Assembly: GCA_021740625.1 (NCBI GenBank)
Contig: JAIOZK010000033.1
Coordinates: forward strand, 1 to 37,721
Direction: 5' to 3'
DNA from: Bacteroidales bacterium
GTDB taxonomy: Bacteria; Bacteroidota; Bacteroidia; Bacteroidales; JAIOZK01
DNA: 37,721 nucleotides
Shown here: positions 1 to 37,721 of the stretch, piece by piece
Layout: every line of letters starts with the position of its first letter
Numbering within the stretch: the first letter of the stretch is position 1
The notes under the pieces: generated by a model
Told to the model about the DNA's origin: nothing
The model's database searches: none
The model's input: only the letters and a program-made list of their open reading frames with translations
Made by a program: the position numbers and the translations under genes

Positions 1-119
1 CCAAGAGGATTATATGCACCATGATGCGGCATGACGAAAAAGGAAAACTTATATTGACTGTTATTCAACAACATAGAAAAACAATCTTTCTCTATAAACA
101 GGTAATAACAGACATTTAA
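1..119 (+). CDS. 3' end of an unidentified gene, or non-coding
   Basis: An open frame enters from the left edge (codons from base 3) and stops with TAA at 117-119. Two in-frame ATGs lie at 21 and 24. The visible 38 residues are basic and hydrophobic with no motif I recognise. It may be the tail of a gene whose body lies outside the window, or chance reading. The following 70 bases are AT-rich with no clear signal. Confidence 0.2.
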   Translation, partial: KRIICTMMRHDEKGKLILTVIQQHRKTIFLYKQVITDI

Positions 120-189
120 ATTAAGTGCGAAACTTTAGTTTATTATTTTATACAAAGCTCCTAACATAGCAATATTTCAATATTTTGAC

Positions 190-378
190 ATGTATATTAT
201 GGCATTCATGTTTTTATACATCATTGCCATGTTTATAAATATCAGGAGCATAACACAAATCTCTTTCCGGGGAGAAAACTTCAAAGCTTATTTAAATTAC
301 AATTACCTGATTGTCCTGGTGATCATCATACTGGTGCTCAGGATTGGTCTTTCACAAGGCCTGTCAATCGGATTTTAA
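190..378 (+). CDS. possible small membrane protein, 62 aa
   Basis: The predicted 62-residue protein has two hydrophobic stretches (about residues 4-17 and 38-53) joined by a short polar loop, consistent with a two-helix membrane peptide. I recognise no family. There is no strong Shine-Dalgarno, but Bacteroidota often lack one. Its stop overlaps by four bases the stop of the convergent PLP-enzyme gene. It could be a genuine small protein, the C-terminal remnant of a larger membrane protein, or chance: AT-rich DNA readily produces hydrophobic frames. Confidence 0.3.
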   Translation: MYIMAFMFLYIIAMFINIRSITQISFRGENFKAYLNYNYLIVLVIIILVLRIGLSQGLSIGF

Positions 379-1454
379 TCCCAGATAATGCTTTCCCGGA
401 TTAGCAGATCGCTGACAAGACAAGAATGAACGGGTAATACAGCCAGCAGATTACCAATATGAATTCTATCATAGGTTTCTTTGTTCGTGCGTATAATCCC
501 ATGTTCCTGGGACAATTTACGAATGAATGTTTCTTCAAGCGGCCGGGACCATGAGTTATTCTTAAAGAGCAATGAAATCAGGCCATACATGGCTTCCCCT
601 TTGGAATTCAAAACAAAGTCTTTTGATAAATGAACTGCACCTCCATAGATGACGATTTCATTTCTCTCCATATGTTTTGCAACTACCGGGCATAAAACTG
701 CTGATGCAATCTCATCCGGATGACACGAGCCCAGTTCGTTCTGCATGACATCATAAAAGACAAAATTACCCGGTCTGATCTCATCAATCCCGCTGAAATC
801 TTCCATGATGCTGCAGGAGGGCGTGTCGCCGATGCTTAGCAAGAGACCGGGAAATGCATGGATGAATTCTTCTTTCAAAGCCTGTAGCTTACGAATACTC
901 TGTAAATGTATTTGCCCGATTTCCTGTTTGGATTTTGCATCATACGTGTTTCCCGAATGGACTAAAAACCCTTTGAATGAAAGCATGGGATCATGCTGAG
1001 ATTTAAACAGTATGCTGGAAATAATTTTCGTGTTGGAAGCATCCAGGCCGGTTCTGTGATATCCGGTATCGATCTTGATGTAAAAATTGCATGGGTGCTG
1101 TAGTTTATTTGAGAGGAATTTAAAAGTTTCTTCGGATTCGAGCAAGAGGGATAATTTTATTTCACTGGCCAACCGATTGATATCGTCCAGTTCCAGGATG
1201 TTAACCGGAAAAGCCACCAGGATGTCTTTCCAGCTATGTTTTGCAAAATAACTGGCCATTGTAACGGATGAAACCGTTATACTTTCAACTCCAAAATCAC
1301 GGAACCAGTTTCCGACCTCTGCCGATTGGTGTGTTTTGAAATGAGGTCGGAAAATCAATCCGTGCCTGTGGGCTTTTTCTGCCATTTTCTTAATATTTTT
1401 CAGGCAGATTGTTTTGTCGATGACCATCCTTGGTTTATTAATACCTGCTATCAT
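375..1454 (-). CDS. D-threonine aldolase / D-serine dehydratase-like PLP enzyme
   Basis: A 359-aa fold-type III (alanine racemase-like) PLP enzyme of the D-threonine aldolase / DSD1 family. Members cleave D-threonine to glycine and acetaldehyde, or dehydrate D-serine. The N-terminal TIM-barrel domain carries the PLP lysine in the RPHFKTH motif (K40). A second conserved block has GDTPSC, followed by the PGNFVFYD stretch. The C-terminal PVHSC motif (H343, C345) matches the metal-binding His/Cys pair that separates this family from alanine racemases. Length is normal for the family. The ATG overlaps the TGA of the upstream beta-helix gene by four bases, so the two are probably translated as a coupled operon. 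Which D-amino acid is used cannot be decided from sequence; D-threonine, D-serine and 3-hydroxyaspartate are all possible. Confidence 0.85.
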   Translation of the reverse strand: MIAGINKPRMVIDKTICLKNIKKMAEKAHRHGLIFRPHFKTHQSAEVGNWFRDFGVESITVSSVTMASYFAKHSWKDILVAFPVNILELDDINRLASEIKLSLLLESEETFKFLSNKLQHPCNFYIKIDTGYHRTGLDASNTKIISSILFKSQHDPMLSFKGFLVHSGNTYDAKSKQEIGQIHLQSIRKLQALKEEFIHAFPGLLLSIGDTPSCSIMEDFSGIDEIRPGNFVFYDVMQNELGSCHPDEIASAVLCPVVAKHMERNEIVIYGGAVHLSKDFVLNSKGEAMYGLISLLFKNNSWSRPLEETFIRKLSQEHGIIRTNKETYDRIHIGNLLAVLPVHSCLVSDLLIRESIIWD

Positions 1455-3217
1455 CTCTTGAGTAGAAGTTTTTGTGTATGAACATGCTTGTCTGATAAAA
1501 ACCGGATCAAATACAATCCATCAGTTAAATGATCTTCCAGGACAATTTTGGATGGAGTCTGATCGAATTCTCTGAGCAGCCTTCCCTGTATGTTATATAT
1601 TAATACCTTTCCGATCTTTTTCCTGGATTTCAGGTACACAATTCCTGTGCTGGGATTCGGAAAAAGCTCAATCGAATGCTCGTATTCCCAGGTGTTTTTA
1701 ACGGTGTAAAGCGTATCTGAACAAACTGTTTTGGTCCATCCCTTCAGATACCTTTCCCTGGCGGGAATGCTATATTCGCCGGTATCATTTGGTGGGCCAA
1801 TCGGAGGCCAGGGATCTGTGATGTCCCAGAAAGCAGGGATATCGGATCGGTAATAAGATGTATCCGGCAAGTCGCCTGTTCCTTCCGGGAGGATTGTTCC
1901 CTTAAAATTATTCCCATATTCAAAGTGATCTTCCCCTGTGAGTAAATAAAAACCAATTGGATTGGTTATTTCATTGCCGACAAAATTCTGCATACCGGTT
2001 TCCGTTGTGTCGGAGCTTGTCATGAAAATACCATATAATTCAGGCCTGTTCCTGAACATGGTATTCCATGGTCCCGAGGGTCCCCAGTAATGATCAATGA
2101 TGATGTTTTGTACAATATTACCTTCAAAAAGATTGGCAAAGGCAAAATGACCATGAAGGGAAATGTCACCCGAAAAATCATGAATGGGCTCGCTTCGATA
2201 AGGTTCGATGGAATAATTGTAGGCGAATACATTGCCGTTGGCACCTGTTTTTATCATGAGGGCATGGCGGAGATGTTTGAGTATATTGTTTTCGACCAGG
2301 CATTCACCGCTGTGTTTATTCAGTGTAATTCCGTATCCTCTTGTTCCGGAGCCATTATAAGCAAATGCGTCGTGTATGTATGAACCCGTAATTTCAACGC
2401 CACTGCATTGTGTCAGGTAAATATGACTGCCAATACTTTTGGAACTTTCAACACCCCGGATCCAGCAGTTCGTGGCAAAAGCAAAGTAGAAATTATACCC
2501 CACGCCCTGTAATGCATTGTCAGCCCGGGTAATTTTAAAACATTCCAAGCCTGTTTCATGGGCAGTTTCAATGGGCCTTACTTCCGGGTTTAATCCCGGA
2601 TCATAGTTGAAACGCAAAGGATTTTGGATCATGAGCGTATCTGTTGAAATGGCTTTGATATAAATGATCTGCCCGACGGAGTGATCTGCCCAGGAAATTG
2701 GCTCCGTATCCCAGCTTCCATTGCTCTGCCTTAATTCTGCCCATGCATTTGCTTCAAAAAGGGATGGATCAGTAACAACAATATATCCGGATCCTTTCTC
2801 AAAACCTGCGACAAGTGTGGTAAAATCAACGGATTGTCCGTGATCGATGTTAAAACAATTCTCTGCTGCTCCGCCCAGGTCGAAAACAAAATGTGTTTCA
2901 TCAGAAGATGCACCACGAATGATTACACTGTCGGTTAAATTGATTCCGGATCTGAACAGGAAGGTGCCCGGAGGAAAACTGATCACTCCTCTATTTCCGG
3001 CCAGGAAGCTGATGGCATCGTTCAGGGCTGTGGCATTATCAGTCAGGCTGTCACCGTTTGCACCAAAATCAACGGCATTGATGATAAGCTCCGGATGGGG
3101 TATGTTACCTGGGTATCCGGCAACCGACCAGTCCACCCTTCTTTCAACCGGTATCACCTGTGCGCTGACATTTGAAAACCATAAAAGAAATATAATTATG
3201 TTGTATACGTTTCTCAT
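1451..3217 (-). CDS. secreted right-handed beta-helix (pectate-lyase-like) protein with T9SS sorting domain
   Basis: A 588-aa exported protein. Residues 1-19 form a signal peptide cleaved before Q20. From about residue 45 the INAVDFGANGDS motif and the following FPPGTFLFRS segment are typical of the Pectate_lyase_3 / parallel beta-helix family, which includes polysaccharide lyases and glycoside hydrolases. The middle (about 200-400) is rich in the Asn/Gly/Ile turns expected of stacked helix coils. The last 75 residues start with ELFPNPSTG and form a T9SS type A sorting domain, so the protein should be exported through the outer membrane and attached or released at the cell surface. Its substrate is not predictable. 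It is the first gene of an overlapping pair with the D-threonine aldolase-like gene. Confidence 0.85.
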   Translation of the reverse strand: MRNVYNIIIFLLWFSNVSAQVIPVERRVDWSVAGYPGNIPHPELIINAVDFGANGDSLTDNATALNDAISFLAGNRGVISFPPGTFLFRSGINLTDSVIIRGASSDETHFVFDLGGAAENCFNIDHGQSVDFTTLVAGFEKGSGYIVVTDPSLFEANAWAELRQSNGSWDTEPISWADHSVGQIIYIKAISTDTLMIQNPLRFNYDPGLNPEVRPIETAHETGLECFKITRADNALQGVGYNFYFAFATNCWIRGVESSKSIGSHIYLTQCSGVEITGSYIHDAFAYNGSGTRGYGITLNKHSGECLVENNILKHLRHALMIKTGANGNVFAYNYSIEPYRSEPIHDFSGDISLHGHFAFANLFEGNIVQNIIIDHYWGPSGPWNTMFRNRPELYGIFMTSSDTTETGMQNFVGNEITNPIGFYLLTGEDHFEYGNNFKGTILPEGTGDLPDTSYYRSDIPAFWDITDPWPPIGPPNDTGEYSIPARERYLKGWTKTVCSDTLYTVKNTWEYEHSIELFPNPSTGIVYLKSRKKIGKVLIYNIQGRLLREFDQTPSKIVLEDHLTDGLYLIRFLSDKHVHTQKLLLKR

Positions 3218-3267
3218 TTATACAAATTTACATTTTTGATCACTATCTTTAATTAAATATAATAATT

Positions 3268-3807
3268 ATGAGAACATCAAAAATTGCCGGCATCCTGATA
3301 TTTTTCTTTATTGTAATGATATCCTGCCAGAATGAGCCCACAGAGGAACAAAGAGAACTAATCACCGAAAAGGTACAGTACGACGTATTCATCAAGAGCC
3401 CCAATTCTGATTATGACTGGTGGATTGAAAACCTGCCGGGGCCACAAAGAGAAGATCTGGTTGAATGGATCTTTGATGCAGCCGAAAGTGGGGACATGCA
3501 AGCTTATGATTACTTTGATAATGAGCTGAGCCCGGAAGATATCAAAAATATTGGTGTGGATACGATCTACCAAACCCTCCGAAGAACGGAAGCTCCATTT
3601 GAGGAGTATGATACCATGATTGTTACCAATCTTGAGACAAAGAATATCAGCAAAATACGCTTCCTTGAGAGATGGTATTTTGATGATGACCGGGATGCCA
3701 TTGAAAAAGAAGTGATCGGCATTGCCCCGGTACTGGAAAGAAAAGATGCAGAAGGCAGGTTCCTGGCCAATCATCCTTTGTTCTGGTTGTATTTCGAGGA
3801 AAGATAG
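3268..3807 (+). CDS. GldN/PorN-like lipoprotein, short form
   Basis: A 179-aa predicted lipoprotein. A hydrophobic leader ends in the lipobox MISC with the lipidated cysteine at C20. From about residue 65 the sequence resembles the GldN/PorN family of T9SS components: a DAAESG / AYDYF segment, then an RFLERWYFD block, a VIGIAPVLE block and the terminal PLFWLYF. I match these from memory of GldN, where corresponding blocks read roughly EDWFFD, IIGIAP and PLFWIYF. GldN is about 300 aa and periplasmic; this protein is shorter and apparently membrane-anchored. No gldK, gldL or gldM lies next to it. It could be a T9SS accessory factor, a GldN paralogue, or a domain used elsewhere. The gene is divergent from the T9SS beta-helix gene upstream. 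Confidence 0.6.
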   Translation: MRTSKIAGILIFFFIVMISCQNEPTEEQRELITEKVQYDVFIKSPNSDYDWWIENLPGPQREDLVEWIFDAAESGDMQAYDYFDNELSPEDIKNIGVDTIYQTLRRTEAPFEEYDTMIVTNLETKNISKIRFLERWYFDDDRDAIEKEVIGIAPVLERKDAEGRFLANHPLFWLYFEER

Positions 3808-3817
3808 CCGTAAATTT

Positions 3818-3988
3818 TTAGCCACGAATGCACGAATGAGATGTTCATTTGTGTGCTGGTATATTGGTGTATAGGTATATTAGTATCCCTGTACAAAGAG
3901 GAATTCATTAAATTTTAAAATCGTTAAACCATCTAACCAGCATACCAATTAACCAGTAGACTATTCCAATTCGCGCATTCGTGGCTAA
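3818..3988 (+). repeat. intergenic inverted-repeat element
   Basis: Arms of 20 bases at 3818-3837 and 3969-3988 are complementary at 19 of 20 positions (TTAGCCACGAATGCACGAAT and its complement). Inside them is a second, looser pair: a CTGGTATATTGGTGTATAGG-type stretch at about 3855-3877 and a run with repeated AACCA near 3925-3955. The unit fills almost the whole gap between the lipoprotein and the M16 protease gene. It resembles the dispersed, non-coding palindromic units often seen between genes in Bacteroidota, possibly MITE-like. No transposase is linked to it. Confidence 0.65.
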
Positions 3989-4003
3989 CTCAGCGAAGCT
4001 GAT

Positions 4004-4033
4004 TTTGTTTGGTTTTCATTTCCTTTATCTTTG
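4004..4033 (+). promoter_or_regulatory. Bacteroidota-type promoter of the M16 protease gene
   Basis: A -33 TTTG at 4004-4007 and a perfect -7 box TATCTTTG (consensus TAnnTTTG) at 4026-4033 are separated by 18 bases. Transcription would start near 4040, about 17 bases before the ATG at 4057. The promoter lies just outside the inverted-repeat element that ends at 3988. Confidence 0.6.
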
Positions 4034-4056
4034 TGCTCATTTTGCAATAGATTAGA

Positions 4057-5298
4057 ATGGATTACCAGGAACACAGATTGGATAATGGGGTCAGGTTGAT
4101 CCACAAAAGTGTTAAATCGGAAGTTTCGCACCTGGCCTGGATGCTGAATGCCGGTACGCGGGATGAGCATGCCGGAGAAGCAGGAATTGCCCATTTTATT
4201 GAGCATGTGATTTTCAAAGGTACGCGGAAGCGCAAGGCTTATCACGTTTTGAGCCGCATGGAAAATGTGGGAGGCGACCTGAATGCCTATACCACCAAGG
4301 AAGAAACAGTGGTATTCAACTCTTTCCTGAATCCTCATTACGAGCGTGCCATCGAATTGTTAGCCGATATCGTAAGCAATTCCACATTTCCAGAAAAAGA
4401 GGTCATCAAGGAGCGGGATGTGGTGATCGACGAGATCAATCATTATAAAGATACTCCCTCGGAAGAGATCTATGATGAATTTGAAGGCCTTTTGTTTGAC
4501 GGTCATCCTCTGGGAAAAAACATCCTGGGTACTCCCAATGATGTAATGGATATCGATAAAAACAAGATATTGTCTTTTATCGATAATCATTATCATACAG
4601 ACCGGATGCTGATCGCATCGGTTGGAAACATTCCTTTCGGGAAATTGGTTTTGCTGGTGGAAAAGCATTTTGGGGAAATGCAAGAGCGGGTATCAGAAGG
4701 AATGCGGGAAAAGTTTTCGGCATATATCCCGAAGAACAGACAGGAGAGGAGAAATACATTTTTATCGCATGGCTGCATAGGCAACCTGGCCTATTCACAT
4801 GATGACAAGAAAAGGCTTGATCTTGTATTGCTGAACAATTTGCTTGGCGGGCCGGGAATGAACTCCAGGCTGAACCTTGCAATCCGTGAAAAATACGGTT
4901 TCACTTACATGATCGATTCTCAGTACCTTTCTTATTCGGATACGGGAGTTTTCTGCATTTATCTGGGTACAGACAAAGGATACATGGAACGTTCGATCAG
5001 GCTGGTTCACCAGGAATTGAAGAAACTACGCGAAAAGAAACTGGGCACTCTGCAGTTGAAAAGGGCCAAACAGCAGATCATTGGTCAGATGGCCATTTCG
5101 CTGGAATCCAATCAGAACAGAATGCTGGCTGCAGGTAAGTCGTATTTGCATCTAAACCGTGTGAATACTTTCAAAGAACTTTCAGCAAGGATCGAAAATA
5201 TCAGTGCATTGGAATTGCTCGAAGTGGCCAATGAAATCTTTGACCCGGGTCAGATCAGTACCCTGGTGTATCAATCAAATAACAGCAAACATGATTAA
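4057..5298 (+). CDS. M16 family zinc metalloprotease
   Basis: A 413-aa pitrilysin/insulinase-family (M16) peptidase. The inverted zinc motif HFIEH is at residues 46-50 and the third ligand glutamate, in VVIDEI, is at E126, exactly 76 residues after H50 as the family requires. The N-terminal half is therefore the catalytic domain. The C-terminal half (about 220-400, including the conserved LLGGPGMNSRL segment) is the paired inactive M16 domain, so the length is normal. There is no signal peptide, so it is probably cytoplasmic, like the processing-peptidase-like bacterial members. Its stop overlaps the ATG of the O-methyltransferase gene, indicating a two-gene operon. Confidence 0.92.
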   Translation: MDYQEHRLDNGVRLIHKSVKSEVSHLAWMLNAGTRDEHAGEAGIAHFIEHVIFKGTRKRKAYHVLSRMENVGGDLNAYTTKEETVVFNSFLNPHYERAIELLADIVSNSTFPEKEVIKERDVVIDEINHYKDTPSEEIYDEFEGLLFDGHPLGKNILGTPNDVMDIDKNKILSFIDNHYHTDRMLIASVGNIPFGKLVLLVEKHFGEMQERVSEGMREKFSAYIPKNRQERRNTFLSHGCIGNLAYSHDDKKRLDLVLLNNLLGGPGMNSRLNLAIREKYGFTYMIDSQYLSYSDTGVFCIYLGTDKGYMERSIRLVHQELKKLREKKLGTLQLKRAKQQIIGQMAISLESNQNRMLAAGKSYLHLNRVNTFKELSARIENISALELLEVANEIFDPGQISTLVYQSNNSKHD

Positions 5299-5926
5299 GA
5301 AAGAATATCAGCAATATGCCGAATCCCATACCACACCTGAATCCAAGCTGATGTTCCGGCTCAACCGGGAAACAAACCTGAAAACAGTCTATCCCCGTAT
5401 GCTTTCAGGGCATTACCAGGGCAAATTTTTGGAAATGATCAGCATGATGATCCGGCCGCGACGGGTCCTGGAGGTAGGGACTTTCACAGGCTATTCCACG
5501 ATATGTCTTGCAAAAGGTTTAAAACAAGACGGATTATTATACACAATTGATGTAAATCCCGAAATGGAAGATATTTTTAAGAATTATTTTAAGGAAGCAG
5601 GGCTGTATCTAAAGATCAAAACGCATTTTGGAAAGGCACTTGAGATCATTCCAGGGCTTCAAGAAACTTTTGACCTTGTTTTTATTGATGCTGATAAAGA
5701 GAACTACCTGAACTATTATCAGATGGTTTTTGATAAAGTTGCTGAAGGAGGCTTTATTTTGGCCGACAATGCTTTCTGGGACGGACATGTGATGAAAAGA
5801 AAAAAAGACAAGGAAACACAGGGCATTGCCGACTTCAATGAATTTGTGCAAAATGATACTCGTGTGGAAAATATTTTACTGACCATACGGGATGGTTTAA
5901 TGCTGCTCAGGAAAATCCAATCCTAA
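5291..5926 (+). CDS. SAM-dependent O-methyltransferase (CCoAOMT-like)
   Basis: A 211-aa class I methyltransferase of the O-methyltransferase family 3 type (caffeoyl-CoA / catechol-like). SAM-binding motif I is VLEVGTFTGYST at about residues 59-70. The DLVFIDADKENY block that follows supplies the metal-binding acidic residues, and ILADNAFWDG is the next conserved loop. I chose the ATG at 5291, which overlaps the M16 stop, rather than upstream starts, because the family begins about here and the overlap suits translational coupling. The acceptor substrate is unknown. The enzyme is soluble and cytoplasmic. Confidence 0.88.
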   Translation: MIKKEYQQYAESHTTPESKLMFRLNRETNLKTVYPRMLSGHYQGKFLEMISMMIRPRRVLEVGTFTGYSTICLAKGLKQDGLLYTIDVNPEMEDIFKNYFKEAGLYLKIKTHFGKALEIIPGLQETFDLVFIDADKENYLNYYQMVFDKVAEGGFILADNAFWDGHVMKRKKDKETQGIADFNEFVQNDTRVENILLTIRDGLMLLRKIQS

Positions 5927-5932
5927 AAATCT

Positions 5933-5988
5933 CTTGGTGCCTTCATGTCTTTGCGGTTTTCTTGCCACAAAGACACGAAAACACTAAG
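5933..5988 (+). repeat. palindromic dispersed repeat between convergent genes
   Basis: Arms at 5933-5957 and 5964-5988 match at 19 of 25 positions around a six-base loop. The right arm reads GCCACAAAGACACGAAAACA and then CTAAG. This wording is familiar as a dispersed palindrome in Bacteroidota and Chlorobi genomes. It lies between the convergent methyltransferase and purE genes, where the hairpin could act as a two-way terminator or mRNA 3' stabiliser, although it lacks a strong T-run. Confidence 0.6.
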
Positions 5989-6000
5989 AATAACAAAGTC

Positions 6001-6507
6001 TTAATTCGTCTTATACTCAAATTTCACCTCTTTCAAATCCTCATTGGCCTTGACGATCTTGGATTTGAGGTTTTCCTTGAATTCGATGGTTTTCTGCATG
6101 ATCTCTTCATCACCAGTGGCCATCATCTGGGCTGCCAGGATGCCTGCATTTCTTGCGCCATTAATACCAACTGTTGCTACCGGGATGCCGGGAGGCATTT
6201 GCACGATGGCCAGCAAAGAATCCATTCCATCCAGGGAAGCTTTAATGGGTACTCCGATCACCGGCACCGGTGTCATGGCTGCGATTACACCTGGAAGGTG
6301 AGCTGCCATACCTGCTCCCGCGATAATCACCTTGATGCCCCTGTCTTTGGCTCCCTTGGCGAATTCTTCCACCTTCTCAGGGGTGCGGTGTGCCGAAAGG
6401 GCATTGATTTCGAAGGGGATTTGCATATCATTTAATATCTCTGCTGCTTTTTCCATTACAGGCAGATCTGAAGTGCTGCCCATGATGATACTAACTTTTG
6501 CTGTCAT
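6001..6507 (-). CDS. purE: N5-carboxyaminoimidazole ribonucleotide mutase (PurE)
   Basis: A 168-aa class I PurE, which converts N5-CAIR to CAIR in purine synthesis. Hallmarks are the N-terminal IIMGSTSDLPVM, the SAHRTPE loop (about residues 38-44) that binds substrate, IAGAGMAAHLPGV, and the GINGARNAGILAAQ block. Length is normal. It is transcribed alone; purK is not adjacent. It is convergent with the methyltransferase gene and divergent from the hypoxanthine salvage gene, so two purine genes with opposite roles share one intergenic region. Confidence 0.97.
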   Translation of the reverse strand: MTAKVSIIMGSTSDLPVMEKAAEILNDMQIPFEINALSAHRTPEKVEEFAKGAKDRGIKVIIAGAGMAAHLPGVIAAMTPVPVIGVPIKASLDGMDSLLAIVQMPPGIPVATVGINGARNAGILAAQMMATGDEEIMQKTIEFKENLKSKIVKANEDLKEVKFEYKTN

Positions 6508-6559
6508 ATTTATTCACTGTTTTTGTTTACTATTTGTTGACAAAATTAAAAATTTAAAC

Positions 6560-6590
6560 TTTAGCAGGCATTGCATTGCGATTACCTTTG
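6560..6590 (+). promoter_or_regulatory. promoter that fixes the hpt start region
   Basis: A -7 box TACCTTTG at 6583-6590 and TTTA at 6560-6563 (near-consensus -33) are separated by 19 bases. Predicted transcription starts near 6597. An upstream in-frame ATG at 6571 lies inside the promoter and cannot be the start, leaving 6607 or 6622. Confidence 0.55.
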
Positions 6591-6606
6591 TAACAATCAA
6601 TCCGTA

Positions 6607-7158
6607 ATGAATGTTCAAGCGATGAAAAAAGTAAAAGTTCGTGATAAGGAGTTTGCCATATACCTGAAAGAAAAACAGATTCAGAAAGCCGTAAGCAAGA
6701 TGTCGGATGAAATCAGCAAAGACTTGCATGGCAAAGTTCCTCTCTTTCTGATAATCCTGAACGGTGCTTTTGTTTTTGCATCTGATCTGTTGAGGAAGGT
6801 TAAACTGGATTGCGAAGTATCATTCGTAAAGCTTTCTTCCTATGTGGGAACACAGAGTACGGCCCATGTGCGAGAATTGATCGGCCTCGACCGTGTTTTG
6901 AAAGATCGCTATGTGGTAATCCTGGAAGATATTATCGATACAGGCATCACCATGGAATATACCATACAGAAACTGAAAGAGCTGGAAGCCGCGGATGTCA
7001 GGATCGCAAGCCTGCTGTTTAAACCCGATGCATTTCAGAAAAATTACAAAATCGATTATGTCGGCCTGGAGATACCCAATGATTTTATCATTGGTTACGG
7101 GTTGGATTATGACGGCTTTGGAAGGAACCTGCCGGATATTTACAAGATTGTTGAATAA
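6607..7158 (+). CDS. hpt: hypoxanthine phosphoribosyltransferase
   Basis: A type I phosphoribosyltransferase of about 180 aa that salvages hypoxanthine (and usually guanine) using PRPP. The PRPP loop is VVILEDIIDTGITM, with the paired acidic residues, followed by the YGLDYDG motif near the C-terminus typical of HPRT. LILNGAFVFASDL is the conserved early loop. Two starts are possible after the promoter: 6607, or 6622 (MKKVKVRDK). An earlier ATG at 6571 overlaps the -7 box and is rejected. Monocistronic, divergent from purE. Confidence 0.93.
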   Translation: MNVQAMKKVKVRDKEFAIYLKEKQIQKAVSKMSDEISKDLHGKVPLFLIILNGAFVFASDLLRKVKLDCEVSFVKLSSYVGTQSTAHVRELIGLDRVLKDRYVVILEDIIDTGITMEYTIQKLKELEAADVRIASLLFKPDAFQKNYKIDYVGLEIPNDFIIGYGLDYDGFGRNLPDIYKIVE

Positions 7159-7200
7159 GTGAAAAAGCAAAGTTTACTGCTGGAAAGTTAATTTCAAATT

Positions 7201-7234
7201 ACTTTGTGCACGATTTGATCTAATCTCACAAAGT
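7201..7234. terminator. possible bidirectional hairpin between hpt and a convergent gene
   Basis: A perfect 8-bp inverted repeat ACTTTGTG (7201-7208) and CACAAAGT (7227-7234) with an 18-base loop. It sits in the 67-base gap between two convergent genes and reaches the last codons of the minus-strand one. The stem is AT-rich and there is no long T-run, so a terminator role is only a suggestion. Confidence 0.3.
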
Positions 7235-8986
7235 CTTATGAATTAATTTTCGCGTGATACTGGAATTTGATATGTTCATTTTACATATGTAGATTCCGGC
7301 AGGCAAATCCGATGCATCCCATTCAATCTCATGCAAACCCTTTTGAAAATTGGCATCGGAAAGTATTTTAATTAACTGGCCCTGAAGGTTAATGATGCTG
7401 ATTGTAATATGTGCATTTTGACCAAGTGAAAATGGTATCCTGGTATTTTCAATGAAGGGATTGGGGTAATTTTGCCTGAGACCAAAACCGTTTGAAATAA
7501 AATATCCTTGGTCAACTCCCACAGTGTTATCACCGGAACATTCTATGTTGCAGTAAGACGTATCTGAAAAATCATCATTTATATAAACAATCATTCGCAC
7601 AGTATCAGTAACACTAATTGTCGTACCTTCCGGTATGGAGTATTCCAGAGGTAACAGCTCGAATTCAAAAGGCAGTATCTCTGGTGTGCTTCCCGATATT
7701 GCAGCTACCCAGCCCAGATCCGAACTGATCTCATAATCCAGTATTTTTGGCAGCATGCTCTGATTTTGCATCCTTATGTGCAATGTATCCGATGTTCCGC
7801 TTCCTCCAAACATGCTGAAATATCCAATATAAGCACCCGTGATGGTTTCATCAGCGGGATGAATGATCGGTGTAGGTGAGAAAATATAGTCCAGGCCTTG
7901 CTGAGGTTCTGTGATGTTGTTTGAATAGATATGATTATCCGAACCATATTCACTGATTATCGCCATGAACTGATCAATGCCCGAAAGGTCAACCGAACCA
8001 TTGCCAGTTGTATATGCATGGACCCCTTCAGTGCACCATATTCCACCTACGTAAATGATATCGGATATTTCCAGGTGATGGCAGTAGAAGCTTATTATCC
8101 TCCCTTCAACAACATTGGTGTCAAGCTGTAGTATAATGCTGTCAGCATAAATGCTGATATCTCCCATAATGATCTGGTCTTTACTCAGCTTGCTATCTGA
8201 AAAAGGTATCCGTTTTGATTCGTCTGATTTTCCTCCTTTGATTATCCCTTCATTTCTGACTTTTTTTGATTCGATCGTTACTTTCCCGTCTTCTGCTTTA
8301 CCGGCATAAATGCCGTTATTTCCTGATGCTATACTCCCTCTATTCCACAAGTAGTCGCTGATGATCGAAACATTCCCACCTACTCCATGGTCCAAACCAT
8401 CTCCTGCTGCTATGTTGCCGGAATTTGAAATATATGAGCCCATAAAACGGATACTGCCACCATAATCGAACTCTCCTCCTGGTGTACTGACTATACTCCC
8501 ATGATTTATGATTTCATAAAACCCAAAAATCGAAAGGGCAAATTCATGCCCTGTGCAGTATTTGGAAGATATTGTGCCTGAAGCAAAATTTGACACTTTC
8601 ATTCCAGAGATTGTTACGTTAGCTCCCTGGATGCTCCCATAATTATAACAATTTCCCCTTGTATTGATTTTGAGAGAATAATCGCTTGTGCCAATTGTTC
8701 CATAATTGCTGAATGAACCATTTGCTTCAAAATAGTTGAAGGAATTTTCAGGTTTGAGTACACCTTCATTGATTAAATTGTCTACTATAATGTTGCTATA
8801 TTTACATTCAGGTGTTCCATTGGGTACGGTAACATTATCCTGTGGGCCCGGAACCTTTCCCCCGTCCCAGTTAGCAGGATTGTCCCATAGATTATCACCG
8901 GCTGCACCTGTCCAGGTAAGATCATCACCATAAGCATTGATGGTCATCATGATCAGGGTCAAAAACAAAATCTTTGTAGGTTTCAT
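7226..8986 (-). CDS. secreted beta-solenoid-like protein with T9SS sorting domain
   Basis: A 586-aa exported protein with an N-terminal signal peptide (about residues 1-20). Directly after it is a TWTGAAGDNLWDNPANWDGG segment, a motif common at the start of surface beta-solenoid and adhesin-like proteins. Residues 60-340 contain many short repeated strands rich in NYGSI / NSGNI / NRGSI / NEGII patterns, consistent with a repetitive beta-helix. The last 85 residues (LRQNYPNPF onward) are a T9SS type A sorting domain. It is probably a cell-surface or released structural protein or adhesin. I see no catalytic motif. It is transcribed alone, convergent with hpt. Confidence 0.75.
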   Translation of the reverse strand: MKPTKILFLTLIMMTINAYGDDLTWTGAAGDNLWDNPANWDGGKVPGPQDNVTVPNGTPECKYSNIIVDNLINEGVLKPENSFNYFEANGSFSNYGTIGTSDYSLKINTRGNCYNYGSIQGANVTISGMKVSNFASGTISSKYCTGHEFALSIFGFYEIINHGSIVSTPGGEFDYGGSIRFMGSYISNSGNIAAGDGLDHGVGGNVSIISDYLWNRGSIASGNNGIYAGKAEDGKVTIESKKVRNEGIIKGGKSDESKRIPFSDSKLSKDQIIMGDISIYADSIILQLDTNVVEGRIISFYCHHLEISDIIYVGGIWCTEGVHAYTTGNGSVDLSGIDQFMAIISEYGSDNHIYSNNITEPQQGLDYIFSPTPIIHPADETITGAYIGYFSMFGGSGTSDTLHIRMQNQSMLPKILDYEISSDLGWVAAISGSTPEILPFEFELLPLEYSIPEGTTISVTDTVRMIVYINDDFSDTSYCNIECSGDNTVGVDQGYFISNGFGLRQNYPNPFIENTRIPFSLGQNAHITISIINLQGQLIKILSDANFQKGLHEIEWDASDLPAGIYICKMNISNSSITRKLIHKTL

Positions 8987-9089
8987 CTTTTTGGTCTGGT
9001 ATTATGAATAATGATTAAAATTAAAATAAAATATCTTTTATGTCAACAAATAAATAAAAATGTTTTCAATACAGGGCTATTACCTGGAA

Positions 9090-9117
9090 TTGATTTCTAT
9101 CCCTTTTCTTATCTTTA
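9090..9117 (+). promoter_or_regulatory. promoter of the obgE operon
   Basis: TTG at 9090-9092 and TATCTTTA at 9110-9117 (one mismatch to TAnnTTTG) are 17 bases apart. The leader from about 9125 to 9181 holds three AAAC/AACC-rich short repeats (GGTAAAC, CCAGTAAAC, AAGTAAACC). These resemble the inner part of the inverted element at 3818-3988. Confidence 0.45.
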
Positions 9118-9181
9118 CATCCACAACAGGTAAACGAAAAAACCAGTAAACAAGTAAACCGATATATCAATTCACAATTCC

Positions 9182-10180
9182 ATGGCCAATCCTAACTTCG
9201 TCGATTATGTGAAGATCAACTGCCGCTCAGGAAAAGGCGGGGCCGGGTCAGCACACCTGAGAAGGGAGAAGTTTGTTCCAAAAGGCGGGCCCGACGGGGG
9301 AGACGGAGGCAGGGGAGGTCATGTAATCCTGCGGGGCAGTGCGCAGCTCTGGACCCTGCTCCACCTGAAATATACCAAACATATTAAGGCCGGTAACGGA
9401 CAAGCAGGGGGGCGGCAAACCTCCACCGGAGCGGATGGAAAAGATGAGATCATTGAGGTGCCTCTGGGAACCGTGGCAAGAAATGCTGAAAACGATGAAA
9501 TGATCACGGAGATTACGGAGGATGGTGAAACGAAAGTCCTGCTTGAAGGTGGCCGGGGTGGACTGGGCAATGCGCATTTTAAATCTGCAACCAATCAGAC
9601 TCCGAGATATGCCCAACCCGGGGAAGCGGGCAAGGAATCGTGGGTGATCCTTGAACTAAAGCTGCTGGCCGATGTGGGACTGGTAGGTTTCCCCAATGCA
9701 GGGAAGTCAACACTCTTATCGGTGGTTTCGGCCGCCAAACCGGAAATCGCCGATTACCCGTTTACCACACTGCGGCCCAACCTGGGCATTGTTTCCTACC
9801 GGGATCATAGATCGTTCGTGATGGCCGATATACCGGGGATCATCGAAAATGCCCATCAGGGAAAAGGTCTTGGGCTCAGGTTCCTGAGGCATATCGAACG
9901 CAACTCCCTCCTGCTTTTTCTGGTTCCCGCCGATGCGGATGATATCAGAAAAGAATACCACATTCTTTTGCATGAGCTGAAACAATATAATCCGGATCTG
10001 CTCGATAAAGAAAAAATGCTGGCCATCACCAAGTCGGATATGCTTGATATTGAGTTGATGGATGAGATAAAGAAGGAACTGCCAGACGTATCTTATGTCT
10101 TCATTTCTTCTGTTGCACAATCGGGCCTGGAGAAAATGAAAGATATGATCTGGGAACGGCTTACCAGAGATGAACAATGA
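9182..10180 (+). CDS. obgE: Obg family GTPase
   Basis: A 332-aa Obg/CgtA GTPase, an essential factor in 50S ribosome assembly and stress signalling. The glycine-rich Obg fold occupies residues 1-158 ([20 protein letters not shown] and later GGRGGLGN). The GTPase domain follows with G1 GFPNAGKST at 169-177, G3 DIPG and G4 TKSD. The short C-terminal tail after the G domain lacks the extra OCT domain found in Gram-positive homologues, as usual in this phylum. First gene of an operon with PAP2 (18-base gap) and a barrel protein. Confidence 0.97.
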
Positions 10181-10198
10181 AAGTAACAAAAAATACCG

Positions 10199-10792
10199 AT
10201 GCCTGAATTGCTGGACACATTGATCAAATTGGATAAAGAAGTGTTCCTGTTTCTGAACGGATTGCACAATTCTTTCATGGATCAGGTAATGTTTTATATT
10301 AGTGAAAAATGGCTGTGGATACCCCTGTATATTTTTTTTCTCTACCTGATTTGGAAAAACTATAAAAGACAAACCTGGATCATTTTGCTGGCCGTTGCGG
10401 TTTTGATCACCCTGACCGATCAAATCCATTTGCATCTTTTTAAAAATATGTTTGAACGTTTGCGTCCCACCCATGATCCCTCGCTGGAGGGGATGGTGCA
10501 TACCGTTAACAATTATTATGGCGGGAAATTCGGTTTTGTTTCCGGTCACGCCTCAAATTCTTTTGCCATTGCTACTTTTCTGTCGGTATTGCTCGGAACA
10601 AAGTATAAATGTTTCACCCCACTGCTGCTGGTATGGGCTGTCCTGATTTCTTACAGCAGGATATACCTGGGAGTCCATTTCCCAGGCGATGTGCTGGGCG
10701 GAACCATTCTCGGCAGTTGCTTAGGTATCTTTATTTCAACCATAACCATCAGCATCATTAATAAAAATAGGCATGAAGCGATCAATCCTTAG
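10199..10792 (+). CDS. PAP2-family membrane phosphatase
   Basis: A 197-aa integral membrane phosphatase of the PAP2 / undecaprenyl-diphosphatase type. All three active-site motifs are visible: K-x6-RP at K82-P90, SGH at 115-117 and SR-x5-H-x3-D at S153-D164. The catalytic histidines would be H117 and H160. Five to six hydrophobic helices surround them. Likely substrates are undecaprenyl pyrophosphate, phosphatidate or lipid A-type phosphates; the sequence does not decide. It sits 18 bases after obgE and its end overlaps the next gene by 20 bases, so it is in the obgE operon. Confidence 0.9.
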   Translation: MPELLDTLIKLDKEVFLFLNGLHNSFMDQVMFYISEKWLWIPLYIFFLYLIWKNYKRQTWIILLAVAVLITLTDQIHLHLFKNMFERLRPTHDPSLEGMVHTVNNYYGGKFGFVSGHASNSFAIATFLSVLLGTKYKCFTPLLLVWAVLISYSRIYLGVHFPGDVLGGTILGSCLGIFISTITISIINKNRHEAINP

Positions 10793-11438
10793 CTTCAGCC
10801 TGATCTTTGTTTTAATCCTTTCAGCGGTGTCGCAGGAAAGACAGCATATCATAAAAATCTTTCCGGCGGGATTCATTAACAAATTCAAAATATCATATGA
10901 AAATCCGTTTCATGAGGATATCACCTGGGGTGGTTTGTTTTCCTTTTATTATGGTGGATCGAACAATGATTTCAAGGGCATAAAAACGGAACCTGCAATC
11001 AGGTTTTATACAGGCAAAACACCGGGATTGGGCTTATACCTGCAGCTAAAAGCTGGCGGAGGATATTTCTTCCAGGACCAGATTATCTATATCGATGAAA
11101 GAATTTACAATCCTTCGGGTGAATATATCAGACTGAAAATGTATGAAAGGGAAAGAGAGTTGAATTTTGCTACCTATGGAGGTGGACTTGCGATCGGTGT
11201 TCAGTTTGCCTTAGACAATAAAAAAAACTTTCTAATGAACATTGAACTGGGTGTACAATGCTACAAAAAGTATAAGGAATATCGGAACGAATATACTTAT
11301 ACCGATGAAGATGGGTGCATACATAAAGTAACCGAAACTGAAAATTCTCCGTTTCCAACCATGCTTGAATCCGACTGGTATTTAGTCGGTCCGGGGGCAA
11401 TCTTAAATCCAAGCTTATCCTTCGGTTACCGCTTTTGA
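10773..11438 (+). CDS. putative outer-membrane beta-barrel protein
   Basis: A 221-aa protein with a signal peptide (about residues 1-20, cleavage near SAVSQ). The mature part alternates aromatic and polar residues with repeated Gly/Tyr-rich strands (WGGLFSFYYGG, GLGLYLQLKAGGGYFF, ATYGGGLAIGVQFAL). It ends in an aromatic residue (SFGYRF), as many Bam-inserted barrels do. It resembles small 8-strand barrel or DUF3575-like Bacteroidota proteins, but I cannot name a family. The start overlaps the end of the PAP2 gene by 20 bases in another frame, suggesting co-transcription. Confidence 0.65.
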   Translation: MKRSILSFSLIFVLILSAVSQERQHIIKIFPAGFINKFKISYENPFHEDITWGGLFSFYYGGSNNDFKGIKTEPAIRFYTGKTPGLGLYLQLKAGGGYFFQDQIIYIDERIYNPSGEYIRLKMYERERELNFATYGGGLAIGVQFALDNKKNFLMNIELGVQCYKKYKEYRNEYTYTDEDGCIHKVTETENSPFPTMLESDWYLVGPGAILNPSLSFGYRF

Positions 11439-11475
11439 GTCATAGGGTAATACTGCAATAAGGAATTATAAAATG

Positions 11476-11503
11476 TTCGATAGGCATAATTAACGTATCT
11501 TTG
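11476..11503 (+). promoter_or_regulatory. promoter of the SDR gene
   Basis: A perfect -7 box TATCTTTG at 11496-11503, with a weak -33 element TTCG at 11476-11479, 16 bases upstream. Transcription would start near 11510, 13 bases before the ATG at 11523. Confidence 0.5.
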
Positions 11504-11522
11504 ATATAAGAATCCAAATTCT

Positions 11523-12278
11523 ATGAAAATGGGAAAAACCGCATTGATCACAGGAGCCTCAGGAGGGATAGGACTCGAACTGGCAAGGCTGGCAGCGGCC
11601 GATCATTACAATCTTGCTTTGATTGCCAGGAGTGAAAATAAACTCAAGGAAATTCAAAAAGAATTTCAGGAGGAATATGATATACAGGTTGATGTACTTC
11701 CTTTCGATCTTGCAGAAACAGATACCGCTGCTGAAATATTTGAGGAGTTGCAAGACAGAGACATTGAAATCCTGATCAACAATGCAGGCTTCGGCGATCA
11801 TGATGATTTTGCAGACGCCAAATGGTCCAAGATCAACAGCATGATCAAAGTGAATATTATAGCCTTAACGGAGTTGACCCATCTGTTTTTGCCCGGAATG
11901 ATCAAACGTGGATCTGGCAGGATCCTGAATGTTTCCTCAACAGCCGCTTTCCAGCCTGGTCCTCAAATGGCGGTGTATTTTGCCAGCAAGGCATATGTGC
12001 AATCCCTTTCGGAGGCCCTGGCCGTAGAAATGAAAGATAAAGGGATTACAGTTACGGCTTTATGTCCCGGACCCACTGTTTCGGGATTCCAGGAAAAGGC
12101 CGATATTATCGATGATCCCGATGGAAAAAAGCCCAGGATGGCCACAGCGGCCGAAGTAGCCGAATATGGATATCATGCCATGATGAAAGGAAAAACAGTT
12201 GCCATTCACGGGACCATGAACAAAATTCTGGCAGCCTCAGCGGGATTTAAGCCGGGTAGTTTCTTAAGTAAATTGTAA
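11523..12278 (+). CDS. short-chain dehydrogenase/reductase
   Basis: A 251-aa classical SDR oxidoreductase using NAD(P). The nucleotide-binding TGASGGIG is at residues 10-17, the structural NNAG at 86-89, catalytic serine in NVSST (S138/S139), and Y152 and K156 in YFASK. An arginine after the second strand (LALIAR) favours NADP. Closest in feel to the DltE/YqjQ-like SDR group, whose substrates are mostly unknown. A second start two codons down (MGKTAL) is equally possible. Single-gene unit, convergent with the response regulator. Confidence 0.9.
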   Translation: MKMGKTALITGASGGIGLELARLAAADHYNLALIARSENKLKEIQKEFQEEYDIQVDVLPFDLAETDTAAEIFEELQDRDIEILINNAGFGDHDDFADAKWSKINSMIKVNIIALTELTHLFLPGMIKRGSGRILNVSSTAAFQPGPQMAVYFASKAYVQSLSEALAVEMKDKGITVTALCPGPTVSGFQEKADIIDDPDGKKPRMATAAEVAEYGYHAMMKGKTVAIHGTMNKILAASAGFKPGSFLSKL

Positions 12279-12358
12279 TAATCAGCAGTATTTGGAATAG
12301 CAATAGCAAATGAACGAATCCAAAAACCGCGTTGTGGTTTGACGAATCTCAGTTTCTG

Positions 12359-12985
12359 CTAAAGAACACCATGTTCACGAGCCCACTTCAACAGCCCAAT
12401 GGCCGAAGATGTGCCTGTCTTCCGCAAAATATTTTTCCGGTGGGTTTCCACAGTGCGTTCGCTGATGAATAGCTTTTCCGCGATTTCTTTATTGCTGTAG
12501 TCTTCAGCAATCAATTTCACAATTTCGGTTTCGCGGGGAGTTAATAACTGGCTTTCCTCCGATTCGTCCATGTTTTGCATCAGGATTTCTGAAACTTCAT
12601 CGCTCAGGTAGCGCTTGCCCCGTTCAACTCTTTCAAGCGCACTCAGCAAACTGTGATGAGTATCTTTCTTCAAGACATATCCATCCACCCCTTCTTTTAT
12701 GATTTCCTTGATTACAGATGGATCATCATGCATGCTCAATACAATGATCTTAATTCCAGTTTGCATTTTTTTTACTTCCCGGATCAGCTCCAGGCCATTC
12801 ATGCCGGGCAATTCATAATCTGCCACCAGAATATCAAATATGTTTTTCGCCATGATCTCCAGGGCAGTTTCGGCAGAAGTGGCACTTGCATCTACCTTAT
12901 ATTGATCCAGACTTTCGATCATGTTTTTGATCCCTGTGGCCAGGATGGGATGATCGTCCACCAGTATCACGCTTTTTCTTTCCAT
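12359..12985 (-). CDS. NarL/FixJ-type response regulator
   Basis: A 208-aa two-component response regulator. The receiver domain (1-120) has the acidic pocket DDH at 10-12, phospho-acceptor D56 in ILVADYELPG, and the conserved lysine near 104-106. The LuxR-type helix-turn-helix (about 145-205) has LTPRETEIVKLIAED, SNKEIAEKLFISERTVETH and the family's terminal helix. The gene starts one base after the stop of the upstream kinase gene, so the partner is the TPR histidine kinase. Such regulators bind inverted heptamers; a candidate site lies upstream of the kinase gene at 14954-14971. Confidence 0.95.
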   Translation of the reverse strand: MERKSVILVDDHPILATGIKNMIESLDQYKVDASATSAETALEIMAKNIFDILVADYELPGMNGLELIREVKKMQTGIKIIVLSMHDDPSVIKEIIKEGVDGYVLKKDTHHSLLSALERVERGKRYLSDEVSEILMQNMDESEESQLLTPRETEIVKLIAEDYSNKEIAEKLFISERTVETHRKNILRKTGTSSAIGLLKWAREHGVL

Positions 12986-12986
12986 A

Positions 12987-14912
12987 TCAGAGTTTTAAAT
13001 TTCCATGTTTGGGGATCGTAATGATCACCGTTGAATTCTTCCTTCCTTCCATGGTATCGATCTCGATTTGGGCGTTCAACATTTCCAGGCGTGTGTTGAC
13101 GTTCCGCCAGCCATTGCCCTCACTGTTCTTGAAATTTTCCAGGTCAAAACCCATTCCGTCGTCTTCAATGGTCAGGACTATTTCGGTATCATAGCCTGTA
13201 AATTGTATTCCCGCGGTTTTGGCTCCGGAATATTTCATGATATTCGAAAGGAACTCCTGTATGATTCTGTACAAAGAGATGGCCGATTTTTCCTGGAATC
13301 GATCATCTATATCAAAAACGCATGTTTCAACTTTGATTTCCCCACTTTTGTTGATCTTTTTTGCCAGGGCACGGGTGGCGGCAATCAGGCCTTCTTTTAC
13401 CAGTACTTTTGGCATCAGGTTGAAAGCAATGTTGCGAATTTCATCATGGATCTCATCCAGGATTTCGGTCGAATGCTGTGACAGCTCTTCTGCTTTGGCA
13501 GGATCTTTCTTGTTAAATTTTCGCATGCTCTGGATGTTTAGTCCAAGTGCAGAGATCAATTGTCCCATACCATCATGCAGATCGGTGGCAAAACGTTGTC
13601 GCTCTTCCTCCTGCGATTCCACAACTGCTTTGATCTGGGCTTCCTTCATCCTGGCTTTTTCTTCCTGTAGAAGGGCCCTTTGTTTCAGCTTGTAACGATT
13701 GTGTAAAAAGTAATACAGGCTGGAAATCAGGATTACCAGCAAAACCAAGCCAATGATCAGTACGATGTTTCTTTGTATGGTCAGGTCTTTTTCTTTCAAG
13801 CTGGCCTCCTGTTGCTCGATCTGCCGGTCTTTTTTTTCGGTTTCATATTTTACATTGATCTCCTCGATATTGCTCCTGTTCTTTTCATTCAGCAGGGAGT
13901 CGCTTAGGGAATCATATCTTTTATAATAATCCAGTGATTTTTGGTAGTCGTTTAACCCTTCCCATGCAATCGACAGGCTTTTTAAATTGTCATTGATCAA
14001 TTGTAGATTTTCAAGTATGTAAGAATCTTTCAGTGATTTTTTCAGGTAAGGCAATGCTTTGGTGAATTTATCCTGGTCGTTGTAAGTTCTGCCAATATTC
14101 AAGTTGATCATGGCAATGCTGTTTGCATCATTCAATTGCCGGCTTAGCAGCAATGCTTTTTTATAGAATTCCAGGGATTTTCCGGTGTTTTGTTTCTTTT
14201 GATAAACAGCAGCAATGTTTTGATAAGCATTCGACAAACCGAACAGATTGTTTGTGGCCTCTGCAAATTTGGTGGCTTTCAGATGATAATACAGGGCAGA
14301 GTCCTCCTTTCCTTCTTCAAGAAAAACAGAACCCAGGTTGTTGTATCCGCTTCCGATCTCCATGCTGTCGCTTGCAGCAATAGCATTTTGCAGATATTTT
14401 CTGAAGTATTTCCTTGCGTTTGCGTATTCGTCTGTAAAGAAATATACCTGTCCGATGATGTTGTTGGCAATGCTGATACCTTTCCGGTCATTCAATCGTT
14501 CAAAAATCCGCAGGGCATCGATGGCGTATTGAATAGTCTTTTCGTATTCGGCCTGGCGGTTATAGCTGATTGATAAGTTGACCAGTGTTTTGGCTTCTTC
14601 AAGTTGGTTGCCAAGTTTTCGGTAAGTTTCTCCGGATTCCTTATAATAATATATGGAACTATCCATGTTGTTCATCCGGTATTGATAGATCCCCATCATT
14701 TTCTGGTATTCGGCTGATTCTGCTTTTTGGCCGGGATTATCTTGCAGGTAATACTTGATGCTGTCCAGATAAAGCTTGCTTTGATCGAGATCATTTTTTG
14801 ATGATTCGAGGAATGCATCGAACCAGGACCATACCTTTGTAGAATCATTGTTTTCAGCGTCAAGTCTTAAGAATGATAATATCAGGAATAAGATAAATGG
14901 CACTTTTTTCAT
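12987..14912 (-). CDS. TPR-containing sensor histidine kinase (HisKA_3)
   Basis: A 641-aa sensor kinase. A signal peptide (first 20 residues) exports a periplasmic domain of about 350 residues made of TPR repeats (motifs such as GIYQYRMNNMDSSIYYYKES, then regular YQNIAAVYQ- and LNIGRTY-type helices). After a coiled segment and one membrane helix (IVLIIGLVLLVILISSLYYF) comes a cytoplasmic coiled coil and the HisKA_3 domain. The phospho-accepting histidine is H446 in DLHDG; the N-box asparagine lies near 557 and DDGMGF is in the ATP lid. I start at the ATG at 14912 rather than the in-frame TTG 21 bases upstream, because the signal peptide begins there. The ligand is unknown. Upstream member of a two-gene operon with the response regulator. 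Confidence 0.93.
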   Translation of the reverse strand: MKKVPFILFLILSFLRLDAENNDSTKVWSWFDAFLESSKNDLDQSKLYLDSIKYYLQDNPGQKAESAEYQKMMGIYQYRMNNMDSSIYYYKESGETYRKLGNQLEEAKTLVNLSISYNRQAEYEKTIQYAIDALRIFERLNDRKGISIANNIIGQVYFFTDEYANARKYFRKYLQNAIAASDSMEIGSGYNNLGSVFLEEGKEDSALYYHLKATKFAEATNNLFGLSNAYQNIAAVYQKKQNTGKSLEFYKKALLLSRQLNDANSIAMINLNIGRTYNDQDKFTKALPYLKKSLKDSYILENLQLINDNLKSLSIAWEGLNDYQKSLDYYKRYDSLSDSLLNEKNRSNIEEINVKYETEKKDRQIEQQEASLKEKDLTIQRNIVLIIGLVLLVILISSLYYFLHNRYKLKQRALLQEEKARMKEAQIKAVVESQEEERQRFATDLHDGMGQLISALGLNIQSMRKFNKKDPAKAEELSQHSTEILDEIHDEIRNIAFNLMPKVLVKEGLIAATRALAKKINKSGEIKVETCVFDIDDRFQEKSAISLYRIIQEFLSNIMKYSGAKTAGIQFTGYDTEIVLTIEDDGMGFDLENFKNSEGNGWRNVNTRLEMLNAQIEIDTMEGRKNSTVIITIPKHGNLKL

Positions 14913-14953
14913 TGAAACAGAATTATCGGTCAATAATAACCAAAAACAATTAC

Positions 14954-14971
14954 ATACCCAATTTAGGGTAT
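14954..14971. promoter_or_regulatory. inverted repeat resembling a NarL-type 7-2-7 operator
   Basis: ATACCC-AATTTA-GGGTAT is a perfect 6-6-6 dyad. Read as heptamers it is TACCCAA-TT-TAGGGTA, i.e. two inverted copies of TACCC(A/T)A spaced two bases apart. This is the arrangement bound by NarL/NarP (TACYYMT, 7-2-7). It lies in the divergent region, 42 bases upstream of the kinase ATG (14912) and 23 bases before the -33 element of the secreted-protein gene at 15065. The neighbouring LuxR-type regulator is the obvious candidate to bind it; this is inference. Confidence 0.45.
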
Positions 14972-14994
14972 ATCAAAATACCGGAATGCTTGTA

Positions 14995-15025
14995 TTGACC
15001 TGTTAACATGTCCTTTATACTTTTG
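14995..15025 (+). promoter_or_regulatory. promoter of the secreted-protein operon
   Basis: TTG at 14995-14997 and a perfect -7 box TACTTTTG at 15018-15025 lie 20 bases apart. Predicted transcription starts near 15032. This rules out an in-frame ATG at 15008 and supports the start at 15065. Confidence 0.6.
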
Positions 15026-15064
15026 TTTAAAATTAATCTAAATAAGAATCAAAAGTATAAAATC

Positions 15065-16030
15065 ATGAAAAAGGCAGGTATCATTTTATTATTCATTTTT
15101 GCAATAAGTAGCATAAATGCGCAGGAATCTTACCAGGATATCAGCTACGATAAAATTGTCAAGGCCAAACTCGGGCCGGTTAAGAAAGTTTTGCGTAGCA
15201 AAAGAGTTTTTATTTCGGATTTTGTAATCAGACAGGTTACAGCAGTTTCAGCATCAGCACAGGGATTTGGCGCTTTGCAGGGAGGTTCTTCCAAAGCTTC
15301 TCTGGCACTGGCTTTATCGGGTATTGAAAGCGAAAAGTACCAGCAAGCTGTTAATGAAATGTACGATAATTTTGTAGCTGAACTTCAAAAACAGGGCTTC
15401 GAAATTGTTTCGGATGAAGAGGCCATGAAAGCATATCAATCGAAAGATTTTGCCAAAAGAGTTGTGGCAAAAACTCCCGATGGCCCCAAAGTGCTTACAA
15501 AAAAGCTTGAAGCAGTTGCAGAGTTCAGACCATCGGATCATCTGGCAATCTTTCGCGACCAGAAAAACCTAAACACAGGTGCAGATTTTGCATCCCTGAT
15601 GGCCGATAAGAAAATCGGCAAAGAGCTTTCGAGGGCAATGGATGCAGCCATCATCACCGTAGATTTCAAAATCGGAATTGCAGCCATCAAAACCAACAAT
15701 TCTATTATGACTGCCGTATCGGCGGTAAAGGCCTGGCCTATGCTTAGGATTGATATGACCGGACAAGTATACGGAAAGAGAATCAGTGAAAATGGTGGCT
15801 TCTACACCAAAAAAACCGTAGAGGATATCAATTACTGGGTTAGTAATCTGGATAAAAAAGGCAAAATTAAAACACATGCCGATGGTGGCAATTTAGGCTA
15901 TATGGGCTGGCAACGTACCGAAATGACCTCTCCGATTATTGCCAACGAACAGGATTTTCTGAAGGAAGTAAGAGGTGTTATCAATGGGGTTAATGACCAG
16001 GTTGCCATTGAAATGGGTGACAAATTGTAA
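15065..16030 (+). CDS. secreted protein of unknown family, 321 aa
   Basis: An exported protein with a clear signal peptide (MKKAGIILLFIFAISSINAQ, cleavage after about residue 19). The mature part has no motif I recognise. It shows a SASAQGFGALQGGSSKASLALALSG stretch (a small-residue, Gly/Ala/Ser-rich segment at about 60-84), then a charged helical region with two YQQ/YQS segments. A later half contains FKIGIAAIKTNN and a GGNLGYMGWQR block near 275. The fold may recall lipoprotein/CsgG-like periplasmic domains that compute on a VFISDF strand, but that is a guess. It lacks a T9SS domain. It is transcribed divergently from the TPR kinase and 11 bases ahead of a T9SS beta-propeller gene, so the kinase may regulate it. 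Confidence 0.8.
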   Translation: MKKAGIILLFIFAISSINAQESYQDISYDKIVKAKLGPVKKVLRSKRVFISDFVIRQVTAVSASAQGFGALQGGSSKASLALALSGIESEKYQQAVNEMYDNFVAELQKQGFEIVSDEEAMKAYQSKDFAKRVVAKTPDGPKVLTKKLEAVAEFRPSDHLAIFRDQKNLNTGADFASLMADKKIGKELSRAMDAAIITVDFKIGIAAIKTNNSIMTAVSAVKAWPMLRIDMTGQVYGKRISENGGFYTKKTVEDINYWVSNLDKKGKIKTHADGGNLGYMGWQRTEMTSPIIANEQDFLKEVRGVINGVNDQVAIEMGDKL

Positions 16031-16041
16031 AGGGGGCCGGC

Positions 16042-17295
16042 ATGAGAAAAATAAATCTGCATATCAAAGAATACAAGTTGCTGATAGTTTGGTTAAGTTA
16101 CCTTATAATTAGTAGTAGCATGCAAGCACAGGAAGTTTTTATCGGCGGTAACAATACAATGCCGGTTCTGGATGCGGAAACATATCAGTATAAAGAAAGC
16201 ATTCAGGGTTTCAGTTCACAAACCAGATGGGTGCAGGCTTCCTCTGATGGTAACTTTATTTATACGGGAACCATCTATTTTCAGCCCGAACTCAATCTTT
16301 ATAAAATTGATGCAACAACGCATGAGATCATTCACTCAAGCCCGGTTCCATTTACGGTTCAGGACCTTGAAATAAGCGGTGATGATCAGTATTTGTTTCA
16401 TCATAATTCAACAACAGTTTACAAAGTAGATACAGATGATTTGATGGCAGTTGATAGCTTTAATCTGGGCAAGATCATCCGTTATATTGAGATTTATGAT
16501 GAGAATACGATCTATGCTTCTTCAACCGAACGCATTTATAAATTAGATTTTACAGGTCATACGGTTATGGATTCGGTAGTATTCGATGCCTGGAATTCAC
16601 CTGCTGAATTGATTATAAACCAAGGTAAAACAAAGCTTTACTCTTTAAAGTCATCAATGCCAAATACTATATATAAGATCGAACTGCTGAATCATGAAAT
16701 CGAGATGAGTGCCCCGTTAACAGGTTCCATTGGCATGACCAACGATCTGATTTTTGCGGAGGATGGATCGACCATTTACGTTTCAACCAATGGTAACCAG
16801 GATATGGACGGAAGTCTCCTGGAAGTTGATCCGCTTGATCTCAGCATCAGCACACTTGTAAACAAAGATCCGGGTAGCGGGGTGATGTCCTTCGATCCGG
16901 ATGGAGATCTCTGGATTCCGAACAATACTTCAAACAGCATATCAGTATATGATCCTGCAAATCATGAAGTGGTACATGCCATCAATACTTCGGATTATCT
17001 GGGCGGACCGTTTATGGTGGCTTTTTCCGAAGGAGGAAGTGTTGATGTTTCTGAAGAAACAAAGACCCCGGATATAACTGTATTTCCTGTTCCGGCTAAA
17101 AATCATGTTCGCCTCAATACACACAAAAATTCAGACTATCGGTACATGCTTTTGTCAATATCAGGTGAAACAAAACGTAGCGGAATCTTGAAAAATTATG
17201 CTGAAATTGATTTAACTGACTTGCCCGAAGGAATTTACATAATCAGACTTTATAATGAAACTGAAAACCTGACAAAGAAAGTAGTTAAAGAGTAA
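16042..17295 (+). CDS. YncE-like beta-propeller protein with T9SS sorting domain
   Basis: A 417-aa exported protein. After a signal peptide (about residues 1-29) the body consists of repeated blades of the form 'value at position / DGNFIYTGT / YKIDATTHEI', matching the YncE/lactonase-type beta-propeller group, with blade ends at about 60, 105, 145, 185, 230 and 275. From about residue 347 (ITVFPVPAKNHV) to the end it has a T9SS sorting domain. Propellers of this kind often mediate binding on the cell surface; no catalytic residues are evident. Preceded at 11 bases by the unknown secreted protein, with an AGGGGG Shine-Dalgarno-like run just before its ATG. Confidence 0.8.
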   Translation: MRKINLHIKEYKLLIVWLSYLIISSSMQAQEVFIGGNNTMPVLDAETYQYKESIQGFSSQTRWVQASSDGNFIYTGTIYFQPELNLYKIDATTHEIIHSSPVPFTVQDLEISGDDQYLFHHNSTTVYKVDTDDLMAVDSFNLGKIIRYIEIYDENTIYASSTERIYKLDFTGHTVMDSVVFDAWNSPAELIINQGKTKLYSLKSSMPNTIYKIELLNHEIEMSAPLTGSIGMTNDLIFAEDGSTIYVSTNGNQDMDGSLLEVDPLDLSISTLVNKDPGSGVMSFDPDGDLWIPNNTSNSISVYDPANHEVVHAINTSDYLGGPFMVAFSEGGSVDVSEETKTPDITVFPVPAKNHVRLNTHKNSDYRYMLLSISGETKRSGILKNYAEIDLTDLPEGIYIIRLYNETENLTKKVVKE

Positions 17296-17301
17296 GAAAC
17301 A

Positions 17302-17371
17302 TTTTAAAGTAAGCGGATGCAGGGGCTGGAAGCCTTTTTCAGATTTCCGCCCCTGTTATCCTGCTTTAAAA
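17302..17371 (+). terminator. long imperfect hairpin between two T9SS genes
   Basis: Outer arms TTTTAAAG (17302-17309) and CTTTAAAA (17364-17371) and inner arms CAGGGGC and GCCCCTG are perfectly complementary, with GCGGAT/ATCC pairing between them. The loop contains CCTTTTT. This is a stable structure ending shortly before the next gene at 17396. It may attenuate read-through between the two propeller genes or protect the upstream mRNA. It lacks the trailing T-run of a classical terminator. Confidence 0.45.
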
Positions 17372-17395
17372 TTTAAACATTAAAAATCTGAAATC

Positions 17396-18658
17396 ATGAA
17401 GAAACTTTTATTCACCATAACGATAACATTGATAAGCACCATAATTCTTGCTCAATGGGAGGCAACCGACGTAATGGAGCACAACCAGGTAAACCAGGGC
17501 TCTCCTGTATTTGCTTCCTGTATTCATAAAGGAGCCGTTTATGTATCTACCAAAATTCCTCAGCGAAGCGAGATCATCAAATCCATCGATAATGGGGAAA
17601 CCTGGACGGATATTAATTTTCCGGAACATATTGGATGGTTTTCACACATAGTTTCTGTTGATAATCGGCTGTATGTTGCCAATTACAATAACTGGTATGC
17701 AAAAAGTACCATCTGGTATACCGAAGATGACGGGGAAACCTGGGTGATCGATACCGCCGGTATGCCCGGAGGTGGTGGTGCGAACGGAGGAGCATATGTG
17801 ATTTCCATGCATGGCTGGAGAGGACACCTGATCGCTACCTTCGGTGGAGCGGATCTGTATTATATGAAAAGTTTCGACGGCAATTGGGAACTGGTTGAGG
17901 ATCTCGTTCCTGTTGATCCCAGTGTATACGATAGCCGTGGAGATACGGTTTTTGCTGTAAAAAAATATAGCCCGGATTTTGGCCAAACCTGGATTACTCC
18001 GTCTAACAATGGATTGCCATCAAACATTGCTCCTCAGGCTATTTTCGCCACCGGTAACAGAATCTATATATCTGGTGATAACCTTGGAAGTAATATCCTG
18101 GTATATTCTGACGACAGCGGAGAAAACTGGCAAACCATCGATCTGGGTGAATGGGCCGGGCAAGCGGTTTGGTCGATATATGCCATGGATCAGCAATTAT
18201 GGCTGGGAATAAACAGTGATGTCACTACAAGAGTGCTTTACTCCTCTGATGGAGGCAATACTTTCGATGATTACAGCGACGGCCTGCCGGAGGATCCTTT
18301 TGGCACCTATCAGATAAGCAACTTTATGCGTATTGAAAACACTTTGTTTGCAGCCAACAATTTCATGGATGTCTACAAAAGAAACATCGAAATAAACAGT
18401 GGATTATTTGATCATGAAACAAATCAAATGGTTCGGGTATATCCGAATCCGGCCCGGGATTTTATTGCGATGGATGCGCCAGCAGATTTGAAAATAACAA
18501 GCGTTGAGGTTTTTGACCTGAATGGTGTTTTACAAATCAGCACAACTGGTTTGAACAAGCAATATGTGGAAATATCAGAGCTCAGGAAAGGTTCATATCT
18601 GATCCGTTTTACCAGGAAGGATGGTAAAAACATGATTGCAAAATTCATGAAAAAATGA
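17396..18658 (+). CDS. BNR/sialidase-like beta-propeller protein with T9SS sorting domain
   Basis: A 420-aa exported protein with a signal peptide (about residues 1-19). The mature part contains several Asp-box motifs (SxDxGxxW): SIDNGETW, TEDDGETW, SDDSGENW and SSDGGNTF, which mark BNR-type beta-propellers. Sialidases share this fold, but I do not see the catalytic arginine triad or FRIP motif, so enzymatic activity is not supported. The last 75 residues (VRVYPNPARDF onward) are a T9SS sorting domain. It lies 100 bases after another T9SS propeller gene, with a hairpin between; likely the same locus function at the cell surface. Confidence 0.82.
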   Translation: MKKLLFTITITLISTIILAQWEATDVMEHNQVNQGSPVFASCIHKGAVYVSTKIPQRSEIIKSIDNGETWTDINFPEHIGWFSHIVSVDNRLYVANYNNWYAKSTIWYTEDDGETWVIDTAGMPGGGGANGGAYVISMHGWRGHLIATFGGADLYYMKSFDGNWELVEDLVPVDPSVYDSRGDTVFAVKKYSPDFGQTWITPSNNGLPSNIAPQAIFATGNRIYISGDNLGSNILVYSDDSGENWQTIDLGEWAGQAVWSIYAMDQQLWLGINSDVTTRVLYSSDGGNTFDDYSDGLPEDPFGTYQISNFMRIENTLFAANNFMDVYKRNIEINSGLFDHETNQMVRVYPNPARDFIAMDAPADLKITSVEVFDLNGVLQISTTGLNKQYVEISELRKGSYLIRFTRKDGKNMIAKFMKK

Positions 18659-18731
18659 TAGGGAGAAAATTGAGTTTTTCATTTCAAAAGACCTTTGATG
18701 CCGGAGGATATTCCTTGTCCCCGGTATCAAA

Positions 18732-18763
18732 TTTGCACATTTCCATTCTTTTTTGTAATTTAG
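18732..18763 (+). promoter_or_regulatory. promoter of a small membrane protein gene
   Basis: TTTG at 18732-18735 and TAATTTAG at 18756-18763 (one mismatch to TAnnTTTG) are 20 bases apart, 25 bases before the ATG at 18789. Confidence 0.45.
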
Positions 18764-18788
18764 ATCAATTTCAAATAGGAAAAGAGAC

Positions 18789-19220
18789 ATGGAAGAAGAA
18801 ACCCTACAAAGCAATAATAAATTGCCCCTTTCCATACGATTCCTGATGGCTGTATTGAGTTCGTTTATCCAGGTCATCGGGATTTATTTTATTTCATCCT
18901 GGTTGGGTGGAATGGATTCAACCATGCAGCTTCCGGCTTTCATTTATAAACCCTTTTCATTGATTCCTTCACTTGCCACAACCCTGATTGGGATATCGCT
19001 GGCAGCTTTTGTTTTCGTGATATTGAAAATGAATACCACGGCATGGCGTGTGAGCTTTAACCTGTTTGCCCTGCTGGTTTTGATGCTGGCATTTGTGGCT
19101 ACGCTTCTGATTCCGGAAGCCAGTACCGGTATGATTATTACCCTGAACCTGATGCATATTGGTGTAGCTCTATGTACTATCTACTTCTTCAGCTACTTCA
19201 ATAAACTTTTTAAATCGTAA
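18789..19220 (+). CDS. four-helix membrane protein of unknown function
   Basis: A 143-aa protein with four hydrophobic segments at about residues 19-36, 53-78, 83-105 and 110-135, so it is probably an inner-membrane protein. A short cytoplasmic N-terminus (MEEETLQSNNK) precedes the first helix. No conserved polar or catalytic motif stands out and I do not recognise a family. It has its own promoter-like sequence and lies 53 bases before pyruvate kinase, with a separate pyk promoter box between. Confidence 0.65.
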   Translation: MEEETLQSNNKLPLSIRFLMAVLSSFIQVIGIYFISSWLGGMDSTMQLPAFIYKPFSLIPSLATTLIGISLAAFVFVILKMNTTAWRVSFNLFALLVLMLAFVATLLIPEASTGMIITLNLMHIGVALCTIYFFSYFNKLFKS

Positions 19221-19250
19221 ATTTCTACAACTCCTGATTATTGCAAACCC

Positions 19251-19258
19251 TATCTTTG
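19251..19258 (+). promoter_or_regulatory. -7 box upstream of pyk
   Basis: A perfect TATCTTTG at 19251-19258, 15 bases before the ATG of pyk. No convincing -33 TTTG lies at the usual spacing, so the promoter is either weak, activator-dependent, or not real. Confidence 0.35.
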
Positions 19259-19273
19259 TAATAAAAAAATACA

Positions 19274-20701
19274 ATGAATGATAAGTCTTCCCGGACCAAA
19301 ATTGTGGTGACACTCGGACCTGCTTCTGCCAATGAAAAAAGCATTGGTAAGATGATCAGGGAGGGAGTGGATGTTTTCCGTCTTAATTTTTCTCATGGTG
19401 ACCATGACACACACCGGAGAACCATCAAACTGATAAAAAAGCTCAAAAAGGACCTGAAAATGGAGGTTGCCATTCTGGCTGACCTGCAGGGTCCAAAGAT
19501 CAGGGTGGGGGAGATGAAAAATAATAAAGCAGAACTAAAGGCAGACAAGACGATTGTGCTTACCACCCGAAAGATTCAGGGAACAGCCGAAAAGATCAGT
19601 ATCGGTTATGAAGGTTTTGCCCATGATGTGAAGCAGGGAGAAAACATATTGCTGGATGATGGCAAGATCAAGCTGGAGGTATTAGATACCGATCGAAAGG
19701 AAAATGTAACTTGCCGCATTGTTTATGGAGGCTGGCTACTTCCCAGGAAAGGAGTTAACCTGCCCGACTCCAATCTATCACTGCCGAGCCTGACAGAAAA
19801 GGATGTTCAGGATGTCAATTTCATTATGGAGTTGGGCGTGGATTGGGTTGCATTGTCTTTTGTACGGAAAGCCAGGGATATAAAAATCCTGAAAGACCTG
19901 ATCATAAAACATGGTTCTCAGGCACGCATCATCGCCAAAATAGAGAAACCTGAAGCCTTGCGTGAGATTGACGATATCATTGATATTTCAGATGCCCTGA
20001 TGGTGGCACGTGGGGACCTGGGCGTGGAAATGCCATTTGATCAGATTCCCCTGATCCAGAAAGATCTTGTAAAAAAATGCATCAAAAATGCAAAACCGGT
20101 AATCATTGCCACACAAATGATGGAGAGTATGATCAACAACTTCCGGCCAACAAGGGCCGAAGCAAACGATGTGGCCAACGCGGTGCTGGATGGAGCCGAT
20201 GCCCTGATGCTCAGCGCTGAAACATCCATCGGGAAATATCCCGTTGAGGCAGTGATAAATATGCAACGGATCATTTCCTGGACTGAAGAACACGGGTATT
20301 CCTTTCATCGCGAACATATGCCAGAAATTGAGAAGGAAGATTACCTGCCCAATTCCATTTGTTTCAATGCACAGAAAATGGCTGAGCAAAGCGGGGCAGG
20401 TGCACTGGTCACTTTTACCCATTCAGGGAATACGGTATTCCGCGTGGCCAGTCACCGGCCAAAAGCCAGGATCTTTGCTTTTAGCGATAACGAAATTTTG
20501 CTAAGGCAACTTTCCCTTGTATGGGGTGTACAGGCCTTTTTGTTTAATATGAAAGGCTCATCCGATGCATTTTTTGAGAAGACAACGGAATTTTTATTGG
20601 ATAAGCAACTGCTTGATAAAAAGGACATCATCATCCATATCGGCAGCATTCCCATCCCCGAAAAAACAGATACCAATATGATGAAGATTGCTTATGCATG
20701 A
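19274..20701 (+). CDS. pyk: pyruvate kinase
   Basis: A 475-aa pyruvate kinase catalysing PEP + ADP to pyruvate + ATP. Domain order is normal. The N-terminal strand TKIVVTLGPAS is followed by the NFSHGDH substrate loop, DLQGPKIR, the B domain (about 70-165), and the active-site segment IAKIEKPEAL with MVARGDLGVEMP. TRAEANDVANAVLDGADA and the C-terminal GNTVFRVASHRP regulatory domain complete it. It ends without the extra PEP-utiliser domain of some bacterial enzymes. It is opposed in the same window by ppsA, which runs the reverse step. Confidence 0.97.
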   Translation: MNDKSSRTKIVVTLGPASANEKSIGKMIREGVDVFRLNFSHGDHDTHRRTIKLIKKLKKDLKMEVAILADLQGPKIRVGEMKNNKAELKADKTIVLTTRKIQGTAEKISIGYEGFAHDVKQGENILLDDGKIKLEVLDTDRKENVTCRIVYGGWLLPRKGVNLPDSNLSLPSLTEKDVQDVNFIMELGVDWVALSFVRKARDIKILKDLIIKHGSQARIIAKIEKPEALREIDDIIDISDALMVARGDLGVEMPFDQIPLIQKDLVKKCIKNAKPVIIATQMMESMINNFRPTRAEANDVANAVLDGADALMLSAETSIGKYPVEAVINMQRIISWTEEHGYSFHREHMPEIEKEDYLPNSICFNAQKMAEQSGAGALVTFTHSGNTVFRVASHRPKARIFAFSDNEILLRQLSLVWGVQAFLFNMKGSSDAFFEKTTEFLLDKQLLDKKDIIIHIGSIPIPEKTDTNMMKIAYA

Positions 20702-20724
20702 TTGGGGAAGATGTTCTACAATTT

Positions 20725-20777
20725 CCAAGCATCCCTTGTTGCTTACTTTGTTTTTAGATGCCTTGGTGGCTCTTTTT
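20725..20777 (+). terminator. candidate intrinsic terminator after pyk
   Basis: Arms CCAAGCATC (20725-20733) and GATGCCTTGG (20757-20766) pair over nine bases with one bulged C and a 23-base loop, followed by a T-run (CTTTTT) at 20772-20777. It is 24 bases after the pyk stop. The long loop makes it a moderate candidate. Confidence 0.4.
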
Positions 20778-20859
20778 ATGTTGCAATTGCGGAAGCCCTG
20801 TTTAACTGGAAAAAATTTGGCAGAGTATTTTCGTCACTTTCGCCCAAAAGCAAATAATT

Positions 20860-21399
20860 ATGGCAAACATACTAAAAGGAAAAAAGATCGCATTTCTGAC
20901 AGAAAATGGTTTTGAAGAAGAAGAACTAACGCGCCCGAGGAAAGCATTTGAGCAGGAAGGGGCAACAACGCATATCATTTCACCCGGGCATGATAAGATC
21001 AAGGCCTGGGATCACACGGATTGGGGTGGTGAATACAAAGTAGATGTAAAACTGGAAGATGCCGATCCCGATGATTACGACGCCCTGGTATTGCCGGGTG
21101 GTGTTTTAAACCCCGATAAACTGAGGAGAAGCAAGCAGGCTGTTGACTTTGCCAAAAAGTTTTTTGATGATGGAAAACTGCTTGCTACCATTTGTCATGG
21201 GGCGCAAACATTGATTGAAGCCGGTATTCTGAAAGATAAAAAGATGACATCTTATCATGCTGTCAAAACGGATATGAAAAATGCAGGGGCAAATTATGTT
21301 GACCAGGAAGTGGTGCAGGACAAAAACCTGATTACAAGCAGGAAACCGGATGATATCCCGGTATTCAATAAAGCCATCATTGATTATTTATCCGCTTGA
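20860..21399 (+). CDS. PfpI/DJ-1 family glutamine amidotransferase-like protein
   Basis: A 179-aa single-domain protein of the PfpI / YhbO (DJ-1 superfamily) type. The nucleophile-elbow cysteine is C112 with H113 in ATICHGAQ. The family motifs TENGFEEEEL near the N-terminus, ALVLPGG and the C-terminal ITSRKPDDIPVF are present. Homologues act as general stress proteins with proposed deglycase, chaperone or peptidase activity; the exact activity is disputed. It is cytoplasmic. Its TGA directly abuts the convergent stop of the recombinase-family gene, the two stops making TGATCA with no intergenic space. Confidence 0.9.
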   Translation: MANILKGKKIAFLTENGFEEEELTRPRKAFEQEGATTHIISPGHDKIKAWDHTDWGGEYKVDVKLEDADPDDYDALVLPGGVLNPDKLRRSKQAVDFAKKFFDDGKLLATICHGAQTLIEAGILKDKKMTSYHAVKTDMKNAGANYVDQEVVQDKNLITSRKPDDIPVFNKAIIDYLSA

Positions 21400-22167
21400 T
21401 CAAACCTTGTTTTTCTTTTTGACTTCCAATTCTTCAGGGCGCTGCTGAGCAGGAACCATAAAGAGGTCGAGGGGATATTTCTTAATAATGTACCACAGGA
21501 TTTTAAAAAGGTTTCTCGACTGTCTGAAGGTAATGGATCTTGATTTAATGGCCACGATCAGGGCCAGGGTAAAACTGACAAAGAAGTTGAGGAATCCGAT
21601 AACCATAAGACTAATTACTACCGGGATCAGCATTTGCAGGCTTATGTTGAAATTCAATCCATAGAGTGCCATGCCCACATTGGCAGCGGAAAAAGTGATA
21701 TGCCTGAATTCAAGCGGTATCCCGAAAATATATCCAACTGTGCTTATGGATCCGAAAAGAATACCCAGGACGATATACCCGGATATGTTGCCCAGATTCA
21801 TCCCGATATAAGTACTGAATTTGTCAAGCCTTGATGAACCCATCAGTTTTCTGAGGAAGTTGTTTTCTGCCAGCCGGCGGGGTATTTCTCCATAACGGAT
21901 CCTGTTGTCATAATAACCCGATGCCAGTCCGGCCACAAAAAGTGCCATTCCGGCAAGGGCAGCATAAATAAAAGAAGGGCTCTGAATGGGATGAAGTTCA
22001 TCAAATAAGTATAGGGAAAGACTTTTGTCAGCGATCAAGTTATTGAAAACCAACAGGAACAACCAGCTAAAAAAAATGGCTGAAGGGACTGCTGCCAGAA
22101 GGTTCCCCAGGAAAGACACAAACTGGCTCCTGTTTACCCTTACGATCAGGAAGGCAAGTCGCTTCAA
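21400..22167 (-). CDS. SpecificRecomb-family membrane protein, C-terminal part (downstream frame)
   Basis: The 255 codons from a TTG at 22167 encode the C-terminal third of the PF10136 'site-specific recombinase' (Gcr-like) family: RSQFVSFLGN, LFVAGLASGYYDNRIRYG, the GNISGYIVLGILFGS helix, then FRHITFSAANVGMALYG and FFVSFTLALIVA. At least four membrane helices are present. By itself it lacks the N-terminal two-thirds encoded just upstream. Its frame is -1 relative to the upstream frame and is open back to 22191. There is no Shine-Dalgarno before the TTG. It is therefore most likely joined to the upstream frame by a -1 shift, or the gene is disrupted by loss of one A. Named recombinase, but recombination by this family is poorly supported. 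Confidence 0.75.
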   Translation of the reverse strand: MKRLAFLIVRVNRSQFVSFLGNLLAAVPSAIFFSWLFLLVFNNLIADKSLSLYLFDELHPIQSPSFIYAALAGMALFVAGLASGYYDNRIRYGEIPRRLAENNFLRKLMGSSRLDKFSTYIGMNLGNISGYIVLGILFGSISTVGYIFGIPLEFRHITFSAANVGMALYGLNFNISLQMLIPVVISLMVIGFLNFFVSFTLALIVAIKSRSITFRQSRNLFKILWYIIKKYPLDLFMVPAQQRPEELEVKKKNKV

Positions 22168-23414
22168 TGCAATCGTATAGGTTTCATCAGGTTTTTTTCC
22201 AGGCTGCCTGCAATGGTGGAGGCCGTCATGGCCGGCTGGGTAGTTGCCAGGATCGATCGGGTAAAAAAGATCAGAACAAATGCAAATGTATAGTTGAGGC
22301 TCTGCACCACTGCATAACCGAAGGGTGAAAACTCAACCTGGTTCAGCAGTATTTTTGTCAATGCAAAAAAAGCCACGATAATACCACCTTTCAGGCTTTT
22401 GAACAGGAACTTTCCGAATTCTTTCCGCCCGGTGGCTATGTAGGAAACACCTGTTCTGGCTGCATGTTCTACAACCTGAAAGGCGAGCAGGTCCACATTA
22501 TCTCTCAGGTGCTTGCTGATGCTGTTTTTCTGGTTTTCAGATTTTATCAGTACCTTGAAAAAGCTTACCGTTGTATGACAGAACTTTTGGGTTTCATTCT
22601 GATGGATCAAAAGCAACAAGAGTCGAAGCCTTTCAATCTGCTGGTTCAACCTCCTGATCAGGAAGGTTAGTCTCAGGCTCGTTCCAAACTTGTTTTTATT
22701 TTTCCTGAGGAACCTTATGCTTTCTTCACATTGGTTGAGGATGACAAGGATATGCTTGTAGTCTTCATTTTCAATATCAGTAGTTTCATTAAAGTTATCA
22801 ATGTAAATGGTAACTTCTTTGTTTTGCTGCAGAAATGGGGAGTTGATCTCATCGAGCTGGGGCATTTTGTTGGTAATCTCGGATTCAGTTCCCAGGGCAG
22901 AGATCCGGTGAGAAAGAATTTGTATGGAACTGATCAGGCGATTGAAATTCGTATCCTCTTTATCTTGTTTTTTAAAATGCTGAAGCACACCAATTTGACT
23001 GATCAGTTCTTCCCATAGATTATCGGGTATGGCCTCTATCCACTTGTAATCGTTTGATCTGTAAAAAACCTGGTTGAGCAGCCTGCGGATATCCTTTTCA
23101 TTTTCCACGCTGGGCAGGATGCGATGTTTGACTTTGTTATAAAGCTCATATGAAAAACCTTTCAATGACATGATGCCTGTTTCTACAAACAGGTGAACCG
23201 TATCATAAGCTGAAAACAGGTTTTTGATGTAAGTACCCAATGCCGCCCGGTAGTCGGGATTTTTTTTGATCAGGTCAATAAGCTGGGAAATTTGTCTGGC
23301 TGCAAGATCATAATTTTTGATCTTTTCTGGCCGGATGATCCCGACAAGCTCGTAAAGGTGAAACGGATTGCGTTTTTCCTGATCATTGTATATTGCCCGC
23401 AGTATCTCTTCCAT
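22164..23414 (-). CDS. SpecificRecomb-family protein, N-terminal part (upstream frame)
   Basis: A 416-codon frame. Residues 1-325 are mostly helical and charged (for example IRFLRKNKNKFGTSLRLTFL at about 234), followed by two membrane helices near 340-390. The family signature region FAFVLIFFTRSILATTQPAM occurs at about 375-394. It stops eight codons after a GAA AAA AAC run, whereas homologues continue through RSQF and further membrane helices. The missing part lies in the -1 frame immediately downstream; joined at codon 408 the product would be about 671 aa, the usual family length. Last gene in the long minus-strand block, 33 bases after the sugar-dehydrogenase lipoprotein gene. Confidence 0.8.
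   Translation of the reverse strand: MEEILRAIYNDQEKRNPFHLYELVGIIRPEKIKNYDLAARQISQLIDLIKKNPDYRAALGTYIKNLFSAYDTVHLFVETGIMSLKGFSYELYNKVKHRILPSVENEKDIRRLLNQVFYRSNDYKWIEAIPDNLWEELISQIGVLQHFKKQDKEDTNFNRLISSIQILSHRISALGTESEITNKMPQLDEINSPFLQQNKEVTIYIDNFNETTDIENEDYKHILVILNQCEESIRFLRKNKNKFGTSLRLTFLIRRLNQQIERLRLLLLLIHQNETQKFCHTTVSFFKVLIKSENQKNSISKHLRDNVDLLAFQVVEHAARTGVSYIATGRKEFGKFLFKSLKGGIIVAFFALTKILLNQVEFSPFGYAVVQSLNYTFAFVLIFFTRSILATTQPAMTASTIAGSLEKNLMKPIRLH
22191..22197 (-). other. A-AAA-AAC slippery heptamer at a frame junction
   Basis: On the minus strand the upstream frame reads GAA AAA AAC at codons 406-408, so the heptamer A-AAA-AAC is in the zero-frame phase (X XXY YYZ) required for -1 ribosomal frameshifting. 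After a -1 slip, reading continues CCT GAT GAA ACC and stays open into the downstream SpecificRecomb frame. A real loss of one A (eight to seven) would give the same pattern. No clear downstream stem-loop was found by eye. Confidence 0.55.
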
Positions 23415-23447
23415 AAAACTTACAATTTACCAGGACGTTTTTTTGTT

Positions 23448-24551
23448 CTATTTATTGTAAAAGATCCGGTAGATCGTGCCATTATAATCATCCGATACCA
23501 GCATGGATCCGTCGGACATGATCTCGACATCCACAGGTCTGCCCAGTGTTTTTTCCCCATCAAGCCAGCCTGAAGCAAAAACTTCTTTGTTGCCGGCCTG
23601 ATTGTTTTCTACCGGAACAAACATCACACGGTATCCTATCTTGCTGGACCTGTTCCATGATCCGTGCTCGGCCAAAAATATACCGCCCCTGTATTTTTCA
23701 GGGAACATATCTGCTGTATAAAATCGCATGCCCAGGGCAGCTACGTGGGCTTCCAGGTTGACCTGGGGCTTGATCCATTCGAAATCTTCCGGCCTCTTTT
23801 CCCAGAATTCCGGATCATGAACATCATCTCCATGAACAAACGGAAACCCGAAATGTTGACCATCATTGGTCAAACGATTCAATTCGTCAGGAGGTAAATT
23901 ATCACCCATGTTGTCACGGCCATTATCGGTAAACCAAAGATCGCCTGTTTGGGGGTTCCAGTCGAAGCCCACGGTATTCCTGACGCCATGTGCGATGACC
24001 TCCAAATTGGATCCATCTTTGTCGATGCGTGTTATGGATGCATAAATAGGATCTTCTTGCAGGCATACATTGCAGGGAGCACCCACGGGAACATACAGTT
24101 TGCCGTCCGGTCCGAATTTGATAAATTTCCAGCCATGCCAACGATCGGACGGGAAATTGCCTTTGATGATCAGTGGATCGGGTGGATCATATAATTGATT
24201 CAAAATATCAGGATACTTTAATATTTTGGAGGTGGCTGAAACATAAAGATCATCCTGATAAAAATCAAGGCCTGCAGGCATTTCCAGTCCTTCATCCAAA
24301 ACCAGGACTTCCCTGTGTGTTGTAACCGCATATATTCTGCCGTCATTCCGGGAACCAACGAAGAGGATTCCATTATTGGCAAGGTCCATCCCCCGGGCAT
24401 TGGGAACTTTATCGGTATATACCTCAATATTAAAACCCTCCGGAAGACTTATACGAGTTATAATATCTTCAATATTATCCTCCTGACCGTTGCAGGAAGC
24501 AATCATCAAGAACATAAATAATAGCGGAAAAAGGATTTTAGCTTTTTGCAT
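23448..24551 (-). CDS. PQQ-dependent sugar dehydrogenase-like lipoprotein
   Basis: A 367-aa predicted lipoprotein (lipobox MIASC, lipidated C20) with a six-bladed propeller of the glucose/sorbosone dehydrogenase (GSDH) family. Supporting blocks are PEGFNIEVY at the start, the NARGMDLANNG and GLDFYQDDLYVS blades, GVRNTVGFDWNPQTG, the calcium-/PQQ-site stretch WFTDNGRDNMGD, and LAEHGSWNRSSKIGYRV near 300. The terminal blades include GRPVDVEIMSDGSMLVSDDY. These enzymes oxidise sugars or aldose-like compounds at the periplasmic face, if PQQ is available; many in this phylum have no known substrate and may be binding proteins. Lies between the DUF2892 gene (51-base gap) and the split recombinase gene. 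Confidence 0.85.
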   Translation of the reverse strand: MQKAKILFPLLFMFLMIASCNGQEDNIEDIITRISLPEGFNIEVYTDKVPNARGMDLANNGILFVGSRNDGRIYAVTTHREVLVLDEGLEMPAGLDFYQDDLYVSATSKILKYPDILNQLYDPPDPLIIKGNFPSDRWHGWKFIKFGPDGKLYVPVGAPCNVCLQEDPIYASITRIDKDGSNLEVIAHGVRNTVGFDWNPQTGDLWFTDNGRDNMGDNLPPDELNRLTNDGQHFGFPFVHGDDVHDPEFWEKRPEDFEWIKPQVNLEAHVAALGMRFYTADMFPEKYRGGIFLAEHGSWNRSSKIGYRVMFVPVENNQAGNKEVFASGWLDGEKTLGRPVDVEIMSDGSMLVSDDYNGTIYRIFYNK

Positions 24552-24602
24552 TGCTGGTCTTTTGACCGAAGATAATAAAATAATATCAGTTTAAATTTCC
24601 GC

Positions 24603-25085
24603 TTATAATGCTTTCACGATATCGATGGCAGCTTTGATCCTTTCATCAAGCTTTTCATGATCCAGGCGATTGAAATCATCAAAATCACCCCGGATGGCTT
24701 TCAGGGCATATTTCTCACTGTCGATCTCCTGCCGGGTTCTGAATCCGAGTTTTCTGAAAATCGCAGCCGAAGGACACCAGCCATTGACAGCATGATTTCC
24801 CAGAAAACCAATTGCTGCCGTGGTGACCAGCCACCACTTTTTGGACGCAATTACACCCAGTAAAATGCTGCTGACACCTACTCCTGATACACACATCTGT
24901 ACCAGGCGATCGACATCCCACTCTTCCTCCAGCTTATCGATTCGTTCTGTAATGGTCTCTTTTCTTTGTGTAGCATAGAACCGGATGTTGTTTTCAGTTA
25001 TTTGATCAATCTTTGCATTGATTTCTTCACTGGTATTGGCTCTGATTCGATCTGCTTCGTCGGGTATGTACTTTGAATTTGTCAT
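24603..25085 (-). CDS. DUF2892 membrane protein with charged flanks
   Basis: A 160-aa protein. Residues about 53-100 contain two short membrane helices ending in GNHAVNGWCPSAAIFRKLGF, which is the DUF2892 / YgaP-like signature (helix pair followed by WCP). The first 50 residues are a charged helix (NIRFYATQRKETITERIDKL), likely a coiled coil, and a further charged helical tail follows the membrane part. In other proteins DUF2892 is fused to rhodanese domains and linked to sulfur stress; none is fused here. Head of a unit with the PQQ-type lipoprotein gene, preceded by two copies of AATTGTGGAA. Confidence 0.7.
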   Translation of the reverse strand: MTNSKYIPDEADRIRANTSEEINAKIDQITENNIRFYATQRKETITERIDKLEEEWDVDRLVQMCVSGVGVSSILLGVIASKKWWLVTTAAIGFLGNHAVNGWCPSAAIFRKLGFRTRQEIDSEKYALKAIRGDFDDFNRLDHEKLDERIKAAIDIVKAL

Positions 25086-25174
25086 TGTGAATTCTTTTTA
25101 TTACGCTTTTGCAAATACACTGCCATCTGCAGGAAAGTATCATTTTGAAGCACATTGTTAAATTTGTTGATAAG

Positions 25175-25204
25175 AATTGTGGAAAAAATTCCTTAATTGT
25201 GGAA
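25175..25204. promoter_or_regulatory. tandem direct repeat upstream of the DUF2892 gene
   Basis: AATTGTGGAA occurs at 25175-25184 and again at 25195-25204, exactly 20 bases apart (two helical turns, same DNA face). The nearer copy ends 89 bases before the DUF2892 start at 25085. A third copy lies 86 bases before the copper-ATPase start (33467-33476). A TGCCATC heptamer also occurs in both gaps (25121-25127 and 33424-33430). This looks like a transcription-factor site shared by the two genes heading the minus-strand block; the factor is unknown. Confidence 0.4.
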
Positions 25205-25296
25205 GCAGTGAAATTGATTGGGGTATAAAGTTATAAGAGTTTAAGGTTAATGTTACTTGAAAATTGAAACTGGAAATTGAAATTTTGGCGGGTTTC

Positions 25297-26013
25297 TTAG
25301 CCGAGCAATTTTGTAAACTGATCCGCATTTTTCGGAGCGTTTACTTCATAATCGTTATTAAAATATGCATAGATCTGTTGTGCATTCAGTTCCCTTAGTT
25401 TCTTTGCCCATTCTTTCAACTCATTTTCTGAATAGAGGTATTTGTACCATTGCTTTTTTCCATGGAAGCGCATGTATACAAGCTGATTGGTCTTGACCAC
25501 ATCTTCTTTCAGATTTCCAGGAGCAGAGATCACACAGAAAATGACATCATTTTCTTTCATGATATCATAAACTTCCTCGTTGAACCACGAATTGTGGCGA
25601 AATTCGATCACATTGCGGAGATCCCGGCTGAGGGCTTTGCAGAAGTTGTTTAATTTTTCTATGTCTTTGTGCAGGCTGCCTGGTAATTGCCAGAGAATAC
25701 AACCCAACTTACCTTTCAGGCGGGCAGCCAGGTTATAAAACCTTTTAACTGCTTCCTGAGGATCGTTCAGCTTTTTCTGGTGGGTCACAAAGCGACTTCC
25801 TTTCAATGTGAACCGGAAATTTCCTGGTGTCCGTTCGTACCAGTTGTCCAGGGTTTTTTCCTTTGGCATATGATAGAAAGTGGCATTGATCTCCACCGTA
25901 TCAAATTTTTCTGCATAATATTCGAGCCATTCCTTTTTCGGAACATCTTCCGGGTAAAATTCGCCTTTCCAGTCATCGTAATTGAATCCTGAGCAACCGA
26001 TATAGTTTTTCAT
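25297..26013 (-). CDS. DUF72 family protein (YecE-like)
   Basis: A 238-aa TIM-barrel-like protein of the DUF72 / YecE family. The N-terminal IGCSGFNYDDWKGEFYP and the following FDTVEINATFYHMP are the family signature; VTHQKKL, LGCILWQLPGSLHK and the later FNNDYEVNAPKNA near the C-terminus complete it. The biochemical role is unknown, although the gene is widespread and often near DNA-repair genes. The chosen ATG at 26013 overlaps the stop of a truncated nei frame (ATATGA), and an in-frame TTG six bases upstream also opens the frame. The position at the end of a LigD-type operon suggests a role in DNA maintenance. Confidence 0.9.
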   Translation of the reverse strand: MKNYIGCSGFNYDDWKGEFYPEDVPKKEWLEYYAEKFDTVEINATFYHMPKEKTLDNWYERTPGNFRFTLKGSRFVTHQKKLNDPQEAVKRFYNLAARLKGKLGCILWQLPGSLHKDIEKLNNFCKALSRDLRNVIEFRHNSWFNEEVYDIMKENDVIFCVISAPGNLKEDVVKTNQLVYMRFHGKKQWYKYLYSENELKEWAKKLRELNAQQIYAYFNNDYEVNAPKNADQFTKLLG

Positions 26014-26147
26014 ATGCAAGTATTTTTTTGCTTGGAGGATTTTAAAACGCGGTCAGCATCATTGTATGCACTCTTGCTGATCTTTTTATTCTTTGTATGT
26101 TTTTCGGCGTATTGCCTGAAAAATTCTACGTCTGGTAGTTCTGGCAT
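26010..26147 (-). pseudogene. truncated 5' fragment of a Nei/Fpg-family DNA glycosylase gene
   Basis: A 45-residue frame starts MPELPDVEFFRQYAEKHTKN. MPELP(D/E)VE is the invariant N-terminus of formamidopyrimidine-DNA glycosylase / endonuclease VIII, where P2 is the catalytic residue and E3 the essential acid. The match continues weakly (KISKSAYNDADRVLKSSKQ), as in Nei-like proteins. The helix-two-turn-helix and zinc-finger parts are absent; the frame stops after about 45 residues at the DUF72 start. It begins nine bases after the polymerase stop, in operon phase. Just before the stop it reads CAA AAA AAT, and a -1 slip there would run into the DUF72 frame. Most likely a deletion remnant; a short expressed protein or in-frame fusion cannot be excluded. 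Confidence 0.7.
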
Positions 26148-26156
26148 AACGGTTTC

Positions 26157-27071
26157 TTACTTGATCATTTCATCCAACTTCTCCCGTGATTTCTTCAAAC
26201 CATTCTTTTTTTTCTCAAAACCTTTCCATGGATCCTTTTTGCTTCCCAACCGACGGAAGATATTGTTATGATTATATTTTTGGGAATGGAGGTCTTTGTG
26301 GTTCAACTCTTCCCAATCCAGCGGCGTTGCAACCGGTGCGCCTTTTCTGGCTCTTAAGGAATAAGGTGCCACTGCAGTAGCTCCGTGAGAATTTCGCATG
26401 TAATCGAGGAACAATCTTCCTTTCCTTTTATTCTTGCGTGTTTCTATCGTGTACTTATCGGGTTCGCGATTGGCCAGCAGATTGGCTATATCTTTTGCAA
26501 ATTCCCTAACTTCATTAAAAACTGCTTTTTCATCAAGAGGCAAAACCACATGCAGACCCTTTGAACCCGTGGTCATCAGGAAAGCATTCAGTTCAAGTTC
26601 TTCGAACAAATTTTTAAAGTCCCTGGCGCATTGCCTTACAACTTCAAATTTACCTTCCGGAGGATCCAGATCGTAGATCATTTTATCTGGATAATTCAAA
26701 TTGTCTTTTTTGCTTAAAAATACATGCGGGGTGATCGTAGCCTGGTTGACAATATAAAGCAAGCTTGCTTCTGAATTACAATTCACGAATTCCTGTTCAT
26801 CCTGCCCTGCTTTCTTAACTTTTACAGTAATTGTATCCATCCAGTCAGGAAAATAATCCGGTTCTTCCTTCTGGTAAAAATCCTTTCCGTCAATACCGTC
26901 AGGATAGCGATGCAGCATCATCGGCCGGTCTTTGGTATAGGGCAGGATATATCCCGATATTTTCTGATAATACTCCACCAGGTCTTTTTTCGTTAGATTT
27001 TCATCCTGAAAGATCAACTTTTGGGGATTCGATAGTTCTATTTTATGTCCATTGGCCTTGACGATTGTCAT
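26157..27071 (-). CDS. LigD-type primase-polymerase (PolDom)
   Basis: A 304-aa archaeo-eukaryotic-primase-type polymerase, the stand-alone counterpart of the LigD polymerase domain that fills gaps during nonhomologous end joining. Metal ligands D134 and D136 lie in YDLDPPEG and the third aspartate is D223 in LFLDYMRN; S170 and H174 in GSKGLHVV complete the nucleotide site. KDFYQKEEPDYFPDW is the conserved N-terminal block. The C-terminal basic tail (KDPWKGFEKKKNGLKKS) may bind DNA. The start overlaps the ligase stop by four bases. Length is full for the single domain. Confidence 0.93.
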   Translation of the reverse strand: MTIVKANGHKIELSNPQKLIFQDENLTKKDLVEYYQKISGYILPYTKDRPMMLHRYPDGIDGKDFYQKEEPDYFPDWMDTITVKVKKAGQDEQEFVNCNSEASLLYIVNQATITPHVFLSKKDNLNYPDKMIYDLDPPEGKFEVVRQCARDFKNLFEELELNAFLMTTGSKGLHVVLPLDEKAVFNEVREFAKDIANLLANREPDKYTIETRKNKRKGRLFLDYMRNSHGATAVAPYSLRARKGAPVATPLDWEELNHKDLHSQKYNHNNIFRRLGSKKDPWKGFEKKKNGLKKSREKLDEMIK

Positions 27072-28063
27072 GATCTGGGTTTCTCCTTTCTTACATCTTT
27101 TGCTTTTTTATCATCCCTTAAACCGAGAAATGAAGGATGCCGGAGTTTGTTATCCGAAGTCCATTCGGTGAACCGGAACTCTCCTACAAGAAACGGTTTC
27201 AGCCAGGTAGCCTCCCTGTAGCCGGGATCATCTTCATCGAAAGGTGGCTTTTTCTGTTCAAGTGGTTTCATCTTATCGTGCAGGTTCTTCAGGGTGTTAT
27301 CATCATAGCCCGTACCCACCTTACCGGCATGTTTGAGTTTGCCTTTTTCATAATAGCCTACGATTAGCGCACCAAAATGGCTTCTCGATCCATGCGGTTG
27401 AGTGTATCCACAGATAACAAGCTCCTGCTGGTTCTCACATTTGAATTTAAGCCATTTTTTTGATCGCTTGTGCATATACCTGCTGTTACCCTCTTTGGCA
27501 ATGATGCCTTCCCATCCTTTCCGGCAGGCTTCTTCCAGGAACCTTTCCCCTTCTTTGTTGCGATGGGGCGTGTATCTTATGTTATCATGGCGAAAGTGGA
27601 CTACTTTTTTCAACAGAGTTTTCCGGTTTTTTAAACTTAAACTTGACAGATCATGGCCATTCAGGTAAATGATGTCAAACACATAATAAAACACCTCGAC
27701 TTCCATATCGGGATCTTTGCTGTGCATCCTGGGTTGAAGCTTTGAAAAGGAAGTAACATTCCCGTCGAAGGCAACAATCTCTCCATCGATGATGAAATCA
27801 TGTTCCTGTCCTTTCAGGCCTTCTTCAATTTCAGGATATTGATGGTTTTTCTTTTTCCTGTTGCGCGACATCAGCCGCACTTCTTGTCCTTTTTTAAACG
27901 CCAGGCAACGTTCACCATCCAGTTTGCGTTCATAGATCCAGTTTTCTTTTGAAAACCTTTTATCGGTTAAAGTTGCCAGCATGGGAACGGTCCAGTCGGG
28001 CTGGTCTTTTTTGTGGAGGGTTTCCCTGTTTTCTTGTGGTAATATGTCGAAAATTGTATTCAT
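27068..28063 (-). CDS. ATP-dependent DNA ligase (LigD ligase domain, stand-alone)
   Basis: A 331-aa ATP-dependent ligase of the LigD/LigC group. The adenylated lysine is K47 in YERKLDGERC. Further nucleotidyltransferase motifs are IIDGEIVAFDG (motif III), WEGIIAKEGNS (motif IV) and WLKFKC (motif V). The OB-fold part follows (FGALIVGYYEKGKLKHAGKV). No phosphoesterase or polymerase domain is fused; these are separate genes directly up- and downstream. It would seal double-strand breaks with Ku. No Ku gene is visible in this window. Its stop overlaps the polymerase start. Confidence 0.94.
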   Translation of the reverse strand: MNTIFDILPQENRETLHKKDQPDWTVPMLATLTDKRFSKENWIYERKLDGERCLAFKKGQEVRLMSRNRKKKNHQYPEIEEGLKGQEHDFIIDGEIVAFDGNVTSFSKLQPRMHSKDPDMEVEVFYYVFDIIYLNGHDLSSLSLKNRKTLLKKVVHFRHDNIRYTPHRNKEGERFLEEACRKGWEGIIAKEGNSRYMHKRSKKWLKFKCENQQELVICGYTQPHGSRSHFGALIVGYYEKGKLKHAGKVGTGYDDNTLKNLHDKMKPLEQKKPPFDEDDPGYREATWLKPFLVGEFRFTEWTSDNKLRHPSFLGLRDDKKAKDVRKEKPRS

Positions 28064-28084
28064 GCTTTTTTAGCTGTTTTACTA

Positions 28085-28104
28085 CCATGGGCTTAAGTCC
28101 TTGG
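28085..28104. repeat. palindrome CCATGGGCTTAAGTCC-type
   Basis: CCATGGGCTTAAGTCCTTGG matches its own reverse complement at 16 of 20 positions. It lies in the 148-base gap between the ligase and phosphoesterase genes. Similar CCATGGG-CTTAAG palindromes recur between genes in many Bacteroidota. The remainder of the gap shows no other recognisable signal. Confidence 0.4.
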
Positions 28105-28211
28105 GTTTTTCTAATGGTCTTTACCCAATGCTGTCCAAAAAGTGTCTTAAAACTATCTGACTCAGCCTGACAAAATATCGCACTTATTGGACTGCCCAAT
28201 GATTCCTGTAT

Positions 28212-28838
28212 TCATTCATGATCCTTCATCTTTTCCTTTACCTCCTCAATCGTCTTATCCGAGAGGATGGATTTGGGTTCGGACTTTACCGGTTTCTTCC
28301 TGGCATCCGCTTCATCGTCCTTCATCTTTTTCATCAGCCATTTCTTATCCTGCCTTTTCCCTGTTTTGATGAACACATAACCACCTTTGAGCTTTTTGCC
28401 TTCCAGCCAGACTTCAATTTTGCCTTTATCAAATGACTCCTGCATGGAGATTCTCTCATCCTCCTTTTCCGAGCGGAGATTCCGGTAGGTACCGCCATCC
28501 CATACGATCACCGTTCCTCCTCCATATTCGTCTTCCGGGATGGTGCCTTCAAAATCAGCATACTCCAGGGGGTGGTCTTCCGTATTGATGGCCATTCTTT
28601 TATCTGAAGGATCTGTAGAAGGACCTTTGGGAACAGCCCAGGACTTTAAAACTCCGTTTATCTCCAGACGAAAATCATAATGTAAATTGCTGGCATCATG
28701 CTTTTGTATCACGAATTTGGGCCTGCCGGACGATTTCTTTTTAATTCCGCTGGGTTCGGTTGTTTTATCAAAGTCGCGTTTGTCTTTATATTCCTTCAGT
28801 TTGTTTTTATCATAATCAATTGTTTTTTTCTTACCCAT
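28212..28838 (-). CDS. LigD-type 3'-phosphoesterase
   Basis: A 208-aa stand-alone 3'-phosphoesterase, the domain that trims 3'-phosphate and ribonucleotide ends in LigD-dependent repair. The FVIQKHDASNLHYDFRLEI block supplies the active-site H47, D48 and H53, EDHPLEYADFEG has H89, and PEDEYGGGTV closes the site. A charged lysine-rich N-terminal tail precedes residue 40. It lies 17 bases after the proton-ATPase gene and 148 before the ligase gene on the same strand, and would be expected to act with them. Confidence 0.93.
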   Translation of the reverse strand: MGKKKTIDYDKNKLKEYKDKRDFDKTTEPSGIKKKSSGRPKFVIQKHDASNLHYDFRLEINGVLKSWAVPKGPSTDPSDKRMAINTEDHPLEYADFEGTIPEDEYGGGTVIVWDGGTYRNLRSEKEDERISMQESFDKGKIEVWLEGKKLKGGYVFIKTGKRQDKKWLMKKMKDDEADARKKPVKSEPKSILSDKTIEEVKEKMKDHE

Positions 28839-28855
28839 CTTGCTTGCTCCTTTCT

Positions 28856-31357
28856 TTATCTTTCCGTTATCGGAATTTCTGTGTATTTGTTGAGAATTTT
28901 ATAAGTCAGTATTTTGATACCGCTGAGCATGAAAATCCAGGCAAATGCATATGCCCAGATGATCAGTGCTTTTGTCCAGCCAATGGGTGGAATGAGTATA
29001 CCATAAACCGCAAAAAGGGTGCCGACTACCTGGGTTCCTTCCAGGGTGATAAAGAGCATGAGACTCGGATAAGGTTTTTGCCACAGGGCACCCGTATTTC
29101 TGGTGAGGAATATGGTCATATGCCCGGCCACCAATAACTTCAGAAAGATCATGGTTTGAATCTCGTTCGTGCTTACATGAGTTTGAGTACGCAGGTACCA
29201 GTATAGCAAGAATGAAGAGATTACGCCTGTAACCGACAAAACGGATGCTATGGTTAATACCCTTTTCATGTTCCAGCGAACAGGTTTTGTGGCTGTCCTG
29301 ACTTTGTCTGTTGCAATGGTCATGATGGGGATATCGTTCAGAATGGCTAGTAGCACGATCATGATTGGTGTTACCGGGTAGAAATCAAAGGCAAGAATAG
29401 AAAGTGTCATGAAAAGCAAAACTCTCATGGTTTCTGTGATGCGGAAGGTGGCATAGCTGATCATACGCTCAAAGATCCTTCTTGCCTCCTCGATGGCATG
29501 GGTGATCACACCCAGACCTGGTTCGGTTAAAACCAAATCGGAGGCTGAACGAGCGGCATCGGTAGCATCTGAAACGGCAATGCCTATATCAGCCTGCTTG
29601 AGTGCCGGGGCATCGTTCACTCCGTCACCTGTCATGCCAACGATGCGGTCGTCCGATTGAAATTGTTTGATGATATTGAATTTATGCTCGGGGGTAACTT
29701 CTGCAAATCCATTGACTTGCTCAAATCGCTTTTTTCTTTTTTCTTTTTTCTTCTTATCTTCTTGATCATCTTCCTCCTCTGCGAAGAATTCTCCGGCAGA
29801 TACAATATCTGTATCCATACCAATCTGTTCTGCCACTTTTTTCCCAATGGCCGCATGATCACCTGTCACCATCCTGATATCGATGCCATGGTCTTTGGCC
29901 TCTCCGATAACATCGGCCGAATCTTCCCTGGGTGGGTCGAGCATGGGAAGCAAACCGAGGTATTTCCACTTGCCTCTTTTTTGCTTCCTTGCCACACCCA
30001 GCGATCTGTATCCTTCCTTGCCAAGCTCTTCAACTTTTTTTTCAACTTTTTTACGTAGCTCTTCATCCGGTTTCACCAAATCAAGGATAACCTGGGGAGC
30101 GCCTTTGGCTGCTGTAAACTCTTCATCATCTTTTTTTACATCAGCTTCAGCTCTTTTCCTGGTAGGATCGAAGGGTCTGAAATCCCGGATTTGGTAATTC
30201 TGCAATTTATCTCTGTCTTCCAGAGCATTTATGATGGCTTTGTCAATAGGATCTTCCTGCTCTTTATCTTGTTTCACTGTGAGGGCGGCGATCATGACCA
30301 GTTCTTCCTTTCCGATGTTTTCAAAAGTCACCGGCTCCTGCAGTTCGAGTTGGTTTTTGGTAAGGGTTCCGGTTTTATCGGAACATAAAACTTCCAGTCC
30401 GGCCATTTCCTCCATGGCAGCGAGCCGGGAAACAATGGCTTTCTTTTTGGCAAGCCGGCCGGCACCTACGGTCATGGTTACAGACAGTACCGCAGGTAAA
30501 GCCTGTGGAATGCCTGCAATGGTAAGTACCAGGGCAAATAACAAAATATCCCATAATGGATCATTTCGTACGATACCTGTACCAATAATCATGGCCACAA
30601 GCCCGGCAGTCAGGCCGATCAACCAATAGCCAATCCTGAGTACGGCTTGCTGAAAATGAGATTTTTCCTCTGCACTTTCCACCATCTCGACAGTTTTTGC
30701 AAAACGTGTGTTGGTACCAGTGGCGGTCACCACTGCTTTTCCTTCTCCCCGCTTTACAGTTGTTCCGGAAAACAAAAGTTCTCCTTCGGATTTATTAACG
30801 GGCAGGGATTCACCGGTCAGGGAGGATTCATCGGCACTCACTTCCTGTTTTTCCAATAATTTGGCATCCGATGGAATGATATCTCCCATCCGTACGATGA
30901 TGATATCTCCTGGTACAAGATCGCTGGATTTGACTTTGCTGCTTTCGCCCTTCCTGATGACCCGTGCTTCAGGCGCGAGCTTTTTCTTAAGGGCTTCGAT
31001 GGCATTGCTGGCTTTGTGTTCATGCCAGTAACCCACACCACCATTGATCAGCAACATCGTAAAGATTACGGCGAAGTCCTCCCACCTTCCGGCTATCGCT
31101 GAGAGAATAACGGCCACTTCAATCATCCAGGGGATAGGGCCCCAGAAATGCGAAAGGAATTCAAGCAAGGGTTTACTATCTTCCTCCTCAATTGTATTTT
31201 TTCCGTATTTATGCTGTCGTTTCTTTACTTCATCCTCACTCAAACCTTCATCAGGATCAACTGATAGCTTCTCCAGTGCTTCTTTCACATTCAATTCTTC
31301 ATATTTGGATTTATTCGATGCTCCGTTTTTTTGATTTTCCTCTTTTTTACTCATCAT
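28856..31357 (-). CDS. Pma1-like P-type proton ATPase (P3A)
   Basis: An 833-aa P-type ATPase of the plasma-membrane H+-ATPase type. The phosphorylated aspartate is D327 in CSDKTGTLT; TGESLPV and MTGDGVNDAPAL are the A and P domain motifs. The M4 sequence GIPQALPAV and the M6 sequence ILNDIPIMTIATDKV match H+-ATPases, where the M6 aspartate carries the proton. FWGPIPWMIEVAVIL is the M1/M2 signature. An unusual lysine/glutamate-rich stretch (EEEDDQEDKKKKEKRKK) lies in the P domain, and the ATPase has no long autoinhibitory tail. ATG at 31357 is preferred to a TTG one codon earlier. It starts eleven bases after the copper ATPase stop and is likely co-transcribed. Confidence 0.92.
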   Translation of the reverse strand: MMSKKEENQKNGASNKSKYEELNVKEALEKLSVDPDEGLSEDEVKKRQHKYGKNTIEEEDSKPLLEFLSHFWGPIPWMIEVAVILSAIAGRWEDFAVIFTMLLINGGVGYWHEHKASNAIEALKKKLAPEARVIRKGESSKVKSSDLVPGDIIIVRMGDIIPSDAKLLEKQEVSADESSLTGESLPVNKSEGELLFSGTTVKRGEGKAVVTATGTNTRFAKTVEMVESAEEKSHFQQAVLRIGYWLIGLTAGLVAMIIGTGIVRNDPLWDILLFALVLTIAGIPQALPAVLSVTMTVGAGRLAKKKAIVSRLAAMEEMAGLEVLCSDKTGTLTKNQLELQEPVTFENIGKEELVMIAALTVKQDKEQEDPIDKAIINALEDRDKLQNYQIRDFRPFDPTRKRAEADVKKDDEEFTAAKGAPQVILDLVKPDEELRKKVEKKVEELGKEGYRSLGVARKQKRGKWKYLGLLPMLDPPREDSADVIGEAKDHGIDIRMVTGDHAAIGKKVAEQIGMDTDIVSAGEFFAEEEDDQEDKKKKEKRKKRFEQVNGFAEVTPEHKFNIIKQFQSDDRIVGMTGDGVNDAPALKQADIGIAVSDATDAARSASDLVLTEPGLGVITHAIEEARRIFERMISYATFRITETMRVLLFMTLSILAFDFYPVTPIMIVLLAILNDIPIMTIATDKVRTATKPVRWNMKRVLTIASVLSVTGVISSFLLYWYLRTQTHVSTNEIQTMIFLKLLVAGHMTIFLTRNTGALWQKPYPSLMLFITLEGTQVVGTLFAVYGILIPPIGWTKALIIWAYAFAWIFMLSGIKILTYKILNKYTEIPITER

Positions 31358-31367
31358 CAATATCGTT

Positions 31368-33380
31368 CTAATTCAGCTTTCTTTTCAGGAATTGCGCATT
31401 GATGGCAACAGCTACTGTGCTCAGACTCATCAAAATGGCACCCACAGCGGGATTGATCATGATGCCGGCCCAAAAAAGAACACCTGCTCCGAGCGGCAGG
31501 GCAACCACATTATATGCAGTGGCATAGATCAGGTTTTGTATCATCTTTTTGTATGTAGCCCGTCCGAAGCCAATGAGTTTGGTCACATCCAGCGGATTGC
31601 TTTCCACCAGGATGATATCGGCGTTTTCGGCAGCCACATCCGTTCCCGAGCCGATTGCAATGCCCACATCAGCCTGGGCCAGGGCGGGGGCATCGTTCAC
31701 CCCGTCGCCAGTCATGGCGACAAATTTTCCATCCTTTTGAAGTTCTTTAATCTTATGCTGTTTCTGATCGGGGAGCACTTCGGCAAAATAACCTTTGAGG
31801 TCGAGATCATCGGCTATACTTTTGGTAACCTCTTTGTTATCGCCTGTCAGTATCCAGGATTCGATTTGCATCTCTTTCAGTTTTTGAATGGCTTCTTTGG
31901 AAGTTTCCCTTAGCTTATCGGAGAGACCGATATAGCCTGCCGGTTTATCATCTATCAAAACAAAAACAAGGGTTTCGGTTTTTTCGGGTTCGGGTTTATC
32001 CTGAATTTGGATATTATTTTTATCAAGATATGCAGGACTTACGATCTTCACATCCTTGCCGTCCACCTTGCCCTTCACGCCTTCGCCGGTCATGTTTTCC
32101 ATGTCTTCCGAACCGGGTATGTCGAGCTCTTCTTCTTTCGCTTTTTTCAGGATGCCTGTTGCGATGGGATGTTCGGATTCTTTTTCCAAACCGGCTGCCA
32201 TTTTCAGAAATTCTTTTTTATCCTGACCTTCTTGAAGGCTTTCATAGCGAGAAACACCATATTCTCCCAGGGTCAGTGTACCTGTTTTATCAAAAACCAC
32301 TGTGTCTATTTTCCTGGAGTTTTCGAAGGATGTCCTGTTTCTCACCAGCAAGCCGTTTTTGGCGGATTCGGAGGTGGAGATGGCCACTACAAGCGGAATG
32401 GCAAGGCCCAGTGCATGTGGACAGGCGATTACCATTACTGTAACCATGCGTGTGAGGGCAAAGTTGAAGTCTTTTCCGGCAAAAAGCCAGACAGCCAGTG
32501 TAAAGCCGCCAACCGTTATGGCTATGATGGTGAGCCAGAAAGCAGCTCGGTCAGCCAGATGCTGGGTTTTGGATTTTTTCTTCTTGGCCTCCTGCACCAT
32601 GCTGATCACTTTGGAAAGATAAGAATCATCCTGACTGCTTTTCACTTTTATCTTGATAGATGAGTTCCCATTGATGGAACCTCCCACCACTTCGTCATCC
32701 TTTTTCTTTTTCACCGGTTTGGATTCCCCGGTGATCACCGATTCATCCACAGAACTGCTGCCTTCATAAATGATCCCATCAGTGGGAATCTTTTCTCCTG
32801 GTTTTACCAGCACCCTGTCATCTTCTGTTAATTCTCGTACTTTTAATTCTTCGGTTCCTTCGTCGGTTATTTTGCAGGCTTTGTCGGGCATCAAGGCCAT
32901 CAGCTTGTCAAGGGCGCCGCTGGCCTGCATTACCGATTTCATTTCGATCCAGTGACCGGCAAGCATTACCACGATCAGGGTAGCCAGCTCCCAGAAAAAG
33001 GGTTTTCCGGATAGTCCGAGAACAATGGCTGAACTATAAACATATGCAACTGTGATGGCAAGGGCGATCAGTGTCATCATTCCTGGCTGCTTCTCTTTCA
33101 GCTCGTCGAAAAGACCTTTCAGGAAAGGCCAACCCCCATAGAAAAACAATACTGTGGCCATTCCGAAAATTACATATCCTTTTCCCTCAAAATCAATTTT
33201 GTATGAAAACCAGTCCTGAATGGTTGTAGAAAGAAACAACAAAGGCAGTGTAATAATCAATGATATCCAAAATCGCTGCCTGAAATCTTTTACCATGTGT
33301 TTGTGATGGTCTTCATGACCTCCATGATCGTGATCATTGAGGTGATGATGGTCTTCATGCTTGTGATCTTTCTTTTCCAT
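31368..33380 (-). CDS. CopB-type copper-translocating P-type ATPase
   Basis: A 670-aa P1B-type ATPase. The N-terminus has a histidine-rich metal-binding tail (HKHEDHHHLNDHDH and later HHKH) instead of CXXC domains. The membrane metal site is CPH in ACPHALGLAIP (residues 320-322), as in CopB, which exports Cu(II)/Ag; CPC would mark CopA. D364 in FDKTGTLT is the phosphorylation site, TGES lies near 217 and TGDGVNDAPAL in the P domain. A TTG start 24 bases earlier is possible but less likely. The product works in the inner membrane. It heads a run of nine minus-strand genes and lies about 86 bases downstream of the AATTGTGGAA motif. Confidence 0.93.
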   Translation of the reverse strand: MEKKDHKHEDHHHLNDHDHGGHEDHHKHMVKDFRQRFWISLIITLPLLFLSTTIQDWFSYKIDFEGKGYVIFGMATVLFFYGGWPFLKGLFDELKEKQPGMMTLIALAITVAYVYSSAIVLGLSGKPFFWELATLIVVMLAGHWIEMKSVMQASGALDKLMALMPDKACKITDEGTEELKVRELTEDDRVLVKPGEKIPTDGIIYEGSSSVDESVITGESKPVKKKKDDEVVGGSINGNSSIKIKVKSSQDDSYLSKVISMVQEAKKKKSKTQHLADRAAFWLTIIAITVGGFTLAVWLFAGKDFNFALTRMVTVMVIACPHALGLAIPLVVAISTSESAKNGLLVRNRTSFENSRKIDTVVFDKTGTLTLGEYGVSRYESLQEGQDKKEFLKMAAGLEKESEHPIATGILKKAKEEELDIPGSEDMENMTGEGVKGKVDGKDVKIVSPAYLDKNNIQIQDKPEPEKTETLVFVLIDDKPAGYIGLSDKLRETSKEAIQKLKEMQIESWILTGDNKEVTKSIADDLDLKGYFAEVLPDQKQHKIKELQKDGKFVAMTGDGVNDAPALAQADVGIAIGSGTDVAAENADIILVESNPLDVTKLIGFGRATYKKMIQNLIYATAYNVVALPLGAGVLFWAGIMINPAVGAILMSLSTVAVAINAQFLKRKLN

Positions 33381-33466
33381 ATACGGGATGCTAAAACAAT
33401 ACAATGTGCTCGTGTAAAAATTATGCCATCAGGCGACTGCAAGGTATTGAGAGAATGAATGCCTGA

Positions 33467-33476
33467 AATTGTGGAA
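33467..33476. promoter_or_regulatory. AATTGTGGAA copy upstream of the copper-ATPase gene
   Basis: The same 10-mer found twice upstream of the DUF2892 gene occurs here, its near edge 86 bases before the ATG at 33380 (89 in the other case). Both sites lie at heads of minus-strand transcription units. A TGCCATC heptamer follows at 33424-33430, closer to the gene, as in the other region. Confidence 0.35.
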
Positions 33477-33483
33477 ATATATT

Positions 33484-33645
33484 CACATAAAGGATTTTAA
33501 AGAACCAGATATCATCATTTTGTATAGATTTTTACTTATTGCAAAGAAGCAAGTCTTATCGGGGATTTTTTTATCACATAAAATAGATTAGTACGCATTC
33601 GTGTGAACAAAAAATATGCTTATGTGATCTTATCTTCCTTATGTG
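33484..33645. repeat. four copies of CACATAA forming inverted repeats
   Basis: The 287-base gap between the copper ATPase and gpmI contains CACATAA at 33484 and within 33573-33581 (ATCACATAA), and in opposite orientation at 33620-33628 (TTATGTGAT) and 33639-33645. The central pair is a perfect 9-bp inverted repeat with a 38-base loop. The set resembles the dispersed TTATGTGG/CCACATAA palindromes common in this phylum. It could also act as a terminator after gpmI, whose stop is at 33668. Confidence 0.5.
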
Positions 33646-33667
33646 GTTAAATTTGGCTTTTTTGTTA

Positions 33668-35200
33668 TTATTTGTTTTCAAACAACACCTCTCCACTCAT
33701 CTCCTCTGGGGGCTCGATATCCATTAACTTCAGGATGGTCGGGGCCAGGTCGGTGAGCTTGCCGTTATTCAGTTGGATATTCTCCGGACCATTCAGCAGA
33801 AACAGGGGCACCGGGTTGGTAGTATGAGCCGTATTGGGGGATCCGTCCTCATTCTTCATAAACTCCGAATTGCCGTGATCGGCAGTAATCATGACGGTGT
33901 AATCATTTTCAATGGCTGCTTCCGCAACCTCCTTTGCACATTCATCCACCACTTCGGAGGCTTTTTTTGCTGCTTCGAAAACGCCGGTATGTCCCACCAT
34001 ATCGAGATTGGCAAAGTTTAAACAAATGAAGTCGGTTTCCTTTTCTCTCAATTTAGGTATGATCTCATCTTTTACTTCATGGGCTGACATTTCAGGTTTT
34101 TTATCATAGGTGGAAATGTCGGATGATTTCACCATGATCCGTTCTTCTCCTTCAAATTTCTCTTCCCTGCCTCCAGAAAGGAAATACGTCACATGGGGAT
34201 ATTTTTGCGTTTCTGAAATCCGGATCTGTTTCTTGCCTGCATTGCTGATCACTTCACCCAGCGTGTTTTCCAGGTTGTCTTTTTTAAAGATCACCTTGAT
34301 GCCTTCAAAACCATCGTCATAATTGGTCATGGTCAGGTAGTCCAATTTAATGGTATGCATGCCTTCATCTGCCATGTTCTTCTGGGTGAGAGCCTGGGTA
34401 AGCTGCCGGCCCCGGTCGGTGCGAAAATTGAAGAACACCACCATATCGTTTTCCTGAAGGGTGCTCAGCGGTTCATCCGGATTATCTTTTGTATTGATGA
34501 TGGGTTTGATGAACTCGTCGGTCTCATCTTTATCATATTTTGCTTTCAACATGCGGATGATATCATTTGTTTTTGTGCCTTTGCCTTCAACCAATGCATC
34601 ATAAGCCACCTTGATGCGGTCCCACTGATTATCCCGGTCCATGGCATAATAACGGCCGGTGACCGTAGCGATTTTTCCGTTTGTTTTATCCAGGTGTTCC
34701 TGCAATTCTTTGATGAAAGCGGTTCCGCTTCTGGGGTCGGTATCACGCCCGTCGGTGAAGGCATGGATAAATAGATTGTTGATACCTTTTTTTGCGGCAA
34801 TATCGCATAAGGCCTTCAAATGATTGATATGGGAATGGATCCCGCCATCCGACAGCAATCCCATGAAATGCACCTGTCTGTTGTTTTCTTTTGCTTTTTT
34901 CAGACTTTCCAGCAGTACTTCATGATTGTGCAGGGTTCTGTCCTCTATGGCCATATTGATCTTCACCAGTTCCTGGTACACAACCCTTCCTGCACCGATA
35001 TGGATATGTCCCACTTCGCTGTTGCCCATCTGTCCTTCGGGCAGTCCAACAGCCACGCCATTTGCCTTGATCCTGCAATTGGGATATTTCTCATAACATG
35101 AGTCTATAAAAGGGGTATGCGCCTGGTCGGGAGCAGAGCCTTCCTTGTCGGAAGCAATGCCCCATCCGTCGAGTATCATCAAAAGGATTTTTTTGCTCAT
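33668..35200 (-). CDS. gpmI: cofactor-independent phosphoglycerate mutase (iPGM)
   Basis: A 510-aa 2,3-bisphosphoglycerate-independent mutase interconverting 3- and 2-phosphoglycerate with two Mn ions. The metal site residue D11 is in MILDGWG and the phosphorylated serine is S61 in GQMGNSEVGH. The phosphatase-domain motifs HAFTDGRDTDP and ITADHGNSE are present, as is the NFANLDMVGHTG block. Length is normal. Its ATG overlaps the ppsA stop by four bases, so it should be translated with ppsA. Both enzymes act between 3-phosphoglycerate and pyruvate. Confidence 0.97.
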   Translation of the reverse strand: MSKKILLMILDGWGIASDKEGSAPDQAHTPFIDSCYEKYPNCRIKANGVAVGLPEGQMGNSEVGHIHIGAGRVVYQELVKINMAIEDRTLHNHEVLLESLKKAKENNRQVHFMGLLSDGGIHSHINHLKALCDIAAKKGINNLFIHAFTDGRDTDPRSGTAFIKELQEHLDKTNGKIATVTGRYYAMDRDNQWDRIKVAYDALVEGKGTKTNDIIRMLKAKYDKDETDEFIKPIINTKDNPDEPLSTLQENDMVVFFNFRTDRGRQLTQALTQKNMADEGMHTIKLDYLTMTNYDDGFEGIKVIFKKDNLENTLGEVISNAGKKQIRISETQKYPHVTYFLSGGREEKFEGEERIMVKSSDISTYDKKPEMSAHEVKDEIIPKLREKETDFICLNFANLDMVGHTGVFEAAKKASEVVDECAKEVAEAAIENDYTVMITADHGNSEFMKNEDGSPNTAHTTNPVPLFLLNGPENIQLNNGKLTDLAPTILKLMDIEPPEEMSGEVLFENK

Positions 35201-37575
35201 TTCTTTTTCTCCGCTTTTAAGATGTTTTTAATGCCCTGGGTCACCGCGTCAGGGTTGAAGGAAATGCTGTCGATGCCTTCATTGACCAGGAACTGTGCAA
35301 TCTCTGGAAAATCACTTGGGGCCTGGCCGCAAAGCCCGATCTTTGTTTTGGATTTGCGCGCATCTTTGATGGCCATGGAAAGCATTTGTTTAGCGGCCGG
35401 GTTTTTTTCATCAAAAAGATCGCTCACCTCTGCCGAATCGCGATCCAGTCCCAGGGTAAGTTGTGTCAGGTCGTTGGATCCGATGGAAAAGCCATCGAAC
35501 AATTCGGCAAATTGATCGATCAGCACAACGTTGCTGGGAATTTCCACCATCATAAAGATTTCCAGGTCGTGCCAGCCCTGCTTCAGTCCATAACGTTCCA
35601 TCACCTGCAGCACTTTCCTGGCTTCGTCAGTGGTGCGGCAGAAAGGGATCATCAGCTTCACATTGGTAAGACCCATATGATCTCGCACAATGCGCATGGC
35701 TTCGCATTCCAGCTTAAAGCCTTCCCGGTATCTGTTATGGTGGTAGCGGGAAGCTCCCCGGAAACCCAGCATGGGATTTTCCTCTTCCGGTTCAAACTCT
35801 TTTCCCCCCAGCAGTCCTGAATATTCATTCGATTTGAAATCGCTCATGCGCACGATCACATCATCGGGATAAAAAGCAGCCGCGATTGTGCCAACGGCTT
35901 GCGAAAGCTTATCGGTGAAATATTCCGCCTTGTCATCGTAATGCCGGGTGAGTTCTTTGATCTCTTTTTTATCTGATTTGTCTTTCAGCTTATTATAATT
36001 CAGCAGTGCCAGGGGGTGGGCTTTGATGGCATTGTTGATCACAAACTCAAGTCGCATCAGGCCCACGCCTTTCACAGGATAGCTTGCGTACTGATACGCC
36101 AGGCCGGGATCACCCAGGATCAGCATGACTTCCGTTTTGGGTGTTTTGAGCTTTTTGAAATTGATCTCTTCTTCTTTCCAGTCCAGCTTTCCGTCATAAA
36201 CGATGCCTTCGGTGCCGCCTGCACAACTTACCGTCACCATATGACCTTTTTTCAGTTTTTCGGTGGCATCTTCGGCCCCCACGATGGCCACGGCGCCGAT
36301 CTCCCTGGCCACGATGGCTGCATGACTGGTCCTTCCGCCACTGTTGGTGATGATGGCCGAAGCTTTCTCCATGATGGGATCCCAGTCGGGATTGGTGATC
36401 TCGGTAACCAGCACATCCCCTTCTTTCAGCTTGTCCGATTCATCTGGTGATTCCAGGATTCTGACCTTGCCGGAAGCAATTTTATCGCCGATGGCGGTGC
36501 CGTCTACCAGACGTTTGCCATTCTCTTCTTTCAGGGTGTAGTTTTTCAGTTTGCTTTTATCTTTTTTGGAAGAATGAATAGTTTCAGGCCGGGCCTGAAC
36601 AATGAAAAGTTCCTCTGAGTTCCCGTCTTTGGCCCATTCGATGTCCATGGCCTTCTCATAGAATTCCTCGATGAGGATACCCCAGCGAGCCAGTTGTTCG
36701 ATCTCTTCATCGCTGATTATGAATTGGTCTTTTTTGTTTTGGGGAGTGCGTGTGTTTTTGGTTGTATGTCTTTTTGCATCGGAATACACCATGGTTTTGG
36801 ATTTGGTGCCCATGGTTTTGGAAAGAATGGGATAGCGGCTTTTTTTCAGGGAAGGCTTGAAAACATAAAACTGATCGGCCTTCACGTTGCCCTGTACCAC
36901 GTTCTCTCCCAGTCCCCAGTTGCCGGTGATGAACACTACCTTGTCAAAACCGCTTTCGGGGGCAATGGTGAACATCACGCCGGCGGAAGCCTTGTCGGCG
37001 CGCACCATGCGTTGTACACCCGCCGACAGGGCCACCTTCATATGATCGAAGTCATTGTCGACGCGGTATTTGATGGCGCGGTCGGTAAAGAGAGAAGCGA
37101 TGCATTTTTGCACGGCTTCCACCACTTCTTTTTCCCCTTTCACATTCAGGAAAGTCTCATGCTGACCGGCAAAGCTGGCCGAGGGCAGGTCTTCCGCAGT
37201 GGCGGAACTCCTTACCGCCACGCTTTCCATGTCTCTCTCTTTTTCCTTGAGTTCACGATAGGACGACTTGATCGCTTCCGCGAACTCCTCCGGCATTTCC
37301 GCATCCATGATCATTTTACGGGCCTTGCCGCCGATGTTCTTCAGGTTTTTATAATCCTCGGTATCCAGCGCATCCATGAGCTTTTTCAGATCATTCTTCA
37401 GATCGTTTTCCTTTAGGAAATACCAGTATGCATCCGCGGTAGTGGCAAACCCATCCGGCACTTTTATGCCTTTCGGCCCCAATCTGGAGATCATCTCGCC
37501 CAGGGAAGCATTTTTGCCTCCTACTTCTGCGGTGTGTTTACTGCGCAGGTTTGTGAAGTTTTTTATGTATTCCAT
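35197..37575 (-). CDS. ppsA: phosphoenolpyruvate synthase
   Basis: A 792-aa PEP synthase (pyruvate, water dikinase), which makes PEP, AMP and phosphate from pyruvate and ATP during growth on non-sugar carbon. The N-terminal ATP-grasp domain contains VAVRSSATAEDLPSASFAGQ, the central swivel domain the phosphohistidine H418 in GGRTSHAAI, and the C-terminal PEP/pyruvate barrel the catalytic C749 in IGLCGQAPSD. Length matches the family. It is the first gene of a ppsA-gpmI operon. Upstream 69 bases hold the divergent start of a transposase gene. Confidence 0.97.
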   Translation of the reverse strand: MEYIKNFTNLRSKHTAEVGGKNASLGEMISRLGPKGIKVPDGFATTADAYWYFLKENDLKNDLKKLMDALDTEDYKNLKNIGGKARKMIMDAEMPEEFAEAIKSSYRELKEKERDMESVAVRSSATAEDLPSASFAGQHETFLNVKGEKEVVEAVQKCIASLFTDRAIKYRVDNDFDHMKVALSAGVQRMVRADKASAGVMFTIAPESGFDKVVFITGNWGLGENVVQGNVKADQFYVFKPSLKKSRYPILSKTMGTKSKTMVYSDAKRHTTKNTRTPQNKKDQFIISDEEIEQLARWGILIEEFYEKAMDIEWAKDGNSEELFIVQARPETIHSSKKDKSKLKNYTLKEENGKRLVDGTAIGDKIASGKVRILESPDESDKLKEGDVLVTEITNPDWDPIMEKASAIITNSGGRTSHAAIVAREIGAVAIVGAEDATEKLKKGHMVTVSCAGGTEGIVYDGKLDWKEEEINFKKLKTPKTEVMLILGDPGLAYQYASYPVKGVGLMRLEFVINNAIKAHPLALLNYNKLKDKSDKKEIKELTRHYDDKAEYFTDKLSQAVGTIAAAFYPDDVIVRMSDFKSNEYSGLLGGKEFEPEEENPMLGFRGASRYHHNRYREGFKLECEAMRIVRDHMGLTNVKLMIPFCRTTDEARKVLQVMERYGLKQGWHDLEIFMMVEIPSNVVLIDQFAELFDGFSIGSNDLTQLTLGLDRDSAEVSDLFDEKNPAAKQMLSMAIKDARKSKTKIGLCGQAPSDFPEIAQFLVNEGIDSISFNPDAVTQGIKNILKAEKKK

Positions 37576-37626
37576 AACTCTGTGTCAATGCCTGAAATAC
37601 GTTGACCACTTTTTAACAGAAAAACA

Positions 37627-37640
37627 AACTAAAATTAGTT
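37627..37640. promoter_or_regulatory. short dyad before the transposase gene
   Basis: AACTAA-AA-TTAGTT is a perfect 6-2-6 dyad five bases upstream of the transposase ATG. It may be an operator or part of the element end; the sequence does not decide. Confidence 0.25.
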
Positions 37641-37644
37641 AAAA

Positions 37645-37721
37645 ATGGCAACAAGAAAATCACAAAAATTAACCGTATCTGAGAGAAGGCGAAGGAACTT
37701 CAGTGAAAGCTTTAAAGTTCA
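37645..37721 (+). mobile_element. start of an IS transposase OrfA (IS3-like), cut by the window edge
   Basis: The last 25 codons of the window read MATRKSQKLTVSERRRRNFS and then ESFKV, a basic start with the RRNFSESFK motif typical of the helix-turn-helix OrfA of IS3-type transposases in Bacteroidota. The gene is divergent from ppsA. The other end, terminal repeats and any OrfB are outside the window, so the family and intactness cannot be fixed. Confidence 0.65.

Follow-up and report, generated by a model that had tools for sequence, protein, structure and literature searches.

In the single draft assembly studied here, a PF10136 gene on the minus strand is interrupted at a tract of seven A's, which leaves two reading frames, and we consider it very probable (about 0.92) that a full-length gene lost its frame through a one-base change in this poly-A tract, either by mutation or by an error in the consensus, and that no built-in signal is involved. 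The window, by which we mean the whole stretch of DNA that was analysed (37,721 nucleotides), makes up the entire contig C7 of a draft genome (52 contigs, 4.0 Mb) and has a GC content of about 43%. The first-pass annotation described frames of 416 and 255 codons as consecutive parts of one PF10136 protein, and the profile matches bear this out. The N-terminal frame corresponds to positions 6-395 of the 639 in the PF10136 profile (356.4-357.8 bits) and the C-terminal frame to positions 402-638 of 639 (245.7-248.7 bits), the cut-off being 24.6 bits in both cases. Together the two halves cover nearly the whole model, above the family cut-off, and the sum of their scores (356.4 + 248.7 bits) is close to the 620.7 bits of the full gene in G001, a relative from the same genus. 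In the organism's own genome no PF10136 matches were found beyond these two halves, and the single open frame that is usual in PF10136 relatives is absent. The coordinates are collected in Table 1.

Table 1. Features of the split PF10136 gene (positions in the window)
Feature	Position	Strand	Remarks
N-terminal frame of the split PF10136 gene	22164..23414	minus	416 codons; begins with ATG, ends with TGA
C-terminal frame, -1 relative to the N-terminal frame	21400..22167	minus	255 aa if the TTG at 22167 is the start
Run of seven A's (A7) at the junction	22192..22198	minus	eight A's and one frame in same-genus G001
Zero-phase heptamer A_AAA_AAC	22191..22197	minus	formed by the A tract and the C that follows
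Four-base overlap (TTGA) between the N-frame stop and a putative TTG restart	22164..22167	minus	
Predicted hairpin, 8 nt 3' of the heptamer	22136..22182	minus	-13.1 kcal/mol

The sequence at the junction, GGAAAAAAACCTGATGAAACC (22180-22200, minus strand), occurs only once in the window. In the zero frame the junction region is read as CTG GAA AAA AAC CTG ATG AAA CCT ATA CGA TTG CAT TGA, with 408 codons through GAA AAA AAC and eight further codons before the TGA, which makes a total of 416. From the slip point (CCT GAT GAA ACC) the -1 frame runs for 263 codons to its stop, and it is also open for 47 codons upstream of the slip point, so that a -1 shift would give a joined length of 408 + 263 = 671 codons. 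Re-reading of 22191-22197 confirmed what had been noted about this site, namely, a zero-phase A-AAA-AAC eight codons before the stop, a downstream frame at -1 that is open from CCT GAT GAA ACC, and a joined product of about 671 aa. The description of the overlap as TTGA with a TTG start lacking a Shine-Dalgarno sequence also stands, as no Shine-Dalgarno-like run was seen by eye in the 20 bases preceding the TTG.

The relative that carries most of the argument is G001, the metagenome-assembled genome of Bacteroidales bacterium isolate Tobar14m-G11, which was the only same-genus genome met among the 60 relatives searched and the order sample. Its PF10136 gene is a single frame with 690 codons open, which gives 684 aa when started at the ATG used here, and at the site of the junction it reads CTG GAG AAA AAA AAG GAC GAA ACC, with an A8 tract, in frame. 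Of the two explanations offered by the first-pass annotation, programmed frameshifting or the loss of one A from an A8 tract, this supports the second, as G001 has the eight A's and reads in one frame. The change was probably a loss in our organism. The break was seen in this assembly only, with one same-genus genome compared.

A wider alignment contained 61 PF10136 loci from 61 genomes, among the matches listed, drawn from 60 relatives and from samples of 393 order, 395 class, and 395 phylum genomes, sets that overlap. One open frame crosses the junction in all 61 aligned relatives and the out-of-frame junction is found in none of the 61 (both among the matches listed), and the linker between the two halves varies among relatives in both sequence and length. 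Within the compared region, a run of at least seven A's is present in 3 of the 61, again among the matches listed. Zero-phase A_AAA_AAC occurs in one of them (L008), nine codons further downstream, and in none at the junction, while A_AAA_AAG occurs in two, one being G001, in phase within its A8 tract (counts among the matches listed). In-frame relatives without a slippery site, which had been named in advance as pointing to a sequencing error or a private mutation, number 59 of 61 if either heptamer anywhere counts and L008 is set apart, and 58 of 61 have neither heptamer in the compared region when L008 is counted (among the matches listed). The comparison of orthologues proposed by the first-pass annotation gave an answer with two sides: G001 has A8 and all 61 relatives read in one frame, but G001 keeps an in-phase A_AAA_AAG (among the matches listed). 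The frame junction and its heptamer are not conserved, and the sister species has a different heptamer at the same place. In G001 the zero-phase A_AAA_AAG lies at L002:2668-2682, where a -1 slip would append 63 residues.

The alignment was made without the own-genome loci L001, L004, and L005, the end fragment L006 from G041, the duplicate L037, and 20 further own-genome stretches (L042-L061). Other genomes lie outside it: G276, G075, G989, G928, and G922 have long single frames according to the tables; G368, G418, G877, and G1105:C20 have partial matches, the G418:C90 piece holding one TAA; and G270, G442, and G962 fall under the cut-off. An in-frame TAA in G420 was considered as a possible break and rejected, since it is the normal end of the G420 gene frame. 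A scan of contigs for a second allele of this species found none and returned one relative record, that of G001, own-genome records possibly having been omitted. The distribution of PF10136 is patchy, with a match in 7 of 393 genomes of the order sample, 37 of 395 of the class sample, and 38 of 395 of the phylum sample, the own genome included.

The lost A could have its origin in a recent slippage mutation in the sampled population or in a consensus error in the draft contig. To see how the assembly behaves elsewhere, 51 kb of the G001 contig were compared with the window. Forty-seven open stretches match, two of them in more than one frame, and these two are the PF10136 gene and the antisense shadow of it. 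The frame agrees with G001 in ten collinear neighbours (23.4-37.6 kb), and the PF10136 split is the sole frame break in the 16 kb collinear with G001; the left 21 kb of the window has no counterpart in the compared G001 stretches. A second screen looked for adjacent same-strand ORF pairs with a homopolymer of at least six within reach, and by design it detects only pairs in which the ORFs have at least 80 codons. It gave 25 such pairs (13 + 12) in 773 kb, the PF10136 gene included. No clear second break was found among the 24 other pairs in these 773 kb, and in no case were the partners consecutive parts of one Pfam family; in 5 of the 24, which could still be split genes, one partner is without a Pfam or NCBIfam match at the thresholds used (L047 13595, L055 8469, L093 508, L098 14288, and L100 111). 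Two pairs with a shared family, L093 (BPD_transp_1) and L057 (cytochrome domains), were rejected as split genes, each partner carrying the domain by itself. Another of the 24, the neighbouring ligase/Prim-Pol pair at 26157-28063, whose frames overlap by 4 bases and which has an A6 run, was suspected of being a second break but is taken to be a natural gene pair, since G001 keeps the two frames apart in the same way. The domains encoded there (minus strand), a LigD-type ligase and a primase-polymerase, belong to two genes, and matches were found only in G001 among the four genomes searched. Another overlap was seen in the own genome at L043:755-7212 (contig C2), where a 104-aa frame resembling acylphosphatase shares 4 bases with a 2048-aa frame that carries laminin-G and secretion-tail domains.

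With a sole break in the collinear 16 kb and no clear second case in 773 kb, a systematic homopolymer error of the assembly is unlikely. Homopolymer breaks look rare in this assembly, so a one-off event must be assumed, and we rate an isolated slip in the consensus about as likely as a genuine recent mutation. A one-base frame break in an A tract is an ordinary event. For the singleton frame breaks of the GeneTack survey (PMC3711429), a like situation is described, with a private break, halves that match one family, and no conserved frameshift site; unlike those singletons, the A tract at our break happens to form a shift heptamer. The age of the break also bears on this. Compared with G001, pN/pS is 0.249 in the N part (405 codons), 0.267 in the C part (259 codons), and 0.222 in a neighbour gene, values that say little about the recent past because synonymous sites are saturated. 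In their distances to six outgroups, the window and G001 are close in both parts. For the C part, four of the six are slightly more distant from the window than from G001 and two are nearer to the window, and the largest excess, to G041, is 147/261 differences for the window versus 139/264 for G001. At columns conserved at 95% or more, 42 of 45 residues are kept, and at the remaining three G001 and G041 also depart from the conserved residue. The downstream half is without clear decay, and this suggests that the break is recent or is not in the organism at all.

Our preferred explanation would thus run as follows. A single full-length PF10136 gene, whose product is probably a membrane protein to judge from hydropathy, probably lost one A from a tract of eight that lies within a Glu-Lys stretch of the variable linker, and the heptamer would be a by-product of the shortened tract, without being a conserved signal. 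A real allele would yield mainly the N-terminal part of 416 residues. In that case a minor amount of joined protein might be made by ribosomal or RNA-polymerase slippage, and a minor amount of the C part might come from a restart at the TTG.

An addition to this explanation, which does not compete with it and which we regard as improbable, is a genuine frameshift allele with leaky rescue through slippage of RNA polymerase or the ribosome on the A tract. The undecayed C part would fit such a rescue, and there is a precedent, as slippage rescue has been proposed for the poly-A frameshifts of the insect endosymbiont Blochmannia, whose genes carry single indels in homopolymer tracts (PMC3017870). 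The cases are alike in that a single poly-A indel disrupts a gene that is otherwise intact. The scale differs: Blochmannia has four to eight such genes and more than 100 coding poly-A tracts of at least nine, whereas here a tract of only A7 is involved and one case was seen, in a 4.0-Mb genome. In a large share of bacterial genomes, selection against slippage-prone A/T runs can be seen from a length of nine nucleotides (PMC1088944), and our A7 is under that length of about nine, although the same source notes that the length varies by organism and that shorter runs may slip in some bacteria. Moreover, A7 and A8 runs are common in the genes of this genome (202 and 55, the latter 26 and 29 in the two own-genome samples), and a recent mutation or an error accounts equally well for the lack of decay.

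A tolerated split, with each half translated on its own through stop-restart at TTGA and the two then associating in the membrane, is quite unlikely. The four-base overlap is suited to it, and the split falls in a linker that differs in length and sequence between relatives and is flanked in G001 by hydrophobic segments on either side. The C half contains four strongly hydrophobic segments. The window's own N part, however, has no segment over the same threshold, the TTG start is without a Shine-Dalgarno-like run as judged by eye, and the split is found in 0 of 61 relatives (among the matches listed). The PF10136 family is labelled 'site-specific recombinase' (SpecificRecomb), a name that looks doubtful. 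The N half has a partial match, below the cut-off, to the formate/nitrite transporter family; no NCBIfam matches were found for either half or for the G001 protein, and a search for a solved structural relative of the G001 protein found none (best E 0.39).

Programmed -1 frameshifting of the dnaX type and the IS type forms a known family. If it operated here, a shift at A_AAA_AAC would yield the full-length protein and the 416-residue form would be a second product. We consider this very unlikely. The gene does resemble those systems in having a zero-phase X_XXY_YYZ heptamer, in the correct phase, and a long open -1 frame (47 codons upstream and 263 downstream of the slip), and the undecayed C part and the in-phase A_AAA_AAG of G001 at the same place would be compatible with recoding. 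It is unlike them in that the junction is unconserved, no significant stimulatory hairpin was found in the stretches folded, the A-site codon is a poor one by the E. coli data of PMC4066793, and relatives read in one frame. All 61 relatives, G001 among them, have the gene in one frame, and A_AAA_AAC is present in only 1 of 61, nine codons downstream (among the matches listed). The heptamer is also frequent in the own genome: in two sets totalling 773 kb, about a fifth of the genome, we counted 77 zero-phase A_AAA_AAC in 232,877 codons (40 + 37 in 112,887 + 119,990). By chance, about 0.02 would be expected in some 55 codons such as the frame overlap here, but this small expectation does not point to design, because G001 has A8 and a tract one base shorter gives the break and the heptamer together. 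The heptamer is ordinary in this genome, and no special cause is needed for its coincidence with the frame break. Given a junction that occurs in 0 of 61 relatives (among the matches listed) and a heptamer this common, the suggestion of programmed frameshifting is not upheld.

A spacing of 8 nt from the heptamer fits a frameshift stimulator, and a hairpin is predicted at this distance. Its folding energy of -13.1 kcal/mol compares with a shuffle mean of -9.69 (z, -1.52), 17 of 200 shuffles being as stable, and it is not predicted in G001, where the corresponding sequence folds differently. The longer downstream stretch (z, -0.55) and the upstream stretch (z, 0.46) were also folded, and upstream of the slip only a bare AGG was seen by eye as a Shine-Dalgarno candidate. 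In Escherichia coli, according to PMC4066793, high -1 shifting requires an all-purine or all-pyrimidine A-site codon, AAC is a poor A-site codon for such shifting, and without a stimulator the efficiency of the three best heptamers is about 0.3%. The same paper calls one A_AAA_AAC cluster of IS elements proven, its stimulator not being established, so weak shifting may take place at our site. Some frameshifting is likewise possible in view of the weak hairpin at 8 nt and the in-phase A_AAA_AAG of G001. Extending this to a recoding point shared by the genus, with the short N form made by default, the full-length membrane protein made by a -1 slip at A_AAA_AAC, and A_AAA_AAG serving in the A8 tract of the sister species, is just as improbable. 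A phase-variable switch, in which the length of the A tract turns the gene on or off, has hardly any likelihood either: the tract is A7 here versus A8 in G001, but A8 runs are frequent in own-genome genes (26 and 29 in the two samples), A7 or longer is found in the region of only 3 of 61 relatives (among the matches listed), and a tract of A7 or A8 is short for a contingency locus.

We know of no earlier report of frameshifting in the PF10136 family, and a search for frameshifting under PF10136, SpecificRecomb, or 'site-specific recombinase Gcr' found no report by title or abstract opening, in a search that left the subscription literature mostly outside. If frameshifting were shown, it would be without known precedent in this family. 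The loss of one A from such a tract can create a frame break and a perfect-looking slippery heptamer together; they therefore do not count as two separate lines of evidence for recoding, and this calls for caution.
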